Shown here piece after piece: positions 1 through 64,000 of a DNA stretch of 64,000 nt. The stretch is from Gallionella sp. (lineage in GTDB: Bacteria > Pseudomonadota > Gammaproteobacteria > Burkholderiales > Gallionellaceae), in assembly GCA_028707275.1 (NCBI GenBank), contig JAQTUP010000002.1:619198-683197 (forward strand), read 5' to 3'. Both the position numbers and the translations under genes were made by a program. The notes under the pieces were generated by a model, which was not told the origin of the DNA, made no database searches, and saw nothing but the letters and a program-made list of their open reading frames with translations. Within the stretch, counting starts at the first letter, position 1. The number at the start of each line of letters is the position of its first letter.

Positions 1-1488
1 AGCTCCCAGTCCAAACAACGCACGCAGCTGCGCTCCATCCAGATATTGCTCAACCGTGTCGGCCAGCCGCTCGATATCGGCCTCGCGGCGCGCCTGATAA
101 TCCGGGGTCTTGACGTCGAGCAGTCCTGCCCAGCGCAGCAGCGCATCGGTTGCCGCTACAGATTCAAACAGGCCGTGCAAATAAGTGACTAAAATCTGCC
201 CGTCTCCGGAAATCGCGCCGTCGCTCATGATAGTGCCGTCGTGTTCGAACGACAGCGCAGGATTTTCCAGCGCAGCCCCTGTCGATACCCCCGCGTGTAT
301 TTCATATCCTGCCACCGGCGCATCTTCCAGCGTCAGCACTCCGCTCACATTGCGCAGCTGCTTGTCAGGCGCAAGCGTAGTGCTCAGTTCCAGCCATCCC
401 AACCCGACACTGCTGCCAGAGCCCCCCTCCAGCCCCGTCGGGTCGTGAATGAATCGCCCCAGCATCTGCATCCCGCCACAGATTCCGATCAGACGGCCAC
501 CATAGCGCAGATGACGCTGTATCGCAACCTCCCAACCGGCTGTGCGCAAGCTTTCCAGATCAGTGCGCACCGACTTGCTGCCCGGCAGAATAATCAAGTC
601 AGCCGCAGGGATAGCCTCGCCCATCGCAACGAAGCTGAAATCTATCTGCGGATGCAGGCGCAGCGGATCGAAATCGGTGTGATTGCTGATGTGCGGCAAG
701 ACAGGCACAATGACACGCAACTGGCTTGGGCTCCCTCCCCCATTTATGGGGGAGGGTTGAGGAGAGGGCGGCACTGCATCCTCAGCCTCCAGATGCAGTC
801 CGTGCAGATAGGGCAACACACCGATCACAGGCTTGCCTGTGTACTGTTCCAGCCAGTCAAGACCGGGTTGCAACAGGGCGATATCGCCCCTGAAGCGGTT
901 AATCACAAACCCCTTGATCCGCGCCTGTTCACTCATCGAGAGCAGCGCCAGCGTGCCTGCCAGATGCGCGAACACGCCGCCTTTGTCGATGTCGGCGATC
1001 AGAATGACAGGACAATCCACCGCTTCGGCAAACCCCATATTGGCGATGTCGCCCTCGCGCAAATTGATTTCGGCAGGGCTGCCTGCCCCCTCGACGACGA
1101 TGACTGGGTATTGAGCGCAGAGGCGCCGGTGTGATGCCAGCACCGCAGCACGCGCAGTGCTTTTATAATGGTGATATTCTGACGCCTCCATGTTACCGAT
1201 GGCGCGCCCGTGTATGATGACCTGCGCGCCGGTGTCGCTGTTGGGTTTGAGCAATACCGGATTCATGTCGGTGTGAGGTGCAAGCCTTGACGCCTGCGCC
1301 TGTACCGCCTGAGCGCGACCTATCTCGCCGCCCTCTTTCGTGACCGCGCTGTTGAGCGCCATGTTCTGCGGCTTGAAGGGTGCGACCGAAATCCCCTTGC
1401 GAACCAGATAACGGCAGAGCGCTGCAACCAGCGTGCTCTTGCCCGCATCGGACGTTGTACCCTGCACCATCACGGTGACGCTTTTCAT
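1..1488 (-). CDS. cobQ: cobyric acid synthase CobQ (3' end outside window)
   Basis: Amidates adenosylcobyrinic acid a,c-diamide at four side chains with glutamine and ATP, giving cobyric acid. The start ATG (1486-1488) overlaps the cobD stop as ATGA. Residues 10-19 ([10 protein letters not shown]) form the P-loop-like nucleotide site of the dethiobiotin-synthetase fold. The class I glutaminase nucleophile is Cys337 in GICGGM, and a late YLHGLF carries the probable catalytic His. All 496 codons to the window edge are open, close to the usual 480-500 residues, so only the last few residues and the stop are missing. Oddity: a palindromic repeat at 731-768 is read through in frame between the synthetase domain and the [10 protein letters not shown] segment, adding a Pro/Ser/Gly-rich loop. 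Last gene of the B12 operon within the window. Confidence 0.95.
731..768. repeat. REP-like palindrome inserted in frame in cobQ
   Basis: The stem CCCTCCCCCAT (733-743) pairs with ATGGGGGAGGG (746-756), followed by a short G-rich tail. Read on the cobQ strand it encodes a [13 protein letters not shown]-type stretch and keeps the frame. The same kind of palindrome recurs at 20341, 25941, around 34600 and around 54750, so it is a dispersed element, not a CobQ feature. Confidence 0.75.
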
Positions 1489-2459
1489 CGTTGAATATCC
1501 CCCAAGGCGGCATCCAGCCGCGCCCACTGCGCCTCACCGAATGGCAAACCAAAACGCAAGCTGGCGGGCATATCGAACAGGCGAGTCAGGATACCCTGTT
1601 GCGCCAGACGCTGATGAATAATCAGCGCATCCTCGCAGCATACCCACTGAAACAGGCTGTTGCTGCCAACAGGCGGCAGGCCGTGCCGGATAAGCATCTC
1701 CGACAAACGACGACTTGCCAGCTGCAAGCTCTGGCGGGCACTTGTCTGCCAGGCAACATCAAGCATGGCGAGCTTCACCACATACCGGGAAGGCGCAGCT
1801 ATCGGCCAGGGACCCAGCAGCTCGGCCAAGGGTTGCAGCACATCCTCTGTCGCCAATACAAAGCCCGCGCGCGCGCCTGCCAGACCGAAGAATTTACCCG
1901 GTGAGCGCAACACGATTAAGCCCGCGCGCGGACAAAACGGTGCGAGACTGTGTTCGGGTGTGGCATCCATGAAGGCTTCATCCACCACCAACCAGCCACC
2001 GCGTGCGGCCAGCCTTGCATGCAGTGAAAGCAATTCTTCGACGGCATACCGCTTAGCCGTCGGATTATTCGGGTTAACGATGACCAGCACATCGGCGTCC
2101 GAATGCAACAGATCGGCGTCAGCCATGCGCAGGACATCATGTCCCTGCCAGGCGCGAGCATGCTCCGCGTAAGCTGTCACGGCCATCGACACCAGGCTGT
2201 GTCGGCGCAGCCCGGGTAAGGCCTGAATCGCCGCCTGTGAACCTGCGACCGGCAGCAATCGTGCCGAACCATAAAAAAGTGAAGCCGCCTCTGCCAGACC
2301 GTCATCGTCCTGCGGCAGGGCTTGCCAGATGCGGGCGGGTATTTCAGGCGTCCTCCAGCCGTCAGGATTGATGCCGGTGGATAAATCCAGCCAGCGGCTT
2401 TCCGGGATGCCGTAGCGCGCGGCGGCCGCGCGCACGCGACCGCCGTGTTCAAGCGCCAT
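1485..2459 (-). CDS. cobD: L-threonine-O-3-phosphate decarboxylase
   Basis: PLP enzyme that makes (R)-1-aminopropan-2-ol phosphate, the linker of the cobalamin nucleotide loop. The fold-type I aminotransferase pattern is clear over 324 residues: an N-terminal [12 protein letters not shown] segment typical of CobD/CobC, a VNPNNPT motif, VVDEAFMD with the cofactor-contacting Asp, and [14 protein letters not shown] with the Schiff-base Lys. It overlaps cbiB by 11 bases upstream and cobQ by 4 bases downstream, so translation is probably coupled. Naming differs: it is CobD in Salmonella nomenclature and is often annotated CobC elsewhere. Confidence 0.93.
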
Positions 2460-3384
2460 GTTTAAATCCTTCGATCAACAGTGCACCGGTGCAAATGACG
2501 ACCAGCCAGAGGCAAAGGGCGTGCTGCACCAGGCGCACCGCGCGCGCGATATCGGCGCGACAGGGCGGCCTGCCGCAGCCGAGCATTGGGCGCTGTTCGA
2601 TTTTTCCGTGATAGATCGCAGCCCCGCCCAGCACCACGTGCAATGCACCCGCCCCCGCTGCCATCACGGGTCCTGCATTCGGGCTGTCCCAGGCTGGCGC
2701 CTGCTGCCGCCAGCACTGCAACGCCTCCCGGGTATGTCCCAGCAGGCTGTAGCTTAACGCGGTTAGGCGAGCCGGCAGGTAATTGAGCGCATCATCGAGG
2801 CGCGCTGCCGCCCAGCCGAATTTATTGTAACGCTCGTTGCGATAACCCCACATTGCATCCAGTGTGTTGCTCAGCCGGTACAACACCACGCCCGGCAAAC
2901 CTGCAACGGCAAACCAGAACAGCGCGGCAAAAATCGCATCGTTACCGTTTTCCAGCACCGACTCCACCGTGGCGCGCGATATCCCCTCCTCGTCCAATTG
3001 CGATGTGTCGCGGCTGACCATCATGCCCACCGCCATTCTGGCCGATGACAGATCGTTGTCCGAAAAAGCCGCTGCCACCCGCCACGCATGTTCTGCCAGA
3101 CTACGCGGCGCAATCGCAAAATACAGCCCAATAACCGAAAACAGTAAACCGTAAACTTTAATTTGTTGCAACAGATTAGCCAGAAAAACCAGGGGGATCA
3201 GCATGATGCATACAGACAACACGCCGCTTAAGTAACTTGCGCGATAGCAGCGCTTTTCGATGAATTTTGTCATGCGGCCGAATCCTGCCAGCGGATGAAA
3301 TCGATGAGGCTCACCCAGCAGGCGATCGAGCAATACCGCCGCCAGCAGCGGCACGGACAGAGAATTGAGCAACGATGCCATCAT
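2449..3384 (-). CDS. cbiB: adenosylcobinamide-phosphate synthase CbiB
   Basis: Integral membrane enzyme that joins the aminopropanol (phosphate) arm to cobyric acid. Recognised by the N-terminal DRLLGEPHRFHPLAGFGR segment, the SRDTSQLDEEGISRATVES motif, the ENGNDAIFAALFW segment and RLDDALNYLPARL, in family order over about 311 residues with several hydrophobic helices. An upstream ATG at 3399 exists, but the ATG at 3384 overlaps the bluB stop as ATGA, the spacing used throughout this operon, so I chose it. Its product is acted on next by nucleotide-loop enzymes (CobU/CobS/CobT) that are not in the window. Confidence 0.93.
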   Translation of the reverse strand: MMASLLNSLSVPLLAAVLLDRLLGEPHRFHPLAGFGRMTKFIEKRCYRASYLSGVLSVCIMLIPLVFLANLLQQIKVYGLLFSVIGLYFAIAPRSLAEHAWRVAAAFSDNDLSSARMAVGMMVSRDTSQLDEEGISRATVESVLENGNDAIFAALFWFAVAGLPGVVLYRLSNTLDAMWGYRNERYNKFGWAAARLDDALNYLPARLTALSYSLLGHTREALQCWRQQAPAWDSPNAGPVMAAGAGALHVVLGGAAIYHGKIEQRPMLGCGRPPCRADIARAVRLVQHALCLWLVVICTGALLIEGFKHGA

Positions 3385-4040
3385 TCCTTGTCCCGGCATT
3401 CCCAGCTATTTTCAAACAACATCTCGCTCAAGGCTTGCGGGCTGCGCCAGCCTTCCAGTTGCAACATCGGCGCGGTGTAAAACGCGTCGACCTGCCCCAG
3501 GCACAATATCGCGACAGGCTTGCCGCCTGCCGGAATATTCAGCAGTGTGGCCAGCGCCGCCGGGTCAAACAGCGACACCCAGCCCATACCCAGCCCTTCG
3601 GCGCGCGCGGCCAGCCACATGTTCTGGATCGCACAGGCAACCGATGCCAGATCCATTTCCGGCAAGGTACGACGACCAAAAACATGCGCATCCCGCTGAT
3701 CCATCAGGGCGGCGACCCACAACTCGGCGCAATCTCTCACCCCTTCTACTTTCAGTTGCAAAAATTGCGCATCGCGGCAGCCTAACGCTGCTGCCGTCAA
3801 ACGCCGCTCGGCGTCCACCAGCGCAAAAATCTGCTCTCGCAGCGCCGCATTGCTGATGCGAATAAAACGCCAGGGTTGCATCAGCCCGACACTGGGCGCC
3901 TGATGCGCGGCGTGCAGCACGCGCTGCAAAATTTCGGCAGGAACAGGAGCGCGGCTAAAGTGGCGCATATCGCGCCGCTCGGCGATCACACGATAGATGG
4001 CGGCCCTGTCACTCTCGGAATAGCGGTGCGGCAAACTCAT
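3381..4040 (-). CDS. bluB: 5,6-dimethylbenzimidazole synthase BluB
   Basis: Flavin-destructase that converts reduced FMN and oxygen to 5,6-dimethylbenzimidazole, the lower ligand of B12. The 219-residue protein has the nitroreductase-like BluB pattern: ERRDMRHF near residue 22, HQAPSVGLMQPWRF around residues 45-58 and GLGMGWVSLFDP near residues 140-155. Its presence implies that the organism makes true cobalamin under oxic conditions. It starts within the cbiA stop (ATGA, 4037-4040), and the cbiB start overlaps its own stop. Confidence 0.95.
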   Translation of the reverse strand: MSLPHRYSESDRAAIYRVIAERRDMRHFSRAPVPAEILQRVLHAAHQAPSVGLMQPWRFIRISNAALREQIFALVDAERRLTAAALGCRDAQFLQLKVEGVRDCAELWVAALMDQRDAHVFGRRTLPEMDLASVACAIQNMWLAARAEGLGMGWVSLFDPAALATLLNIPAGGKPVAILCLGQVDAFYTAPMLQLEGWRSPQALSEMLFENSWECRDKE

Positions 4041-5332
4041 GGCAAAAACAGCTGCGCCACCGCATGCGGGTTAGAGGGAAAATACAAGTGGAGATACGAG
4101 GCCGTCAGACGAAGCTGTTGATACACCGCTTCTGCCGTTGGGCTGCCGTTAGGACAGACGCCGCGCGCAACAGGGGGCAACTCCGTGACCATACTGGAAT
4201 AATGAAAAGTATGGCCGCGTAATTCGCCCTGCGGCAATGCCACGCTCTGCAGCGCCAGAGCGCTCAGGCGAGGGCGCATCACGGCGTCTCCCTTTAGCAA
4301 GCCAAGAAAATTCCCGACGTTTCCTTGCGCATCGGTGAGCGATTTTAACGCATACAACATGCCGCCGCACTCGGCCAGAATCGGCTTGCCCGCCGCGTAA
4401 TGAGAGCGGATCTCGGTGAGCATGGCCGTGTTTTCGGCCAGTTTTTTCAAGTGCAATTCCGGATAACCACCGGGCAGATAAAGACTGTCTGCCTGCGGCA
4501 GCACACTGTCATTTAACGGCGAAAAAAAACGAAGCTCGGCTCCCATGGCTTCGAGCACATCCAAATTAGCGCGATACAAAAATGAAAATGCCGCGTCCAT
4601 CGCTACCGCAATTTTCACCCCCGCCAACTCGCATCTGATGTCAGCATCAGCTAAAGGCAGGGAAAATTCCACAGCGGGGGGCAAATTCGTCTCGCACTGC
4701 TCGGCCCATAATTTGGCTGCCTGCGCGATACGCTGATCAATATCAGGTAATTCCGCCGCCGGCAACAATCCCAGATGCCGCTCCGGCAGGCTGATCTGGG
4801 CGCTGCGTGGCAAAGCGCCACAGAATTTCAACGTGACAGGCAGGCGTTCGGTGAGCATTTTCACATGAAGGGCACTGCCTGTGCGGTTGGCCACCACACC
4901 ATAAAATGGCAGCGCGGCATCGAGTCGCGACAAACCATATGCCATGGCGGCAAAGCTCTGAGCCATCGCGCCGGCATCAATCACCGCCAAAACAGGAATA
5001 CCAAACCGTTTGGCGACATCCGCACTGCAAGGATTCCCGTCAAACAACCCCATCACTCCTTCGACGAGAATCAGGTCGGCCTCCTCAGCTGCGCGGTAGA
5101 GCAGCTCGCGACAGTGCGCCTCGCCGCCCATCCATAAGTCGAGCTGATATACAGGATGGCCGCAGGCCTGTTCAAGGATAGTCGGATCGATGAAATCCGC
5201 CCCCGTTTTAAACACGCGCACCACTCGCCCCAGACTGCGATGGTAAGCGGCGAGTGCCGCCGTGACGGTGGTTTTACCCTGACCGGAAGCGGGCGCACTG
5301 ATCAGCAGCGCGGGACAATAACGAGAATTCAT
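4037..5332 (-). CDS. cbiA: cobyrinic acid a,c-diamide synthase CbiA/CobB
   Basis: Glutamine- and ATP-dependent amidation of side chains a and c of the corrin ring. From the chosen start (MNSRYCPALLISAPASG) the P-loop ASGQGKTT lies at residues 14-21, EGVMGLFDG follows, and the C-terminal glutaminase domain shows LPGGYPELH and the nucleophile Cys in LAECGGMLY. An upstream start at 5392 would lie deep inside cobO and adds an unconserved 20-residue extension; the ATG at 5332 sits just after the cobO stop, so I prefer it. About 431 residues, normal for the family. Confidence 0.94.
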   Translation of the reverse strand: MNSRYCPALLISAPASGQGKTTVTAALAAYHRSLGRVVRVFKTGADFIDPTILEQACGHPVYQLDLWMGGEAHCRELLYRAAEEADLILVEGVMGLFDGNPCSADVAKRFGIPVLAVIDAGAMAQSFAAMAYGLSRLDAALPFYGVVANRTGSALHVKMLTERLPVTLKFCGALPRSAQISLPERHLGLLPAAELPDIDQRIAQAAKLWAEQCETNLPPAVEFSLPLADADIRCELAGVKIAVAMDAAFSFLYRANLDVLEAMGAELRFFSPLNDSVLPQADSLYLPGGYPELHLKKLAENTAMLTEIRSHYAAGKPILAECGGMLYALKSLTDAQGNVGNFLGLLKGDAVMRPRLSALALQSVALPQGELRGHTFHYSSMVTELPPVARGVCPNGSPTAEAVYQQLRLTASYLHLYFPSNPHAVAQLFLP

Positions 5333-5333
5333 G

Positions 5334-5933
5334 CTACAGATCGATGCCCGGCTGGGCGCGTACGCCTGCGCGGTACGCGTGTTTGACGTCACGGATTTCG
5401 CTCACCGTATCGGCTATTTCCAGCAGACAATCAGGCGCGGCACGCCCTGTGATGACCACATGCTGCATGGGCGGGCGCGATGCCAGATCCCGGCATACCT
5501 GATCCGCGTCAAGATAACCGTAATTGAGCAAATAGGTCAGTTCATCCAACACCACAAGATGCAGCGTGTCGTCGCTCAACAGAGCCTTTGCTACATCCCA
5601 TCCGCGTTTTGCCGTGGCGATATCCGCATCAAGATTTTGTGTATCCCAGGTAAAACCATCGCCCAGCACATGCCACTGCACGCCGGGCTGATCGCCTAAA
5701 AAGCGCTCTTCCCCCGTATCGCGACGGCTCTTGAGAAATTGCGCCACGCCCGCCTTGTAACCATAACCCAGCGTACGCGCAACCATGCCAAAGGCAGAAC
5801 TGGATTTACCCTTGCCATTGCCGGTCAGCACTAACAACAGCCCCTTATCCTGGTCGGCACGGGCGATCGCCGCATCCACCACGGATTTTTTTCGCACCAT
5901 ACGCAGGCTGTGTTGTTCGCTGTTATCCGGCAT
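5334..5933 (-). CDS. cobO: cob(I)yrinic acid a,c-diamide adenosyltransferase
   Basis: Transfers the 5'-deoxyadenosyl group of ATP to Co(I) corrinoids, both in synthesis and in salvage. Family landmarks are the P-loop GNGKGKSSSAFGMVART, QFLKSRRDTGEERFL, LVVLDELTYLLNYGYL and VVITGRAAP. The ATG at 5933 is preferred over a GTG at 5951; both lie within the 3' end of the upstream membrane-protein gene, so the genes overlap by about 11-29 bases. The C-terminal DVKHAYRAGVRAQPGIDL matches the usual ending of BtuR/CobA/CobO enzymes. Confidence 0.93.
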   Translation of the reverse strand: MPDNSEQHSLRMVRKKSVVDAAIARADQDKGLLLVLTGNGKGKSSSAFGMVARTLGYGYKAGVAQFLKSRRDTGEERFLGDQPGVQWHVLGDGFTWDTQNLDADIATAKRGWDVAKALLSDDTLHLVVLDELTYLLNYGYLDADQVCRDLASRPPMQHVVITGRAAPDCLLEIADTVSEIRDVKHAYRAGVRAQPGIDL

Positions 5934-6489
5934 GGTTCTCGCGAGCTGCACGCTGAGTAAACAACGCGTACAGCATAACGGCCGGAATCAGGTATATCAC
6001 GGCGCCGGATACATAGGGCACGTAATATTGCGCGATGCGTGCCGCGTACTGGACGATGCTCACCTCGGCAAAACGCCCGGAAAACAGGTAGAACGCGCCG
6101 TTGGAGATGACAAATGCCACGTTAACGGCCACAAGCGAGACAGCCGAGAACATCCCCAGGCTGCGCAGGTTGTTTTGATGAGTCAGCGCGCAGTAACGAC
6201 CGGCAAACCACAGTACGGCATAGGTCGGAATCAAAAAGCCATAGGCGGGTGTCACGCAATAATCGTTAACGCCCAGATGGGTAATCGCAACATAATCAAG
6301 GGCTGCGGCCAAGGTGAGCAACGCGCCGAACAACAGCGGACTGGCCACCAGAAAGCCCGCCAGCAAAAACACCGCCAGCGAAGCATCGGGCAAATGCAGG
6401 CTGCTGCCAAAATGGTGCATGCGGGTGGCGGCCATCAGCGCGATCAACAGGGCGCACAGCGCGAAAGATTTATTCTGTACGATATTCAT
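5923..6489 (-). CDS. integral membrane protein, candidate corrinoid/cobalt-linked transporter
   Basis: An 188-residue protein with about six hydrophobic segments and a short N-terminus. The start at 6489 is fixed by an AAGGAG ribosome-binding site 7 bases upstream; an in-frame codon at 6528 has no such site. It lies between the B12 receptor gene and cobO, behind the B12 riboswitch, so a role in corrinoid or cobalt transport is likely from context. Its size and helix pattern resemble substrate-binding (S) components of ECF transporters, but I see no motif that proves this, and no ECF ATPase or T-component gene is nearby. Function is inferred from position only. Confidence 0.7.
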   Translation of the reverse strand: MNIVQNKSFALCALLIALMAATRMHHFGSSLHLPDASLAVFLLAGFLVASPLLFGALLTLAAALDYVAITHLGVNDYCVTPAYGFLIPTYAVLWFAGRYCALTHQNNLRSLGMFSAVSLVAVNVAFVISNGAFYLFSGRFAEVSIVQYAARIAQYYVPYVSGAVIYLIPAVMLYALFTQRAARENHAG

Positions 6490-6570
6490 TTTGTCACTCC
6501 TTCTTCGTTGAAAATAGAACTCGTCCACCTTATCACAAAGGCAGACGCGTTTCAGCAGACAAAAGTCAGC

Positions 6571-8391
6571 TTATTGCTGGTAGCTCAACCCCACGAACAG
6601 CGTGCGACCCAGGGTATTATATCCGTAGACCTCGGAATAATTACGATTGAACAAATTATCCACGCGAGCGGACAGATTTAAATGCTGATCAATTTGATAG
6701 CGTGCAGTCAGATTTAACAGTTCATAACCGTGCAGCGTATTGACGCCATCCTGGCGCGCACCGCTGTATCTCACCTCAGCCCCCATGTTCCACACACCAA
6801 AATCATGCGAAACTGCGACACTGCCAAATTCTTTGGCGCGACGCGCCAATACCGCGCCCGTCACAGCATTTCGCGGATTTTGAAGCGTAGCGCTGGCCTT
6901 CAAATGATTCGCGCCAAAGTCGCCCGAGTAGCTCAATTCCTGACCGTTAATTCTTGCCTGACTGATATTGGTCACCGTGGTAAACGCGGCATTGAGCGCG
7001 ATCAACTCACTGATTTTATTATCGAAGTACACCGCATCAAGGCGCTGATTATTCGCCGCATAGTGCAGCCCGATCTCTTTGTTTTGCGATCGCTCCGGCT
7101 TCAAATTCGGATTCCCCTGATAACCGAATGCCAATGGCCAGTACATATCATTGAAAGTCGGCGCTTTAAAGGCATTGCTGACACTCGCTGTCGCGCGCCA
7201 ACTGCCTGCAAAGGCAATCCTGTACCCGAGTAAACCTGTGTTTGCCGTGCCGAAATCGGAATAACGATCCTGGCGCAGGTTTAATTGCAACTGATGCGCG
7301 CCGTATTCGCCGACATAGCCGCCCAACAGGCTGTTCACATTGCGTACATTTTGATTAAACAAAACGCTGGACGAAACCCGCTGCCCCAAGCGTTCCACGG
7401 CTAAATTAATCTGTTGACCCTCCGCAATATTAAAATTGTTTTGCCAGACGAACTGGTTATTCTGTGTCTGATAACGCGAGGTCTGCACCGCATTGGTGTA
7501 GTAGCGACTGTCATCCGTACCCCGCGCCAGACGCACTTGACTGTGCCACACCGCACTGAACTGATCCTCTAAAGCCAGTGATAATTTATCGATATTTCCC
7601 AGTACATTGTAAAGGGAAGTTCGAACGCCAAACGCGTTATCTATCGACACATTACCGCGCGTACTGAACAACGAGGCCGACAAGGAATGATCCGCGCCCA
7701 GAGCATGCTGAACCTGAGCTGACAGGCTATTGTTGTCATAGCCATTTTTATTTGGATTGGCTTTAGGAGCCATCTGCGGGTTGAGTGCCGACACGCCGTC
7801 AGTTTTAACGTTGACCACATTCACGCTAAATGAAGTGTCATTCACGTCCCCTGAGAATCCTGCCCCCAGACGCCGCGTGCCGTGACTGCCAGCACCCGCG
7901 CTGGCATTAAAGGCCGACGCACCCTGCCCCCGTTTGGTGAACAACTGAACAACCCCGCCGATCGCTTCCGAACCATACAGACTGCTGACATTCCCGCGCA
8001 CGACCTCGATGCGCTCGATACTGTCGAGCATGATGTGTTCGAGAGCCGTCGCACCTGTCGTAGCAGAATTGATGCGCGTGCCATCGAGCAGTACCAGCAC
8101 CTGCTTTGATTCGGTGCCGCGCAGATAGATGCCGGAGGTCGCACCCAACCCGCCGCTTTGAGCGACTTCAACCCCGGGCAAGGAACGCAGCAGTGTGGGA
8201 ACGTCCGTTGCACCTGTTTTACGTATCTCTTGTTCATTTAATACGGTGGTATCGGCAATCGTCTTGCTCAACGACTGCGGCATACGCGTCGCGGTGACAA
8301 CGATTTCGTCAAGCGTATTGGTTTGAGCGACAGCGAAGACCGGGCAGGTGATCGCGCCGAACAGCGCGATGCTAATAAGTTTTTGATTCAT
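6571..8391 (-). CDS. btuB: TonB-dependent vitamin B12 receptor BtuB
   Basis: Outer-membrane barrel importing cobalamin with TonB energy. The 606-residue product starts with a signal peptide (about residues 1-22, cleavage after AVA), then a TonB box DEIVVTATR, a plug domain (LLRSLPGVEVAQSG, YLRGTESKQVLVLLDG, IERIEVVRG) and a beta-rich barrel to the C-terminus with LFNRNYSEVYGYNTLGR. The ATG at 8391 has an AGGA site 9 bases upstream; an in-frame start at 8496 would lie inside the riboswitch expression region and lacks signal-peptide character. It is the first gene after the cobalamin riboswitch, so high B12 should shut it and probably the whole operon. Confidence 0.95.
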   Translation of the reverse strand: MNQKLISIALFGAITCPVFAVAQTNTLDEIVVTATRMPQSLSKTIADTTVLNEQEIRKTGATDVPTLLRSLPGVEVAQSGGLGATSGIYLRGTESKQVLVLLDGTRINSATTGATALEHIMLDSIERIEVVRGNVSSLYGSEAIGGVVQLFTKRGQGASAFNASAGAGSHGTRRLGAGFSGDVNDTSFSVNVVNVKTDGVSALNPQMAPKANPNKNGYDNNSLSAQVQHALGADHSLSASLFSTRGNVSIDNAFGVRTSLYNVLGNIDKLSLALEDQFSAVWHSQVRLARGTDDSRYYTNAVQTSRYQTQNNQFVWQNNFNIAEGQQINLAVERLGQRVSSSVLFNQNVRNVNSLLGGYVGEYGAHQLQLNLRQDRYSDFGTANTGLLGYRIAFAGSWRATASVSNAFKAPTFNDMYWPLAFGYQGNPNLKPERSQNKEIGLHYAANNQRLDAVYFDNKISELIALNAAFTTVTNISQARINGQELSYSGDFGANHLKASATLQNPRNAVTGAVLARRAKEFGSVAVSHDFGVWNMGAEVRYSGARQDGVNTLHGYELLNLTARYQIDQHLNLSARVDNLFNRNYSEVYGYNTLGRTLFVGLSYQQ

Positions 8392-8434
8392 TGCAATTTC
8401 CTGAGTTAAGCCCCGGCGACCCCGCTGGAGCATT

Positions 8435-8521
8435 AAAAAATCAGAAGAAAAGCGGGCAGCACTTGTATTTTTAAGTGTGTTGTGGAAGGTTGCCACGAAG
8501 CCGCCACCCGCGCCTTCTTCT
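8435..8521 (-). terminator. probable regulated terminator of the B12 riboswitch
   Basis: On the minus strand AGAAGAA (8521-8515) and GCGGGTGGC (8511-8503) pair with GCTGCCCGC (8460-8452) and TTCTTCT (8449-8443), and a run of six T (8440-8435) follows at once. The hairpin lies between the aptamer and btuB, as expected for a transcription-terminating expression platform. Pairing was done by eye. Confidence 0.7.
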
Positions 8522-8534
8522 GTTCATAGGCAAG

Positions 8535-8752
8535 AAGGCCGGTATCCGGGCTCGCAAGTCTTGATTTGTCGCCTTCCCATGATGAATCACAGTGACTTAA
8601 TGACAAATCCGCACTCACTTACCGTTGCGGGGGCAGCTCAGGCTTGGTTGAGCATCGCTGGAGATAAATCCGCATCGCGAATCCACCTGACTTCCAGCGC
8701 AGAACAACGCACCTGCTTCCCGTTTAACATGACTGCAAAGCAGTCTTGCACC
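8535..8752 (-). promoter_or_regulatory. cobalamin riboswitch aptamer
   Basis: Read on the minus strand, the region holds the conserved cobalamin-riboswitch elements in order: AACGGGAAGCAGGTG near the 5' side (about 8725-8710), GCTGCCCCCGCAACGGTAA, a B12 box GTCACTG, GGGAAGGC, and GAGCCCGGATACCGGCC at the 3' side (ending at 8537). It lies about 145 bases upstream of btuB in the correct orientation. Family knowledge: adenosylcobalamin binding turns the downstream genes off. Confidence 0.95.
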
Positions 8753-8837
8753 TTAAAGCTGGGCGCACTTTAACACATGCATCCGGCTCATCGACGCGCT
8801 GCTCTTTAAAATAATGAGTACAATTCCCTGTTGACAT

Positions 8838-8867
8838 TTGACTTTTCTGTGCTTTTCAAACTATATT
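8838..8867 (+). promoter_or_regulatory. sigma-70-like promoter of the zapA operon
   Basis: TTGACT (8838-8843) and TATATT (8862-8867) are 18 bases apart. The expected transcription start, about 7 bases further, falls on the A of the ATG at 8874, so the first mRNA may be leaderless. It is divergent from the B12 operon. Confidence 0.5.
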
Positions 8868-8873
8868 GACCCC

Positions 8874-9158
8874 ATGGAAAATGAACTACATGCACTGGAA
8901 TGTAAACTCGGTCAGCTGATACAAGCCTGCGGTCAGTTGCGCGCGGAAAACCACCAGTTGCGCCAGGATCTGGCACAGGCTTTGAGCCTCAACAGGCTGT
9001 GCAATGACCAGCTGAGCCAGGCGCTTTCTGATCATCAGCTGTGCAACGAGCAGCTAACTCAGGCAATTGTCGGGCATCAGCTTTGCCAGGACAAAATAGA
9101 CAGCGCAAAACTCCGTCTGGAAAAATTGCTATCCTCGTTACCGGACGCGCTGTCATGA
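8874..9158 (+). CDS. small coiled-coil protein (TIGR02449/ZapB-like) upstream of zapA
   Basis: A 94-residue, almost wholly helical heptad protein that starts MENELHALECKLGQL. Proteins of this type sit directly before zapA in beta- and gammaproteobacteria and are thought to act with the Z-ring; the exact role is not established. There is no Shine-Dalgarno sequence before the ATG at 8874, and an in-frame TTG at 8838 lies in the promoter. Residues about 41-75 contain a 14-residue repeat (LCNDQLSQALSDHQ then LCNEQLTQAIVGHQ then LCQDK), making the protein longer than the usual 65-75 residues. Its stop overlaps the zapA start as ATGA. Confidence 0.75.
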   Translation: MENELHALECKLGQLIQACGQLRAENHQLRQDLAQALSLNRLCNDQLSQALSDHQLCNEQLTQAIVGHQLCQDKIDSAKLRLEKLLSSLPDALS

Positions 9159-9460
9159 GCCAAAAAATGCTGGACGTAACAATTCTCGACAGGGAACTTC
9201 GCATTGCCTGTCCGGATGAAAAAACCGAAGAGTTGCAGGATGCCGTCGCCTACCTGAACAGAAAAATGCATGAAATTCGCGACTCGGGAAAAATGATCAA
9301 CGGGGAGCGGATCGCCATCATGGCGGCACTCAACATCGCCCACGAACTGCTCTCCATGAAATTAGGACGCGGGGTTGACCTCTCCGACTTTACGCGTAGA
9401 ATGAACGCCATGCAGACGGCAATAGATCAGGCATTAGCCGAACAGGACAACCTGTTTTAA
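9155..9460 (+). CDS. zapA: cell division protein ZapA
   Basis: A 101-residue FtsZ-associated protein that promotes Z-ring bundling in the cytoplasm. The sequence MSQKMLDVTILDRELRIACP, then LQDAVAYLNRKM and ERIAIMAALNIAHELL, is the typical ZapA globular domain followed by a C-terminal coiled coil. The ATG at 9155 overlaps the stop of the coiled-coil gene; an upstream in-frame start would sit inside that gene and is rejected. 6S RNA follows immediately, the usual order in this group. Confidence 0.95.
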   Translation: MSQKMLDVTILDRELRIACPDEKTEELQDAVAYLNRKMHEIRDSGKMINGERIAIMAALNIAHELLSMKLGRGVDLSDFTRRMNAMQTAIDQALAEQDNLF

Positions 9461-9474
9461 CAGACTGAGAAATC

Positions 9475-9657
9475 AAGCGTTGTCCCCTGCGGTGTTCGTC
9501 AGGCTCATATATTCTTTGAACCAAGTAACTAACCAGGTCGCGACTCAAACGCTGCTGTTGTGAATGTCCCTTGCGGATGATCCTGATGCGGCAGGGAAGC
9601 GACCCTCTTGAACCCTACGGTTCGAGATGCTGGGTCAACGGCACAGGCGGGGGACTT
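9475..9657 (+). ncRNA. ssrS: 6S RNA (SsrS)
   Basis: The ends pair (TTGTCCCCTGC near 9480 with GGCGGGGGAC near 9650) around a large open central region, the promoter-mimicking fold of 6S RNA. Characteristic stretches GCGGTGTTCGTCAGGC at the 5' side and CTTGAACCCTACGGTTCGAG at the 3' side are present. It binds sigma-70 RNA polymerase and damps transcription in stationary phase. Position directly after zapA is the classical one. Ends are approximate. Confidence 0.88.
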
Positions 9658-9658
9658 T

Positions 9659-9685
9659 AGTGCGACCGGAAGGTCGCACTTTTTA
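9659..9685 (+). terminator. intrinsic terminator after 6S RNA
   Basis: A perfect 9-base stem AGTGCGACC/GGTCGCACT with loop GGAA is followed by a T-run at 9680-9684. The rest of 9686-9937 (about 250 bases) holds no convincing gene. Confidence 0.88.
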
Positions 9686-9937
9686 TGTCCCTTCCGGATG
9701 ATCTTCCATCGAAGTAAAGCTGTATTCCAATTTTTTGCCGCAATATAAGCGCATCCCCCTCCCTTTTCGACTCCCGGCATCCTTGAACAATATCCCGTCA
9801 AACTGCGCCAAAAACCTCCCCCACACACCGTCAAAATACTGGTCATACGACGATTAATTATGATGCTATACTTATTCCCGCAACGATAAAAATTGCGAGT
9901 CGCGCCCCTTCCAAAACATACTCAGGAGCAAAGATCA

Positions 9938-10345
9938 ATGGCTAGCCTCGATGAACAAATCTCAGCATCTGTCACCAGCATTCCGGAATGTCTCGCCGGT
10001 GGATATATCGACATTTCTTCCGGCATGTTGCTGTCCGTAAAAACCGTAGACTCCCATCCGTCGGAAGTGATCGACATGCTCGCAGCGGCAACGGGTGATC
10101 TTTTCGCCGGCAAAAATGTCGTCGCCATCGAAAATATGTTTAAGAAGGCGCGTGGCTTGCCTGCCGACGACCATCACTATTTCCAGGAAATTATCGTCAA
10201 CAGCGACAACCTGATACACGTTTTCATGCGCGGCAAGCTCTACCCCGACTACGTCGCCTGCTTCGTATGTCGCAGAACAGCCAACCTGGGCATGGCGCTG
10301 ACCAAGGCACGTGCAGCAATGCCCATGATTGAAGCTGCGGTGTAA
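9938..10345 (+). CDS. Roadblock/LC7-like small protein
   Basis: A 135-residue protein starting MASLDEQ; the ATG at 9938 has an AGGAG site about 9 bases upstream, and an in-frame start at 9893 lacks one. The order helix, two-strand hairpin (GGYIDISSGMLLSVKT), long helix (about residues 40-70), three strands (EIIVNSDNLIHVFMRG, YVACFVCRR) and final helix (NLGMALTKARAAMP) fits the Roadblock/LC7 fold of MglB-like regulators. That assignment is by predicted secondary structure only. It is 3 bases upstream of the ABC-phosphatase fusion gene, so the two are almost certainly co-translated and probably partners. Confidence 0.6.
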   Translation: MASLDEQISASVTSIPECLAGGYIDISSGMLLSVKTVDSHPSEVIDMLAAATGDLFAGKNVVAIENMFKKARGLPADDHHYFQEIIVNSDNLIHVFMRGKLYPDYVACFVCRRTANLGMALTKARAAMPMIEAAV

Positions 10346-10348
10346 GCC

Positions 10349-12148
10349 TTGGAAACCGACACTCACGCCGCCCTGACATTAAACGGTCTGGGAGTGGCAT
10401 TTGGCAGCAGGGTGGTGCTCGACGACATCACCTTAACTTTACTGCCCGATGGCATCGACGTACTGATGGGGCCTGTCAAGGCCGGGAAATCCACTTTATT
10501 CAGAACCTTATCGGGTCTGTACGAAGGCCATTCACTCCATAAATCCTGGGGTAGCGTGACTGTCTCAGGCCAGCCTGTTGCGCAGGAGAACCGACCCGTT
10601 CTCGTACCGCAACACACAAAAATATTCGACCAGTCTTTACTGGAAGCTCTGCTGCAACCCGTACGCGAAACCAAACAGCGCGCAGGCTCAGCCGAATGGC
10701 GCATAAAAGCCTCCGCCTGGCTGGAAGAATACGGTCTTGCCGAGCATATTGCCCTGCTTGATCAGCCCCTGCTTCAATGCTCCACACGCGTGCAGCGCAG
10801 CGTGTTGATTCTGGCGCAGGTCTTACTCAAGCCGTCCCTGCTGCTCATTGATGAGCCGACATACGGCCTTCCCGAGGCCGATGCGACCTGGCTGATCGAC
10901 TGGCTCAAAAAGATCTCACCGCAATGCAAAATGTGGATCGCTCTGCATAACCAGATGCAGGCTAGACGCATAGCGGATCACATTGTGCTGATAGGTGGAG
11001 GTCACCTGCTGGCGCATCAGGACACTGCGGCTTTTTTTCAGCGCCCGGCGAACGCCCTGGTCGAACAATTCGTGCGTACAGGAAGCTTGTCTTTGCCCTC
11101 CCCAGATGCCCGCGAGCAGGACATAGAGGCCGGTGGCGTCTTGCCGCCGCCGCTCTCGCGGGCAGCGCAGGAGGCAACCGGGGCATACCCGGTCTTCGGA
11201 ACGCAGCATCCAGCAGCACCTTCCGACACAGCAGCAGCTGAAGCAAAAAAACCCGTTACGTTGCCGCCGGAGATTCAGAAAACACCTGTCACAGAGCCCC
11301 TTGCCTCCTCGGCAGCTGCCGAGGTCGCAGCCGCGCCTGAAACAACCGCAACCGAACAGCTGGCAGCGCCCAAGACAGCTGCGACGCCAGAAGAAATTAC
11401 AGAACAAGCGCACGACGCAACAGAGCCTGAAGAAACGGCAACAATGGCCGATTCAGTGTCGGCAGCACCTGAAGAGGCCGCAAAACCGGAAGTTCAGACA
11501 ACCGAAGAACTCATCGTTGCAGCGGCAGCTCACCCCGCCGAACCGGAAGCGCATGCGCCCGTGCAGGAAACCGCCGCAACGGCGGCAGCACGTCAGCCCG
11601 TCCAGCTCCCTCCCCCCAGTCGCAACGGGGTTCAGTTAGCGTCGACGGTGGGCTCAGTGATGTTGCGAGACTCCAGCGCGCCACGGGGTTTCAACTGGAT
11701 CGTCCGTGGAAAACTGGCCGGATGCCCTGCACCCGGCGTGAGCGCACCGATTGATTACGATCTGGATTTGTTATCTCGCGTGGGCATTACGCGCCTGATT
11801 ACCCTGACCGAAGACGATTTGGATCAGGAAGCGCTGAAACGGCATAATTTGACCAATACACACCTGCCTATTTTTGACCGCGAAGCGCCGTCGATCAGGC
11901 AAACGCATATGCTGCTGGTGCGCATGCAAAAGTACATTGAAGCGGGCGATGTCCTGGCCGTTCACTGCAAGGCGGGCTTAGGCCGCACCGGAACGATTCT
12001 GGCGTCCTGGCTGATCAGGGATGGCGGCCTGTCAGCCGATAACGCGATCACCCGCCTGCGCAGAATTGAACCGGGCTTCATTCAAAGCAAAGTACAGGAG
12101 GAATTTCTTCAGCTCTATGAGGCCGACCTCACGCAACGGATGATCTGA
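10349..12148 (+). CDS. ABC ATPase - linker - dual-specificity phosphatase fusion protein
   Basis: 599 residues in three parts. Residues 1-245 are an ABC nucleotide-binding domain: Walker A GPVKAGKST (41-49), Q-loop Gln88, Walker B LLLIDEP (164-170) and H-loop His200. The signature LSGGQ is replaced by LLQCSTRVQ (141-149). Residues about 250-440 are an Ala/Pro/Glu/Thr-rich, probably disordered linker. Residues about 440-599 are a dual-specificity/tyrosine phosphatase domain with P-loop HCKAGLGRTGT (catalytic Cys540) and a possible acid Asp in FDREAP. No membrane segment is visible. Translation starts at a TTG (10349), 3 bases after the Roadblock-like gene; no other start keeps Walker A. Inferred: a soluble phosphatase controlled by an ABC-type switch. 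Substrate unknown. Confidence 0.85.
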   Translation: METDTHAALTLNGLGVAFGSRVVLDDITLTLLPDGIDVLMGPVKAGKSTLFRTLSGLYEGHSLHKSWGSVTVSGQPVAQENRPVLVPQHTKIFDQSLLEALLQPVRETKQRAGSAEWRIKASAWLEEYGLAEHIALLDQPLLQCSTRVQRSVLILAQVLLKPSLLLIDEPTYGLPEADATWLIDWLKKISPQCKMWIALHNQMQARRIADHIVLIGGGHLLAHQDTAAFFQRPANALVEQFVRTGSLSLPSPDAREQDIEAGGVLPPPLSRAAQEATGAYPVFGTQHPAAPSDTAAAEAKKPVTLPPEIQKTPVTEPLASSAAAEVAAAPETTATEQLAAPKTAATPEEITEQAHDATEPEETATMADSVSAAPEEAAKPEVQTTEELIVAAAAHPAEPEAHAPVQETAATAAARQPVQLPPPSRNGVQLASTVGSVMLRDSSAPRGFNWIVRGKLAGCPAPGVSAPIDYDLDLLSRVGITRLITLTEDDLDQEALKRHNLTNTHLPIFDREAPSIRQTHMLLVRMQKYIEAGDVLAVHCKAGLGRTGTILASWLIRDGGLSADNAITRLRRIEPGFIQSKVQEEFLQLYEADLTQRMI

Positions 12149-12152
12149 CCCG

Positions 12153-12192
12153 AAAAAAGGATGAACCCCGCCGCAGGCGGGTTTCATCCTTT
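12153..12192. terminator. bidirectional terminator between convergent genes
   Basis: AAAGGATGAA(C)CCCGCC pairs with GGCGGG(T)TTCATCCTTT around a short loop, with an A-run before it and a T-run on the opposite strand. It can serve the plus-strand phosphatase operon and the minus-strand DUF445 gene; the better T-run favours the minus strand. Confidence 0.8.
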
Positions 12193-12205
12193 GGTCACGC
12201 AGCAA

Positions 12206-13465
12206 CTAAACCCCCTCCACCAGCCTTGTCAGGCCATAGATCAGCAGGCCGAACAACCCGCCGACCAGCGTGCCGTTGATGCGGATATACTGAAGGTCGC
12301 GCCCCAGGTATAACTCCAGCTGGCCCACCATGTAGTGGTCGTCCCACCTGCCAAACTCTTCGCGGATCAGATCACCCGCCAACCCCTTGTTGGCATTGGC
12401 CGCCTGTATCAGGGCGGTTTGAATCTGATCATTGAGCCAGGAACGGATTTCCTCGTTGCTCGCCAGGTACTGTTCAAGCTCAGCGAGCAGATTGACCAGT
12501 TTACCGTTGATCACCGATTCGGAATGCGACAGATCCAGCACGACCCAGTCACGGAGCTGCCCCCACAGGGATTCTATCTGAATACCGAACTCAGGATGAT
12601 TCAGCCAGGTGTTTTTCTGCTGGCTCACCCATTCCTGCAATTCAGGTTCCTGCCTGAGACGAGCGACATAGTTGCGCACCTGTTCGTCAAACTCCCTGTA
12701 CAGGCCGTTGGTCTCGTCATCGGCGGCCGCACGCAAACGGGTTATCACCGCCGCACGTATCGTCGGGACAAAGGGCTCTATCATGCTCTGTATCCATGCG
12801 CTGTCGCTCCAGCCCTTGATGAAGGCTGCGATATTCTCCGTGTTATCGGGATGCTCAAGGTAGTCGGCAAAGCGGTTCATTCCGCCGTGCAGGATTTTGT
12901 GGTGACGCTGGTTGCGCGTGATGAGTTCGAGTCCGCTTGCCATGAAACCCGAAAGATCGACAGCCTGGAGCTTGTTACGTGCGGCATGCACGATAAAGTC
13001 GTTGATACGCCGGTCATCCAGCGCCTTGATGCTGTAACAGATGGCCCTGCCGAGATAAGCGGCCACCTTTGACCGGTTCTCGGGCAACCATAAAGACAGG
13101 TGGCGCGCGGCGTCAAAACGTTTGAGCCGCTGCCCGATGACTTCGGCGCTCAAAAATTGCACGACGACAAAATCCGCCAGGCTATTTGCAATACTGCGTT
13201 TATTCCGGGTGACAATCGCGGTGTGAGGAACAGGAATTCCCAGCGGGTGGCGAAACAGCGCGACCACCGCAAACCAGTCTGCCAGCGCGCCTATCATCGC
13301 AGCTTCCGCAAAAGCCGCCAGATAGCCCCACGCGTAGACACGGCCGACGATATACAGCACGCCGGCACCTGCCAGCAAGCCGCCGGCTATCCATTTCATC
13401 CTGGCAAGATCGCGCTTCCTGAGCGTATTTTCTGCCTGAATCGCGCGTTGAGTGATGTCGGTCAT
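12206..13465 (-). CDS. DUF445 family membrane protein
   Basis: A 419-residue protein of the DUF445 (YjiN-like) family, function unknown. Two hydrophobic helices near the N-terminus (about residues 25-70) contain AEAAMIGALADWFAVVALFRHPLGIPVPHTAIV, the family hallmark (first 20: AEAAMIGALADWFAVVALFR). A long charged helical middle follows, and a C-terminal hydrophobic helix (GTLVGGLFGLLIYGL) closes it. The start ATG has a GGAGG-type site about 13 bases and AAGGA about 5 bases upstream. It stands alone, convergent to the phosphatase fusion. Confidence 0.88.
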   Translation of the reverse strand: MTDITQRAIQAENTLRKRDLARMKWIAGGLLAGAGVLYIVGRVYAWGYLAAFAEAAMIGALADWFAVVALFRHPLGIPVPHTAIVTRNKRSIANSLADFVVVQFLSAEVIGQRLKRFDAARHLSLWLPENRSKVAAYLGRAICYSIKALDDRRINDFIVHAARNKLQAVDLSGFMASGLELITRNQRHHKILHGGMNRFADYLEHPDNTENIAAFIKGWSDSAWIQSMIEPFVPTIRAAVITRLRAAADDETNGLYREFDEQVRNYVARLRQEPELQEWVSQQKNTWLNHPEFGIQIESLWGQLRDWVVLDLSHSESVINGKLVNLLAELEQYLASNEEIRSWLNDQIQTALIQAANANKGLAGDLIREEFGRWDDHYMVGQLELYLGRDLQYIRINGTLVGGLFGLLIYGLTRLVEGV

Positions 13466-13486
13466 TTATCCTTAAACCTCCGTTCA

Positions 13487-13581
13487 ATCCGCAGATTAGC
13501 AACAATGTACACCATGGTTTGTGCACCGGGAATTCCGCACAAGCACCCGTTTCATCCGGGGAAATCACCTAATCTGCGGAT
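13487..13581. repeat. 13-base inverted repeat ATCCGCAGATTAG
   Basis: ATCCGCAGATTAG (13487-13499) is repeated in inverse as CTAATCTGCGGAT (13569-13581), 69 bases apart, upstream of the DUF445 gene. The same 12-base core recurs at 63108-63119 before relA. The meaning is unclear: a dispersed repeat end or a binding site. Confidence 0.5.
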
Positions 13582-13628
13582 CACTGATTTTTCCGGAAAA
13601 AAAACATGGCGACACACCAGGCACAACG

Positions 13629-13660
13629 AAAAAAGGGCTACATTTCTGTAACCCTTTTTT
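13629..13660 (-). terminator. terminator of the tRNA operon
   Basis: AAAAAAGGGTTACA pairs with TGTAGCCCTTTTTT around GAAA on the minus strand, right after the tRNA-Thr gene. Confidence 0.85.
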
Positions 13661-13665
13661 CTTAT

Positions 13666-13741
13666 TGGTGCCGCCTATCGGATTCGAACTGATGACCTAC
13701 CGCTTACAAGGCGGTTGCTCTACCAACTGAGCTAAGGCGGC
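13666..13741 (-). tRNA. tRNA-Thr (anticodon TGT)
   Basis: A complete cloverleaf: acceptor GCCGCCT/AGGCGGC, D arm GCTCAGTTGGTAGAGC, anticodon loop CTTGTAA (anticodon TGT), T arm with GTTCGAATC, discriminator A and encoded CCA (13668-13666). It is second in a two-tRNA operon. Confidence 0.97.
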
Positions 13742-13765
13742 TTTTGAAACATATCCACCACAAAA

Positions 13766-13841
13766 TGGTGGGTCGGGCGAGATTCGAACTCGCGACCAAC
13801 GGATTAAAAGTCCGCTGCTCTACCGGCTGAGCTACCGACCC
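13766..13841 (-). tRNA. tRNA-Lys (anticodon TTT)
   Basis: A complete cloverleaf: acceptor GGGTCGG/CCGACCC, D arm GCTCAGCCGGTAGAGC, anticodon loop CTTTTAA (anticodon TTT), T arm GAGTTCGAATCTC and encoded CCA (13768-13766). First gene of the operon, 24 bases before tRNA-Thr. Confidence 0.97.
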
Positions 13842-13858
13842 GCTGCAACGGAACGCGA

Positions 13859-13886
13859 ATTATACGTATTTATAACGGCATGTCAA
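13859..13886 (-). promoter_or_regulatory. consensus sigma-70 promoter of the tRNA operon
   Basis: Perfect TTGACA (13886-13881) and TATAAT (13864-13859) boxes on the minus strand are separated by 16 bases, placing the transcript start about 10 bases before tRNA-Lys. Confidence 0.88.
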
Positions 13887-13931
13887 CAGTATTTTTCAAA
13901 AATCCGGCTAAAATAACAAAAAAACAGTTTT

Positions 13932-14627
13932 TCACGCCGGAGTGGCGAGCACCCCAGGGCTGCTGTAGCGCGTCGGATCAGCCACACCTGCGGCCACAAA
14001 CCCTGCATGGCGCAAACGGCACGAATCACACAAACCGCACGCACGCCCCTGTTCGTCGGCCTGATAACAGGAAACCGTCGTCGAGTAATCCACACCCAGC
14101 AGATTTCCTCGCCGGATAATTTGGGCCTTGGACAGATGCAGCAAGGGTGCGTGCAAGGTGAGCGGATGCCCTTCCACTGCGGCCTGCGTGGCCAGATTGG
14201 CCATGCGCTCAAAAGCATCGATATAGGCCGGCCGACAATCAGGGTAGCCGGAGTAGTCCACCGCATTGACTCCGATAAATATATCCTGCGCATGCAGCAC
14301 TTCTGCCCAGGCCAAGGCCAAAGACAGCATGATGGTATTCCGGGCAGGCACATAAGTCAGCGGGATACCCGCAGATTCCTGTTCCGGCACGGCAATCTTG
14401 TTATCCGTCAAAGCCGAGCCACCAAAGCCGGTCAAATCGATGTTCACCACCCGGTGCTCGCGCGCGCCCAGGGTTTGTGCGACACGCTGCGAGGCGGCCA
14501 GCTCCGAATGGTGGCGCTGACCATAGTCCACGCTGAGCGCATAACAGACATAACCCTCGGCACGCGCCATTGCCAGCACGGTAGCCGAATCCAGCCCGCC
14601 CGATAACAGTACGACGGCATTTTTCAT
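13932..14627 (-). CDS. queC: 7-cyano-7-deazaguanine synthase QueC
   Basis: ATP-dependent conversion of carboxydeazaguanine to preQ0 on the queuosine pathway. The 231-residue enzyme begins [20 protein letters not shown] with the PP-loop SGGLDS, has [18 protein letters not shown], and ends with the zinc cysteines of [20 protein letters not shown] (Cys at four positions). The ATG at 14627 has an AGAGG site; an upstream in-frame codon at 14675 adds an unconserved extension. It lies 112 bases downstream of queE on the same strand. That gap (14628-14739) holds no clear signal. Confidence 0.96.
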
Positions 14628-14739
14628 TTTTGAACCTCTAAAATTGCGAATATTACAGCGGCGCGAAGCTGGCAACGAGACTCGTCATCAGACAAGACGT
14701 GTGCCGCAGCTCGCCCGGAGATGGATGCTTGAAGTGCTC

Positions 14740-15393
14740 TCAGCGACCTGCTGCGTTATCCCAGAGGATTTTGTGCAGCTGCAACTGAAAACGCACCGGC
14801 AAACCGTCCCTCAGCACCCAGTCAGCCAGCTGTGTGGCGCCTAGCCCGCCATGGGCCGGCGAGAATAACACCGGGCATTTTTCGGCAAGCCGATGCTCGA
14901 TCAAAATTTGCCTGGCCCAGTTGTAATCGGCCTCGTCACACAGGACAAATTTTATCTCGTCATGCGGCGTGAGCAATGCCAGATTTTCCCAGCGATTTTT
15001 ATCAACCTCCCCCGAGGCGGGCGTCTTGATATCCACGACCCGCATCACGCGCGGATCGACGCTGCCGATATCCAGAGCACCGCCGGTCTCCAGCGAGACC
15101 TGATACCCGGCATCGCAAAGCACCGTAAGAAGCGGCAGACAATTTTTCTGCGCAAGCGGCTCGCCGCCGGTCACCGTGACGTAACGGGCCTTATATTGTC
15201 CGACCTGATGAAGAATCTGGGCGAGGGTGTAGTTACTCCCGCCGGTAAATGCGTAGGAGGTATCGCAGTACGTACAGCGCAGCGGACAACCGGTCAGCCT
15301 TATAAAAACCGTCGGCCACCCGATGCGGCGAGTCTCGCCTTGCAGGGAAAAAAATATTTCGGTAATGCGCAGTTTTGCGTCCAGTTCAGACAT
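14740..15393 (-). CDS. queE: 7-carboxy-7-deazaguanine synthase QueE
   Basis: Radical SAM enzyme that contracts the ring of carboxytetrahydropterin to carboxydeazaguanine, one step before QueC. The [4Fe-4S] motif CPLRCTYC (CxxxCxxC) is near residue 36, after the FFSLQGETRRIGWPTVF segment typical of QueE; VTVTGGEPL follows. 217 residues, normal length. It lies 5 bases after cpoB and is the distal part of the tol-pal transcription unit, an arrangement common in proteobacteria. Confidence 0.95.
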   Translation of the reverse strand: MSELDAKLRITEIFFSLQGETRRIGWPTVFIRLTGCPLRCTYCDTSYAFTGGSNYTLAQILHQVGQYKARYVTVTGGEPLAQKNCLPLLTVLCDAGYQVSLETGGALDIGSVDPRVMRVVDIKTPASGEVDKNRWENLALLTPHDEIKFVLCDEADYNWARQILIEHRLAEKCPVLFSPAHGGLGATQLADWVLRDGLPVRFQLQLHKILWDNAAGR

Positions 15394-15398
15394 AAAAA

Positions 15399-16157
15399 CT
15401 ACCTGGAGACGGCGAGCAGTTTTTTTGCCTTGGCAGCGGCATTACTCTCGGGATATTTGGCAATCAGCTGTTTCAGCGTGGCATTCGCCTGCGATACGGC
15501 TTTGAGCGCCTGCTGACAGGCTGCTATGTTAAACAATATATCCGGCGCTTTTGAAGGATTCGAGCCCTCTTTTAATAGGGCACGGTAAGTCTCCAGAGCG
15601 CTTTTGTAATCTTTCATCGCAAACTGAGTGTCGCCCAACCAGAATCTGGCGTTCGGAACATGTACCGAATCGGGGTATTTCTTGAGAAAATCTGCAAAGG
15701 CAGTCGCCGCATTGGCATAACTGGCATTCCTGAACAGGCCATAAGCCGCTTCGATGGCGCGGTTCTCCGCTGCCGGATCATCAGATGCCGCCCCTCCAGA
15801 TGCCGCCCCTCCATCAGTCCTGGGCGCAGGCGCTGCCGATTCCGTCGGTTCAAAACGACGCAAGCGGGTATCGAGATCTACATAAAAATCCTTCTCACGC
15901 TTTTCTGCATCTTGCAGGCCATGAACAGTCTCTTCGTTCATCCCGCGCAATTTACGGATTTCACCATTGATTACTTCAATCTGGCTTTGCAAATCCAAAA
16001 TAGACTGCGTCTGCTGCTTGTTTTGTCCTTCCAGTTTGAGCACACGCGCCTCAACCCGCTGAATGTTGTCTCTCGCCTCATCATCCGAGAACAGACCCGC
16101 CTGCGCAGGATAGGCAAAAAATAAACCCAACAACATCAAGGCACGTGGCGTCAGCAT
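15399..16157 (-). CDS. cpoB: Tol-Pal coordinator CpoB (YbgF)
   Basis: Periplasmic protein that couples Tol-Pal action to peptidoglycan synthesis at division. The 252 residues carry a signal peptide (MLTPRALMLLGLFFAYPAQA), a coiled-coil trimerisation region (about 30-105), an Ala/Gly/Asp-rich linker with two AASGG-type repeats, and TPR repeats (GLFRNASYANAATAFADFLK, then ARFWLGDTQFAMKDYKSALE) to the end. It follows pal by 4 bases. Its family position and domain order make the call secure. Confidence 0.94.
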   Translation of the reverse strand: MLTPRALMLLGLFFAYPAQAGLFSDDEARDNIQRVEARVLKLEGQNKQQTQSILDLQSQIEVINGEIRKLRGMNEETVHGLQDAEKREKDFYVDLDTRLRRFEPTESAAPAPRTDGGAASGGAASDDPAAENRAIEAAYGLFRNASYANAATAFADFLKKYPDSVHVPNARFWLGDTQFAMKDYKSALETYRALLKEGSNPSKAPDILFNIAACQQALKAVSQANATLKQLIAKYPESNAAAKAKKLLAVSR

Positions 16158-16161
16158 GATA

Positions 16162-16668
16162 TTACTTAGCGTAGTTCAGATCAGTGCGGCGATTTTGCGA
16201 CCATGCAGCTTCGTTATGGCCGACAGATGCCGGTTTTTCTTCGCCATAGCTTACGCTGTTAAGCTGACCGGCCTTAGCGCCACCCAGTTCCAGCATCTTC
16301 TTTACGCCGTCTGCACGACGCTGACCCAGACCCAGATTGTATTCATTGCTGCCGCGTTCGTCGCAATTGCCTTCCAGACGCACCGTGCGCGCTGCATTTT
16401 CAGACAAATACTTGGCATGAGCCTGAACCAATGGCTTGTCTGCATCCTGAACCGCTGCCACGTCAAACGGGTAATACACGCTGCGACCAGCCAGGATACT
16501 GTGCGGATCGTTCAGAGGATCAACCGCTGTTTGTACAACAGGCGCGGCCTCTACCGGAGCTACGACCGTGCGTTGAACAACAGGCGCGGCCGGCGCTTCT
16601 TGCGGCTTTTGGCTTGCACAGGCTGCGAGTAAATTCACCAACACAATACTGACAACAATTTTCTTCAT
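16162..16668 (-). CDS. pal: peptidoglycan-associated lipoprotein Pal
   Basis: Outer-membrane lipoprotein that holds peptidoglycan and binds TolB. A lipoprotein signal ends at LLAAC (Cys16), a Pro/Ala/Val linker follows, and the OmpA-like domain (about residues 62-168) shows YYPFDVAAVQ, LEGNCDERGSNEYNLGLGQR and a terminal SQNRRTDLNYAK. The 168 residues match Pal length. It lies 19 bases after tolB, with an AGGGGAAT-type site. Confidence 0.97.
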   Translation of the reverse strand: MKKIVVSIVLVNLLAACASQKPQEAPAAPVVQRTVVAPVEAAPVVQTAVDPLNDPHSILAGRSVYYPFDVAAVQDADKPLVQAHAKYLSENAARTVRLEGNCDERGSNEYNLGLGQRRADGVKKMLELGGAKAGQLNSVSYGEEKPASVGHNEAAWSQNRRTDLNYAK

Positions 16669-16687
16669 GGCTATTCCCCTTGGTTAA

Positions 16688-17956
16688 TTAAAGTTGTGGT
16701 CCCCACACTGGCTCGCGCGCATCGCCGCTTTGTGTAAACATATGCTGCCTGACGCGACCATCGCTGGACACGGTTGCCAATATACCACGACCTCGCGCTT
16801 CACTGGCAAACAGGATGATCTTGCCATTGGGGGCGAAGCTGGGCTTTTTCTCCCAACCCCCCTCGGTGAGCATAACCATCTGCGTAGTCTGAAAATCCTG
16901 CATGGCAATATAAAACTGACCGCCCGTCAGATGGGCGAAGACAAATGATTTTCCATCAGGACTGTGGCGCGGCGAATAACTGTTACCCGCCGCAAAGGTC
17001 AGGCGCTGCGCGGCTCCCCCGGCTGCCGGCATGCGATACACCTGCGCACTGCCGCCGCGATCCGAGGTGAACAGGATAAACTGGCCGTCAGGGGAAAAAT
17101 TAGGCTCGGTATCGATCCCGCCGCTGAAGGTGATGCGGCGCAGATCGCTGCCATCGGGACGCATCAGATAGATTTGCGAGCTGCCGTCGCGCGTCAATAC
17201 CACCGCCAGCTGTCGGCCATCGGCCGACCAGGCCGGGGCGCTGTTGCTGCCGGGAAAATCGGCCACCACCTTGCGCAGATTGGTGTACAGGGACTGCACG
17301 ATGACGGCGGCATGACCCGTTTCAAAACTGACATAAGCTAAATGGCTGCCGTCCGGCGACCAGGATGGAGACATGATGGGCTCGTTTTGCTTCAACACGA
17401 CATGCTCGTTGTAGCCATCGCTGTCGGCCACGATCAGGCTGAATGTCTTTCCCTGACGATTCACATAGACGATACGCGTGCTGAACACCCCCTTATCACC
17501 GGTAAGCTTTTCGTAGATTAAATCTGCGATGCGATGACCGACCGCACGGACTTGACCGTCGGATGCCGAGACCGCCTGTCCCACCAGCTCAACATGTTTT
17601 AACACATCCAGCAGACGAAAACGCGCTTCGATGCGACCGTCAGCCTGCGCCGCAACCGTGCCTATCGCCAGCGCCACCGCGCCGCGCAGCTGCCAGTCGG
17701 TGTAATTGACCTCAGAGGGTTCATGCGGAGACTTGCCACTCGCGTCAACGATGCGAAACAGGCCGCTGCGCTGCAAATCCCCCGTCACCACTTCATTGAT
17801 CTCCCGGCTCAGCTTTTCATCGCCACCCAGAGGAACCAGTGACACGGGAATTTGATTTTCGCCTGCGCCGATAATTTCGATGCTCAGGGCCGCGAAGGAC
17901 AGCGAAGTGTGCGCCAGCATCAACAAACCCAGCACGGCGGATAAAATTTTCAACAT
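16688..17956 (-). CDS. tolB: Tol-Pal system protein TolB
   Basis: Periplasmic beta-propeller protein of the Tol-Pal complex. It has a signal peptide (residues 1-22), an N-terminal domain with GDLQRSGLF, and five or so WD40-like repeats with the PD40 signature (MSPSWSPDGSHLAYVSFE, APAWSADGRQLAVVL, EPNFSPDGQFILFTSDRGG). 422 residues, as usual. It starts 9 bases after tolA. Confidence 0.97.
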   Translation of the reverse strand: MLKILSAVLGLLMLAHTSLSFAALSIEIIGAGENQIPVSLVPLGGDEKLSREINEVVTGDLQRSGLFRIVDASGKSPHEPSEVNYTDWQLRGAVALAIGTVAAQADGRIEARFRLLDVLKHVELVGQAVSASDGQVRAVGHRIADLIYEKLTGDKGVFSTRIVYVNRQGKTFSLIVADSDGYNEHVVLKQNEPIMSPSWSPDGSHLAYVSFETGHAAVIVQSLYTNLRKVVADFPGSNSAPAWSADGRQLAVVLTRDGSSQIYLMRPDGSDLRRITFSGGIDTEPNFSPDGQFILFTSDRGGSAQVYRMPAAGGAAQRLTFAAGNSYSPRHSPDGKSFVFAHLTGGQFYIAMQDFQTTQMVMLTEGGWEKKPSFAPNGKIILFASEARGRGILATVSSDGRVRQHMFTQSGDAREPVWGPQL

Positions 17957-17965
17957 TAAAACCTC

Positions 17966-18685
17966 TTATTCCACTGGCTTGAAAGCCAGCTTTAAATCAC
18001 GAAAACGGTTAAACAGGCCAGGATCTGCGGGCAAGGGCAGCGGGTCGGATCGCAGTATCGCGCGCTCTACCGCATCGTCGTAGGCAGCGTTCCCGCTCGA
18101 TCGGCCCAGCTTTACACTCAGAACCCGGCCGCCGGGCAGCAACGTCACCAGAAATTCTGCGCGCGCATCGTCAGCCACACCGGGCGGCATGATGACATTA
18201 CGCCTGATTTTACCCTGAATCTTCCCGATAAATTCATCCACCACGCGGCCCGTGGCTGCCACTTGCGCCGCCAGATCACGCGCGGCCTGCTGCTCTGCGG
18301 CAGAGGGCTGAGCCGCTTTAGGTGCGACCTTCTTGGTCTCCACGGGCTTTTTGGCCTCGGGAACGACCTTTTCCGGCGGCCTGACCGGCTCCGGTTTTTT
18401 TTCAGGCTTTTTTTCAGGGGTTTTATCCGGCATCACGATCTCCGGCTTGATCACTGCCTCTTCCTGAACCGGCGGAGGAGGAACCACCTCCCGAACCCTG
18501 GCCGCGACCGGGCGCTCGGGCGCGGCCTCGGGCAAGCTTTGCCACAACTCCACGCTCATCACAGCCACCTGTTCGGTCTGCCAGGAAAATCCGAAGTACA
18601 GCAGGGCAAAAAACGCGACATGCACAAACAGGGCGAGCATCCCTGCCGCCAGTTTATCGGGATCCCGAGGTGCGACTGCGCTCAT
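17966..18685 (-). CDS. tolA: cell envelope integrity protein TolA
   Basis: Inner-membrane anchored bridge of the Tol-Pal system. One transmembrane helix (about residues 13-34, LALFVHVAFFALLYFGFSW-like), then a Pro/Lys/Glu-rich middle with PEKKPEKKPEPVRPPEK, and a C-terminal TolA/TonB-like domain (FLVTLLPGGRVLSVKLGRSS, DDAVERAILRSDPLP). At 239 residues it is shorter than E. coli TolA because the middle domain is compact. The start overlaps the tolR stop by 4 bases. Confidence 0.95.
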   Translation of the reverse strand: MSAVAPRDPDKLAAGMLALFVHVAFFALLYFGFSWQTEQVAVMSVELWQSLPEAAPERPVAARVREVVPPPPVQEEAVIKPEIVMPDKTPEKKPEKKPEPVRPPEKVVPEAKKPVETKKVAPKAAQPSAAEQQAARDLAAQVAATGRVVDEFIGKIQGKIRRNVIMPPGVADDARAEFLVTLLPGGRVLSVKLGRSSGNAAYDDAVERAILRSDPLPLPADPGLFNRFRDLKLAFKPVE

Positions 18686-19113
18686 TTTGCGCGGGCTTGA
18701 GTCAGAAGACCGACTTTTTGAATGTGTTGCTGTTGCAGCACATCCATCACGTTGATGACCTCCTCATAACGCACGCTCTTGTCGGCGGAAATCACCACCG
18801 CCTGCTCCGCGTGCGTGGCCTGACGGGATTTCAGGATGGACACCAGCTCGTCGCGCGACACCCGCGTTTCCTCATCCCCTTTGGAATGATCGCGCAAGGC
18901 CAGCGTTGTATCCTTTTTGATAATGACTTCGAGCGGCGCCGGCGCCGGCGTGGATGACTTACTCACCTGCGGCAGATCGACCTGACCTGGATTCATCATC
19001 GGTGCGGTCACCATGAAAATCACCAGCAATACCAGCATCACGTCGATGTAGGGCACGACGTTGATTTCATTCATCAGGCGATTTTTTGAACGACGACCAG
19101 ATCTCACAGCCAC
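18682..19113 (-). CDS. tolR: Tol-Pal proton channel subunit TolR
   Basis: An ExbD/TolR protein that with TolQ uses the proton gradient to energise TolA. The single membrane helix VVPYIDVMLVLLVIFMVTAP holds the proton-conducting Asp24, and the periplasmic domain ends near LQQQHIQKVGLLTQ. 143 residues. The start codon appears to be GTG (19113) behind a GAGAGG site; a second GTG two codons on is possible. It lies 43 bases after tolQ. Confidence 0.95.
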   Translation of the reverse strand: MAVRSGRRSKNRLMNEINVVPYIDVMLVLLVIFMVTAPMMNPGQVDLPQVSKSSTPAPAPLEVIIKKDTTLALRDHSKGDEETRVSRDELVSILKSRQATHAEQAVVISADKSVRYEEVINVMDVLQQQHIQKVGLLTQARAK

Positions 19114-19156
19114 CTCTCACGAGCGGGCATTGCGTTCGCAGAACGGATAACCTGTT

Positions 19157-19834
19157 TCATGGCTGACGCTGCAACACATTGGAAAACTCCTCGGTAAAAC
19201 TCTCGAAGCGAGTCGCCAGCCTGTCTATATCGTGCGCGTAACGATTGTAGGCGACTACCGCCGGGATAGCCGCAAACAAGCCCATCGCGGTTGCCACCAG
19301 CGCTTCGGCGATACCGGGTGCGACATGCGCCAGCGTGGCCTGCCCGACGTTGGCCAGGCCGCGAAAGGCATTCATGATGCCCCACACCGTGCCGAACAGA
19401 CCGACATAAGGGCTGACAGAGCCTACCGATGCCAAAAACGCCAGATGCGATTCCAGCCTGTCCATTTCCCGCTGATAGGTCGCGCGCATCGCGCGCCGCG
19501 TGCCATCCATCACCGCGCTGGCATCCATGCCCTGCTGTTTTTTAAGTTTCACGAACTCGACGAAACCGGCCGCAAAGATGCGCTCCAGCGCGCCCTGATC
19601 GGCTCTTGCCGAATTGCTAACCCCCTTGTACACCTCGTTCAGATTTGGATTGTGCCAGAACGCCTCTTCGAACTCCGCCGTCAATCTGATTTCGCGGCGT
19701 ATCGCAAACAGCTTGAGGAAGATGTACCACCAGGACAGCATTGACACCAGCAGCAGCAGCCCCATCACCAATTGCACCAGCACGCTGGCGTTGCTGATAA
19801 GGTGTATAAACGACAAATCCTGTGTAACTTCCAT
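19157..19834 (-). CDS. tolQ: Tol-Pal proton channel subunit TolQ
   Basis: An ExbB/TolQ/MotA family membrane protein with three helices: residues about 15-38, the SVSPYVGLFGTVWGIMNAF region, and PGIAEALVATAMGLFAAIPA. The ATG at 19834 overlaps the ybgC stop as TAATG, so I prefer it to an in-frame TTG at 19840. Length 225 residues. Complex partners TolR and TolA follow directly. Confidence 0.96.
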   Translation of the reverse strand: MEVTQDLSFIHLISNASVLVQLVMGLLLLVSMLSWWYIFLKLFAIRREIRLTAEFEEAFWHNPNLNEVYKGVSNSARADQGALERIFAAGFVEFVKLKKQQGMDASAVMDGTRRAMRATYQREMDRLESHLAFLASVGSVSPYVGLFGTVWGIMNAFRGLANVGQATLAHVAPGIAEALVATAMGLFAAIPAVVAYNRYAHDIDRLATRFESFTEEFSNVLQRQP

Positions 19835-20253
19835 TAGCAATCTTCCCTGTTATTCCATTGTGAGCACAGCACTTCGGGCAACCTGACCGGTTTGAAGGTC
19901 TCCCGTGAGACACACACCAGATGCACCTCCCCTTCCGTGAGCAGCTCCTCTTCGCGCCTGACCGTCTGCAACAGCGTGAGGCGCGAACGCCCGACGTCTT
20001 TGACCCTTGCTGTGACGTCCAGCATATCATCCAACAGCGCCGGCCTCAAATAATCAATTTTCATGGTACGCACCACAAACATCACACCGAACGTCTTCAT
20101 CAGCTCGGCATTGCTGTAACCGTGAGAGCGCAACCACTCAGTCCTGGCGCGTTCCATAAAGTTCACGTAACTTGCGTGATACACCACCCCGCCCGCATCC
20201 GTATCCTGAAAATACACCCTGACCGGCCAGGTAAAAATCATGCCCTCAGTCAT
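19834..20253 (-). CDS. ybgC: Tol-Pal-associated acyl-CoA thioesterase YbgC
   Basis: A hot-dog-fold 4-hydroxybenzoyl-CoA thioesterase-type enzyme found first in tol-pal operons. The motif YFQDTDAGGVVYHASYVNFM holds the catalytic Asp (Asp17) and the helix that follows. 139 residues, with GGAGTGAGGG ahead of the ATG. Its link to Tol-Pal is by conserved context; the physiological acyl substrate is not clear. The 150 bases upstream (20254-20404) hold only a REP-like palindrome. Confidence 0.95.
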   Translation of the reverse strand: MTEGMIFTWPVRVYFQDTDAGGVVYHASYVNFMERARTEWLRSHGYSNAELMKTFGVMFVVRTMKIDYLRPALLDDMLDVTARVKDVGRSRLTLLQTVRREEELLTEGEVHLVCVSRETFKPVRLPEVLCSQWNNREDC

Positions 20254-20340
20254 CCCTCACTCCGCCGTCATTTTTCATATTTTCACACAAACCACAAGCA
20301 TCAAATTGTAATAAAACAATCCATTTCCCAACTATTCCAC

Positions 20341-20408
20341 CCCCATCCTAACCTTCCCCCCTTGCGGGGGGAAGGGACGAACGATGCGCTACGCGAATTT
20401 CACGTTAA
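20341..20408. repeat. REP-like palindrome ending in TTTCACGTTAA
   Basis: A stem CCTTCCCCCC/GGGGGGAAGG with loop TTGC is followed by a 30-base tail that ends TTTCACGTTAA (20398-20408). The same terminal 11-mer closes related palindromes at 34686-34696 and 54827-54837. The res stop codon lies within the tail. Confidence 0.65.
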
Positions 20409-23152
20409 ACGGCAGGCTTGGATGCACGCAACCACTCTTGCACCGGCAACAAATCATCGCTATCGACCACTACACCCAAGCTGCCATCGTCATTTACCAC
20501 ACGCAAACGCTGCTGATCTTTGGTAAGAAATAACACCTTGCCATAGCTTTTCGGCACACGCCGAGCCTTGCGCGCTGCATCTTTGGTGTTTTCCTTCGTC
20601 TCAATCAATCTCATTATTGGCGTATCACCGGGCAGATGCGACAGACATACCACGAAATCCGGGTAGAAATAATTCTGATGTTCACCCCTCACCAGTCGCA
20701 CGGCATAAGGCTTGCGATCCGGGTTGCGATGCCACCATGATACGAAGTCCGCCCTATCCAACGCCTTTGCAAACGCACGCTCTTCGCCGTTCAATTTCAC
20801 CGCGCCGTCATAACGGCCGAGCCGCCATTCGCGCCCGTCCAACATCAAGCACCGATCTGCCAGCCACTCGCGTTCATCCAGCATCAGCAGCGAGTCAATT
20901 TGCGCCAGATCATCGTCAGAAGGCGGCAGCACGCCGTAGATATTTTTGCCGGACGCCGCCAAACTTAATGCAGCAGGAAACAGCATTAAATCCGGCAACG
21001 ATTCTGCATCCGCCAGGGTGGTGAATTCAGCCACCAGACTTTGCATCAATTCGGCAATTGCCTGCGCCTCGCGGCGGATCACCCAATGCGCGGCGTCGCG
21101 GGAATAGCGTTTCAACTCGGCTTCCGGCGGACGCTCTTCTTCATTCAACTCTTCAAACGCCTCGTCGATTAAACCGCGCATACGGTTTGCCAACACATCG
21201 ACAATAATGCGCACATCCTCATCTTCCACCTGCGGAAACTTGCCGAGAATCTCCCTTGCCTCACGCGCCAACGCACTGCGGTCAGTAATCATCAACACAT
21301 CTTCTTCGTGCCGCGCGCCACGGGTCAATTCGGTATGAACTTCCTTTTCCTTTAACCGGTTAAGCGCAGCACGCACCGCGTTGCGCTTCAACTCTTCAGG
21401 AATCGTCAAGCGTGTCGCCACGGCTTCCGACACGCGAGTCATGTCCTGCATCTGCGGACTGGTTTCGCGCAATAACGCGCGCGGCAACAGACGACCCCCC
21501 CGGTGGCGAGGATAGGCGCGCAAGCCTTTTTCGCTCAACAATTCCAGCAATTCGGCTTCAGAATGCGGCAACTCATGGCGATTACGGACTTTTACAAATA
21601 TTTGATTATTAACAACTTCATCCAGACAATCATCCAACACACTGCCTACATGCCCGTTGCCAAACAGCGATTGCTGCGGCCCGACGGACACCATCGGTGC
21701 AGGTTCACGCGCTGAAAAATCCACTGCCGCCTTGTTCTCCGGCCTGTCTGCGTGCGACGCACAGGCAGGCAGTGGCAGGCCTGTCTGCCCTGCCAAACAG
21801 GGCACAGGCAGGCCGTAATCCAGCGGCGGCTGATTGGTTTCACGGTTGGTATAAACCACCGCGCCGGAGATCGTCTGCCGCACCAACAACTTTTCCGTCT
21901 GCCCTTCCAACTGACTTTTCACCGCGCTGCTGGCATGTACCGCCGACTCAAATCCGCGTTGCGCTTCCGCATCCGCCAGATAAACATAAGCCGTATCCAA
22001 CTCAGCCGGAATCACCATCGGTTTCGGATACGCCTCGCGAATCGGGCGCGACACGCGCATCACTCGACCGATAAACTGCATGGCGAAATCCGTATCGTTC
22101 ACCGACTTGGTCGAAGCCAGCACAAATGCGCGCGGCGCATCGAACCCCGTACCCGCCGATTGTTTGAAAATCAGCACTTCTTTAGAGCTGTCGTTAGCAA
22201 TCGCCGCCATCAGCACCGGATTCGGCTCATCAGAAGAATGCTTGCCGATGGCCGAAGGATGCACGCCGCACAGCTTAATCAAATTCTGCTCAGCTTCTTC
22301 CACTGTCTTGTCGCCATTCGCCACCTGCACCAACAATAACGGCGTCAGCGCAATTCCTGCCGCCTGCAATTGCCGCTTGATGCGCTGCGAACGACGCCAA
22401 CTTTGGCGCAACACCGTGCGCTTCAAATCCGTCACCGTCTGCACACTTTGCCGCAAGTCATACACCACAGCTTCAATATAACGCTTGTTCAAGCGCGCAT
22501 TCACCACCTCGTCGCGACTGGCGGCGAAACTCTCGAAGGCGCTATAGCCTGCCTGCTGCAAAAATTCCAGCAAGCGTTCATCCTTGGGCGTTGCGGTCGC
22601 CATAATCAGGAAATCCGCATTCAGCCAGTGCGCGAATTTACCGAATTCCGTGGTCTTATCCAGCCCGATGTGTGCCTCATCGACAACCAAACCGATGGAC
22701 AAACCCTGCACGCGTGCCCTAGCGATAAAGGCTGCCAGAGTTCGAGTATCGTCATCGCCATCGGCGTTGTAACCGGTGTTGCGATCCCGCGCCCGCGCCA
22801 CACCTTGTGCGGTGGAGAGCAAAACCATGCCAGCTCGCGCATCCTGATTGCGACCGCGCGACAACATCACCGGCACCAGACCCGCGCAATTCGCCGCCAG
22901 CGCGTCTTCGGTTTGCTGCACCAGATTGACGAACGGCACGAACCACAACCACACCGTAGGACGCGCCGCGCTCACCGCTTCCAGCACCCGCGAAATCATA
23001 AAGGTCTTGCCCGAACCTGTCGGCGCACGCAGCAAACAAGGCGGTGATGCATCGCGCAACAATGCCCGCGTCATGCCTTCGACAATCGCGCTTTGAAACA
23101 CCTCCGGCTCAATCGCCGCTGATTGTGCCGCAATAATGTCGCGGATAGTCAT
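20405..23152 (-). CDS. res: type III restriction enzyme Res subunit (DEAH helicase-nuclease)
   Basis: ATP-driven translocase and nuclease partner of a type III methylase. In 915 residues the superfamily 2 motifs are in order: Walker A APTGSGKT (43-50), VVDEAH (156-161), TATP (186-189) and QFIGRVMR (about 380-390). A C-terminal PD-(D/E)xK site is visible as PDF (831-833) and ETK (851-853). Start ATG (23152) overlaps the DUF1016 stop as ATGA. Oddity: two adjacent palindromic repeats (21741-21814) are translated in frame as a Pro/Gly/Cys-rich insert in mid-protein. It could be a degraded system, but the frame is intact throughout. Confidence 0.88.
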   Translation of the reverse strand: MTIRDIIAAQSAAIEPEVFQSAIVEGMTRALLRDASPPCLLRAPTGSGKTFMISRVLEAVSAARPTVWLWFVPFVNLVQQTEDALAANCAGLVPVMLSRGRNQDARAGMVLLSTAQGVARARDRNTGYNADGDDDTRTLAAFIARARVQGLSIGLVVDEAHIGLDKTTEFGKFAHWLNADFLIMATATPKDERLLEFLQQAGYSAFESFAASRDEVVNARLNKRYIEAVVYDLRQSVQTVTDLKRTVLRQSWRRSQRIKRQLQAAGIALTPLLLVQVANGDKTVEEAEQNLIKLCGVHPSAIGKHSSDEPNPVLMAAIANDSSKEVLIFKQSAGTGFDAPRAFVLASTKSVNDTDFAMQFIGRVMRVSRPIREAYPKPMVIPAELDTAYVYLADAEAQRGFESAVHASSAVKSQLEGQTEKLLVRQTISGAVVYTNRETNQPPLDYGLPVPCLAGQTGLPLPACASHADRPENKAAVDFSAREPAPMVSVGPQQSLFGNGHVGSVLDDCLDEVVNNQIFVKVRNRHELPHSEAELLELLSEKGLRAYPRHRGGRLLPRALLRETSPQMQDMTRVSEAVATRLTIPEELKRNAVRAALNRLKEKEVHTELTRGARHEEDVLMITDRSALAREAREILGKFPQVEDEDVRIIVDVLANRMRGLIDEAFEELNEEERPPEAELKRYSRDAAHWVIRREAQAIAELMQSLVAEFTTLADAESLPDLMLFPAALSLAASGKNIYGVLPPSDDDLAQIDSLLMLDEREWLADRCLMLDGREWRLGRYDGAVKLNGEERAFAKALDRADFVSWWHRNPDRKPYAVRLVRGEHQNYFYPDFVVCLSHLPGDTPIMRLIETKENTKDAARKARRVPKSYGKVLFLTKDQQRLRVVNDDGSLGVVVDSDDLLPVQEWLRASKPAV
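21741..21814. repeat. paired GGCCTGTCTGC...GCAGGC palindromes inside res
   Basis: Two back-to-back hairpins, 21741-21770 (arms GCCTGTCTGCGTGC and GCACAGGCAGGC-like) and 21778-21814 (arms GGCCTGTCTGCCCTG and CAGGGCACAGGCAGGCC). Related arms recur at about 34625-34656, 45507-45565 and 50385-50410. In res the reading frame is preserved. Confidence 0.7.
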
Positions 23153-24210
23153 GACTCGTCCTTGTTTATATTTTCATTTTCCAACAAAGCTCGATCTCGT
23201 TCCAGTTCGGCGCGCAACTCGTCTTCCGTCGGCAATACCAGGCGATACTTGCTGGCAAACAACTGTTCATTTTCGTGCAGCACGGAATATCGCACCACCG
23301 AAGCATCACGGGTTGCACACAATATGATTCCAACTGTCGGGTTGTCTTGCTCACCGCGTTTCAAATCATCATACATGCGCACATACATATCCATCTGACC
23401 GATGTCCTGATGCGTCAACTCACCGGACTTGAGATCGAACAACACAAAGCATTTGAGCAAATAGTTGTAAAAAACCAGATCCACGTAGAAATCCTTGGTC
23501 TCCGTACTGACGCGCTGCTGACGGGCGACAAAGGCGAATCCTTTGCCTAATTCCAGCAGGAAAGATTGCAGATGATTCATCAATCCCTGCTCAAGGTCAC
23601 GCTCAAGCACGCGCCCCGCCTCCGGCATGCCGAGAAATTCCAGCACCACCGGATCACGCACCAATTCTCTTGGTGAAGCAAGTGCGTTCGTGTTGGTACG
23701 CGCCTCAGCCTCAACAGGCTCACGATCCCGGCTGGACAACAAACGTTCGTAATACAGCGTGCCAATCTGCCGATCCAACGCACGCGAGCTCCAGTTTTGC
23801 GCAGCAGCTTCGTCCATATACCAGCGACGCGCCCGGTCACCCTCCACTCGCAGCAACGTGCGATAGTGCGTCCAGCTCAATTCGGTACGCACTGCGTTCC
23901 AAATTGGGAATATTTGAAAAAATGCACGCATATTGCGCAAATTACGCTCGTCGAACCCCCGTCCAAACTCCACAGTCATGGACTCCGCCAGTCGCGGCAA
24001 TAGTCGCTTGCCATATTCCGCGCGCGCAGCCCCGTTCTGCTCAAACTCCACGATATGTCGCCCAATCTCCCAACAAGTACGCACCTGAATGGTGTCCACA
24101 GCCCGCAAGACACGACTGCGTGCATCGCGAACCAACTCGCGTAATTGCCCGATCAGAGTTTGTAACGAGGAGTCGTTCTGAATACCGTGATCCTCTGGTA
24201 AGTCGCTCAT
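23149..24210 (-). CDS. DUF1016/YhcG family PD-(D/E)xK nuclease-like protein
   Basis: 353 residues. The N-terminal DUF1016 domain shows SVTIQ-like helices with RTCWEIGRHIVEFEQNG, GFDERNLRNMRAFFQIFP and LSWTHYRTLLRV. The C-terminal nuclease domain has FYVDLVFYNYLLKCFVLFDLK, with Asp and the DLK pair as the PD-(D/E)xK core (first 20 given: FYVDLVFYNYLLKCFVLFDL). The ATG at 24210 overlaps the mod stop (ATGA); an upstream codon at 24261 is inside mod. These proteins often accompany restriction systems; a role in DNA cleavage is family-based inference. Lying between mod and res, it is likely part of the same defence unit. Confidence 0.87.
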   Translation of the reverse strand: MSDLPEDHGIQNDSSLQTLIGQLRELVRDARSRVLRAVDTIQVRTCWEIGRHIVEFEQNGAARAEYGKRLLPRLAESMTVEFGRGFDERNLRNMRAFFQIFPIWNAVRTELSWTHYRTLLRVEGDRARRWYMDEAAAQNWSSRALDRQIGTLYYERLLSSRDREPVEAEARTNTNALASPRELVRDPVVLEFLGMPEAGRVLERDLEQGLMNHLQSFLLELGKGFAFVARQQRVSTETKDFYVDLVFYNYLLKCFVLFDLKSGELTHQDIGQMDMYVRMYDDLKRGEQDNPTVGIILCATRDASVVRYSVLHENEQLFASKYRLVLPTEDELRAELERDRALLENENINKDES

Positions 24211-26189
24211 ATCGCGCTCCCCATCTGGCCGCTCATCAGTGCATCCATCAGGCTGTAGCAATTAGCCTCAATACCGCGTGCGGCGAGTTGTTCGCGCAAA
24301 CTTTTCGGGCGCGAGGAATATACGGCAAGCCTTGCCGCACCTGTTCGTTGCGGCCATTGAGCCAGTGTTTCCAGCGTCGCGGCATTGACCTCCAAACACA
24401 GCAGCAACTCGCAATCCTCCACGCGACCCAAGCGTTTTACCGCACCCTCCGGCACAGAACACACCACGCCCAGCCGCTTCAAGGCCAGCAGTTGATAGGC
24501 GTGCGCGGCGTCTATATCAAAATGTGCATCGGCGGCTTCCACCTTGTCCAGTTGCAGATAGGCGAATTCGCCACCCGCATGACCCGGTTTTCCACCGTAG
24601 CCCTTGATCACCCGGCGCATCCGTTCCGCACAAACATCGCGGCACAGGTTCTTGTCCGGCTCTTTGCTGGTTGCTTCGGTACTGGAACACAGAATGAAGC
24701 GTCGCTGGCCAACCTGTGCCGAGCCCGCCTGCGGTGAGCTTGTCGAATCCGTCGAAGCGACCTGTGCTGAGCCTGTCGAAGCATCTTCCGCATTCAATTC
24801 CAGCACCGCCTGCCCCGTCGTACCTGACCCCGCAAAGAAATCCAGCACGATGTCGTTTGGACGTGTGGCTTGGGAAAGCAGGTTTTTGATGAGGGATAAC
24901 GGCTTGGCATAGTTGAAAGCACGGTCGCCAAAAATCTCCGCAACAACGCGCGCGCCTTCCTGATTGGTGCTTGAAACAAAGCTGTTTTCCGCTTCATAAC
25001 CGCCATCCTCAAAAGTCGGCACAACCCAACTGGACAGCGGCTGAGTTTGGTTGCGTAAATCTGCCTTGTAACGCTTGAATTGAGGTCGTCCAAAACCCAC
25101 CGGACGACCCACCCAATACTCCAGATTGGGCAAATCCCGGCGCAGCAATGGTGTTTTTCCGCTTTTAGGAACATCACCACGATCAATCGCGGCGAGCAGT
25201 TCATCCATGGTGTGCCACGTTTCGACGCGCTGCTCTTTTGGGAACAGAATCTGTCCCAGCTCGATAAATTCTTCCATCGCTTTGGCCTGTAGTGCCTGAC
25301 CTGCTTTCAGCCGGTCACGCGAGGCATACACCCAAATTCGATCCGGGTTCGGCGGATACACAATCTCTGTTGCCGGATCTAGCAACGGGTAATACAGGTT
25401 CGGACGTTCCTTGTAGGAAAATCCCAGTGTCAAATTATCTGACCGCCAATCACCACGCGGATCATTGTCCGAGTTGCCGTACATTTCGTAGCTTTTCTCA
25501 AAACCCTTGAAGCTGAACCCTTCATTGCCGTACACCAGCACATGCTCGTGATCCACTGAAAGAAAACAGGACTGGTCGGCATTCGAGCCTTGCCGCGTGC
25601 GCCAGGTCATCGTACCCAGCCGCATCCCCGGAAACACCTCGTCCATCAAGAGTTCCAGCCTTGAGCGGTTTTCGTCGTTGATCGACACCAGAATCACGCC
25701 GTCCGGCGTCAGCAAATCGCGCGCCAGCGTCAGGCGACGATAGAGAAATTCCAGCCACTGCGAATGCCGCCAGCGGTCGTTCGCACCGACATAATGGTCG
25801 TTGTAAACCCAATCCTTGTTGCCGGTGTTGTACGGCGGGTCAATGTAGATGACGCGGATTTTTCCGTTGTGCGTGGCGCGCAACAGTCGTAGCGCATCGT
25901 AATTATCGCCTTCGATAATCAGGTTGCGATGAGCAAAACCGCCCTCTCCCCAACCCTCTCCCGCCTGCGGGAGAGGGGGCTGGGGAGAGGGTGAGCAACT
26001 TAATTCTTCCACCAAACGCGGCAGCACCAGATCGGCGTTGAGCGCCGCATCGCGTTCGATAGCGCTGGCTTCCCAATACAAACCGAGCTTCTGGCGAGTT
26101 AAATGCTCCACCAGCAAACGGCGTAATTGTTGCTCGTTCAAACCTTCGAGCTCGGCAAGCAGATTGGCAGCGCGGGTGGTATGGGTCAT
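24207..26189 (-). CDS. mod: type III DNA-methyltransferase Mod (N6-adenine type)
   Basis: Methylates and recognises DNA for the type III system. Beta-class order is seen over 660 residues: catalytic DPPYNTGNKDW (117-127) first, then the AdoMet-binding FAGSGTTGQAV (about 451-461). The N-terminal helical region LAELEGLNEQQLRRLLVEHL is common in such Mod proteins. Two different repeat elements are translated in frame: residues about 65-84 (PSPQPPLPQAGEGWGEGG-like) and about 468-492 (Ser/Ala/Gln-rich). The second falls just after the AdoMet motif. The gene starts 28 bases after an AbrB-like gene. Recognition specificity cannot be read from sequence. Confidence 0.9.
   Translation of the reverse strand: MTHTTRAANLLAELEGLNEQQLRRLLVEHLTRQKLGLYWEASAIERDAALNADLVLPRLVEELSCSPSPQPPLPQAGEGWGEGGFAHRNLIIEGDNYDALRLLRATHNGKIRVIYIDPPYNTGNKDWVYNDHYVGANDRWRHSQWLEFLYRRLTLARDLLTPDGVILVSINDENRSRLELLMDEVFPGMRLGTMTWRTRQGSNADQSCFLSVDHEHVLVYGNEGFSFKGFEKSYEMYGNSDNDPRGDWRSDNLTLGFSYKERPNLYYPLLDPATEIVYPPNPDRIWVYASRDRLKAGQALQAKAMEEFIELGQILFPKEQRVETWHTMDELLAAIDRGDVPKSGKTPLLRRDLPNLEYWVGRPVGFGRPQFKRYKADLRNQTQPLSSWVVPTFEDGGYEAENSFVSSTNQEGARVVAEIFGDRAFNYAKPLSLIKNLLSQATRPNDIVLDFFAGSGTTGQAVLELNAEDASTGSAQVASTDSTSSPQAGSAQVGQRRFILCSSTEATSKEPDKNLCRDVCAERMRRVIKGYGGKPGHAGGEFAYLQLDKVEAADAHFDIDAAHAYQLLALKRLGVVCSVPEGAVKRLGRVEDCELLLCLEVNAATLETLAQWPQRTGAARLAVYSSRPKSLREQLAARGIEANCYSLMDALMSGQMGSAI
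24711..24783. repeat. TTCGACAGGCTCAGCACAGG-type repeat pair inside mod
   Basis: Two imperfect inverted/direct units related to the widespread element TTCGACAGGCTCAGCACAGG (seen as its complement at 24760-24779, and again in a variant at 24712-24737). They add about 24 codons to mod without breaking the frame. Confidence 0.65.
25941..25996. repeat. REP-like palindrome in frame in mod
   Basis: CCCTCTCCCCAACCCTCTCCC pairs with GGGAGAGGGGG...GGGGAGAGGG around GCCTGC (first arm is 25942-25962). It belongs to the same family as the cobQ and 54.7 kb copies and encodes a Pro/Gly-rich stretch in the Mod N-terminal region, between the helical domain and the RNLIIEGDNYDALR motif. Confidence 0.75.
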
Positions 26190-26217
26190 GCAAAAAAACC
26201 AAATAAATCAAACATAT

Positions 26218-26424
26218 TCATGAACGAACGATGTCACGCGGCACGGTTGTAGCTATCCCTCTAAGAAAGCCACGCATCCTTTTCGGAGATTGAATCGGGA
26301 TCAGTTCTATCCGGTCATTGTAGGCAATGATTTGCATCTGTTGACCCGCCTCCAGATGAACCTGGTCGCGCACTTCCTGAGGAATAAAAACTTGAAACTG
26401 GGGTGAAAGCGTAACGGCATTCAT
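26218..26424 (-). CDS. AbrB/MazE-like DNA-binding protein
   Basis: A 68-residue swapped-hairpin AbrB-type protein (SPQFQVFIPQEVRDQVHLEA then IIAYNDRIELIPI). Such proteins are usually the antitoxin of a VapC toxin, yet no toxin gene follows; the next gene, 28 bases away, is mod. An AAGGAAGG-type site precedes the ATG. It may be an orphan antitoxin or a controller of the restriction operon. It reads like the first gene of that operon. Confidence 0.8.
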   Translation of the reverse strand: MNAVTLSPQFQVFIPQEVRDQVHLEAGQQMQIIAYNDRIELIPIQSPKRMRGFLRGIATTVPRDIVRS

Positions 26425-26681
26425 GGTTGCCTTCCTTTAAGAATTTTTCAGCATGGTAATCGTTCACACTGCGCCACAGGTCATTAAATCAGCCCACGGG
26501 GCAAATTCCCGATGGTGTCACGCCCTTCGCCAGTAGCCGCCATTCACGCCGACCGGGGCGTCGGCACGCTCCAGCGCTTTTCCCTGACGGAATGAGACAG
26601 CGGGCGTGGTCAAACGAAGCTCGGCAGTGAGATTATCGCTATGGATTATGTTTGCTTTTCTGAGGCTGGCCGCATTTTAAC
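26425..26681. other. intergenic region with possible gene remnant
   Basis: 257 bases between the restriction operon and the SEC-C protein gene. On the minus strand about 40 codons (26649 down to 26525) stay open and read protein-like (for example TPAVSFRQGKALERADAPVG), but no start codon or ribosome site exists and a stop lies just upstream. It could be a decayed gene end; I cannot assign a family. Confidence 0.3.
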
Positions 26682-27398
26682 TCAATGCAACGTCGGCGCA
26701 CCGCAGCATTTTTTGAACTTCTTGCCAGAACCGCACGGACATTCGTCATTGCGCCCCACCTTGGTCGACCTGACAGGTTCGACCCGTATCGCCGTGGGAT
26801 TCGGCTGCATCGTCAGGGCTTCGCGTTGCACGGTAAAATGCTCAGCTAACAGAGCCACCGCCCCGGCAATGGATTCATAGGCCTCTTGTGTGAGTTGCCT
26901 GATGTCCGGGTTTTTATCCAGCATCTCCCAGCCATGCTCCGTACCCAGCAATACCATAGGCTCGATCAGCTCGGGGTAGCTCTCGAAGATCTCAGTCCAG
27001 GGTTCGCTGAACAAAAACACCCCGCGCATGAATCCCTCGCACCAGCCTTCTGCATCATAAAACTCGCTGCCGTCCTCCTGCGCCAGGATGTAAAACAGCG
27101 GAGAAAAAGTCTCGTTTCTGATCGCATCGAGCACGCTGTTGTAGTAACGCAACACCAGCCCCATGATGTGCGAGGCCTGCTCGTTTGAGGCAAACGAAGG
27201 CATCTCTTTACCTTCGTCAATATCCCAGACCCACGGCAAATACTCGCTGGGCATGACAAACTCCGGGTTGAGCACCAGCGCTGCAAAAAAACCGTCCAGC
27301 GTCGGCAGATCCATGCAGTTATCAGGGGTCGCGTCGGACAACAAAAAGTTGTCCAGCTCGTCAATTTCGGCTTCATTCAACTCTTGCATCGGGTTCAT
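26682..27398 (-). CDS. UPF0149/YecA family protein with SEC-C zinc motif
   Basis: 238 residues: an N-terminal UPF0149 (YgfB/YecA-like) helical domain ([31 protein letters not shown]) and a C-terminal SEC-C metal-binding tail [19 protein letters not shown], as in the end of SecA. The ATG at 27398 has AAGGA 7 bases before it; upstream in-frame codons at 27467 and 27410 are less supported. Function unknown; the tail suggests contact with ribosome- or Sec-related partners, which is inference. Stands alone on the minus strand. Confidence 0.87.
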
Positions 27399-27503
27399 CC
27401 TGTATTCCTTCATCGCGTTATCGGGGAAAATATGCATATACCACATTAAAAAGACCTGCGCCGCCATGGGGCGATCACGGCCTTTAATCGTCGGCTCAGC
27501 CCC

Positions 27504-28436
27504 TCACGCCACCATCAGGCCGAATACCAGCAGTCCGCCGTGGAGCAGCATCGCAGCGATAGTAAGTCGGATCGCGTCAGCCAACCGCGCAGCTTGTGCC
27601 GCATAAAGCAGCAACAGGCGCGCGGCCCTGACGCTCAAGGGCAAGGCACCAAAAGCCATCAGCGCAAATACCGGCAACCCGCCCGCCAGCACGCATAAAA
27701 GCAACCAGCTATAGGCCATTGCCACGATCAGCACATAGCCCCAGCGCGCCCTCTGAACCCCCAGCCTCGCCACCCAGTGCAGTTTCCCCGCTTTAATATC
27801 CGCCAGGCGATCCGGAAACTGATTGATATACAGAAGGTTAGTCACCAGCAGCGCATAGGACAAACCCGCGATCAGGGGCGCTGCAGAAAACGCGCCGCGC
27901 TGCACAAAATCGCTGCCCACGGTAATCAACAAAAATCCCGCCGCCACGCATAATTCCCCCACCCCCCGACTGTTCAGGCGCAACGGTGGCGCGGAATAAG
28001 CCCAGCCGATAAACAATCCGGCAAGGCCTGCGTACAACAACTGAAAACCGGCATTCGCCATCAGCCACAGACCGGCTGTCGCGACCACAGCCAGCAAGGC
28101 AAAGCCGTAGTTACGCGTCTGCTTCTCGGTCAGCACGCCGTTCTGGATGAAGCGGCTGCCTCCTGTATACGGGAAGAGGCGTTCCTCGTTACAGGCATCC
28201 GTGCCGTTTAAATCATCGTAATAGTCGTTGAGCACATTGGCTCCTGCGTGCGCCAGCAGGGCGAAAACCAGGGTAACAAGAGCGGTCGCGGCGTTAAACG
28301 CAAAGCCGTCATGCCAGGCGCTGGACAAGCCGATCAGACAGGCCATCAGGCTGGCCGTCAAAAATGCCGGACGCGTCGCGGCAAAATAACGCACCAGCAC
28401 ATTCGGGTAGGCTCCAATCGACGGTTCAGCGCTCAA
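27504..28436 (-). CDS. UbiA-superfamily prenyltransferase (MenA-like)
   Basis: A 310-residue membrane protein with about eight hydrophobic helices. The first Asp-rich motif NVLNDYYDDLNGTD and the downstream LFPYTGGSRFIQNGVLT match 1,4-dihydroxy-2-naphthoate prenyltransferases (MenA); the second Asp-rich site is NQFPDRLADIKAGK. The start is TTG (28436) with GGAGG upstream. No other menaquinone genes are in the window, so the aromatic acceptor is uncertain. The CTGAATC heptamer array separates it from yebC. Confidence 0.85.
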   Translation of the reverse strand: MSAEPSIGAYPNVLVRYFAATRPAFLTASLMACLIGLSSAWHDGFAFNAATALVTLVFALLAHAGANVLNDYYDDLNGTDACNEERLFPYTGGSRFIQNGVLTEKQTRNYGFALLAVVATAGLWLMANAGFQLLYAGLAGLFIGWAYSAPPLRLNSRGVGELCVAAGFLLITVGSDFVQRGAFSAAPLIAGLSYALLVTNLLYINQFPDRLADIKAGKLHWVARLGVQRARWGYVLIVAMAYSWLLLCVLAGGLPVFALMAFGALPLSVRAARLLLLYAAQAARLADAIRLTIAAMLLHGGLLVFGLMVA

Positions 28437-28453
28437 TCCTCAAACCTCCACTC

Positions 28454-28509
28454 CTGAATCCTGAATCCTGAATACTGAATACTGAATCCTGAATCCTGAA
28501 TACTGAACT
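28454..28509. repeat. heptanucleotide tandem repeat CTGAATC/A, eight copies
   Basis: Eight 7-base units in a row: CTGAATC, CTGAATC, CTGAATA, CTGAATA, CTGAATC, CTGAATC, CTGAATA and CTGAACT. It fills the spacer between yebC (whose stop it touches) and the prenyltransferase start, so unit number may vary without harm to coding. Confidence 0.95.
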
Positions 28510-29234
28510 CAATCTTCCATGACGGCCGTGGTATAGACCTCCTGCACGTCGTCCAGATCCTCCAGCGCGTCGAGCAATTTCTGCATTTTAACGGCATCTT
28601 CCCCTGTGAAGATCACTTCACTGGCAGGCTTCATGATGACCTCGCCAAACTCGGGCACGTAGCCTGACGCTTCGAGCAATTGTTTCACCTGGATAAAATC
28701 GTGCGGGGAAGTGATGACTTCGATACTGCCGTCATCATTGGTGGTGATATCTTCCGCCCCCGCATCCAGCGCCACTTCCATCAGGCCGTTCTCGTCCGTG
28801 CCGGGAGCAAAGATCATCTGCCCGCAATGGTTGAACATGAACGCGACCGAACCATCCGTACCCAGGTTGCCGCCATACTTGCTGAAGGCATGGCGCACAT
28901 CGGCCACCGCACGCATCTTGTTGTCGGTCATGCAGTCCACCATCACCGCAGCACCGTTGATGCCGTAACCCTCGTAGCGGATTTCCATGTACTGCACACC
29001 GTCCAGCTCGCCGCTGCCGCGTTTGATCGCACGCTCGACGTTGTCCTTGGGCATATTATTGGCATACGCCTTGTCCATCGCCAGGCGCAGACGCGGATTA
29101 CCGGCAGGATCTGAGCCGCCCATGCGTGACGCTACGGTAATTTCCTTGATCAGTCGGGTGAATATCTTGCCGCGCTTTGCATCCTGCTTGCCCTTGCGAT
29201 GTTGAATATTTGCCCATTTGCTATGTCCGGCCAT
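28509..29234 (-). CDS. yebC: YebC/PmpR family regulator
   Basis: A 241-residue member of the YebC family, starting [20 protein letters not shown], with [18 protein letters not shown] in the middle and [11 protein letters not shown] at the end. Members are described both as DNA-binding transcription regulators and, more recently, as ribosome-associated factors that ease proline-rich translation. The ATG at 29234 is preferred over one at 29246 because it has GGGGA at proper spacing and begins the conserved MAGHSKW. Confidence 0.95.
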
Positions 29235-29371
29235 GTTGTTCCCCAAATAAAATATCGGTCGATGTTATCATTTTCAGCTGTTTTAGCAATCCGTGAAGCA
29301 TGACAGGAAGCCCGGCAACTGAATCGGTGCCATACTGTAGTCGCCTGACGGCCAGTCAACGAAAGAATCCT

Positions 29372-29977
29372 ATGAAAACCATACTGATTGCCAACCCTAA
29401 GGGCGGCAGCGGCAAAACGACACTTTCTGTCAACATCGCAGGCTATCTGGCGAATCAGGGTCAGCGCGTCGCGCTGCTCGATCTGGACCGACAAAAGTCA
29501 GCCTCGCTCTGGGTCGCCACTCGCCCCCGTGATTTGCCCGAGATCGTGACGCTCGAATCGAGCCGGGGCGAAGACTGCCTCAACGACTATCTGGTCATCG
29601 ACAGCCCGGCCGGATTGCACGGCAAGAATCTGGGTCACGCCATCCGGCTGGCACAAAAAATCATCGTGCCTGTCTCACCGTCGCTGTTTGATCTCAATGC
29701 CAGCCGCGATTTCCTGAAAATACTGAACGATAAAAAGGAAGCACACAAATGCCAGATCGGTGTGGTCGGCATGCGTATGAACGCGCGCACTCACGCAGCT
29801 ATCGCACTGGAAAACTTCCTTGCCGAATCGAATCTGCCGATATTAGCTTACCTGCGCGAGACGCAGGTCTATGTCAATGCCGCCTTCGAGGGAAAATCCC
29901 TGTTCGACCTGCCCCATCACCTGGCCGAACGCGAACTCGAACAATGGGAGTTCCTGTTAAATTGGCTTAAAAAATAG
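29372..29977 (+). CDS. ParA-family ATPase
   Basis: A 201-residue deviant Walker ATPase: PKGGSGKTTLSVNIAGYLA (Walker A with the signature Lys), LLDLDRQKSASLW, then YLVIDSPAGLHG. Short orphan ParA proteins of this size (ParA/MinD type) position proteins or plasmids; no parB gene is adjacent, so it is probably not the chromosome partition ParA. The ATG at 29372 begins the conserved MKTILIANPKGG. It is divergent from yebC, with about 137 bases between the starts. Confidence 0.88.
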   Translation: MKTILIANPKGGSGKTTLSVNIAGYLANQGQRVALLDLDRQKSASLWVATRPRDLPEIVTLESSRGEDCLNDYLVIDSPAGLHGKNLGHAIRLAQKIIVPVSPSLFDLNASRDFLKILNDKKEAHKCQIGVVGMRMNARTHAAIALENFLAESNLPILAYLRETQVYVNAAFEGKSLFDLPHHLAERELEQWEFLLNWLKK

Positions 29978-30014
29978 CGCGAGGCGGCAGGCTGAAAAAA
30001 GACGGGCGCCGGGT

Positions 30015-30242
30015 CTATTCGCCCTTCGCCGCATCGAGCGCGTCCTTGAGGGTATCTTCGCGCAGGGCGTTAATGCACATGGACAATTCGTCCGCAGACG
30101 CCACCAGTTCTTCAGGCAAATCCCTGACGCTGGCATGCGAAATCAAAATAGCGGCGGCTCCCGCCACTTTGAGCAACATGGCACGTTCTTGCATCAACAT
30201 TTCGACTTCTTCGCTCAGCAGTGCAACTTCTTCTTTGTTCAT
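30015..30242 (-). CDS. small helical protein of unknown function
   Basis: 75 residues, starting MNKEEVALLSEEVEMLMQER, mostly charged helix with a short hydrophobic stretch VAGAAAILI in the middle. A clear AAGGAA site lies 7 bases upstream, and it follows maeB by 34 bases on the same strand, so it is likely expressed with it. I do not recognise the family. Confidence 0.6.
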   Translation of the reverse strand: MNKEEVALLSEEVEMLMQERAMLLKVAGAAAILISHASVRDLPEELVASADELSMCINALREDTLKDALDAAKGE

Positions 30243-30276
30243 TTTATTTCCTTAAGTGTAGAGCATGTCATGCCTG

Positions 30277-32547
30277 TTAATGCGCCCTGACGGCGGCGAC
30301 AGCCAGCGCGCTCATATTCACGATACGCCGCACCGTCGCGGTCGACGTCAGAATATGCGCCGACTTGTTGGCACCCAGCAATATAGATCCTATGGTAATT
30401 CCGTCACCGCCCGTCATCTTGAGCAGATTATAGGAAATATTCGCCGCGTCCAGATTCGGCATGATAAGCAGATTTGCGCTGCCTTTCAAATGGGAGGCGG
30501 GGAAAATCTCACCGCGCAGACTCTCGGAGAGCGCGGCATCACCATGAATTTCGCCTTCCACCTCAAGTTCCGGCGCCAGACTATCCAGCAATTGCCGCGC
30601 GCGGCTCATTTTGCGCGCGGATTCGTTGTCGTGGCTGCCAAAACTCGAATGTGAGAGCAAGGCGACTTTCGGCACGAGGCCAAAACGGCGCACTTCTTCG
30701 GCGGCCAGCAGGGTCATTTCGGCAAGCTCCTCCGCCGTCGGGTCCAGATTCACATGCGTGTCGCAGATGAACAAAGTATGGCGAGGCAACATCAGAATAT
30801 TCATCGCGGCAAACACGCTCGCCCCCGGGCTGTGACCGATCACCTGTTCGATATAGGGCAAATGATGCAGCGGTTGTTCGACCGTACCGCAGAGCATCGC
30901 ATCCGCCGAATTCATCCGCACCAGCATCGCGGCAATCAGGGTATTGCTGCGGCGCATCTCGCGCTTGGCCTGCGCCAGCGTCACCCCCCGGCGTTGCATC
31001 AGGTGGTGATATTCGGTGTAGAACTCGCGAAAACGCGCATCCTCTTCCGTGTTCACCAGTTCAAAATCCACGCCCGCCCTGATGCGCAAACCCAGCCTCG
31101 CGATACGTTCCTCGATCACCGCCGGACGCCCCACCAGTATCGGATAAGCCAGGCCTTCATCCACCACCGTTTGCGCCGCATGCAACACGCGCACATCCTC
31201 GCCTTCGGCATACACCAGCCGTTTGGGCGCGCGACGAGCCGCCTCGAACACAGGCTTCATCAGCATGTTGGACTGATAGAGGAATCCGGACAACTGCTCG
31301 CGATAAGCGGCCATATCGTGAATGGGGCGGGCGGCCACTCCGCTGTCCATCGCGGCTTGCGCGACAGCCGGGGCAATGCGCATAATCAGACGAGGATCAA
31401 AGGGTCTGGGGATCAGATATTCGGCGCCGAAAGACATTTCTTCGTCGCCATAGGCGCTCGCGACTTCCGCTGACTGTTCGGCCTGAGCCAGCTCTGCGAT
31501 GGCATAGACCGCCGCCTTTTTCATGGCTTCGTTGATCGTGGACGCGCCCACATCCAGCGCGCCCCGAAAAATATAAGGAAAACACAGCGCGTTATTGACC
31601 TGATTCGGATAATCGGAACGCCCGGTCGCTAAAATCGCATCGGGACGAGCGGCGCGGGCAAGCTCCGGGCTGATCTCGGGCGTGGGATTGGCCAGCGCGA
31701 AAATCAGCGGCTGCTGCGCCATCAAGGCGACCATTTCCGGCTTCAATACGCCGCCTGCCGATAAACCCAGAAACACGTCGGCGCCCGCGATCACCTCACC
31801 CAGCGTGCGCGCACCGGTATCGATCGCATAACGCGCCTTGTTGTCATCCATTTCCTCGACGCGGCCCAGATAGACCACGCCTTTAATGTCGGTGACAGTG
31901 ATGTTATTCATCTGAACCCCGAGGGCCACCAGCATATCCAGACAGGCCAGCGCCGCAGCTCCCGCGCCGGATACCACGAGGCGGATCTGTGCAATATTTT
32001 TTCCCACCACCTTCAGGCCGTTCAACAAGGCCGCGCCCACGATGATGGAGGTGCCGTGCTGGTCGTCATGAAACACCGGGATACTCATCCGCTCGCGCAA
32101 CTTGCGCTCGATGTAAAAACACTCCGGCGCCTTGATGTCTTCGAGATTGATGCCGCCGAACGTGGGCTCTAACGAGGCGATGATATCCACCAGTTTGTCA
32201 GGATCTCGCTCGTCGATTTCCAGATCGAACACGTCGATACCGGCAAATTTCTTGAACAGGACGCCCTTGCCTTCCATCACGGGTTTGGCGGCCAGGGGAC
32301 CTATCGCCCCCAGACCCAGCACCGCCGTGCCGTTAGTAATCACCGCGACCAGATTGCCGCGAGCCGTCATGTTGCGCACTTCGAGCGGATTTTCCACGAT
32401 CAGCTCGCAAGCGGCGGCAACACCCGGCGAATAAGCCAGCGCCAGATCGCGCTGGGTCAGCATGGGCTTGGTTGCGTTGACGGATATTTTTCCGGCAGGC
32501 GACCGGCGGTGATATTGCAGCGCAGCTTCGCGCAATGGCTTGTCCAT
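30277..32547 (-). CDS. maeB: NADP-dependent malic enzyme with phosphotransacetylase-like domain
   Basis: Decarboxylates malate to pyruvate with NADP reduction. 756 residues: malic-enzyme domain (about 1-430; [56 protein letters not shown] for the dinucleotide fold) and a C-terminal phosphate acetyltransferase-like domain (about 430-756; [37 protein letters not shown]). The C-terminal part is usually catalytically silent and may be regulatory. The ATG at 32547 has GGGGAAA upstream; codons further up are not conserved. Confidence 0.95.
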
Positions 32548-32696
32548 GATTTCCCCGAAAATTCGAATACTCCCGGGGATTATAGCCCAGCGACATGACG
32601 CACGGCGCGTTGTGAACTGAGCTTGATTCTGCCAATACGAAAAATGAGCGACCGCATGCACTTTTCGCGCGAAACTCGCACCGTTAAACCTTGAAA

Positions 32697-32836
32697 AGGC
32701 TTTTCATCCACGAAAAACACGAAATTCACGAGATAGATCAAAGTATTAGACTGCTTTTATGACTCACCCAATCGGCGAGAAACCAGAGCCGAGTAAGAGT
32801 TTGAATTTGTTCGTGTTTTTTTGTGCCTTTCGTGGA
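32697..32836. repeat. inverted CACGAAAAACACGAA-type dispersed repeat
   Basis: Within the 355-base gap before maeB, TTTTCATCCACGAAAAACACG (32700-32720) faces TCGTGTTTTTTTGTGCCTTTCG (about 32808-32829) in inverse. This type of repeat is common and scattered in proteobacterial genomes. No gene was seen in 32548-32902. Confidence 0.55.
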
Positions 32837-32902
32837 CAACTTTGATTTTAAGGTTAAACTCGATACAGACCGGGTGGCCTGCACCCCTTCTGTGCAGCTT
32901 CC

Positions 32903-33400
32903 TCAGTGAGTCCAGTGAACGCGCAGCAAGTTCTGACCCGCGTTATAGTGAAATTCCAGCTCGCCCTGATAGGCCTTGTGCAATGCCTCGCCCATGCCGC
33001 GCGCCAGGTGAATATCGGTCGTGGTGACCAGCGTTCCCCCGTCTTTTTCTTCCACCGCCATGATGCGCTTGAGCGGATGTTCTGCGCGTTCATGTTTCTC
33101 GTAGTTGTGGATCAGGTGCATGATTTCGTCGTAATGCGACTGAAAAAACTCACCCTTCAGGCTTAAAAAACCGGCCGGGTAATGGTCGTGAATGCGATGA
33201 CAGGCAGGGCAAAGTTCCTGGTGCGCATTGACCGGCGCCAGCAGCCACTGCCAGCGCCCTTCGTGATACACCGAACCGCACTGCGAACAGACGGACGGCT
33301 CGCGCAGCTTGGCGCGCGCCTTGTAGGCATCGTGTACCTGCTCCTCAAACAGGTTGTCGTGCCGCGAAATTTTGCTGAACTCCGAGGTTGCCTGACTCAT
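32903..33400 (-). CDS. BCAM0308-type zinc-ribbon protein
   Basis: 165 residues with a two-Cys-pair zinc ribbon, CSQCG (about 38-42) and CPAC (about 64-67), then a helical segment HYDEIMHLIHNYEKHERAEH and a C-terminal alpha/beta domain ending LEFHYNAGQNLLRVHWTH. It resembles proteins named after Burkholderia BCAM0308, found near stress genes; the biochemical role is unknown. AAGGAGAATATC precedes the ATG. The cold-shock gene lies upstream on the same strand. Confidence 0.75.
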   Translation of the reverse strand: MSQATSEFSKISRHDNLFEEQVHDAYKARAKLREPSVCSQCGSVYHEGRWQWLLAPVNAHQELCPACHRIHDHYPAGFLSLKGEFFQSHYDEIMHLIHNYEKHERAEHPLKRIMAVEEKDGGTLVTTTDIHLARGMGEALHKAYQGELEFHYNAGQNLLRVHWTH

Positions 33401-33425
33401 GATATTCTCCTTGCGACCAATTTAT

Positions 33426-33497
33426 CACCGGCCTTCAGGCCAGGTGAATTTAAGCGGCATCCCCCGCCGCAGTCAGATCCCGCCCTTCAGGGCGGGT
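33426..33497 (-). terminator. two hairpins after the cold-shock gene, possible terminator
   Basis: CCCGCCCTGAAGGGCGGG (33496-33479) and CACCTGGCCTGAAGGCCGGTG (33446-33426) both fold well and share a TGAAGG loop side. Neither has a strong T-run, so termination is uncertain. Confidence 0.4.
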
Positions 33498-33503
33498 GCA
33501 TCG

Positions 33504-33707
33504 TTAAGCTGCGCGTATGTCGGAGGCTTGCCTCCCCTTCGGGCCTTGTGTCACTTCGAAACTCACTTTTTGTCCTTCCTTGAGAGACTTGAAGCCCCCC
33601 ATGTTGATGACAGAAAAATGCGCGAACAAATCCTCGCTACCGTCATCGGGCGTGATGAAACCAAAGCCCTTTGCATCGTTAAACCATTTAACAGTACCAG
33701 TTGCCAT
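33504..33707 (-). CDS. cold-shock protein (CspA family)
   Basis: A 67-residue single CSD domain: [15 protein letters not shown] (RNP1) and DLFAHFSVI (RNP2-like) are intact. It binds single-stranded nucleic acid and acts as an RNA chaperone. Strong AAGGAG site 9 bases before the ATG. Which paralogue (CspA/D/E type) cannot be told. Confidence 0.95.
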
Positions 33708-33753
33708 ACCAGCTGACTCCTTATATTAAAAAAACAACACCCGACGACATGCG

Positions 33754-34194
33754 TCAGGACACGGCGATCTGGGTGGCCTGAGCCTTGGGCTTGCCCGACT
33801 TTACCAGGGTAACATTGAGCATCCCGTCCTTGAATTCGGCCTTTATGGCCGACTCGTCTGCATCCTCCGGCATGCCAAAACTGCGCACAAAACTGCCATA
33901 GGAGCGTTCGATCCGGTGAAATTTCTTGTCTTTTTCTTCCTTTTCCTGCCGACGCTCGCCGGAAATGGTGAGCATTCCGTCCTGAAGGGTGACCTTGACA
34001 TCCTCCTTGTTCACGCCGGGGATTTCGGCCTTGATATGGTAGGCCTCATCCGTCTCGCTGATGTCAGCAGAAGGCGTCCAGGTCAGCATTTCCTGACCGA
34101 CGCCTGTGCGTGCCGTCTCCCTGCCGAAAATACGGTTCAAACGACTGGAAATCTCTTCGAGTTCCCTGAGTGGCTCCCATTTAACCAGATTCAT
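33754..34194 (-). CDS. small heat-shock protein Hsp20
   Basis: A 146-residue alpha-crystallin-domain chaperone that holds unfolding proteins. WEPLRELEEISSRLNRIFGR at the N-terminus, AEIPGVNKEDVKVTLQDGML and FKDGMLNVTLVK in the domain, and a C-terminal IAV (IxI-like) motif. GGGGG precedes the ATG, which overlaps the stop of the SAP-like gene as ATGA, so the two genes are coupled. Confidence 0.95.
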   Translation of the reverse strand: MNLVKWEPLRELEEISSRLNRIFGRETARTGVGQEMLTWTPSADISETDEAYHIKAEIPGVNKEDVKVTLQDGMLTISGERRQEKEEKDKKFHRIERSYGSFVRSFGMPEDADESAIKAEFKDGMLNVTLVKSGKPKAQATQIAVS

Positions 34195-34397
34195 GACACA
34201 CCCCCTTGACCCGCGGCTTCAAAACAGTCTTCCCGCCAGCTGCATCCTGATTGATCGCACTCGCCGCCGTAGGCGGTGGCAAAACAGTCGAAATTGCCTT
34301 CACTGCTTTGAATCGATCTTATCAGCGCTACCTTTGAAAGCTTGCCGGGGGCAATACTTCGCGACTCGGCGATGCTGCGTACCTCTTCGATTTCCAT
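34191..34397 (-). CDS. SAP-domain-like small protein upstream of hsp20
   Basis: 68 residues: a SAP/Rho-N-like helix-extended-helix (EVRSIAESRSIAPGKLSKVA, then LIRSIQSSEGN) and a Cys-rich tail (NFDCFATA, CDQSGCSWREDC, four Cys). Similar small proteins with an EGNFDCF...CDQ.GCLWR.DC tail are widespread in proteobacteria. GAGGAG 7 bases before the ATG at 34397 fixes the start. The frame stays open upstream through the heptamer array, which must not be taken as coding. Nucleic-acid binding is a domain-based guess. Confidence 0.75.
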   Translation of the reverse strand: MEIEEVRSIAESRSIAPGKLSKVALIRSIQSSEGNFDCFATAYGGECDQSGCSWREDCFEAAGQGGVS

Positions 34398-34441
34398 GGC
34401 GCTACTCCTCGTATAAGGTTTACCTGCCTGTCCGGCGGACA

Positions 34442-34511
34442 GTCGGGCGTCGGGCGTTGGGCGTTGGGCGTTGGGCGTTGGGCGTTGGGCGTTGGGCGTT
34501 GGGCGTTGGGC
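34442..34511. repeat. heptanucleotide tandem repeat GTTGGGC, ten copies
   Basis: Ten consecutive 7-base units, two of the form GTCGGGC and eight of GTTGGGC. It lies 45 bases upstream of the SAP-like gene, in the presumed 5' leader or promoter of the SAP-hsp20 unit. Confidence 0.95.
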
Positions 34512-34589
34512 GTTTGATTCTGCTGCCTGCCCAACGGGCATGGCAAAGAGGCCACCCCTGATAATGAAACTCGCCATGCCCGAACCCCT

Positions 34590-34696
34590 CGCTTCGCTCT
34601 CCCCCTTTCCAACTTTCCCCCGCTTGCCTATCTGCGTGCAACGCACAGGCAGGCGGGGGCAAGGGCAAACGAAACTCTACGAGTGTTTCACGTTAA
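34590..34696. repeat. REP-like palindrome ending in TTTCACGTTAA
   Basis: CCCCGCTTGCCTATCTGCGT (34618-34637) pairs loosely with ACGCACAGGCAGGCGGGG (34639-34658); 28 bases further the segment ends TTTCACGTTAA (34686-34696), as at 20398 and 54827. It combines features of two palindrome families. Confidence 0.6.
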
Positions 34697-34744
34697 GGCC
34701 AATGCACTAAACTTCCGACGTGCGGGAAATATACGCAGAATAGG

Positions 34745-34790
34745 TTGAAAAACATATAGGCCAAAATACCTATGCATTTTGGCCTATATC
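34745..34790 (-). terminator. terminator of hrpA
   Basis: A perfect 14-base stem ATATAGGCCAAAAT/ATTTTGGCCTATAT (34754-34767 and 34776-34789) with an 8-base loop; on the minus strand GTTTTTC follows. It lies just after the hrpA stop. Confidence 0.8.
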
Positions 34791-34809
34791 GCTAAGTTGA
34801 CACGGGGTA

Positions 34810-37800
34810 TTACCTGAGCGCTGCCAGCATCTTCTCCAGGCGTTTGACCGACACGATCACAGGCGTCTTGAGCTCCTGAGCAAACAGTGACACGCGCAAC
34901 TCCTGCAACAACCAGGCGAATTCATCCATGCGCGGGTCAGCCTTGCCTGCCTGTCTTTGCAAGGCTTGCAACAGGGGTTGCAACTGCGCCATGCACTGCG
35001 CATCGCGCGCCGGATTGCTGCGCAGTTTTTCGATACGCAGCACAATCGCCTTCAGGTAACGCGGCACATGCTGCAAGCGCTCATAGGGCGTATCGCGAAT
35101 AAATCCCTTGTGCAGCAACCATTCGAGCTGCGCGCGGATGTCCTGATTCGCCTGGGCGTGCGCCTTGATCTGCGGCAGGCATTTTTGCAGCGTCTGATGT
35201 TCGCCCAGTATATTAGCCACCAGTCGGGCAAGCTCCTGAGCGATCAGCAGCAGGCGATTCTTGGCCTCCTTCGCGCGGGTGAGGAATTCGGCTTCATTCA
35301 CCGGCAGAGGATCGTTCAGGCAGCCGCGATCAAAAGCCATGCACAGAATCTGCTGCTGCAACTCCTGCTGCGTGCCAAAAGGCATGAACAGCATCCCCAG
35401 GCGTTGTGCCTCCGGCAGGTTTTTCTCCAGATACTTCACCTGCTCTTTCAAAGCCAGCATGAACAGGCGACGCAAGCCTCCTCTGTGAGCGGCACAAGCC
35501 GCGTCACGGGTATCGAAAGCGCGCAGCACCACGGCGTCCCCGTCGTCCACCAGCGCGTTATAAAGCGTCACTTTTTGTCCTGCACGCAACACTTCTCGCG
35601 TGTCGGTAAAAGTGCCAAAGCCCCAGGTGGTGCAGCGTTTTTCATGCGGGAGAACCTGTTTATCCACGGTCACAGCGGCAATCACAGGGGCGGCTCTGGG
35701 CGCCAGTTCGCTGTGCAGCTGCGAAAAATTGCGCGACATGCCCAACTGCCTGCCATGCTCGTCCGTCACGCGAAAATTCATCAGCAAATGCGCGGGCAGC
35801 TGTTCGAGCCTGAAAGCGTCCAGCATCACATCCAGTTGCTTCGTCTCCCGGATATAGCGCGCAAGCGAGGGCAACAACGGGATATTATCGGGCCGGACCG
35901 CACGACAAAACTGCGCGGCAAATTCCGGCACCGGCACCAGATTGCGGCGGATTTTCTGCGGCAACGTCTTGACCAGCTGCACGATTTTTTCGGGCAACAG
36001 GCCGGGAATCAACCATTCACAGCGCGGGGCCGACACCTGATTGATGAGCGCCAGCGGCACGGTGAGGGTGATGCCGTCATCACTCTTGCCGGGTGAAAAA
36101 TTGTAGCCCAGCGCAAAGCTCACGTTATCAATCTTCAGCTGCGGCGGAAACTGATCGGTGGTGATGCCTGCGGCCTCGTGGCGCATCAGATCATCTTTTT
36201 TCAGGTACAGCAGTTTGGCATCCGTGCGCTCGGCATCCGTACGCCAGGCCTCGAAGGTCGCACCGTTGTGTATGTGCGGCGGGATCCGGCTGTCATAGAA
36301 GGCGAAAATCAGTTCGTCGTCAACCAGCACATCGGGACGACGCGCCTTGTGTTCCAGCGCCTCAATCTCGCCGATCAACTTCAGGTTGAACGCGAAGAAC
36401 GGCGCACGCGTATCGAACTCCCCCCCCACCAGAGCCTGACGGATGAACACCTCGCGGGACTCGGGCACATTCATCGGCCCGTAATGCACGCGCTTTTTGG
36501 CGTTGAGCAGCAAGCCGTGCAGCGTGCTGCGCTCGAAGGCCACCACCTGGGCGGGCTTCTTTTCCCAGTGCGGGTCGTAATAATGGCGCTTGATCAGATG
36601 CGCGCCGGTTTCCTCCAGCCATTCGGGCTCGATACGGGCGACGCACCTGGCATACAAGCGGTGAGTTTCGATCAACTCGCCTGCCACCACCCATTTGGAG
36701 CCTTTTTTCGCCAGCACGGAATTGGGCGCGATGAAAAACTTGATGCCGCGCGCGCCCATGTATTCGTTACCTTCCACGCTCTTCATGCCGATATTGCCCA
36801 GCAGGCCGCACAACAGCGCCTTGTGTATCTGCTCGTAACTGGCAGGCAATTCGTTCTCGCGCATTCCCATTTCGGCCACTTGCGTGTGCAACTGCTGATA
36901 CAGCTCGCGCCATTCGCGCAGGCGCATCGGCGAGAGGAAATTCTTGCGGCATTCCTCGCTCATCAGGCGGTTCGATTGCTTGTGGGACAAGGCCTGTTCG
37001 AACCACGCCCATATTTTAATGAACGCCAGAAAGTCAGAACGCTCGTCATTGAATCGCTTATGCGCCGCATCCGCCGCCTCCTGCCGGTCCAGCGGACGCT
37101 CGCGAGGATCCTGAGTGGACAGCGCGCTGGCGATAATCAGAATTTCGCTCAGGCACTGATATTGCCTGCCCGCCAACAACAGACGGGCAATTTTAGGGTC
37201 CAGCGGCAATTTGGCCAGCTCGTGCCCCAGCGGGGTGAGCTGCCGCTCTTCACTGATCGCGTTCAATTCAGACAACAGCTGATAACCGTCGGCAATCATG
37301 CGCGCTGTCGGCGGTTCGATGAACGGAAATTCGGCAATATCGCCCAACTCCAGCGCACTCATGCGCAGGATCACCGTCGCCAGTGACACACGGAAGATCT
37401 CCGGATCGGTAAAGTCGACGCGCTGTATAAAATCGTCCTCGTCATACAGACGGATACAGACGCCACTCATCACCCGCCCGCAACGCCCCGAACGTTGATT
37501 GGCCGCCGCCCGGGAAATCTTCTCGACGTGCAGTTGCTCGACCTTCTGGCGGATGCTGTAACGGTTCACGCGCGCCAGTCCGCAGTCGATCACATAGCCG
37601 ATATTAGGCACAGTCAGCGATGTTTCCGCAACGTTGGTCGCCAGCACCACGCGCCGCCCGTGCCCGGTTTTAAACACCTTGTCCTGCTCGACTGCCGACA
37701 AACGGGAAAACAGCGGCAGTATTTCGATGCCTTTAGGATGGTGTCGGCGCAAGGCTTCTGCCGTGTCGCGTATCTCGCGCTCACCGGGCAAAAACACCAG

Positions 37801-38532
37801 CACGTCGCCGCGCAACCCGCCGGCCGCCAGCTCATCCAGGGCACTGCTCACGGCTTTGGGCACATCCTGCGCCTCGCCTTCGTCGCTGATTTGCAAAGGC
37901 CGGTAGCGCAGCTCGACCGGGTAACTGCGCCCGGACACCTCGACGACCACCGCCCCGAAGTGCCGCGCAAAACGGTCGGCATCGAGCGTGGCGGAGGTAA
38001 TGATCAGTTTGAGATCGGGACGGCGCGGCAGCAGCTGCTTCAGGTAGCCTAGCAAAAAGTCGATGTTCAGGCTGCGCTCGTGCGCCTCGTCGATGATGAT
38101 CGTGTCATACCTACTAAGCTTCGGATCGCTGTGAATTTCGGCTAACAAAATACCGTCCGTCATCAGTTTGATGACCGTGTCTGAAGACACCTTGTCGTTA
38201 AAACGCACCTTGTAGCCGACAAGGCCGCCGAGTTCTGTTTTAAGTTCAGCGGCGATGCGCGTAGCCACCGAACGCGCCGCCACCCGACGCGGCTGAGTAT
38301 GGCCGATACAGCCCAATACCCCGCGCCCCAGCGTCAGGCAAATTTTCGGCAGCTGCGTTGTCTTGCCGGAACCTGTCTCGCCGCAGACAATGACCACCTG
38401 ATTTTCAGAAATCGCGCGGGCCAGATCCTCGCGACGGGAAACGACCGGCAGGTCGGCGGGAAATTCGATGGCGACCAGGGAATCGAGCCGCGCCTTACGG
38501 CGCAATGCGCCAGGAGATAATTTAATGTTCAA
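34810..38532 (-). CDS. hrpA: ATP-dependent RNA helicase HrpA
   Basis: A 1240-residue DEAH-box RNA helicase, in E. coli tied to mRNA processing and ribosome rescue. Motifs: GETGSGKTTQLPK (51-63), TQPRRVAARSVA (79-90), IIIDEAHERS (145-154), ITSAT, NVAETSLT and QRSGRCGR, then the HA2/OB region and the long HrpA-specific C-terminal half. Start is a TTG (38532) because a stop codon lies two codons upstream in frame. This makes the N-terminus some 60-70 residues shorter than E. coli HrpA; a later start would remove conserved sequence. A transcript of its own, divergent from the sigma-factor gene. Confidence 0.95.
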   Translation of the reverse strand: MNIKLSPGALRRKARLDSLVAIEFPADLPVVSRREDLARAISENQVVIVCGETGSGKTTQLPKICLTLGRGVLGCIGHTQPRRVAARSVATRIAAELKTELGGLVGYKVRFNDKVSSDTVIKLMTDGILLAEIHSDPKLSRYDTIIIDEAHERSLNIDFLLGYLKQLLPRRPDLKLIITSATLDADRFARHFGAVVVEVSGRSYPVELRYRPLQISDEGEAQDVPKAVSSALDELAAGGLRGDVLVFLPGEREIRDTAEALRRHHPKGIEILPLFSRLSAVEQDKVFKTGHGRRVVLATNVAETSLTVPNIGYVIDCGLARVNRYSIRQKVEQLHVEKISRAAANQRSGRCGRVMSGVCIRLYDEDDFIQRVDFTDPEIFRVSLATVILRMSALELGDIAEFPFIEPPTARMIADGYQLLSELNAISEERQLTPLGHELAKLPLDPKIARLLLAGRQYQCLSEILIIASALSTQDPRERPLDRQEAADAAHKRFNDERSDFLAFIKIWAWFEQALSHKQSNRLMSEECRKNFLSPMRLREWRELYQQLHTQVAEMGMRENELPASYEQIHKALLCGLLGNIGMKSVEGNEYMGARGIKFFIAPNSVLAKKGSKWVVAGELIETHRLYARCVARIEPEWLEETGAHLIKRHYYDPHWEKKPAQVVAFERSTLHGLLLNAKKRVHYGPMNVPESREVFIRQALVGGEFDTRAPFFAFNLKLIGEIEALEHKARRPDVLVDDELIFAFYDSRIPPHIHNGATFEAWRTDAERTDAKLLYLKKDDLMRHEAAGITTDQFPPQLKIDNVSFALGYNFSPGKSDDGITLTVPLALINQVSAPRCEWLIPGLLPEKIVQLVKTLPQKIRRNLVPVPEFAAQFCRAVRPDNIPLLPSLARYIRETKQLDVMLDAFRLEQLPAHLLMNFRVTDEHGRQLGMSRNFSQLHSELAPRAAPVIAAVTVDKQVLPHEKRCTTWGFGTFTDTREVLRAGQKVTLYNALVDDGDAVVLRAFDTRDAACAAHRGGLRRLFMLALKEQVKYLEKNLPEAQRLGMLFMPFGTQQELQQQILCMAFDRGCLNDPLPVNEAEFLTRAKEAKNRLLLIAQELARLVANILGEHQTLQKCLPQIKAHAQANQDIRAQLEWLLHKGFIRDTPYERLQHVPRYLKAIVLRIEKLRSNPARDAQCMAQLQPLLQALQRQAGKADPRMDEFAWLLQELRVSLFAQELKTPVIVSVKRLEKMLAALR

Positions 38533-38768
38533 TGTTTAACCTGAATACGGCAATTGGTAGGGATAACGATGGCTACAGGGCAGACTGCGGCAAATTCACC
38601 GCTCACAACGTGCCTGCCTGTCCATCCTTCGCAAGTATAACAAAGCATGACGTTCTCCCCCGCACCACGCTTCAAGACACTCGCCATCAAGGGGCGATAA
38701 ACAAGTTATGATTCACCCCGTCCGCACAGGTATTCGCCTCTGTGCGAAAAATAGTTACAGGATTTTTT

Positions 38769-39308
38769 GTGGCAGATCAGAACGACAGTCTGGAAGCGTT
38801 GATGCGCCGGTCCCTGAATGGCGATCAGCGCGCATACTCGGCATTGCTGAAAGAGACCTCACGCCTGTTGCGCCCGTATTTTTCACGGCGGTTGAGCAAC
38901 CCCTCTGAAGTGGATGACCTGATACAGGAAATTCTGCTCTCCATCCACAAGGCTCGCCACACCTATGACGGCTGCCGCCCCTACAAACCCTGGGCCTGGG
39001 CCATCGCCAAATTCCGTTTCCAGGATTTTTTGCGCGCCCATTATGCAGATCAGCTGCGCGGCGCCCTTGATTTCGACGAAATTGAAGAAACTTTGCCCGG
39101 CGATGTAACCGAAACGGCCTTCGGCTACGAATCCATACACGCAGAGGTGCAAAAACTTCCCGAAAAACAGGCCAGCATCGTGCAACTGATGCACCAGGAT
39201 GGCTATACGGCCAAAGAGGTCGCGGAAAAAATGGGCATGAATGAGTCTGCCGTCAAGGTTGCGGCGCACCGCGCCTACAAGGTATTGAAAAAGATGCTGG
39301 AAAAATGA
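38769..39308 (+). CDS. ECF-type RNA polymerase sigma factor
   Basis: A 179-residue group 4 sigma factor: region 2 (VDDLIQEILLSIHKARHTYD, WAIAKFRFQDFLR) and region 4 (LPEKQASIVQLMHQDGYTAK, EVAEKMGMNESAVKVAAHRA). The start is taken as GTG (38769), 6 bases after AGGA; a GTG at 38742 lacks a site. It overlaps the anti-sigma gene by ATGA. The pairing with an NrsF-like protein points to the SigF type that answers metal or oxidative stress in Caulobacter; the inducer here is unknown. Confidence 0.9.
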   Translation: MADQNDSLEALMRRSLNGDQRAYSALLKETSRLLRPYFSRRLSNPSEVDDLIQEILLSIHKARHTYDGCRPYKPWAWAIAKFRFQDFLRAHYADQLRGALDFDEIEETLPGDVTETAFGYESIHAEVQKLPEKQASIVQLMHQDGYTAKEVAEKMGMNESAVKVAAHRAYKVLKKMLEK

Positions 39309-39931
39309 TGATCGATGAGCTGATAGAAACACTGGCAAAGGACGGGCTGACCGTCAAACCCGCGCCTCACCCGTTCACGCAAAGCCTGCGCTGGGCAGGA
39401 TTAGCCGCACTCTATCTTGTGCTGGCGCTGGCCATCTCCGGCCTGCGTCCTGACCTTGCCCTGCAATTTCACAAGCCCTGGTTTGTCGCCGAGATAGCAG
39501 CACTGCTGCTGATTTTCGCCAGCACATCGGTGAGCGCCGCATTGCTGTCGTTTCCCGATATGCATCAGATGCGCACGCTGACTTTTGCACCGCTTATCTC
39601 ATTAGGATTGCTCGTGCTGGTGATGTTTCTTGCCGGGCAAAATCCACCCGCGCCGCCCCCCGTACACAGCTTCGAATGCACGACAGGCATTACGCTGATG
39701 GCGTTGCTGCCGGCCTTGTGGACGTTATACGCCATGCGCGACTATGCCAGTACGCACTATCGTCTGGCCGGGAGCGCCGCGCTGCTCTCGGCTTTTTGCG
39801 TCGGTGCACTGTGGTTGCGCCTGCACGAAGCGACCGATTCCATCTTGCACGTCATCGAGTGGCATTATCTGCCGATGCTGGGGATCGGCCTCATCGGGTT
39901 GTGGCTGGGGGGAAAAACGCTGAAGTGGTAA
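39305..39931 (+). CDS. NrsF-type (DUF1109) membrane anti-sigma factor
   Basis: 208 residues with about six membrane helices after a short cytosolic N-terminus (MMIDELIETLAKDGLTVKPA). This is the DUF1109/NrsF pattern. A conserved Cys in HSFECTTGITLMALLPALW lies at the periplasmic side of a helix and could be a redox or metal sensor. Coupled to the sigma gene by a 4-base overlap, it most likely holds the sigma factor at the membrane. Confidence 0.85.
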   Translation: MMIDELIETLAKDGLTVKPAPHPFTQSLRWAGLAALYLVLALAISGLRPDLALQFHKPWFVAEIAALLLIFASTSVSAALLSFPDMHQMRTLTFAPLISLGLLVLVMFLAGQNPPAPPPVHSFECTTGITLMALLPALWTLYAMRDYASTHYRLAGSAALLSAFCVGALWLRLHEATDSILHVIEWHYLPMLGIGLIGLWLGGKTLKW

Positions 39932-39997
39932 TCTTGCATCCATATGCATGCGGTGATTCCTGACTGACCGAATTGATTTCAATAACTAGGAGATCCC

Positions 39998-41881
39998 TTG
40001 AGCGCAATTCATTCCTCACAGTTAGCCTTCTTTGCCGCGCATGCTCCGTTCGACCGGATGGAAACAGAGCATCTGTCGTGGATGCTCGAACGCATGAAGC
40101 TTGGCTACTATGCACAAGGCGAGGTGATCCTCAGGCCCGAACAGGGCGTGGCTGAGTGTTTTTTAATCATCAAACAGGGCATGGTTCAGGGGGAGACGAG
40201 CATCGAGGATGCAAACGCTGCGGATACCTGGCTCGAACTCGCGGAAGGTGAATGTTTTCCGTTAGGCGCCTTGCTGGCGCATCGCCCGGTGGCGAGCGTC
40301 TACCGCTCCGCCGGGGACACCTTCTGTTATGAATTGCCGCTCGCGGATTTTCACACGCTGCTGGATCTGAGCGCACCGTTCCGGGATTTTTGTACGCGCC
40401 GTATCGCCAATCTGCTGGAACACTCGAAGCAGATCATTCAGGCGCAGTACGCGCAATCATCCGGCGAACTGCAATCGCTGACCAGTCCGTTGTCCGCCCT
40501 CATCAAAAGGATGCCTGTCACCTGTACGCCGGAAACTACGGTGCGGGAAGTGCTCTCGCGCATGCATGACGCGCGCATCGGTTCGATGATCGCCGTCGAT
40601 GGAATCGGGCGAGCTCTGGGAATCCTGACGCTGCCCGACGTGCTCGAACGCATCGCATTGCCGCAGATCGATCTGGAACAGCCGGTGATCGGCGTCATGA
40701 CCACGCATCTCACCTTTTTGCCGCCTCATGCATTGGCCTGCGAGGCGGCGCTGAACATGGCAAAGCTGGGATTTCGTCATGTGTTGGTGGTCGAAAATGA
40801 GCGGCTGATCGGTTTGGTGTCGGAAAAAGATTTGTTCGCCCTGCAACGGACAGGCCTGCGCCAGATCGGACAGGCGATTCGCCACGCCAAAACTCTCGCC
40901 GAATTGCAGCAGACGGCTGCCGATATTCGCCGCATGGCGCACAACATGATGGCGCAGGGGGTGGCTGCCGAACAACTGACCCAGTTCATTTCCACGTTCA
41001 ACGATCAGCTCACCGCGCGCGTGATCGAGCTCGAATATCTGTCCTGCAATCAGGACATGACGGAAATATGCTGGATGGCGTTAGGCTCTGAAGGTCGCGT
41101 CGAACAGACCCTGAGCACCGACCAGGACAATGCGCTGATTTTCGCCGTGCCGGACGGCATGACCCCGGACGAGGTGCGGGCGCACATGCTGCCTGTGGCG
41201 CGTCGCATCAACGATGCGTTAGCTTTGTGCGGATTTCCGCTGTGCCGGGGCAAGGTGATGGCGTCGAATCCCGAGTGGTGTTTGTCGCTGGCCGAATGGA
41301 AGCAAAAGTTTTCCGACTGGATCCGAAACGGCACGCCGCAGGCACTCCTGCACGCGTCCATCTTTTTCGACTTCCGCGCCTTGCATGGCGCAGAGCATCT
41401 TGCCTGCGAACTGCGCAGATGGCTATCCAACGTCGCCGGCGACAACACCCGCTTCCTGCATCAGATGGCACAAAACGCGATGAGCATCCGCCCGCCTTTA
41501 GGGGTGGTACGCGATTTTGTGCTGGGCCGTGAACATAAGCTGGACTTGAAACTTAACGGCATCACCCCGTTTGTCGATGCGGCGCGCATCTTCAGCCTCG
41601 CCTGCTGCGTAAGCGAAACGGGCACCCTCGCAAGGTTGCGCGCGAGTGCTGCAAAGCTGAACATTCATCCGTCCGAAGTTGAAGCCTGGACATCTGCCTT
41701 TTTGTTCATCCAGGTGTTGCGCATGCGTCATCACGATGAGGCTCAAGGGGTGAGCTGCGGCGAACTGGACAACCTGATCGATCCTGAAAGCTTGCACGAG
41801 CTGGATAGGCGAATTCTCAAAGAAGCCTTCCGTCAGGCTCGCAAGTTGCAGGCGCGCCTCGCGCTGGAGTATCAGCTGTGA
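39998..41881 (+). CDS. cNMP-binding / CBS-pair / DUF294 nucleotidyltransferase-like protein
   Basis: 627 residues: a cyclic-nucleotide-binding-like domain (about 10-130), two CBS domains (about 165-285; VREVLSRMHDARIGSMIAVD, AALNMAKLGFRHVLVVENER), a DUF294 nucleotidyltransferase motif GSEGRVEQTLSTDQDNA (about 350-370) and a C-terminal DUF294_C helical domain. TTG start with AGGAG 5 bases before it. The gene overlaps the exonuclease gene as GTGA. This protein pair is often found beside acetate-type symporter genes, as here, and may regulate transport or carbon use; mechanism unknown. Confidence 0.9.
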   Translation: MSAIHSSQLAFFAAHAPFDRMETEHLSWMLERMKLGYYAQGEVILRPEQGVAECFLIIKQGMVQGETSIEDANAADTWLELAEGECFPLGALLAHRPVASVYRSAGDTFCYELPLADFHTLLDLSAPFRDFCTRRIANLLEHSKQIIQAQYAQSSGELQSLTSPLSALIKRMPVTCTPETTVREVLSRMHDARIGSMIAVDGIGRALGILTLPDVLERIALPQIDLEQPVIGVMTTHLTFLPPHALACEAALNMAKLGFRHVLVVENERLIGLVSEKDLFALQRTGLRQIGQAIRHAKTLAELQQTAADIRRMAHNMMAQGVAAEQLTQFISTFNDQLTARVIELEYLSCNQDMTEICWMALGSEGRVEQTLSTDQDNALIFAVPDGMTPDEVRAHMLPVARRINDALALCGFPLCRGKVMASNPEWCLSLAEWKQKFSDWIRNGTPQALLHASIFFDFRALHGAEHLACELRRWLSNVAGDNTRFLHQMAQNAMSIRPPLGVVRDFVLGREHKLDLKLNGITPFVDAARIFSLACCVSETGTLARLRASAAKLNIHPSEVEAWTSAFLFIQVLRMRHHDEAQGVSCGELDNLIDPESLHELDRRILKEAFRQARKLQARLALEYQL

Positions 41882-42579
41882 AAAACTGGTTAAGCTGTTG
41901 GCCGGGCAGATGCCCGAAGCTGACCGATGAACAGCGGCTGCGGCGGGATAACTGGAAAGCCTTGCCGCGTGCGGCACTGAGCATGCCATTGGATGGCTCG
42001 CGTTACGTGGTGGTGGACGTGGAAACCAGCGGACTCAATCTGTGGGAAGACCGCCTGATCTCCATTGGGGCGGTCGCGGTGGTGAACGGCAAAATCGACA
42101 TGAGCGACAGCTTTTACGTCGTGCTCCGGCAAGCATCCGCCAGCAGCAAAGAAAACATCCTGGTGCACGGTATCGGTGGATCGGCGCAGGCGGCGGGGAT
42201 GCTGCCGACTGAGGCACTGCTGGCCTTTTTGGAATACCTTGGCAAATCACCGCTGGTCGCATTTCATGTGGTTTTTGATGAAACGATGATCCGCCGCGCC
42301 ATGCGTACACATTTGGGATGCTCCTTCAGCCATTTCTGGCTGGACATGGCCTACATCATGCCCGCACTCCACCCTGCCGGGCGCAGTCATTCACTGGATG
42401 ACTGGATTGCCCGCTTCGGCATTGTCAACGATGCGCGTCACAACGCGCTGGCGGATGCACAGGTGACGGCGCAATTATTTCAGGTCGCGCAACACATCGC
42501 CGGACAAAAAAATATTACCGATTTTGCCGGATTGCGCGATCTGGAAAAGGCTCAGCGCTGGGTCAGCCGCGTGGCCTGA
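41878..42579 (+). CDS. DEDDh 3'-5' exonuclease (DnaQ-like)
   Basis: A 233-residue RNase T/DnaQ-fold nuclease: VVVDVETSGLNLWEDRLISI (Asp47, Glu49), FHVVFDETMIRRAM (second Asp), SHSLDDWIARFGI, and DARHNALADAQVTAQLF with the catalytic His and last Asp. The GTG start overlaps the stop of the DUF294 gene, so both are co-translated. A replication-proofreading role is unlikely given the context; substrate unknown. Confidence 0.9.
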   Translation: MKNWLSCWPGRCPKLTDEQRLRRDNWKALPRAALSMPLDGSRYVVVDVETSGLNLWEDRLISIGAVAVVNGKIDMSDSFYVVLRQASASSKENILVHGIGGSAQAAGMLPTEALLAFLEYLGKSPLVAFHVVFDETMIRRAMRTHLGCSFSHFWLDMAYIMPALHPAGRSHSLDDWIARFGIVNDARHNALADAQVTAQLFQVAQHIAGQKNITDFAGLRDLEKAQRWVSRVA

Positions 42580-42621
42580 GCGCCGCCATGGCAGCCCCTC
42601 CTCGCTCACCGGCACAATGAC

Positions 42622-42762
42622 TAACAGGCTGCTGCAAAACTATTACGCTCGTCGATACTGCGTCAAAAAGTGACTCGCTCATTTACCATATGTAAACTCC
42701 GCTTTTTCGTCGCTTTTTTCCTTGCCTCCGCATCGCTCATAACGTTTTTCAGCAGCCTGCTA
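42622..42762. mobile_element. MITE-like element with TAACAGGCTGCTG ends
   Basis: Terminal inverted repeats TA(A/G)CAGGCTGCTG(C/A)AAAA face each other (42622-42639 and 42745-42762), both outer ends being TA. In the centre TTTACCATATGTAAA is nearly palindromic. No coding capacity. It lies between the exonuclease gene and the symporter operon, the only large spacer in that stretch. Confidence 0.65.
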
Positions 42763-42876
42763 AAGGGGCTTTATCAGCATTGCATTATATGGCCGCTTCA
42801 CGTAGTCTGGCGACTGTTGCAAGCTGAGTGTCAGGTCATCTGCGCCTGACTGGTCTGTCGTGTCCACGGAGGAAGT

Positions 42877-43191
42877 ATGTCAAATCCAAATATCAACTGG
42901 GCAGCTATTGATGCCAATCCAAAATTTCAGGCATTGCATCGCAAGAAAACAGTCTTCTTGTGGGGGCTGATGATCTTTTCCACCGTTTATTACTTCCTCC
43001 TGCCGATAGGCGCCGCGTATTTTCAGGAATTATTCAAAATCAAGGTATGGGGCGTGGTCAACTTTGGCCTGCTGTTCGCATTGTCCGAATTTGTCGTAGC
43101 CTGGGTGATCGCCTTTCTGTATTCGAGGAAGGCCAACGCCGAATTCGATACGATGGCACAGGAAATAATCAATGAAACGAAGGGGGCATGA
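42877..43191 (+). CDS. DUF485 small subunit of a sodium/solute symporter
   Basis: 104 residues with two membrane helices (TVFLWGLMIFSTVYYFLLPI, LLFALSEFVVAWVIAFLYS-like) after a conserved NPKFQALHRKK segment, ending YSRKANAEFDTMAQEI. This is the DUF485/YjcH family always found with ActP-type transporters. GGAGG precedes the ATG, and its stop overlaps the symporter start. Confidence 0.92.
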   Translation: MSNPNINWAAIDANPKFQALHRKKTVFLWGLMIFSTVYYFLLPIGAAYFQELFKIKVWGVVNFGLLFALSEFVVAWVIAFLYSRKANAEFDTMAQEIINETKGA

Positions 43192-45272
43192 GCATGAACA
43201 GACTCAATAAGGGCGTTTTATCTGTTGCCGCCTTGTGCAGCAGCGGCGCGGCAATCGCGGGTTCCGGCGCGGTTGCCGACGAGTTCAAATGGATGACCTT
43301 CACGGTATTCGGCGTGATTATCGCCATCACCATGGCGATCACCTTCTGGGCGGCGCGCAGCACACACACCACCTCCGAGTTTTACGCGGCAGGCCGTTCG
43401 GTCTCCGGCATCCAGAATGGCTGGGCCATTGCGGGGGACTATCTTTCCGCCGCCTCCTTCCTGGGGATCGCAGGACTCATCTCGCTGTACGGATACGACG
43501 GCTTCATGTATTCGGTAGGCTGGCTGGTCGCCTACATCACGGTGTTGCTGGTGATTGCAGAGCCTTGCCGCAACATCGGCAAATACACCATGGGCGACAT
43601 CCTGGCCTTCCGTAACGATCCTAAAAAGACCAAGGTCGTGGCAGCCTTATCAACCATCACGGTGTCCACCTTCTATCTGACCGCACAAATGGTCGGCGGC
43701 GGCGTGCTGATCAAGACTTTGATCGGCATCGACTATGAAATTTCGGTGATCGGGGTCGGCGTACTGATGCTGGCCTACGTGGTGTTCGGCGGGATGAAGG
43801 CGACTACCTGGGTGCAAATCACCAAGGCGGTGCTGCTGGTGATTGCCTCGCTGATTCTGGTATTCCTGGTCTGGTCGCCCTATGGCTTCAGCCTGCCGGC
43901 CTATCTGCAAGCGGTGGTAGGCGATGACAAGGTGGTCGCGCAAGTCGCCAAACTGCTGGGGGATTCTGCTGCCGGGATGACGAAGGAAGAATTAGGGCAG
44001 CGTTTTCTGGAGCCGGGTCTGTTCCTGAAGAACCCGATCGACCAGATTTCGCTAGGGCTGGCACTGGTGCTGGGAACGGCCGGTATGCCGCACATCTTGA
44101 TGCGTTTTTTCACCGTACCGACAGCACAGGCCGCACGTGTATCTGTGATCTGGGCGATGGGCATTATCGGCGGTTTCTACGTGCTGACCCTGTTCCTGGG
44201 TACCGGCGCTGCGATGCTGGTGGGCTCGGCCAAGATCGCCTCCGTCGATGCGGGCGGCAATATGGCGGGGCCTCTGCTTGCGCAATTTTTGGGCGGTGGC
44301 GAAAATTCAATGCTGGGTAACTTCTTCCTGGCCTTTGTCGCAGCCGTCGCCTTCGCCACCATCGTGGCGGTGGTAGCGGGTCTGGTGCTGGCCGCCGCCT
44401 CCGCGATGGCGCATGACATTTATGTCGGCGTGATCCGTGGCGAAAAAGCCACGCCCAAAGAGCAGGTTGTCGCAGCACGCGTTTCTTCCGTCATCGTCGG
44501 TGTGATCGCGATCACGGTCGGTATTCTGGCCAAGGGGCAAAACGTCGCTCATCTGGTAGCGCTGGCTTTTGCAGTGGCCGCATCGTCTAACTTGCCGGCG
44601 GTGTTCCTCACGCTGTACTGGAAAAAATGCAACACCACCGGCATCATCCTCGGTATGGTAGTCGGTTCTTTGACCGCGATTGGCCTGGTCATGATCTCGC
44701 CTAACATGACCTACCCCAAGGCTGTGATCGCCTCGGCCAAGAAGGTAATGGAGGGTGAACCGGCACAAGCGGCCAAAGAGGCGAAGCCCGCCGTTGCGGC
44801 TTCCAGCTTCATGTGTGAACTGTTTGCGCTGGAGGGTTGTGTCAAGTCTGAACCCGCTAAAGCGGCATCATTGGAAAAGCCGGCCAAACCCGGCGCGGCT
44901 GACAAACTGGCGCTGCTCAACGAAAGAATACCGGCATTAGAGGCCGCTCTGTTGGTGGCCGATCCGGCCGCTTTAAAGGCGGCGCAGGATGATCTGGCAA
45001 AGCTGAAGAAGGATATCGCAGCGACTGAGAAGGCAAAAACCAAGGCAGAAGAAGACATAAAGAAATTTGACGGGCAGACTACCAGCATCATGGGCCTGGA
45101 AAAACCTTTCTTCCTGCTGAAGAACCCCGGTCTGATTTCCATCCCCTTAGGCTTTTTGCTGGTGATTCTGGGTTCCATCTTCACCCGCGACAAGCGCGCC
45201 GAAGAAATGTGGGACGAGCTGTACGTGCGCCAGAATACCGGCATCAACTCTGAACAGGCGACGGCTCACTGA
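43188..45272 (+). CDS. sodium/solute symporter of the acetate (ActP) type
   Basis: 694-residue SSS-family transporter with an N-terminal segment that may be cleaved, then about 13 helices. Recognised by EFYAAGRSVSGIQNGWAIAG, GDYLSAASFLGIAGLI, GTAGMPHILMRFFTVP and QRFLEPGLF-type loops. Most like the VC_2705 group of acetate symporters. Oddity: between the last two helices (about residues 525-640) lies a 110-residue Ala/Lys/Glu-rich insertion (EPAQAAKEAKPAV, LAKLKKDIAATEKAKTKAEE) that looks like a coiled coil. The substrate is inferred from family only. Confidence 0.9.
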   Translation: MSMNRLNKGVLSVAALCSSGAAIAGSGAVADEFKWMTFTVFGVIIAITMAITFWAARSTHTTSEFYAAGRSVSGIQNGWAIAGDYLSAASFLGIAGLISLYGYDGFMYSVGWLVAYITVLLVIAEPCRNIGKYTMGDILAFRNDPKKTKVVAALSTITVSTFYLTAQMVGGGVLIKTLIGIDYEISVIGVGVLMLAYVVFGGMKATTWVQITKAVLLVIASLILVFLVWSPYGFSLPAYLQAVVGDDKVVAQVAKLLGDSAAGMTKEELGQRFLEPGLFLKNPIDQISLGLALVLGTAGMPHILMRFFTVPTAQAARVSVIWAMGIIGGFYVLTLFLGTGAAMLVGSAKIASVDAGGNMAGPLLAQFLGGGENSMLGNFFLAFVAAVAFATIVAVVAGLVLAAASAMAHDIYVGVIRGEKATPKEQVVAARVSSVIVGVIAITVGILAKGQNVAHLVALAFAVAASSNLPAVFLTLYWKKCNTTGIILGMVVGSLTAIGLVMISPNMTYPKAVIASAKKVMEGEPAQAAKEAKPAVAASSFMCELFALEGCVKSEPAKAASLEKPAKPGAADKLALLNERIPALEAALLVADPAALKAAQDDLAKLKKDIAATEKAKTKAEEDIKKFDGQTTSIMGLEKPFFLLKNPGLISIPLGFLLVILGSIFTRDKRAEEMWDELYVRQNTGINSEQATAH

Positions 45273-45303
45273 TCCGGCCGCACGGCGTAACTTTTATACC
45301 TGA

Positions 45304-45333
45304 AGCCTCCGGGGGAGACCCCGGGGCTTTTTT
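45304..45333 (+). terminator. intrinsic terminator after the symporter operon
   Basis: AGCC and CCGGGG pair with CCCCGG and GGCT around a GAGA loop, followed by TTTTTTA. Confidence 0.88.
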
Positions 45334-45369
45334 ATCGGCTATGTAGCAATTAACTGTTGAAACTCAGTC

Positions 45370-45776
45370 ACTGATGTTACGCAGTAACATCAGCCGTGTA
45401 TCAAAATCAACTTCGCCGGGGGCAGCCCGGCTGCTGGCGACTTTCTTTTGAGTCGCCAAAAGAAAGTCGCTAAAGAAAAGGCGACCCCGGCTTGCCGCTC
45501 CGCCTGACTGTCCTGCCTGGATCTCCCTGGCGACGAACATGGCAGGCAGATGATAGTCAGGCGGAGTTCCCTTGATAGTCACAAACAGGCGGGGCTGCGC
45601 AACTCGCACGATCCGCTCGCGGCCACGTGCTCAAACAGTGCTCGCCTAACCCCACCGCTTGTTTGCGACTATCTTCGGCGGCGCACAGGGGCTGTCGGTG
45701 ACGCGCAAAGATTATCCCCCCAACGAATTTAATAACTCACCAAGCCTGATTTTAGAAGCTTGTGCGTAACATCAGT
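45370..45776. mobile_element. MITE-like element carrying a dispersed repeat (copy 1)
   Basis: A 14-base terminal inverted repeat, ACTGATGTTACGCA (45370-45383) and TGCGTAACATCAGT (45763-45776), bounds 407 bases. Inside is a perfect 14-base stem GCGACTTTCTTTTG/CAAAAGAAAGTCGC (45437-45470) and a stretch (about 45580-45715) nearly identical to 50425-50550. Open frames here encode the ATQKK-type repeat peptide known as an annotation artefact. No transposase. Confidence 0.7.
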
Positions 45777-45802
45777 CAGTCAGAGGAAAATTCAAAACCA
45801 TA

Positions 45803-45941
45803 CTCACGCGGAGGACGCGGAGAAAACCGAATCAAAAACCTGAACAACTGCCGAAACAAAAACGACACATACCGATCAATGACTTATTTTTCTCAATTTG
45901 GTTTTGTTTTTCTCCGCGACCTCCGCGTCTCCGCGTGAAAT
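45803..45941. repeat. inverted TCACGCGGAG-type dispersed repeat
   Basis: TCACGCGGAGGACGCGGAGA (45803-45822) is matched in inverse by TCTCCGCGTCTCCGCGTGA-like sequence (about 45912-45941). This is a common scattered repeat. A degenerate relative starts at 54849. The gap 45273-46003 contains no other feature. Confidence 0.6.
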
Positions 45942-46003
45942 TGCTTTTTCATGGATTAATAATTATCAACAGCCAACTACGACAGAGCCTTTTTACCTGG
46001 CAC

Positions 46004-46597
46004 TCAGCCTTCGGCGCGTGCAATTCTCACTATTTGCTGAGCGATAGCTTCCGGCGAGAGAATAAAATCGATGCAGCCACTTTCAATAGCGCTCTGGGGC
46101 ATGTCCGGCTGAATCGCCGTGCTGAGCTTCTGTGCGATGGTAATTCCCCCTATATCCTTGATACCACACAATGCCGCCGCGCCGTCACCGTCATAGCCTG
46201 AGACAATGACGGCAATAAGTCGGCCGTCCCAGTACTCCGTCAGCGAACGCAGAAAAACCGTGATGACATCAGGCCAGCCTCTTGGCTTTGAGATCGCCTC
46301 CAGATGAAACTCGCCGTCGTAAACATGCAAATCCCGGTTTTCAGGAATGATGAATACATGATCAGGTTCAATTAACAAACTATCCGTAATCAGCTCAACG
46401 GGCATCGTCGTGAAACGGGGGAGAACTTCATGCAGATGAGTCGGCATCATCGTGATGTGATTCACGATGACGATAGCCACCCCCATATCCCCCGGCAGAT
46501 TTTGCAACAACCTGATATAGGCATCCAGCCCGCCGGCTGACCCTCCCACACAAACAATAGGAAAACTTCTCGCCGACGGTTCGATTTCAACTGACAT
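46004..46597 (-). CDS. stand-alone CheB methylesterase domain protein
   Basis: 197 residues, only the catalytic domain of CheB: active-site Ser in CVGGSAGGLDAY, His in VNHITMMPTHLHEVLP, Asp in SGYDGDGAAAL. There is no receiver domain and no chemotaxis gene nearby, so it may belong to a non-motility pathway or be free of phospho-control. The ATG at 46597 has an AGGCGAG site. Confidence 0.88.
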   Translation of the reverse strand: MSVEIEPSARSFPIVCVGGSAGGLDAYIRLLQNLPGDMGVAIVIVNHITMMPTHLHEVLPRFTTMPVELITDSLLIEPDHVFIIPENRDLHVYDGEFHLEAISKPRGWPDVITVFLRSLTEYWDGRLIAVIVSGYDGDGAAALCGIKDIGGITIAQKLSTAIQPDMPQSAIESGCIDFILSPEAIAQQIVRIARAEG

Positions 46598-46838
46598 TTT
46601 TCTCGCCTTTCGCATATGTAATACTGATTAAGCGGGCGCCTGAATCAAGCGAAAAACCTGCCATCCATGCGTCGGCATGCTCTTAAATTTTTAAAAACAT
46701 GTCTGTTCGCTGGCGCACAAAAGACGGCTCCTCTCGCCTTCCGGTAGGTACGTTACCGTACAGAACGGCGGCTGCATTGCGTTCAATATGCGGCTTCTGC
46801 AGGGAAAAACCTGTTAATTTTTAAATAAAGGATTCCAA

Positions 46839-47024
46839 ATGAACGAGAACCAAGTCAAAGGAGTTGTCAGGGAAGTCGCCGGTAAAATCCAGGAAGAAGC
46901 GGGCAAACTGGTAGGCAGCGAGGAGCAACAAATCAAAGGCGTGAGCAAGCAAATATCCGGCATCGCTGAAAAAGCCTACGGCGATGCAAAAGAAGTCGTC
47001 AAGGATGCGAAAAGCCATTCCTGA
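46839..47024 (+). CDS. CsbD-family stress protein
   Basis: 61 residues of the CsbD type (NQVKGVVREVAGKIQEEAGK, KGVSKQISGIAEKAYGDAKE), a small, abundant general-stress protein of unknown activity. AAAGGA site before the ATG. First of a short run of stress-like genes. The 240 bases before it (46598-46838) hold no gene. Confidence 0.88.
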   Translation: MNENQVKGVVREVAGKIQEEAGKLVGSEEQQIKGVSKQISGIAEKAYGDAKEVVKDAKSHS

Positions 47025-47130
47025 CGATCGCTCTGCACCTGCGTCAGCTGCCATCGCCCGTCGGCTTTAGCGAGTTTTACAGCAAGCCTGGAACCTGTCC
47101 AGGCTTCACACCCATCAGGAGATACAAAAA

Positions 47131-47325
47131 ATGAAACCCGGAAAATTTGTCAGCACCGCCATGGCTGTGAGTATGTTAATTGCGACGCTGTCAGGCTGCC
47201 AAAAAGCCGAGGGACCGGCAGAAAAGGCCGGCAAGGAAGTCGACCAAACGGTCGAAAAAGCGGGGCAGCAAATTGAAAAAGCCGGTGACAAGATTCAGGA
47301 TGCGGCAAAGGGAGACAAACAGTAA
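47131..47325 (+). CDS. small lipoprotein with Lys/Glu/Ala-rich repeats
   Basis: 64 residues: a lipoprotein signal ending LSGC (Cys23), then EKAGKEVDQTVEKAGQQIEK and EKAGDKIQDAAKG, an 11-residue-type repeat resembling LEA or CsbD helices. CAGGAG site 10 bases before the ATG. It probably sits in a membrane and is co-expressed with csbD. Function unknown. Confidence 0.75.
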   Translation: MKPGKFVSTAMAVSMLIATLSGCQKAEGPAEKAGKEVDQTVEKAGQQIEKAGDKIQDAAKGDKQ

Positions 47326-47431
47326 CTCACCTTACTCGCCCATATCATGAAAAAGACAGGGTTCGAAAAAATCAGCCATGACACGGAAAAATCCATTCCT
47401 GACGCAAATGGATCGCGGCTGCACGACAACG

Positions 47432-47611
47432 ATGCAAACCGTCCGCCCAAGCCTGGCAATCATATTTTGCTTATCAGGCTGCATTACCGCACGCATCCGC
47501 ATCGCTGAAAAGCCGGTTGATGCGATAAGGTCAAAGGCCTCGGAGCCTGTGACCTCGCCGCTTTATTTTGACAGCGCGTTGGCGATGTCGCGTTTGTGCT
47601 CTTCTTCCTGA
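47432..47611 (+). CDS. doubtful small lipoprotein-like ORF
   Basis: A 59-codon frame beginning MQTVRPSLAIIFCLSGCITA, which looks like a lipoprotein signal, but it runs into the 3' end of the convergent ferritin-like gene by 49 bases and has no ribosome-binding site. I list it only because of the lipobox; it may be chance. Confidence 0.2.
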   Translation: MQTVRPSLAIIFCLSGCITARIRIAEKPVDAIRSKASEPVTSPLYFDSALAMSRLCSSS

Positions 47612-47985
47612 ATCAGAATATCTTCCAGAACACGCCGCAAGCCATATTCCTTGAGCGCCTCGGCCTGTCCGATACGCGTCTTGTAACGGGCGATGGCATT
47701 TTCCTCGCCGTTCAGATCCTGTTTGAGCATCTCCAGGCTGTCCTTTGAAATCTCACGTTTTTCGACATCCACGGTGGGGGTGCCGCCCAGGTAATCGATT
47801 TGCTCGGACAGCATCACCGCATGCTGCATTTCTTCCTGCGCGTGGATCAGCAACTCTTTCTGGATGGAGTCGAATTGCGCGCCGTTGATGGTCGCCGCAT
47901 GCTGCACATACTGGATCGCGGCCGCATATTCCCATTCCAGATCCTTGTTAAGCTCAGACAATAGCTTCTTCATGGTCACTTTCAT
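47563..47985 (-). CDS. ferritin-like/bacterioferritin-type diiron protein
   Basis: 140 residues, a four-helix bundle with the diiron ligands EWEYAAAIQYVQH (helix 1), HAQEEMQHAVML (helix 2), GEENAIARYKTRI (helix 3) and IQEEEHKRDIANAL (helix 4). Ferritin-like proteins of this length store iron or guard against peroxide; it is distinct from Dps. AGGAG precedes the ATG at 47985. Confidence 0.9.
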   Translation of the reverse strand: MKVTMKKLLSELNKDLEWEYAAAIQYVQHAATINGAQFDSIQKELLIHAQEEMQHAVMLSEQIDYLGGTPTVDVEKREISKDSLEMLKQDLNGEENAIARYKTRIGQAEALKEYGLRRVLEDILIQEEEHKRDIANALSK

Positions 47986-48069
47986 TTCGTATCTCCTGTG
48001 GTTAAACCGGTGCTACGGCGGATGCCCTGCGACCCGGGCGGCTCGTAAAATCGCTCAGTGCGGCTATAC

Positions 48070-48483
48070 TCACTTGTGGCCGAACAGCCCCGAAAATGCC
48101 GAGAAGACCTGAGCCGCATCCACACCGCCTTCGGGCAACTTGCCATCGGGAGTCAACTGCCCCACCATTTGCGGCAGCAAACCGGCCAGGGCTCCCGCCG
48201 TTGCAACAGGATCCAGCCCTATCTTTGCGGCGATACTCTGCACCACGGATGAACCCAATACAGCCTGAATCTGTTCGGCGGATACCGGCAGTTTTTGACC
48301 GTTGCCCACCCAGGATGCGAACTGTTCGCTCAGGCCGCTTTGTGTGAATTTTTGCATCAGACCCGCAAGTCCTCCTATTTCCGGACTATTGAGCATGCCC
48401 ATCAGTGAAGTGAACAAATCGCCCTGCCCGCCCGTGGCGCTGCCGGCCTGACTTGCGCTCATGATTGAATCGAATAATCCCAT
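48070..48483 (-). CDS. YidB-family (DUF937) protein
   Basis: 137 residues, starting MGLFDSIMSASQ, with GGLAGLMQKFTQSGLSEQFA, SWVGNGQKLPVSAEQIQAVL and LAGLLPQMVGQLTPDGKLPE, the hallmark of YidB. Function unknown. AAAGGG site ahead of the ATG. Same strand as the ferritin-like gene, 84 bases upstream of it. Confidence 0.9.
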   Translation of the reverse strand: MGLFDSIMSASQAGSATGGQGDLFTSLMGMLNSPEIGGLAGLMQKFTQSGLSEQFASWVGNGQKLPVSAEQIQAVLGSSVVQSIAAKIGLDPVATAGALAGLLPQMVGQLTPDGKLPEGGVDAAQVFSAFSGLFGHK

Positions 48484-48624
48484 TTGAATCCCTTTTTAAA
48501 GCGACGACAGGCATAAAACAGCGCGAATCTGCTCACAACCTGCCCTGAAAATAAGCCATTATGTTTTTCGATGCAGCAGTTTGCGGTAAGCTACGTGCTT
48601 TCCAAAACACTCTGCTCAATCGAA

Positions 48625-50289
48625 ATGGCTCAATACGTAATGTCTATGCTCCGCGTGAGCAAAATCGTACCCCCTAAACGTCAAATCATCAAGGACATAT
48701 CCTTGAGTTTCTTTCCCGGAGCCAAAATCGGCCTGCTGGGACTGAACGGTTCGGGTAAATCCACCGTGCTGCGCATCATGGCGGGCGTGGACAAGGAATA
48801 CGACGGCGAGGTGCAACATCTGCCCAACATCCGCATCGGTTATCTGGCGCAGGAGCCGCAACTCAATCCCGAAAACACCGTGCGTCAGGAAGTGGAAGAG
48901 GCGCTGGGCGAAGTGATGCAGGCGCAGAAGAAACTGGATGATGTGTATGCCGCCTATGCCGAGGAAGATGCGGATTTCGACGCGCTCGCCGCCGAACAGG
49001 CACGCCTGGAAAATATCATCGCCGCAGCAGGTTCGGGTTCCGATCAGCTGATGGAAATCGCCGCCGATGCGTTGCGCCTGCCCGAATGGGATGCGCTCAT
49101 CAAAAACCTGTCCGGCGGTGAGAAGCGCCGCGTCGCGCTCTGCAAACTGTTGCTGGACAAGCCTGACATGCTGCTTTTGGACGAGCCGACCAACCATCTG
49201 GATGCGGAATCGGTGGAATGGCTGGAGCAATTTTTAGTGCGCTTCCCCGGTACCGTGGTCGCTGTCACCCATGACCGTTACTTCCTTGACAATGCGGCCG
49301 AATGGATACTCGAATTGGATCGCGGTCACGGCATCCCGTGGAAGGGCAACTATTCCTCATGGCTGGAGCAAAAGGGCGCGCGTCTGGAGACCGAGAACAA
49401 ACAGATCGACGCACACGCCAAGGCCATGAAGCAGGAGTTGGAATGGGTGAGGCAGAACCCGAAGGGCCGTCAGGCCAAATCCAAGGCGCGTATTGCCCGT
49501 TTCGAGGAACTCAATTCCCAGGAACACCAAAAGCGCAACGAGACTCAGGAAATCTTCATTCCGGTGGGCGAGCGTCTGGGTAACGAAGTCATCGAATTCG
49601 ACGGGGTTTCCAAAGCCTACGGCGACCGCCTTTTGATCGACAACCTGAGCTTCAAGGTGCCGCCCGGCGCGATCGTCGGCATCATCGGCCCTAACGGCGC
49701 GGGTAAATCGACGCTGTTCCGCATGATCACCGGCAAGGAAACACCCGATTCGGGCACGGTGAAGATAGGCTCCACCGTCAAAATCGCGCACGTCGATCAG
49801 GCGCGCGACTCGCTGGATAACGACAAGACCGTGTTCGATGCCGTCTCGGGCGGCAATGAAATCCTGACAGTCGGCAAATACGAAACCCCGGCGCGCGCTT
49901 ACATCGGCCGCTTCAACTTCAAGGGCGGGGATCAGGGCAAGCTGGTCGGCCAGCTCTCAGGCGGTGAACGCGGTCGCTTGCATCTGGCGCAGACCTTGAT
50001 CGCGGGCGGCAACGTGCTGTTGCTCGACGAACCGTCCAACGATCTGGACGTGGAAACCTTGCGTGCTTTGGAAGATGCGCTGCTCGAATTTGCCGGTTGC
50101 GTGGCCGTAATCTCCCATGATCGCTGGTTCCTCGACCGTATCGCTACCCACATCCTGGCCTGCGAAGGCGATTCAAAATGGGTGTTCTTCGACGGCAACT
50201 ATCAGGAATACGAAGCCGACAAACGCAAACGTCTGGGCGAAGAAGGCGCGAAACCTAAGCGGATTCGGTACAAGCCAATCAGCCGATAA
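48625..50289 (+). CDS. ettA: energy-dependent translational throttle protein EttA
   Basis: An ABC-F protein that binds the ribosomal E site and gates elongation by ATP level. 554 residues with two ABC domains: LGLNGSGKSTVLRIMAG, LSGGEKRRVALCKLLL, LLLDEPTNHLDAESVEWLE; and IGPNGAGKSTLFRMITG, LSGGERGRLHLAQTL, LLLDEPSNDLDVETLRALE. The start MAQYVMSMLRVSK (48625) is the family's usual one; an upstream ATG at 48571 adds a poor extension. The end, PKRIRYKPISR, is echoed by a second short copy at 50685. Confidence 0.95.
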   Translation: MAQYVMSMLRVSKIVPPKRQIIKDISLSFFPGAKIGLLGLNGSGKSTVLRIMAGVDKEYDGEVQHLPNIRIGYLAQEPQLNPENTVRQEVEEALGEVMQAQKKLDDVYAAYAEEDADFDALAAEQARLENIIAAAGSGSDQLMEIAADALRLPEWDALIKNLSGGEKRRVALCKLLLDKPDMLLLDEPTNHLDAESVEWLEQFLVRFPGTVVAVTHDRYFLDNAAEWILELDRGHGIPWKGNYSSWLEQKGARLETENKQIDAHAKAMKQELEWVRQNPKGRQAKSKARIARFEELNSQEHQKRNETQEIFIPVGERLGNEVIEFDGVSKAYGDRLLIDNLSFKVPPGAIVGIIGPNGAGKSTLFRMITGKETPDSGTVKIGSTVKIAHVDQARDSLDNDKTVFDAVSGGNEILTVGKYETPARAYIGRFNFKGGDQGKLVGQLSGGERGRLHLAQTLIAGGNVLLLDEPSNDLDVETLRALEDALLEFAGCVAVISHDRWFLDRIATHILACEGDSKWVFFDGNYQEYEADKRKRLGEEGAKPKRIRYKPISR

Positions 50290-50306
50290 GGTTTTACCGG
50301 TGGCAG

Positions 50307-50556
50307 ACCGGCAGCTGGCGGCTTTCTTTTGTGTCGCCAATAGAAAGCCGCGAAAGAAAAGGCGACCCCGGTTTGCCGCGTTTGCCTGCCTGTTTACAGA
50401 CAGGCAAACGTGCCCTCGATAGTCGCAAACAAGCGGGGCTGTGCAACTCGCACGATCCGCTCGCGGCCACGTGCTCAAACAGTGCTCGCCTAAAAGCACC
50501 GCTTGTTTACCTTTCTACCTGTATACAGGCAGTCTTCGGCGGCGCACAGGGGATGA
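50307..50556. repeat. dispersed repeat copy 2, after ettA
   Basis: GCGGCTTTCTTTTG/CAATAGAAAGCCGC hairpin at 50317-50350, then a stretch with GCAACTCGCACGATCCGCTC and GTGCTCAAACAGTGCTCGCC, matching copy 1 nearly base for base and in the same direction. Two short palindromes of the CCTGCCTGTTT type (about 50385-50410) and CTGTATACAG (about 50519) lie within. Confidence 0.8.
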
Positions 50557-50684
50557 GGGTGGTACTTATGGTGAGAATTATTAACACAGATAGCTTAGAC
50601 TCGTCATTTCAGAAAAGCTGCGCTGTCAGCCGTACTGGCACAGGTACATCGCTTTGAGCCAATGGCGGCTTGATGATGGGCGAA

Positions 50685-50714
50685 TGGATTCGCTACAAGC
50701 CGATTAGCCGATGA
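50685..50714 (+). pseudogene. short duplicate of the ettA 3' end
   Basis: Nine codons plus a stop reading WIRYKPISR match the EttA ending RIRYKPISR, with most DNA bases conserved, 400 bases downstream of the real end and on the far side of the dispersed repeat. It has no upstream coding extension. A remnant of duplication or recombination. Confidence 0.5.
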
Positions 50715-50818
50715 TGTAGGTTCAGCACGATAACAATAATGAAGTTCTATTTCGACGGATTGTCATTAATTATTGCCATGCGTTTTTATAAATAAATCCA
50801 ATATTTCTGAAGGTAAAC

Positions 50819-52672
50819 ATGAGCTTAACGATACTGCTTAATGATCAAATTGATAAACTGTTTAAAGCTAATACGGAGCTAAATTCTGTAAATAAGAATC
50901 AGTTTGAGATTGCAGTCGTCTCGTTTGCAAATTCAAAGTACCTACACGGAATTGAATTTGATGACCTCGTGGATGGAGTTATGGGCGAAGGGGGGGATGA
51001 AGGCATAGATCACTGCTACATCTTCTGTAACGGCATGTTAGTTGCGGATGAAAGTCATCCCATAAACAAAGAAAGTCACGTAAAAGTTAAATTCTTTCAG
51101 ACAAAGAAAGAGCAAGGCTTTTCGACGGATGGTTTTAGAAAAGTAAAAGAAGGCATTGAAGAAATCTTCAATCTTGATATTGATTTGGATAAGCTCCAAA
51201 AGATTGGTGCAAACAAAGATATATTGGACAAGGCAGATCTAATTCGGCGACTTTTTAGAAAAGCTAGCTTAGAAAGGGCCAAATTTAGTTGTGAGGTGTT
51301 TTATGTGACTGCTGCACCAGAAACAAAACTGTCTGAAAAAATTAAGCATTTGGCGAACGAACTCAAGGAAAACAAACTTCGAATTCCCTTTGAATTTTAT
51401 TTCTGGGGCGCGCAAGAAGTCTTAGATCTGACTGAAGGTGAAGATGAGACCATCGAGGTCCAATTCAACTCCCAGCCACTCGAAATTAAAGAAAGAGGTG
51501 TTCAGACTAATGGGTTTTCCGGCTTTGTGACTGGTAATAACATTGTCCGGTGCCTACAGGACGAAAAGGGGGCATTCAAGGCTCATCTAACTGAGGGCAA
51601 TGTGCGATTTTTCCTTGGTGAAGATATAAAGATAAACAATTCGATAATTGAGACGGCCAAAGATAAAAGCAAGGCAGAGAATTTTTGGGCAATGAACAAT
51701 GGATTAACAATAATTGGAGATTCGATAACTCCATTGGGAAACAACCAATATGCCGTACTGAATCCGCAAATCGTAAATGGGTGCCAAACAATTCACTGTT
51801 TGTATCATGCCTACAAAGAATTAGATGCACTTCCCGACTTACTTAAGATATTTGTGAAGCTTGTCAATACAGATAACTTAGATGTGCAAACGGACATAAT
51901 TAGCGCAACCAACTCTCAAAATCCTGTTAAGTCGGCAAGCTTAAAGGCAAACGACAATATCCAAAGAAATATTGAGAAGCATCTTAAAAAGTCTGAAATC
52001 TATTACGAGAGAAGAGAGAGCTATTACAAGAAACAGGGGTTCACGGGCAATAAAGTTATTGGCCTTTTAAAAATGGCACAAATAATTCATACGGTAGTAA
52101 ACAAAGAATCCATCGTGGCCTTGAATGATACGGCAACTTTGTTTGAGACATCTTCAAAATACGATTCCATATTTAGTGACTTGGCGGATTTTGATATTTA
52201 TACCTTTGCAACCATCCTCTATCAAAAAATATGGTCGTTAAAGAACTCGGATCTCAGGAATAACGAATACCCCGAGGATAAGCGTGATTTGATATCAAAG
52301 GGTGGCCTTGTATTTCTTCATTGCATGAGTAGCTTGATACTTTCGAAAGCAGAATTTAAAACGGATGAGGACAAAAAAACCGAGCTTTGTACCAAAAATA
52401 TTGTTATTTCTGTACCGGCAAGAAAAAATGAGTTCGTGAAGCGAAAGGAGAGCGCGCTTAATCTTATTAAGGATGATCATTACCTAAAAGATCGCTATGA
52501 AGAAGCGAAGGAAATTCTAGAGAAAGCTGCAGCAAAGTATTCATTAGTGGCAGGTAAATCTAAATCGTCATTATTAAAGAATAGAAATTTTGACAGGGAC
52601 TACTTAAGGCCGGAAATTGATGCATTTCTACAAGCACAATTGAAGAAAGCAGCGCTGCAAGAGCCCGCGTAG
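50819..52672 (+). CDS. AIPR-family abortive phage infection protein
   Basis: 617 residues of the AIPR (abortive infection phage resistance) family. The N-terminal part looks like a PD-(D/E)xK/Mrr-type nuclease (GEGGDEGIDHCYIFCN, then VKFFQTKKEQGFS as D and QxK). The family core has FWAMNNGLTIIGDSITPLGN and VLNPQIVNGCQTIHCLYHAY, followed by ISATNSQNPVKSASLKAND. GAAGG site before the ATG. Base composition and codon use are much richer in A/T than any neighbour, and inverted copies of a dispersed repeat lie on both sides, so it is probably acquired. Defence function is inferred from the family. Confidence 0.9.
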   Translation: MSLTILLNDQIDKLFKANTELNSVNKNQFEIAVVSFANSKYLHGIEFDDLVDGVMGEGGDEGIDHCYIFCNGMLVADESHPINKESHVKVKFFQTKKEQGFSTDGFRKVKEGIEEIFNLDIDLDKLQKIGANKDILDKADLIRRLFRKASLERAKFSCEVFYVTAAPETKLSEKIKHLANELKENKLRIPFEFYFWGAQEVLDLTEGEDETIEVQFNSQPLEIKERGVQTNGFSGFVTGNNIVRCLQDEKGAFKAHLTEGNVRFFLGEDIKINNSIIETAKDKSKAENFWAMNNGLTIIGDSITPLGNNQYAVLNPQIVNGCQTIHCLYHAYKELDALPDLLKIFVKLVNTDNLDVQTDIISATNSQNPVKSASLKANDNIQRNIEKHLKKSEIYYERRESYYKKQGFTGNKVIGLLKMAQIIHTVVNKESIVALNDTATLFETSSKYDSIFSDLADFDIYTFATILYQKIWSLKNSDLRNNEYPEDKRDLISKGGLVFLHCMSSLILSKAEFKTDEDKKTELCTKNIVISVPARKNEFVKRKESALNLIKDDHYLKDRYEEAKEILEKAAAKYSLVAGKSKSSLLKNRNFDRDYLRPEIDAFLQAQLKKAALQEPA

Positions 52673-52799
52673 GGCGCACAGAAGCTCGGTGTCCGGTCTC
52701 GCATTAATGCATAATCGGCCGAAATATTCTCAAGATTCCGCGTGGAAATGAAGTCTATCAATTCCGGCAAGCTCCGCGCCATGAGTTCCAACCCCCTGC

Positions 52800-53023
52800 G
52801 CGCCGCCGAGTAGCGCAGGCTGATCAGGGGAGGTCGGCGAGGACTGTTTGAGCGCGTAGCGTGAGTTCCGCAGCCGCCTGAACAGACGAGCAACGCAGGG
52901 AATCCCGTAGGGATGGCGTATCGGGGCGGCGTTTCTTTAGTGACTTTCTTTGGCCGTGCAAAGAAAGCCACCGGCTGCGGGGCCGCTCCCCGCTAGCCTT
53001 TCGGTCTGCCACCGGCAAAGCCT
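52800..53023. repeat. dispersed repeat copy 3, inverted
   Basis: GACTGTTTGAGCGCGTAGCG (about 52840-52859) and GTGACTTTCTTTGGCCGTGC (52940-52959) are the reverse-direction counterparts of copies 1 and 2, more diverged. It closes the AIPR gene on the right and abuts the stop of the radical SAM gene. Nothing else was seen in 52673-53027. Confidence 0.65.
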
Positions 53024-53027
53024 GACC

Positions 53028-54554
53028 CTATGCTTCCTTGGTCAGGTGGCGGGATTGCCGGCTCGCCGGGCTAACCTGCCTGGCTTTTCGGGTGTCATCC
53101 TTAACCGGTTTTGCGGCCTTCAGAAACGCCGGAATTTCCTTGCAACCCGACAAAATAAAGTCGCGCTCCACCGCTGCCTGAGCCTCTGTCTGCGGCACCG
53201 ACAGGCATTCGATCATTCCCCGGCAAACCTGATCAAACAACCGATCCAGCGAAATCTGATGCGTCTTGCGGATGGTGGCATAAAGCCAGTCGGAGAACGC
53301 CAGAAAATGTGCAAACGGACTGTCGCCCAACAACAGGGGTAAGGCCTGCGGGAAGCGACCGGAGTTGGCGACCAGATCCCAGTAGCGTGCAAAGCGCACC
53401 AGGCGCTGCATGGTATCGAAGTCGATGCGATCGGTGGCGAGTATGGTGTAGGGCGCGTAGGGGGTGTAGCGCATGTCATACGTTTCGGTATGGCGGATGA
53501 TGTTGGTGCCGCGCAGGCGTTTTAATACGCCGACCTGAATTTCCTGCTGATTGAGGGCAACCAGGCGGTCGAAGCCTTGCGCAAAGCTGTTCATGTCTTC
53601 GCCGGGCAGGCCGATGATGAGATCGACATGAACATGCGCGTGGCTCTCGATGCGCAGCCAATGCAAGTTTTCTTCTGTTTTCGGTGTGTCCTGCTTGCGC
53701 GAGATGAGCGCCTGAACGTCCGCGTTGAAAGTCTGGATGCCGACCTCGAATTGCAGCGATCCCTCGGGGAAGCGCAAGATCAGCTCTTTCAACTGGTCGG
53801 GCAGGTGATCCGGGATCACCTCGAAATGCACGAATAATTTATCGTCTAATCGCGCCAGAAAGAATTCAAGGATACGCGCACTGGCCTTGATGTTAAGGTT
53901 GAAGGTGCGGTCTACAAACTTGAACTGGCGTGCGCCGCGCTCGTACAGGCGGGCCATCTCGGCCAGGAACAGGTCAAGATCGAAGGCCCAGGCCGTCTTG
54001 TCGAGCGAGGAGAGGCAGAATTCGCATTTGAACGGGCAGCCGCGCGAGGCTTCGACGTACAGGGTGCGGTTGGCGATATCGTTGTCGTCGTACAGCGCAT
54101 AGGGCAGTTTGATTTCGGCAAGCTGAGGCTGGAGGCCGGCGATGATTTTCTGTGCCTGCGGGCGCTTTAGCAGCAGCTCGCGGCAGAGTTTTGGAAAGCT
54201 GATGTCGCCCCAACCTGTAATCACATAATCCGCCAGCCGCACGATTTCCTGCTGCTCGCACTCAAAACTCACTTCCGGCCCGCCCAGCACCACGATAATT
54301 TCCGGGGCGACGCACTTGAGTAGCGCCACCACCCGGGTAATCTCGACCACATTCCAGATGTAGACGCCGAAGCCGACAATTTTTGGTTTCGCTGCCAGTA
54401 TGGACTCGATAATTTCTTCCGGCCTGTTCTGCAGGATGAACTCCATGATTTGCGTGTCCTGCTCGTGTTCGCCCATATTGGCGGCGAGGTAACGCAAACC
54501 AAGCGAAGCGTGGTGATAGCGTGCGTTGAGGGTGGCGAGAACGATGGTGGACAT
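53028..54554 (-). CDS. B12-binding-domain radical SAM protein
   Basis: 508 residues: an N-terminal cobalamin-binding-type Rossmann domain (ATLNARYHHASLGLRYLAAN, KIVGFGVYIWN, VVLGGPEVSFE), a radical SAM core with GCPFKCEFC (CxxxCxxC, about residue 185), and a C-terminal DUF4080-like region (RLVRFARYWDLVANSGRFPQ). Members are cobalamin-dependent methylases or related, with unknown substrates; the link to the B12 operon is only cofactor need. Its last 20 or so residues (ARQVSPASRQSRHLTKEA) look non-conserved and border a repeat. Confidence 0.9.
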   Translation of the reverse strand: MSTIVLATLNARYHHASLGLRYLAANMGEHEQDTQIMEFILQNRPEEIIESILAAKPKIVGFGVYIWNVVEITRVVALLKCVAPEIIVVLGGPEVSFECEQQEIVRLADYVITGWGDISFPKLCRELLLKRPQAQKIIAGLQPQLAEIKLPYALYDDNDIANRTLYVEASRGCPFKCEFCLSSLDKTAWAFDLDLFLAEMARLYERGARQFKFVDRTFNLNIKASARILEFFLARLDDKLFVHFEVIPDHLPDQLKELILRFPEGSLQFEVGIQTFNADVQALISRKQDTPKTEENLHWLRIESHAHVHVDLIIGLPGEDMNSFAQGFDRLVALNQQEIQVGVLKRLRGTNIIRHTETYDMRYTPYAPYTILATDRIDFDTMQRLVRFARYWDLVANSGRFPQALPLLLGDSPFAHFLAFSDWLYATIRKTHQISLDRLFDQVCRGMIECLSVPQTEAQAAVERDFILSGCKEIPAFLKAAKPVKDDTRKARQVSPASRQSRHLTKEA

Positions 54555-54604
54555 ACGCGGGAAGTGAGCTGAAGAGCCGCTATTTTACGCTACTTCCACG
54601 GCAA

Positions 54605-54837
54605 ATCAGGGGCGGCGTTTCTTTGGTGACTTTGGCCACGCAAAGAAAGTCACCGGCGGCGGAGCCGCTCCCCGCCAGGCTTTCGCGACAACGTTCACCG
54701 CGAAGCGCCGTCCGGCAACGGGCATAGGGGTGTCAGCCTCCCCTCCCCTCGCCTCAATCCTCTCACGCAAGCGTGAGAGGATGCGAATGAGAAAAGCAAT
54801 GATCAATCCTTGAAACGCTGCGCGTGTTTCACGTTAA
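54605..54837. repeat. dispersed repeat copy 4 plus perfect palindrome and TTTCACGTTAA end
   Basis: GTGACTTTGGCCACGCAAAGAAAGTCAC-like hairpin (about 54625-54652; arms GTGACTTT and AAAGTCAC) resembles copy 3. Then a perfect 12-base stem ATCCTCTCACGC/GCGTGAGAGGAT (54757-54782) with loop AA, and TTTCACGTTAA at 54827-54837. The 376-base gap 54555-54931 contains no gene. Confidence 0.65.
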
Positions 54838-54931
54838 AAGGGGATGTTCACGCGAAGACACAGAGATATAATCCGCCAGGCAACTGCGACAGAGCCTTAA
54901 TTAAAGGGTCATTCGACACAAGGAAAATGCA

Positions 54932-56275
54932 ATGAGCCGCACAGTCTTCTGGATTGCTTTTTTGTCCTCACTTTGTATGAGTGTGCTGCTGAGCCGGTCG
55001 ATGCCGCACGATACTGTCTCTGTATTCATCGTTGCATTGGCATGGACAGGCACCACGGCGCTTGCCTGGAACCGATGGGTTGCGCCTGATGTGAGCTGGC
55101 TGGGGCGCATGGCTGCCGGATTCGGCGCTGCTGTGTTGAGCGTTTACGTCTGGCAAACCCGAACCGATATATTCACCATCGACAGCCCATGCGACAACCG
55201 TGTCGGCACGTTCTGGCCGCTGATTTTTGTATGGCTTGCGTGCGGCGCACTGGCAGGCTACGCCTTGTTCGGCAAACGGCCTGAAATCGGGGAGATTACA
55301 CGCCCGGGTCTGCGTCCTGCCATCTGGTGGCTGTTGTTTATCGGCTGGACAGCGGGATATGCCTATGTGTTTGTGAACAACATCACGATGGATATCTTCC
55401 TTGAATCAATGCGCATGGCGGGTATATTGGGCGGCAGCATTGCGCTGTTTTTCGGCGGAATATTTGGTCTTGCGATGCTGTTCTCCCTCCCTTCGCGGCG
55501 TCGGCAAAAACAGGCGGCCGCTGATTTTGAGCGTATCAGCGACGCCGAGAGGCAGGAGATACTCGATTTAATCGACCATCATTCCAGACAAGGCGAATAT
55601 ATCCTGTTGTACCGGCCCGTCAAGACAGGCGACACGATCGCGCGCGTTGGCGGCGATCCTGTGGCATTGCCGGGGGAGACCTGGCCTGCCAATGATAACG
55701 GCAGTCCTGCCGTTTTCATGATGCAGCTTCCGCTGACCGCCCCGCGCCTGCCTCCCCCCTGGCAAAATCGCATCGTGGTGGTATTTTTGTTCGAACACAG
55801 CCTGCTGGTACGAAGCTATTTCAGCCCGGATTTGATCACCTTGCACAACCCGGCGGGCGAGCGTGTCGTTGCCAGGCAAGCGTTGCAGGAGCTGGCCATT
55901 CCCTATCTGCCGGTTTCGGAAAACGATGAGGAGGATGAATCGGGCGGCTGGGATACGGCCCAACTTCTGTCACAGATACCTGAACTGCACGCCAGGCTCG
56001 GACAAATATCGAAATATCCGGCCTATGTACTGAACATGATTATCGAAGGAGATGCACAACTTTCTGTCGAAGACGCCATTCTGGCAGGAGGCGATCCTAT
56101 GCTCATTCAGGGGGCGCATGATCCGCTGTGCCCGGTCTGCCAAGAGCCGATGCGCTTCCTGTTTCAGTTCGGCGATGTGACAGAGGACTTCAAATTAGGC
56201 GATTGCGGCGTCGGATATATTTATGGCTGCGACAACCATCCAACGCTGTGCGAAGGATTTGTCGATTGTTCATGA
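54932..56275 (+). CDS. membrane protein with C-terminal DUF1963 domain
   Basis: 447 residues: about six N-terminal membrane helices (to residue about 190), then a cytosolic DUF1963/YwqG-like domain with VGGDPVALPGETWP, a second GGDPMLIQGAHDPLCPVCQE and a C-terminal DCGVGYIYGCDNHPT. Fusion of DUF1963 to a membrane part is unusual; DUF1963 proteins themselves have unknown function. AAGGA before the ATG. Single gene. Confidence 0.8.
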   Translation: MSRTVFWIAFLSSLCMSVLLSRSMPHDTVSVFIVALAWTGTTALAWNRWVAPDVSWLGRMAAGFGAAVLSVYVWQTRTDIFTIDSPCDNRVGTFWPLIFVWLACGALAGYALFGKRPEIGEITRPGLRPAIWWLLFIGWTAGYAYVFVNNITMDIFLESMRMAGILGGSIALFFGGIFGLAMLFSLPSRRRQKQAAADFERISDAERQEILDLIDHHSRQGEYILLYRPVKTGDTIARVGGDPVALPGETWPANDNGSPAVFMMQLPLTAPRLPPPWQNRIVVVFLFEHSLLVRSYFSPDLITLHNPAGERVVARQALQELAIPYLPVSENDEEDESGGWDTAQLLSQIPELHARLGQISKYPAYVLNMIIEGDAQLSVEDAILAGGDPMLIQGAHDPLCPVCQEPMRFLFQFGDVTEDFKLGDCGVGYIYGCDNHPTLCEGFVDCS

Positions 56276-56375
56276 GGACGGATGCACCCGGTTCGGGCAA
56301 AAGTGCAGGCGCTGTTCATCCGCTGGCATGGACAACGCCTCACTAGCCATCTGTCGGAGAGGCCGCTTATCGCAG

Positions 56376-56405
56376 TTGACATTGCCGGACACTCACCCTG
56401 ATAAT
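56376..56405 (+). promoter_or_regulatory. strong sigma-70-like promoter before the leader peptide
   Basis: TTGACA (56376-56381) and GATAAT (56400-56405), or TGATAA one base earlier, with 17-18 bases between. Transcript start is expected at about 56412, the A of the peptide ATG. Confidence 0.75.
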
Positions 56406-56411
56406 CTGCGC

Positions 56412-56513
56412 ATGAACGCAAAACCCGCATTCCATCTGGTCCGAGTCCGCCCCTGTGCGCATCTGCGCGCGGTGTGGCATGTCTCGTTCGTGGCCCGGGG
56501 AGTCAGCGTTTAA
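56412..56513 (+). CDS. possible leaderless 33-residue leader peptide upstream of the EamA gene
   Basis: A 33-codon ORF (MNAKPAFHLVRVRPCAHLRA and on to ARGVSV) starts at the predicted transcription start, without a ribosome-binding site. It is rich in Arg, Val, His and Ala and ends 25 bases before a strong intrinsic terminator. The layout promoter, tiny ORF, terminator, transporter gene fits attenuation, but I do not recognise the peptide. Alternatively the transcript is a small RNA with a chance ORF. Confidence 0.45.
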   Translation: MNAKPAFHLVRVRPCAHLRAVWHVSFVARGVSV

Positions 56514-56538
56514 GTTGTAATCGCTTTTGTTTTTTCCT

Positions 56539-56569
56539 CAAGGCCACGGATTTCCCCCGTGGCCTTTTT
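56539..56569 (+). terminator. intrinsic terminator / attenuator before eamA
   Basis: AAGGCCACGG pairs with CCGTGGCCTT around ATTTCCC, followed by TTTTT. It sits 49 bases upstream of the transporter ATG and so would stop transcripts from the 56376 promoter unless suppressed. Confidence 0.85.
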
Positions 56570-56617
56570 TGTCGTGTGCCGCAAGGCTCGACGACGGCAG
56601 TTTGACAGGAGAGCAAT

Positions 56618-57499
56618 ATGTACTTACCCGCCGCCTTCATTTCGGTGATTCTGATCTGGTCTACCACGCCACTGGCCATTAAGTGGAGTGCGCTGGGGGC
56701 AGGCTTCAGCTTTGCGGTATTTTCGCGCATGGCGATAGGCATCGTGCTGTGTGCGGCGGTTCTGATGCTGTTTCGCATCGGTTTTCCGCTGCACCGCCGC
56801 GCGCGTATGGCCTATCTGGCCGGGGGCCTGAGCATGTTCTGCGCCATGTCGCTCTCCTACTGGTCGGCGCAATTTGTCAGTTCGGGCATGATCTCGCTGC
56901 TGTTCGGTCTGTCTCCTCTGGTGACCAGCATGGGGGCGATGGTGTGGCTCAAGGAAGAAAGGCTCACGCCTGGCAAGCTGGCGGGTATGCTGTTCGGCCT
57001 GCTCGGCCTGGCACTGGTATTTCGCGGCAGTTTCAGCCTGGGCGCGAGCGCCTCTGTCGGCCTGCTGGCATTGTTCGCGGCGGTGGTGTCTCAGTCGCTG
57101 GGACTGGTCTGGTTAAAGTGCATCAATGATGACAGTCCGCCGCTGGCCATGACACTGGGCACGCTGATCGTCGCCCTGCCGCTGTTTTTCGCCGCCTGGT
57201 GGATGGCCGACGGACACCTGCCCGATGAAATGCCCGCGCGTGCCGTGGCGGCCACGGTGTATCTTGGCGTATTCGGTTCGGTGCTGGGGTTCGCCTTGTA
57301 CTACTATCTCATCAAACACATGGAGGCGGGACGGATCGCGCTCATCACGCTGGTCACACCGGTGCTGGCCTTGCTGCTGGGGCACAGCCTGAACAATGAA
57401 ATCGTGCTGCCGCAGGTCTGGATGGGGGCGGCGAGTATTTTGTTCGGTCTGTGTTTGCACCACTGGAGCGCCAGATGGGCTGGTATTTTCTCCCGATAA
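56618..57499 (+). CDS. EamA/DMT-family transporter
   Basis: A 293-residue inner-membrane exporter with ten helices in two EamA halves; ILIWSTTPLAIKWSALG begins the first half and LLALFAAVVSQSLGLVWLKC the second. AGGAG 6 bases before the ATG. DMT exporters carry amino acids, nucleobases or other metabolites; substrate unknown. Probably controlled by the leader region described above. Confidence 0.9.
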   Translation: MYLPAAFISVILIWSTTPLAIKWSALGAGFSFAVFSRMAIGIVLCAAVLMLFRIGFPLHRRARMAYLAGGLSMFCAMSLSYWSAQFVSSGMISLLFGLSPLVTSMGAMVWLKEERLTPGKLAGMLFGLLGLALVFRGSFSLGASASVGLLALFAAVVSQSLGLVWLKCINDDSPPLAMTLGTLIVALPLFFAAWWMADGHLPDEMPARAVAATVYLGVFGSVLGFALYYYLIKHMEAGRIALITLVTPVLALLLGHSLNNEIVLPQVWMGAASILFGLCLHHWSARWAGIFSR

Positions 57500-57553
57500 C
57501 TGGCAGCATTCCAGATGGACGAGCGGTAACACATTTTACAGAGGGTATCGGTC

Positions 57554-58012
57554 ATGGAACAGTCATCCAGCTTCTCGTTTTCCCGCGCCCGGGGCGTCGC
57601 GCTCTCTGCCGCCTTGCTGCTGATGGCAGCCTTCGCCTATCACAAGCTTCTGCAAAGTTCGGTGGAAGCACATCATGAACAGATCAGGCAAGCCGTGCGC
57701 GAGCATTGCCGCTACATGACAGGCAAACAAATCCATCAGCTATCACAGGATGATTATTCGGATAAATTTCAGGCCTGCGACAATTTCACCGTCAAGTCGA
57801 CCCAGGTCGCCGGCGGCTTGTATGATCCGGTGATCGTGAAAATTACGCTGGAGCGCAGCGCCGACTTTCCGCTGGACGAGGATGTCTTCATTTTCAAGTC
57901 AGCGGCGATGAATTTTCACTTCCTCTCCGGCCTGTCTGCACTGATGAGCGGACGGTGGGAATTGAATTATTACAACACTTATTCGGTTTTGACCTTCAAT
58001 GGCAGCCTCTGA
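57554..58012 (+). CDS. membrane-anchored protein of unknown function
   Basis: 152 residues: one helix near the N-terminus (GVALSAALLLMAAFAYH) as signal anchor, then a soluble domain probably outside the membrane with RYMTGKQIHQLSQDDYSDKF and a beta-rich end. An upstream GAGGG supports the ATG. It overlaps a possible early pepD start by 14 bases. I know no family for it. Confidence 0.65.
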   Translation: MEQSSSFSFSRARGVALSAALLLMAAFAYHKLLQSSVEAHHEQIRQAVREHCRYMTGKQIHQLSQDDYSDKFQACDNFTVKSTQVAGGLYDPVIVKITLERSADFPLDEDVFIFKSAAMNFHFLSGLSALMSGRWELNYYNTYSVLTFNGSL

Positions 58013-58022
58013 ACTTATATCC

Positions 58023-59480
58023 ATGAACAATCATCTGAAAAACCTGCAACCGCAATCTGTCTGGAGTCACTTCGCCACGCTGTGCGCCATCCCGCGCGCA
58101 TCCATGCATGAAGCGGCGCTGATAGAACATCTGATAAGCTGGGCAAAAACGCGCTCTGTTAGCTCCGTCGTCGATAGTGCCGGCAACCTGATTCTGCAAA
58201 AACCCGCCAGCGCAGGTTGCGAAGGACTGCCCGGCGTGATCTTGCAGGCGCACCTCGACATGGTATGTCAGGCAAACACCGGCACACCGCACGACTTTAT
58301 GAAAGATCCGGTCCAGGTCAAGATTTGCGACGGCTGGGTCGTGGCAGAGGACACCACGCTGGGGGCGGACAACGGCATAGGCGTAGCCCTGGCACTGGCA
58401 GCACTCGAAGACGAGTCTCTTGTTCACCCGGCGCTGGAAGTGCTGCTCACCATCAATGAGGAATCCGGCATGGATGGCGCGCGAGGGCTGGCGCCCTGCG
58501 CCTTGCAGGGCAAGATGCTGATCAATCTGGACACCGAGGAATGGGGGCATTTTTATCTCGGCTGTGCAGGCGGCGTGGACGTGGAAGTGCGATACGATTG
58601 CGAACAGACCGCGCTGCCGCCTGACTATGCGCTGCTGCGGTTCGACGTGGCGGGTTTGCGAGGCGGGCATTCCGGCATCGACATTCACCTGGGGCGCGGC
58701 AATGCCATCAAGTTGCTGGCCGAAGCGCTGCGCGATCTGTCCGCGCACACCGATGTGCGTCTGATCGAATTAAAAGGCGGCACGGCGCGCAATGCGATAC
58801 CGCGCGAGGCGTTTGCCATGTGCGCGCTGCCCGCTGCTATAGCGTCGAATATCGACGAGTGGGTGCAGCACCGGCATCAGGCATGGCAGCAACGCTTCCT
58901 GGAAGTGGATGCCCGCGTGTCGTTCAGCTGCCAGCATTTCGACACACTGCCGGACACCGCCATTGCGGAATGCGACCGGCTGCTGGCCTTTATCGACACG
59001 GCCGCAAATGGTGTCTCGCGCGTGAGCGATGCTTTTCCCGGCGTGACCGATACCTCAGGCAATCTCGGTGTGGCCGCGCTGGAGGGAGGCGAATTCCGCG
59101 CGACCTTCAAGGTGCGCGCACTGCAAGATTCGAGGGCGGATGCGTTGGCCGACAAGATGGTCGCCCACGCTGCCAGCTACGGTTTGCAGGCGTGGAAAGA
59201 GGGCGCCTATCCCGGCTGGACGCCCAATCCATCCTCGAACCTGCTCGCGCTTTGCCAACAGGTGTACACCGAAGAATTTGGCCAGCCCGCCTCCTTACAG
59301 GTGATCCACGCAGGTCTGGAATGCGGCCTGCTTGCCGCGAGCCACCCGCAGCTGGACATGATTTCCTTCGGCCCTGACATACGCGGCGCACACGCGCCCG
59401 GAGAGCGTGTAAAAATTGAATCTGTCGCGCACTGCTGGACATTACTCCGTGCAGTGCTGCAAGCCCTCGCGAAGTCGTAA
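58023..59480 (+). CDS. pepD: aminoacyl-histidine dipeptidase PepD
   Basis: A cytosolic M20 zinc peptidase that cleaves dipeptides such as Xaa-His. From the ATG at 58023 the product is 485 residues, equal to the E. coli enzyme: LQAHLDMVCQ (His, Asp), DNGIGVALALAAL, INEESGMDGARGL (Glu pair), and HAGLECGLLAASHPQLD. A start at 57999 is possible but would overlap the upstream gene. Neither start has a clear ribosome-binding site. Confidence 0.94.
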   Translation: MNNHLKNLQPQSVWSHFATLCAIPRASMHEAALIEHLISWAKTRSVSSVVDSAGNLILQKPASAGCEGLPGVILQAHLDMVCQANTGTPHDFMKDPVQVKICDGWVVAEDTTLGADNGIGVALALAALEDESLVHPALEVLLTINEESGMDGARGLAPCALQGKMLINLDTEEWGHFYLGCAGGVDVEVRYDCEQTALPPDYALLRFDVAGLRGGHSGIDIHLGRGNAIKLLAEALRDLSAHTDVRLIELKGGTARNAIPREAFAMCALPAAIASNIDEWVQHRHQAWQQRFLEVDARVSFSCQHFDTLPDTAIAECDRLLAFIDTAANGVSRVSDAFPGVTDTSGNLGVAALEGGEFRATFKVRALQDSRADALADKMVAHAASYGLQAWKEGAYPGWTPNPSSNLLALCQQVYTEEFGQPASLQVIHAGLECGLLAASHPQLDMISFGPDIRGAHAPGERVKIESVAHCWTLLRAVLQALAKS

Positions 59481-59543
59481 GCCCGAAGCGGAAACTTTTC
59501 CTCCGGCGGTCATGACGAGCGGCCCCGGCAGCCGCCCCGCTCG

Positions 59544-60299
59544 TCAGACATCCACTAACAAAACGGGGTTGAAGTCCGGATTTTCCGGCGCTCCCCCCGT
59601 CTTGCAATAGCCGCGCGGGTTGCAAATGACACGGGTTTTTTTGATTTCATAGTCGAAACTATCGTGGGTGTGCCCGTGTATCCACAGCTCGCTGCGACCC
59701 ATCAGACGATCTAAATTCGAGGCAAAACACGCCGAGAGCAGATTCTCCTTGTAGCGCCCGGCCACCGACAACGCCGAGGGCAGGTGGTGTGTCACCACCA
59801 CCGTTTTTCCGTCGTATGCCTCGTCCCTGAGCATACTTTCCAGCCAGGCGACATCCGCCTGGTTGAGTTTTGCACTGTCCTGAGGCATGAAGGTCTGCGC
59901 GCCGTAGTCGATCAGGCGAAAATCGCTCAGCCCGTTCAGCCCGGCGGCATAAGCCCAGGGGCGCTCTTCCTCGCCGAACAGGCGAAAATCCGTCCAGAGC
60001 GTTGCGCCTAAAAAACGCACCCCGCCGATAATCACCTGGGCGCGATTGAGCACATGAACGCCATAAACGTCGGCAGCTGCGGCCATCAGCTCGTTTTCTA
60101 CGCCGATCTCGGAACGGTAATACTCATGATTCCCGGGCACGTATATGATTTCATGGTCAGGCCAGGCCTGTCTGGCCTAGGCGATGCCCCGCGTGCCAGG
60201 GCAAATATCTCCGGCCAGCACGATCACATCCGCCCCGACGGTCTGTGGCTCATACGCCGAATACTCAAGATGCAGATCGCTGAGAATATGGATTTTCAT
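59544..60299 (-). pseudogene. metallophosphoesterase gene interrupted by an in-frame TAG
   Basis: From ATG at 60299 the frame reads MKIHILSDLHLEYSAYEPQT, with the GDI metal-binding site, to residue 40, then TAG (60179-60177), and goes on in the same frame with ARQAWPDHEIIYVPGNHEYY and later VVVTHHLPS and IHGHTHDSFDY to a stop at 59546. All five phosphoesterase blocks are present, so only the stop is odd. A TGG to TAG change (Trp to amber) would explain it. Either a recent pseudogene, suppression, or a sequence error. The segment after it alone (from 60140) lacks the first metal-binding motifs. Confidence 0.85.
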
Positions 60300-60320
60300 G
60301 AGGATTTTTTGTTGGAAGTC

Positions 60321-61100
60321 TCAGGCCTGTTTGTCGGCCCCTTGTCGTTGGGCGCGCTGCAAATCCAGCTCACCCGGTTTTACCACCACGCCATTGAGAT
60401 CTGTAATCCCGCGCAGCCCGACACCATACGCCTTAAATCCCAATTCATCCTGCGTATGCCGATAGTCAAGATTATCATGGTGATGGCCGTGAAAAACGCT
60501 GCCGACCCGCATGCTGCGCGCCAGTTCATCAATCGCCTTGAAACCGTAAGGATGACAGGACGGCGCTTCGTGCGTCACCAGAATATCAGCTTCTTGCATC
60601 GCAAGCGCGTAATATTCCTGGCTGAAAATACTCGACCTGTGCTTGAGCAGTCGGCCTGCCATGCTTTGCTCGTCCACCTGAAGCTGCAGGTCACCCGCCG
60701 GACTTTTTGCCAGGCGTTGTGCGTGCACAATATGCTCCCTCTCCAGATGATGCCGGTAATCGGCATAACTGTCATAGCCGGGCTCGGCAGTTTCAGGCCA
60801 CCACACCTCCTGGCGGAATACCCCGCCCAATCCTGCGATGCGCACGCCGTTAATTTCAACCACTTTGCCGTGCAAATTGCCGTGACCTGTCAGATTATCG
60901 ATCAGCTCCAGCCTGTCGGTATCGTGATTTCCGTGAATGAACCAGATTTCAGTCTTACCCAGCACCGTCGCCAGCACCTCCTCCAGGGGGCTTTTCGCCT
61001 CGATATCGCCCAGCAGAATGATCGCATCGGGGTTTAACTGTGCCACGGCTCGCTCAACGTGGGCTAAACGCCCGTGTACATCGCCAAAAAAAAGAATCAT
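60321..61100 (-). CDS. calcineurin-like metallophosphoesterase
   Basis: A 259-residue enzyme: FFGDVHGRLAHVERAV (motif I), IILLGDIEAKSP (II), WFIHGNHDT (III), DILVTHEAPSCHPYGF (IV) and VFHGHHHDNLDYR (V), all intact. It hydrolyses a phosphate ester, substrate unknown. The ATG at 61100 begins the conserved core; a frame extending to 61190 is not conserved-looking. It lies 21 bases upstream of the broken phosphoesterase gene on the same strand. Confidence 0.88.
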   Translation of the reverse strand: MILFFGDVHGRLAHVERAVAQLNPDAIILLGDIEAKSPLEEVLATVLGKTEIWFIHGNHDTDRLELIDNLTGHGNLHGKVVEINGVRIAGLGGVFRQEVWWPETAEPGYDSYADYRHHLEREHIVHAQRLAKSPAGDLQLQVDEQSMAGRLLKHRSSIFSQEYYALAMQEADILVTHEAPSCHPYGFKAIDELARSMRVGSVFHGHHHDNLDYRHTQDELGFKAYGVGLRGITDLNGVVVKPGELDLQRAQRQGADKQA

Positions 61101-61832
61101 TTCACCCCAGTCAAAAGAAAGCTCACCGGCCTGAATGAGGGTGGGTGAATTTGCATCACCCCTCGGCCTGCCGCGTATGTGACGCGTCAAGATCGCGGAT
61201 AACAGGCCGGAATTGAATTTACACCAGCGCAGGCAGATTTGCGAGTTGCACAGCGCGGCGTTTGAAGCGGCTGGACAAGCCCCCTGAACTGCCGGATAAA
61301 CTTCGGGCGGCGCAGCTCCTGAACGCCGACCGGATTCAACCTTGCCGTAAAAATATCGGGGTTTTACGGGCTATCATAATGGAGCCTCTCAAAGTTGATG
61401 AGGCAAAAAAATTGTATTCTGTGATGCTGTCCGTAAGAATCTGCAAGCACAGATGCATCGTGACACGCACGCGCCGCAAACAATAATCAAATTTTCTCCA
61501 TCCTTTCAATTTTCATGCCGTCCCTGAGATAAGAAAAGCAAAAATACCAGACTTTTCAATAAAACCGGGGAGATACAAAATAAAACAAGTCGCCGTGTCG
61601 TGTCAGCACTGACTATCCGAGTCGTTGCCGCAGTCGTTGTGCACCGTTTATTGTTTGAGCTTTTTCTCCGTTCGAATCATAATCGCCCATGCTGAGTTTC
61701 TTCCCCCTGCCCTGCGCAAGATAAGCGACGACCCGAACACGTGCTCTACCCGGTCGAATTCAAAAACGAAGGCATTCGCCGTCAGAAAATTTACTTTTAT
61801 TTACAACTTATCAGATTAAGACGAGGTATAAA
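61101..61832. other. long intergenic region, no gene assigned
   Basis: 730 bases between divergent genes. An open frame of 74 codons (61262-61486, plus) has no ribosome-binding site and no recognisable motif; a second (61625-61819) is similar. I see no RNA or repeat here that I can name. Confidence 0.5.
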
Positions 61833-62297
61833 TTGCGCTACTGGCTGATGAAATCCGAACCTGCCGATGTCAGCATTGACGACCTGGCCTCATTTCCCGA
61901 TCAAAGCGTAGCCTGGTATGGCGTGCGCAATTATCAGGCGCGCAACTTCATGCGCGACCAGATGACGATAGGCGACGGCGTGCTGTTTTATCATTCCAAC
62001 TGCAAGATCCCCGGCATCGCGGGGATTGCCCGTGTCGCCAGCGACGCTTACCCGGATGCCAAACAATTCGACAAGAGCAGCAAGTATTTTGACGAGAAAG
62101 CCACTCACGAACAGCCGCGCTGGTTCAATGTAGACGTGCAGCTGGTCAAAAAAATCGCGCTGATTCCGCTCAGCGAGTTGCGGTTGCATGCGGAACTTGC
62201 CAACATGCGTACCCTGCAACATGGCAACCGCCTGTCGATTACCCCGCTGGACCCGAGTGAGTGGAAATACATCACGACTCAACTGGCGCACGACTAA
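61833..62297 (+). CDS. EVE-domain protein
   Basis: 154 residues of a PUA-like EVE fold (RYWLMKSEPADVSIDDLASF, WYGVRNYQARNFMRD, GDGVLFYHSNCKIPGIAGIA). Such proteins may read modified bases in nucleic acid. TTG start (61833) with GAGG 7 bases before; no ATG precedes the conserved start. The TauE/SafE permease gene begins 1 base after its stop. Confidence 0.92.
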   Translation: MRYWLMKSEPADVSIDDLASFPDQSVAWYGVRNYQARNFMRDQMTIGDGVLFYHSNCKIPGIAGIARVASDAYPDAKQFDKSSKYFDEKATHEQPRWFNVDVQLVKKIALIPLSELRLHAELANMRTLQHGNRLSITPLDPSEWKYITTQLAHD

Positions 62298-62298
62298 C

Positions 62299-63096
62299 AT
62301 GGAATGGATGCTGGCCTATGCCCTGCTGGGCGCCGTCGCAGGCTTGTTAGGCGGGCTGTTTGGCATCGGCGGCGGCACTGTGCTCGTGCCGGTGCTGTTA
62401 TTCCTGTTCGATGCACAGCACTTTGCGCCCGAACATATGCTGCATCTGGCGCTGGGCACCTCCATGGCGACCATCATCTTCACCGCACTGGCCAGCCTGT
62501 ACAAACACCATCAGCACCATGCCGTAAACTGGGGCGTGGTGCGCACCATCACACCCGGCATATTGATCGGCACGGGGCTGGGCACGCTGCTGGCCACCAG
62601 TATCCCGCCACTTTTTCTGGGACTTTTTTTTGCATTGTTCGTCTGTTTCGCCGCAGCTCAAATCCTGCTCGACATACGCCCGAAAGTCTCACGACAACTG
62701 CCCGAAAAAACCGGCATCAGGCTGTTTGGCATATTCGCCGGGAGCCTGAGCAGTCTGGTGTCAATTGGCGGCGGTACAGTGGTCATTCCCTTCCTGCTCT
62801 GGTGTAACCTGAGTATTCGTCAGGCAATCGGCACCTCGGCCGCGATCAGCTTTCCGGTCGCCATCGGAGGCACAACAGGTTATGTGGTGACAGGCATGAA
62901 CACCGCAGGACTCCCGCCATTCACACTGGGCTACGTCTATCTGCCCTGTTTGCTGTGGACAGCCGCCGCCAGCGTCATCACAGCCCCCCTGGGCGCCAAA
63001 GCTGCGCACCAGATGAATATAGAGGTTTTACGCAAGCTGTTTGCGGTGCTGCTCCTGGCGCTTGCCAGCAAATTATTGCTCAGGGTACTGGCTTAG
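62299..63096 (+). CDS. TauE/SafE-family permease
   Basis: A 265-residue membrane protein with about eight helices and the duplicated family motifs GLLGGLFGIGGGTVLVPVLL and SSLVSIGGGTVVIPFLLWC. Members export sulfite, sulfonates or other anions. The ATG at 62299 follows the EVE gene by 1 base, so they are co-translated. No sulfur gene is near, so the anion is unknown. Confidence 0.92.
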   Translation: MEWMLAYALLGAVAGLLGGLFGIGGGTVLVPVLLFLFDAQHFAPEHMLHLALGTSMATIIFTALASLYKHHQHHAVNWGVVRTITPGILIGTGLGTLLATSIPPLFLGLFFALFVCFAAAQILLDIRPKVSRQLPEKTGIRLFGIFAGSLSSLVSIGGGTVVIPFLLWCNLSIRQAIGTSAAISFPVAIGGTTGYVVTGMNTAGLPPFTLGYVYLPCLLWTAAASVITAPLGAKAAHQMNIEVLRKLFAVLLLALASKLLLRVLA

Positions 63097-63143
63097 TTGC
63101 CAGACTTATCCGCAGATTAAATCGCTGTTTCCAGGTGAACCCC

Positions 63144-64000
63144 ATGGTCTCCATCCATAGCAAAACGACCCGTCAGTTAGCCGACACGCCATCCTGGCTT
63201 GACACCCTGACGCCCTCTTACACGGCACCCGAGCTGGATGTGATACGTCGCGCCTCGGAACTGGCAGAACCGCTCTATGCCGGGCAGACGGGACTGACCC
63301 GCACGCCTCTCATGCAGCATGCACTGGGTTCGGCCTCCATCCTGGTTGCCATGAACATGGATTTTGAAACCATTGCGGCCACTATCTTGCACGCCGTACC
63401 TGATTTTATGGACGACTGGGCCGAGAAACTCAAAACCGGCTTCGGTCATAACATCACGGCGCTGGTAGAGGGAATCTCGCGCATGGAGCATATCCGGCAG
63501 TTTAGCGAGATGCGCGGCACAGACAAGCAAACTGATGACGCCGCGCAGACAGAAAACCTGCGCAAGATGCTGCTGGCGATGGTCAGCGACATTCGCGTGG
63601 TGCTCATCAAACTGGCCGAACGCACCCAGACCCTGCGGGGCCTGGCGAGCGTCAGCGCCGACGAGCAAAGGATCATTGCACAGGAGACTCAAGACCTGTT
63701 CGCGCCTTTGGCCAACCGTATGGGCGTATGGCAGATAAAATGGGAGCTCGAAGACTTGTCCGTGCGCTACCTGAATCCTGATCTGTATAAAAAGGTGGCC
63801 CGGCTGCTCGATGAACGCCGCGTTGACCGTGAACGCTACATCAGCGACGTGGTTGCCACATTGAAACGGGCATTGCACGAAGCCGGGATTACGGCTGAGG
63901 TGACGGGCAGGCCCAAGCATATCTACAGCATCATCAACAAGATGAAGCGCAAACATCTGGATTTCGACCAGCTGTACGACGTGCGCGCCGTGCGCATCCT
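63144..64000 (+). CDS. relA: GTP pyrophosphokinase RelA (5' part)
   Basis: Stringent-response (p)ppGpp synthetase; 285 codons are in the window, and the C-terminal part lies outside. The N-terminal hydrolase-like domain shows TPLMQHALGSASILVAMNMD and ATILHAVPDF, where the HD pair of an active SpoT is replaced by His-Ala, so hydrolase activity is unlikely and RelA is preferred over SpoT. VVLIKLAERTQTLRGL and FAPLANRMGVWQIKWELEDL follow, and the synthetase domain begins near GRPKHIYSIINKM. ATG at 63144 with AGGTG site. Confidence 0.92.
   Translation, partial: MVSIHSKTTRQLADTPSWLDTLTPSYTAPELDVIRRASELAEPLYAGQTGLTRTPLMQHALGSASILVAMNMDFETIAATILHAVPDFMDDWAEKLKTGFGHNITALVEGISRMEHIRQFSEMRGTDKQTDDAAQTENLRKMLLAMVSDIRVVLIKLAERTQTLRGLASVSADEQRIIAQETQDLFAPLANRMGVWQIKWELEDLSVRYLNPDLYKKVARLLDERRVDRERYISDVVATLKRALHEAGITAEVTGRPKHIYSIINKMKRKHLDFDQLYDVRAVRI

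Follow-up and report, generated by a model that had tools for sequence, protein, structure and literature searches.

The low-GC AIPR gene that lies behind ettA in this Gallionella sp. genome is probably (a chance of roughly two in three) one cargo of a defence hotspot that is anchored at ettA and was built by stepwise displacement of ettA tails, as judged from comparison of the sequences. The stretch behind ettA is occupied by different toxin-antitoxin and defence genes in different relatives, and copies of the ettA 3' end lie displaced among them. The features of the interval between ettA and the gene for a B12-binding radical SAM protein (rSAM gene) are collected in Table 1; the window is the whole stretch of 64,000 nucleotides that was analysed.

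Table 1. Features of the ettA-rSAM interval and its borders, in window positions.
Feature	Position	Strand	Remarks
ettA, ABC-F translational throttle protein	48637..50289	+	matches the NCBIfam EttA equivalog (E=5e-292); insertions recur at its 3' end
Repeat copy 2, interior subfamily A	50297..50560	+	without terminal inverted repeats; starts 7 nt past the ettA stop
Displaced ettA 3' end, last 30 nt up to the stop codon	50683..50712	+	nhmmer, 18.3 bits
AIPR/AbiU-like defence gene, 617 aa, 38.4% GC	50819..52672	+	Pfam and PADLOC matches
Repeat copy 3, interior subfamily B	~52760..53020	-	without terminal inverted repeats; starts ~9 nt past the rSAM stop
B12-binding radical SAM (rSAM) gene	53028..54554	-	accessory in the genus
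Partial repeat copy, subfamily B, upstream of the rSAM gene	54598..54682	-	

The AIPR gene differs sharply from its surroundings, as the preliminary description of this DNA had recognized: its GC content is 38.4%, against 57.8% in ettA, 56.9% in the rSAM gene and 55.6% in the window. Its product passes the Pfam cut-off for the AIPR family (PF10592, 124.9 bits against 25, E=7e-36) and matches the PADLOC AbiU model with E=1e-106; from this family membership, it is most likely an abortive-infection effector. Assignment to the MZA anti-phage system (as MzaE) is not supported: the protein reached 46 bits against an equivalog cut-off of 1050, and no MutL or Z1 genes were present among the genes adjacent to it. 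Recent acquisition of the gene is supported, because none of the 75 other genomes searched in the genus yielded a close homologue. Close relatives of the protein were likewise not found in GTDB contigs and viral contigs, and its distant relatives, 25-29% identical, are located on plasmids and phages. A sequence search revealed no credible relative of solved structure, and single-sequence structure prediction was unusable, with a mean pLDDT of 35.

Between repeat copy 2 and the AIPR gene lies a displaced ettA 3' end (50683-50712), which the preliminary description had missed. Against a profile built from the final 150 nt of ettA, this short tail of 30 nt scored 18.3 bits, against a best score of 10.8 in 1000 dinucleotide shuffles of the interval and of 6.8 bits in 308 kb of other DNA from the same genome. 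The stretch that separates it from ettA contains repeat copy 2 only, with no evident gene. Beyond this locus, the sequence past the ettA stop codon is different in every congener compared (18, later about 35), and copies of the ettA end recur further downstream in many of them. Displaced tails in the 15 loci that could be oriented by ettA, the window included, all lie downstream and on the ettA strand. Of 64 congeners with a tail match, 16 have at least two same-strand ettA tails within 15 kb, which toxin-antitoxin, restriction or defence genes separate. The remainder of the order gave 3 of 138 (Fisher p=1e-6), and the corresponding comparison within the genus for tails of pepD gave 1 of 38 (p=0.002 against the ettA count); most of these relatives are draft metagenome assemblies. 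The tails mostly end at the ettA stop codon, while their left edges fall anywhere between 29 and 216 nt before it; of the 16 long tails, only 3 are most similar to the ettA of their own host. Cargo genes are separated by displaced 3' fragments of their anchor gene, all in the same orientation, which is one mark of a sequential-displacement array. In two loci (L190, 4495-4703; L191, 2732-2901), an insertion of 46-57 bp, which resembles a small repeat with site preference, interrupts the displaced tails some 50 nt ahead of the stop.

The preliminary description had proposed looking for the empty site after ettA in related genomes. This comparison showed a variable position, at which defence and toxin-antitoxin genes are exchanged across relatives: the content of the ettA-rSAM interval differs among the present genome, G010, G015, G003, G011 and G093, and the rSAM gene forms its right border in the closest relatives. 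Relatives matched through the radical SAM protein carry the names Gallionella and Sideroxydans. Forty cargo proteins were scanned, and most of those with a family match are of toxin-antitoxin, restriction or abortive-infection type; the families comprise PIN, Phd/YefM, zeta, BrnT, HigB-type, DUF2442/DUF4160/DUF2281, GmrSD, Eco57I with XhoI, and OLD-type ATPase. None of the 40 belongs to an integrase or transposase family. A different AIPR gene, ~21% identical, occurs in G014 behind ettA and an antitoxin-like gene. In G015, an Eco57I-type methylase and an XhoI-type endonuclease follow ettA, and in G163, a member of another family, such a pair lies between two ettA fragments, one of 567 nt and one of about 150 nt; the two pairs share 84% and 89% identity, close to the 86% of EttA itself. 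The G163 locus (L297 on C13, 1058-8628) has the 567-nt fragment (92%) and the second tail bracketing a 743-aa protein along with the restriction pair.

The order of insertion can be read from three of these genomes. G010 and G011 carry a Phd/PIN pair immediately 3' of ettA, and G003 has a zeta-toxin gene between ettA and a displaced tail, after which the same Phd/PIN pair follows; the entry point of new cargo is therefore adjacent to ettA. Read in this way, the AIPR gene, which lies behind a displaced tail, is the older insert in the window. G011 also holds a 3' fragment of the rSAM gene behind ettA (L101, C51) and an intact copy elsewhere (L116, C22), so that the rSAM gene, too, has been moved or duplicated.

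We propose that foreign toxin-antitoxin, restriction and abortive-infection genes would enter directly behind ettA in these Gallionella and Sideroxydans relatives. With each insertion, ettA would remain complete ahead of the new cargo, and the previous ettA 3' end would be shifted downstream together with the older cargo; repeated events would yield an array that starts with ettA and the new cargo, followed by the old ettA tail and then the older cargo. On one side, integration may rely on homologous recombination within the conserved 3' region of ettA, and on the other side on a non-homologous join; this would correspond to homology-facilitated illegitimate recombination, and finished arrays could then spread by means of ettA homology. 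The repeats flanking the AIPR gene would be elements scattered near gene 3' ends rather than a vehicle, and the 390 bp that contain copy 2 may be a later arrival or the remnant of a later cargo. A one-sided recombination with a non-homologous join fits both the scatter of the left edges, which is expected for joins that are not site-specific and speaks against one fixed crossover site, and the low share of long tails best matched by the host's own ettA, which is evidence against simple copying of the present gene. In species pairs that share their first cassette, the ettA 3' end is not unusually similar (p=0.79), so that replacement of the tail by that of the donor is not demonstrated, and a test of the resemblance of displaced tails to close relatives gave a mixed result. 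In view of these two results, the mechanism is one that we infer, whereas the hotspot and the displaced tails themselves are demonstrated.

Other origins of the tails have to be weighed against stepwise displacement. An integrase encoded elsewhere could use the ettA 3' end as the attachment site for site-specific cassettes, as in integrons or SCC elements; the uniform orientation of the tails behind ettA and their usual end at the stop codon would agree with this, as would the small units, some 0.7-0.9 kb long, that lie between tails in G085, G079 and G081. We nevertheless consider it unlikely, given that the left edges spread over about 190 nt instead of marking one crossover point and that recombinase families are absent among the 40 cargo proteins, while the right edge at the stop is uninformative, being expected anyway because sequence past any stop diverges. 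Quite unlikely, too, is a cassette system lacking its own integrase, in which the ettA 3' end would serve as a portable recombination site that adds toxin-antitoxin and defence genes singly and would thereby give iron-oxidizing bacteria, and certain further families of the order, an integron-like defence array. A coincidence, in which the AIPR gene was inserted by unrelated means into ordinary intergenic space and the tail is the leftover of a local duplication, appears very unlikely: local duplication of gene ends does occur, as with pepD in G022, and three long tails do match the host's own ettA best, but ettA tails are in strong excess in the genus relative to the rest of the order and to pepD, the cargo is repeatedly of defence or toxin-antitoxin type, and the second AIPR gene of G014 stands at the same place. 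In the G022 case (L300 on C163, 1819-1923 and 3357-3461), a 105-nt pepD tail is displaced 1.4 kb downstream at 96% identity, with a permease-like gene inverted between the gene end and the displaced tail; the process is thus not strictly tied to ettA.

The preliminary description had instead regarded the interval as a composite, transposase-free cargo unit, in which the facing repeats would be the ends for a transposase acting in trans and the AIPR gene its cargo. This reading is highly improbable. Copies 2 and 3 are real, belong to the same family and face each other, as had been stated, yet they do not form a matched pair: their interiors are identical at 156 of 208 aligned bases (~75%) with large gaps, copy 2 groups with a subfamily of ~45 copies and copy 3 with one of ~8, and the repeat search lists no inverted pair for them. 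Both lack a terminal inverted repeat, and inspection of the boundary sequences revealed no target duplication around the pair. The two copies face each other because ettA and the rSAM gene are convergent and each copy abuts a stop codon; relatives in which the interval varies are mostly without the repeats.

The family to which these copies belong was scored in 3.17 Mb of the genome, where the counts are lower bounds; it comprises at least 54 copies and is therefore far beyond chance. Most copies are miniature transposable elements of ~400 bp with CTGATGTTACGCA at both termini and target duplications of 5-6 bp (for example, TTCGTA at C12:651223). The terminal inverted repeat is present at the 5' end in 33 of the 54 copies and at the 3' end in 40. 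Ends of the CTGATGTTACGCA type gave 118 genomic matches and the reversed control 2, and among the first 100 of the 118 matches listed, no transposase was tied to such an end. As a whole, the family has the properties of MITEs, namely terminal inverted repeats, short target duplications and neither a transposase reading frame nor other coding capacity; it differs from them in that 3 copies combine the same GC-rich core with a second end type, GGTTCTATGTGA, and in that copies 2 and 3 carry neither of the two end types. The repeats match no known RNA family in Rfam above the cut-off. A preferred location downstream of same-strand genes was also considered, but 31 of 54 copies was not convincing. 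Displaced gene tails were also sought at other repeat loci of the genome, where self-comparison gave a few short repeats.

The arrangement of the repeats across the genome offers the composite reading some support. Seven of the ten repeat pairs less than 3 kb apart face inward, against 2.5 expected (p=0.0035, post hoc), an excess that the ettA hotspot leaves unexplained, and three of the seven enclose a low-GC, stand-alone gene of defence type (AIPR, ApeA-like, Mrr-like). The preliminary description had suggested looking for other cargo between inverted copies: besides the AIPR gene, the ApeA-like gene and the weakly Mrr-like gene, the seven pairs enclose the cytochrome bc1 genes or small open reading frames, or are empty. 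Among the seven, however, no composite structure, with intact outer inverted repeats and a duplication outside only, was recognised, and in inward pairs with intact inverted repeats, each copy bears its own pair. The ApeA-like HEPN gene is a stand-alone defence gene of 45% GC between inward-facing repeats (C1:85895-88271, L131); against carriage by the repeats, G028 has the repeat at the same rhlE 3' end and in the same orientation, with no ApeA gene nearby. An 87-bp stretch beside rhlE (L131, 4991-5077; also L305 and L307) is 93-94% identical in the present genome, G010 and G003, and no gene was recognised in it. The third gene, of 44% GC and with weak similarity to Mrr-type endonucleases, also lies between inward-facing repeats (C1:119412-120677, L148). 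In G032 and G011, 40-205 bp separate the two genes flanking this locus, and the gap contains no repeat and no cargo; this empty site shows an insertion but not its vehicle. Of the earlier proposal that defence genes are shuffled between sites in this lineage, the exchange of genes at the position after ettA holds, whereas the role of the repeats as vehicle is not supported, since the ends and the duplication are missing.

The entry of defence genes that have no mobility gene of their own into fixed chromosomal sites is an open question. Displaced ettA ends provide a readable record of each step, including its order, orientation and joining point, and the question thus becomes testable by array dating, donor searches and estimates of recombination rates. 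Displaced ends of a neighbouring core gene also constitute a simple signature by which more such hotspots could be found. At the same time, the locus advises caution, as a defence gene is not necessarily carried by the repeats beside it.

No published ettA insertion hotspot was found in the literature searched, and the array can be compared with three known systems. Integron arrays also grow stepwise at one end, move older cargo back and consist of short units; the ettA arrays differ from them in having no integrase among the 40 cargo proteins, no fixed recombination site and variable left edges. The Pseudomonas aeruginosa hotspots cDHS1 and cDHS2 (PMC10250203) likewise hold defence genes between fixed core genes, with many sites devoid of mobility genes, and spread through flanking homology has been proposed for them. 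They are, however, far larger (median 26 kb) and tied to tRNA/tmRNA landing sites and transposases, and displaced anchor-gene ends are not described in the part of that study drawn on here. The type VI effector-immunity arrays of Vibrio cholerae, for which homology-facilitated illegitimate recombination has been proposed and no integrase is known, share both the insertion of modules at the 3' end of a fixed gene, which shifts old ends and cargo downstream, and the resulting arrays of remnants (PMC5361080); the C-terminal displacement of Rhs proteins, cited there, is a related case. In V. cholerae, the anchor is a toxin that is itself replaced (PMC5361080), whereas here a housekeeping translation factor is kept intact and the cargo consists of toxin-antitoxin, restriction and abortive-infection genes.

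What the first reader, a model, noticed from the sequence alone, without database searches (positions are those of the whole stretch)
56376..56617. Leaderless 33-codon peptide and terminator ahead of an EamA exporter
A strong promoter, an ORF whose ATG is at the predicted transcript start, and a strong terminator 49 bases before the exporter gene. The layout fits translation-linked attenuation, where the exported compound or ribosome stalling on the Arg/His-rich peptide decides read-through.
Basis: partly seen in the sequence, partly recalled or inferred. Interest (0 to 1): 0.6.

Follow-up and report, generated by a model that had tools for sequence, protein, structure and literature searches.

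The report
Tryptophan-codon leader switch controlling a transporter
A tiny gene translated from the very first base of its RNA sits in front of a membrane transporter gene, and a conserved tryptophan codon in it, placed just before an RNA switch, probably lets the ribosome decide whether the transporter is made.

Summary
In detail: promoter 56376-56405, ORF whose ATG (56412) falls on the predicted +1, strong terminator, then an EamA (DMT) transporter gene with no other visible promoter. It is conserved far beyond the window. In the window's family, 60 of 73 genomes with this EamA gene carry the leader. In a class-wide sample, 75 of 99 homologue upstream regions show a leaderless ORF plus terminator, against 0-3 of 99 in shuffled sequence. 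The peptides barely align, but one residue persists: an in-frame Trp codon in 68 of 75 leaders (shuffles: mean 34, maximum 44). A segment that can pair with the terminator's 5' arm lies 6-20 nt after a Trp codon in 44 of 75 (shuffles 5.7) and, in the closer set, 56 of 71 (shuffles 3.5). In the window that antiterminator is predicted at -23.4 kcal/mol, the terminator at -18.6. Best reading: a leaderless, ribosome-mediated transcription attenuator with one Trp control codon. A ribosome stalled at Trp permits read-through; completed translation terminates. Nothing here is experimental; the transporter's substrate and direction are unknown.

The parts
56376..56405 (+). sigma-70-type promoter, TTGACA-18-GATAAT
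   Evidence: same placement in relatives
56412..56513 (+). leaderless 33-codon leader ORF (MNAKPAFHLVRVRPCAHLRAVWHVSFVARGVSV) with TAA
   Evidence: ATG 5-9 nt after the -10 in all 75 picks (6 nt in 39)
56466..56477 (+). codons R-A-V-W of the conserved R-x-[VA]-W motif; TGG = 56475-56477
   Evidence: coordinates; R(-3) 55/60, W(0) 55/60 in the anchored closer set
56489..56502 (+). antiterminator 5' segment (CGTGGCC, then GGGGAG), 11 nt after the Trp codon
56534..56548 (+). antiterminator 3' segment (TTCCTC, then GGCCACG), shared with the terminator 5' arm
56540..56570 (+). intrinsic terminator hairpin and T-run
56618..57499 (+). EamA/DMT-superfamily transporter gene, 293 aa
   Evidence: orthologues

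Best explanation
A leaderless, ribosome-mediated transcription attenuator of the trp type with a single Trp control codon. Transcription starts at the A of the AUG and a ribosome begins at the RNA's 5' end. If it stalls at the Trp codon (charged tRNA-Trp scarce), the segment 11-13 nt downstream stays free, pairs with the 5' arm of the terminator, and RNA polymerase reads into the EamA gene. If translation runs on to the stop codon, the ribosome covers that segment and the terminator forms. Shown by sequence: layout, conservation, Trp placement, exclusive antiterminator and terminator pairings. Inferred: leaderless initiation, stalling at Trp, the direction of the response, and that the transporter handles Trp or a related compound.
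For: 60 of 73 family EamA orthologues have the leader; 75 of 99 class-wide versus 0-3 shuffled. In-frame Trp in 68 of 75, shuffles mean 34.1, max 44. Antiterminator partner 6-20 nt after a Trp codon in 44 of 75 (shuffled 5.7) and 56 of 71 (shuffled 3.5). Trp-to-partner spacing varies less than Trp-to-stop: sd 2.7 vs 5.1 nt, n=61, and 5.8 vs 6.8, n=52. GTGG is invariant in 56 of 56 aligned leaders although G000 and G122/G123/G124/G126 read it in another frame, so it is held as RNA. TGG is an island between freer wobble positions. Gene contexts differ while leader and gene stay together.
Against: Only one Trp codon as a rule, not a tandem run. In the closer set 5 of 60 anchored leaders lack it (C, C, G, V, L), as does G145; 7 of 75 class leaders have none. 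R, P and A are also held in the close family, which a pure Trp counter does not need. The untranslated-state 1:2 pairing is not above chance (63/70 vs 1158/1400 shuffled). The antiterminator helix shows little variation, so covariation cannot support it. Turning on an exporter in Trp shortage is odd; an uptake role would fit but is untested. 24 of 99 class regions and 13 of 73 family orthologues lack the layout.
Confidence: 0.66

Rival explanations
1. Nascent-chain arrest: a sparse motif P-x-A-x-x-R-x-[VA]-W stalls the ribosome inside the tunnel when a small ligand (free Trp, another substrate or a drug) is bound, exposing the same antiterminator.
For: In the closer set P(-8), A(-6), R(-3) and V/A(-1) have low pN with free pS; peptides are basic and poor in D/E.
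Against: P, A and R positions do not persist class-wide, only W does; C-terminal residues change frame in some species; W-to-stop distance is loose.
Confidence: 0.17
2. General translation-speed sensor: any slowdown or ribosome-targeting drug leaves the ribosome before the switch and turns on an efflux pump, as in bmrCD-type attenuation.
For: Layout works with any stall up to the Trp codon; transporters are typical targets (PMC4191407, title and abstract start seen).
Against: Does not explain why one Trp codon is kept at a set distance from the antiterminator.
Confidence: 0.1
3. Arginine attenuator, as suggested by the Arg content and the frequent CGA codon.
For: R 2.07-fold enriched; R(-3) in 55/60 and CGA at -11 in 30/60; Arg-rich leaderless leaders precede argD elsewhere.
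Against: R is present in nearly any shuffle of these ORFs (75 vs 71.5 expected) and has no fixed place class-wide; some f15 leaders replace R(-3) by H or Q.
Confidence: 0.05
4. Independent small RNA or small protein gene whose terminator merely precedes the transporter.
For: Own promoter and terminator.
Against: Leader and EamA gene stay adjacent across shifting contexts; the gene has no other visible promoter; the leader is degenerate where EamA is broken (G007) and has a weak promoter where EamA is missing (G179).
Confidence: 0.02

Closest known systems
trp-type ribosome-mediated attenuators, in particular the leaderless trpL of Sinorhizobium meliloti (PMC7298713, passages read)
   Same: Transcript begins with the leader ATG; Trp codons decide between antiterminator and terminator.
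   Different: Usually several consecutive Trp codons in a short peptide before trpE(G); here mostly a single Trp in a ~31-residue basic peptide before an EamA transporter. No such leader found before trpE in 19 loci.
bmrCD and mef/mel attenuation of efflux pumps (PMC4191407, PMC4335068; search listing only)
   Same: Translated leader and terminator decide read-through into a transporter.
   Different: Those respond to ribosome-targeting drugs; here a Trp codon is the conserved feature.
Bacillus subtilis ycbK / rtpA (PMC11255114, passages read)
   Same: A Trp-regulated gene set: TRAP sites in trpG, trpP and ycbK transcripts; rtpA operon controlled by uncharged tRNA-Trp. That YcbK is an EamA-type transporter in that operon is recalled, from no call.
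   Different: TRAP and T-box there; a leader peptide here; no homology tested.
TnaC (PMC8429421, search listing only)
   Same: Leader peptide with a critical Trp (detail recalled).
   Different: Free Trp arrests at the stop codon and counters Rho (recalled); here the terminator is intrinsic and Trp spacing is to the antiterminator.

Membership tests
Ribosome-mediated (trp-type) transcription attenuator | Short leader ORF conserved as coding sequence upstream of the structural gene | tested here: met
   Codon-level constraint at a few positions; layout in 60/73 and 75/99. Translation itself not testable here.
Ribosome-mediated (trp-type) transcription attenuator | Mutually exclusive antiterminator and terminator | tested here: met
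   By pairing and energy only; no covariation.
Ribosome-mediated (trp-type) transcription attenuator | Run of control codons for the regulated amino acid | tested here: not met
   A Trp codon in 68/75, but one Trp in 46, two in 20, three in 2, none in 7; usually not tandem.
Ribosome-mediated (trp-type) transcription attenuator | 1:2 (anti-antiterminator) hairpin | tested here: inconclusive
   Present in the window's fold but not above shuffles, no conserved ORF structure.
Ribosome-mediated (trp-type) transcription attenuator | Downstream gene serves the sensed amino acid | not testable with these tools
   Substrate unknown; no solved relative by sequence.
Riboswitch or other RNA of Rfam | Match at gathering score | tested here: not met
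   No match in 56376-56617.
EamA/DMT transporter family | EamA Pfam domains above cut-off | tested here: met
   PF00892, 106.6 bits vs 28.2, two stretches; below every NCBIfam equivalog cut-off.
TnaC-type arrest leader | Fixed Trp-to-stop distance with conserved terminal residues | tested here: not met
   W-to-stop 24-51 nt class-wide and less fixed than W-to-partner.

The most novel reading that the evidence does not exclude
A widespread family of leaderless, single-Trp-codon attenuators, present across Gammaproteobacteria in the GTDB sense (class inferred), marks an uncharacterised EamA/DMT subfamily as a tryptophan-linked transporter, possibly one that brings Trp or a precursor into the cell, with the ribosome acting as its Trp gauge.
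Probability: 0.5. Interest if true: 0.65.

Novelty: new member of a known kind. Interest (0 to 1): 0.55.

Why it matters
EamA-type transporters are numerous and most have no known substrate; a conserved control codon is a direct clue. It would give a Trp-responsive attenuator outside the trp operon, conserved across many families with a peptide free to drift except at one codon, which makes the minimal requirements of ribosome-mediated attenuation and of leaderless initiation testable. I found no description of it: searches gave none, within a library that lacks most subscription journals.

Tried and rejected
Arg/His stalling: weak against shuffles. 1:2 hairpin: not above chance. RNAalifold on 9 leaders suggested pairing of the LRA codons with GTGGC, but this vanished in the 56-sequence alignment. 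Out-of-frame TGG as a control (68 in frame, 44 and 15 in the other frames) is weak because xTG-Gxx codon pairs are common; shuffles were used instead. Weak hits of model R1 in other families: 4 of the 12 read (L092, L094, L096, L097) have a leader-like ORF but lead into argD or a transglutaminase-like gene; the rest are terminators or tRNA neighbours. trpE upstream regions: no such leader. Structure model of EamA: pLDDT 44, so no fold search. Plasmid collection: no match.

Rows dropped before counts: from the 77 leader hits, G064b and G080b (not EamA), G007 (broken gene, no promoter/ATG found), G153 and G070 (start region changed) and G112 (contig end) were left out, giving 71. In the class set G650, G702 and G559 look like spurious picks but were kept in all counts. 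Of 107 class genomes with a homologue (G000 included), 99 upstream regions were read: 19 loci plus 80 fetched stretches (one genome, G764, gave two).

Full report
What is there. The window (G000 contig 14) carries TTGACA-18-GATAAT at 56376-56405, an ATG 6 nt later at 56412, a 33-codon ORF ending with TAA at 56513, a terminator at 56540-56570 and an EamA gene at 56618. A second TTGACA near 56601 has no -10 before the gene, and one search lists no promoter between terminator and gene. In relatives the T-run can lie about 20 nt from the transporter ATG, too close for another promoter. The transporter is a two-domain EamA protein that falls below every curated equivalog cut-off in NCBIfam and has no solved relative detectable by sequence.

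Conservation in the family. Among 61 relatives, 12 genomes hold an EamA orthologue of at least 67% identity (the window's own included). Nine of these have promoter, leaderless ORF and terminator (one, G005, was misread by the script and is read correctly). A covariance model of the nine matched 90 of 158 family genomes at E <= 0.01; many of the weaker matches are terminator-only. Setting the strong matches against the 73 of 158 genomes with the EamA gene, 60 have the leader and 13 do not. Of the 13, G024, G076, G078 and G111 keep a terminator-like hairpin without the ORF, G087 has an ORF without Trp, and the other eight show no such leader. Strong matches outside the family (12 used) all precede EamA. 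Upstream neighbours differ between genomes while leader and EamA stay together. Where EamA is split (G007) no leader promoter or ATG is found, and where EamA is absent within 1.5 kb (G179) the leader has a weak promoter. Record titles of four relatives include 'Gallionellales bacterium' and 'Nitrosomonadales bacterium'; that the family is Gallionellaceae is inferred.

What the ORF conserves. In 75 of 77 leader loci a promoter and ATG could be paired; the gap is 6 nt in 39, 7 in 22, 8 in 9, 9 in 4 and 5 in 1 (three or so of these picks are artefacts). In 60 leaders anchored on the core, R(-3) is kept in 55, W(0) in 55, A(-6) in 48 and P(-8) in 43, with free wobble positions. Taken whole, codons -16 to 0 have pN/pS 0.85 in frame, against 0.97 and 0.90 in the other frames; only those few positions are constrained. 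The ORF has no conserved secondary structure in 56 aligned leaders. The segment GTGG[CT]C is kept even where the reading frame over it has shifted, as in the window itself, so it is held as RNA.

The switch. In 68 of 71 leaders the predicted fold pairs the terminator's 5' arm with this segment over at least 5 bases. At 6 or more pairs it is 65 of 71, against 352 of 1420 shuffles. In the window CGUGGCC/GGCCACG plus GGGGAG/UUCCUC give -23.4 kcal/mol (z -3.95), against -18.6 for the terminator. Folded whole without a ribosome, the leader shows the terminator. The segment begins 11-13 nt after the Trp codon in 51 of 61 leaders. A ribosome paused with Trp in its A site should leave it free, and a ribosome at the stop codon should cover it; the footprint sizes are general knowledge, not from a call.

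The wider class. Homologues at 36-52% identity occur in 107 of 369 genomes of the class sample (the window's own included in the count). Of 99 upstream regions read, 75 contain promoter, ATG 5-9 nt after it, a short ORF and a terminator. Six shuffled sets gave 0-3 of 99, the reverse strand 3 of 99. With promoters of at least 9/12 the counts are 48 against 0. These peptides hardly resemble one another, yet 68 of 75 contain Trp, mostly at codon 17-20, where shuffled ORFs give 34.1 on average and 44 at most; it is the most over-represented residue (z 8.6; M 5.7, K 5.0, H 3.3, R 2.3). The antiterminator partner begins 6-20 nt after a Trp codon in 44 of 75 (shuffled 5.7); the same test on the closer set gives 56 of 71 (shuffled 3.5). 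This placement, more than peptide similarity, is the evidence that Trp is the control codon.

Sign and function. Stall at Trp gives antitermination, so Trp limitation should raise expression. That fits an uptake or exchange role better than export, but EamA proteins are mostly annotated as exporters, so substrate and direction stay open. Trp is missing in a minority (5 of 60 anchored plus G145; 7 of 75), so some lineages have lost or changed the response. R, P and A in the close family leave room for a nascent-chain contribution.

Comparison. It works like a trp attenuator, and leaderless Trp leaders are known: in S. meliloti the rnTrpL 5' end is the trpL ATG (PMC7298713, passages). It lacks the run of control codons and a demonstrable 1:2 hairpin. 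No Rfam family matches it and no NCBIfam or Pfam family matches the peptide. Papers checked: PMC7298713, PMC11255114 and PMC2965389 by passages; others only in search listings.

Noticed in passing
L150, L154, L156, L157, L158, L161, L163, L164, L167, L168; L092, L096, L124: In other families of the order, argD (acetylornithine aminotransferase, my reading of the sequence) is often preceded by a leaderless, Arg-rich ORF, often with tandem CGA/CGC codons (e.g. LRRRR, SRRRRH), and a terminator: candidate leaderless arginine attenuators. About 10 of the 21 closest argD loci read show it; a paper search found no description.
   Followed up: partly
L124 (G080, window's genus): G080 has both an EamA leader and a separate leader with a similar terminator before an argD-like gene.
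   Followed up: partly
L097 (G234): Leader-like ORF (MNTRYEQFVRYAARALSVQDVLWHEPVQARLPDRWPCCP) and GGCCACGG terminator before a transglutaminase-like gene (the gene name is my reading, not a search).
   Followed up: no
L076 (G179), L067 (G007): Leader left without an intact EamA gene (absent, or split), with a weak or missing promoter: apparent joint decay.
   Followed up: partly
window 8520-8770, 9481-9657, 13669-13841: Rfam matches: cobalamin riboswitch, 6S RNA and two tRNAs.
   Followed up: no
L040, upstream of EamA: An ORF that reads like DAHP synthase (my reading of the sequence, not searched) lies directly upstream of the leader in one genome; not conserved elsewhere.
   Followed up: no
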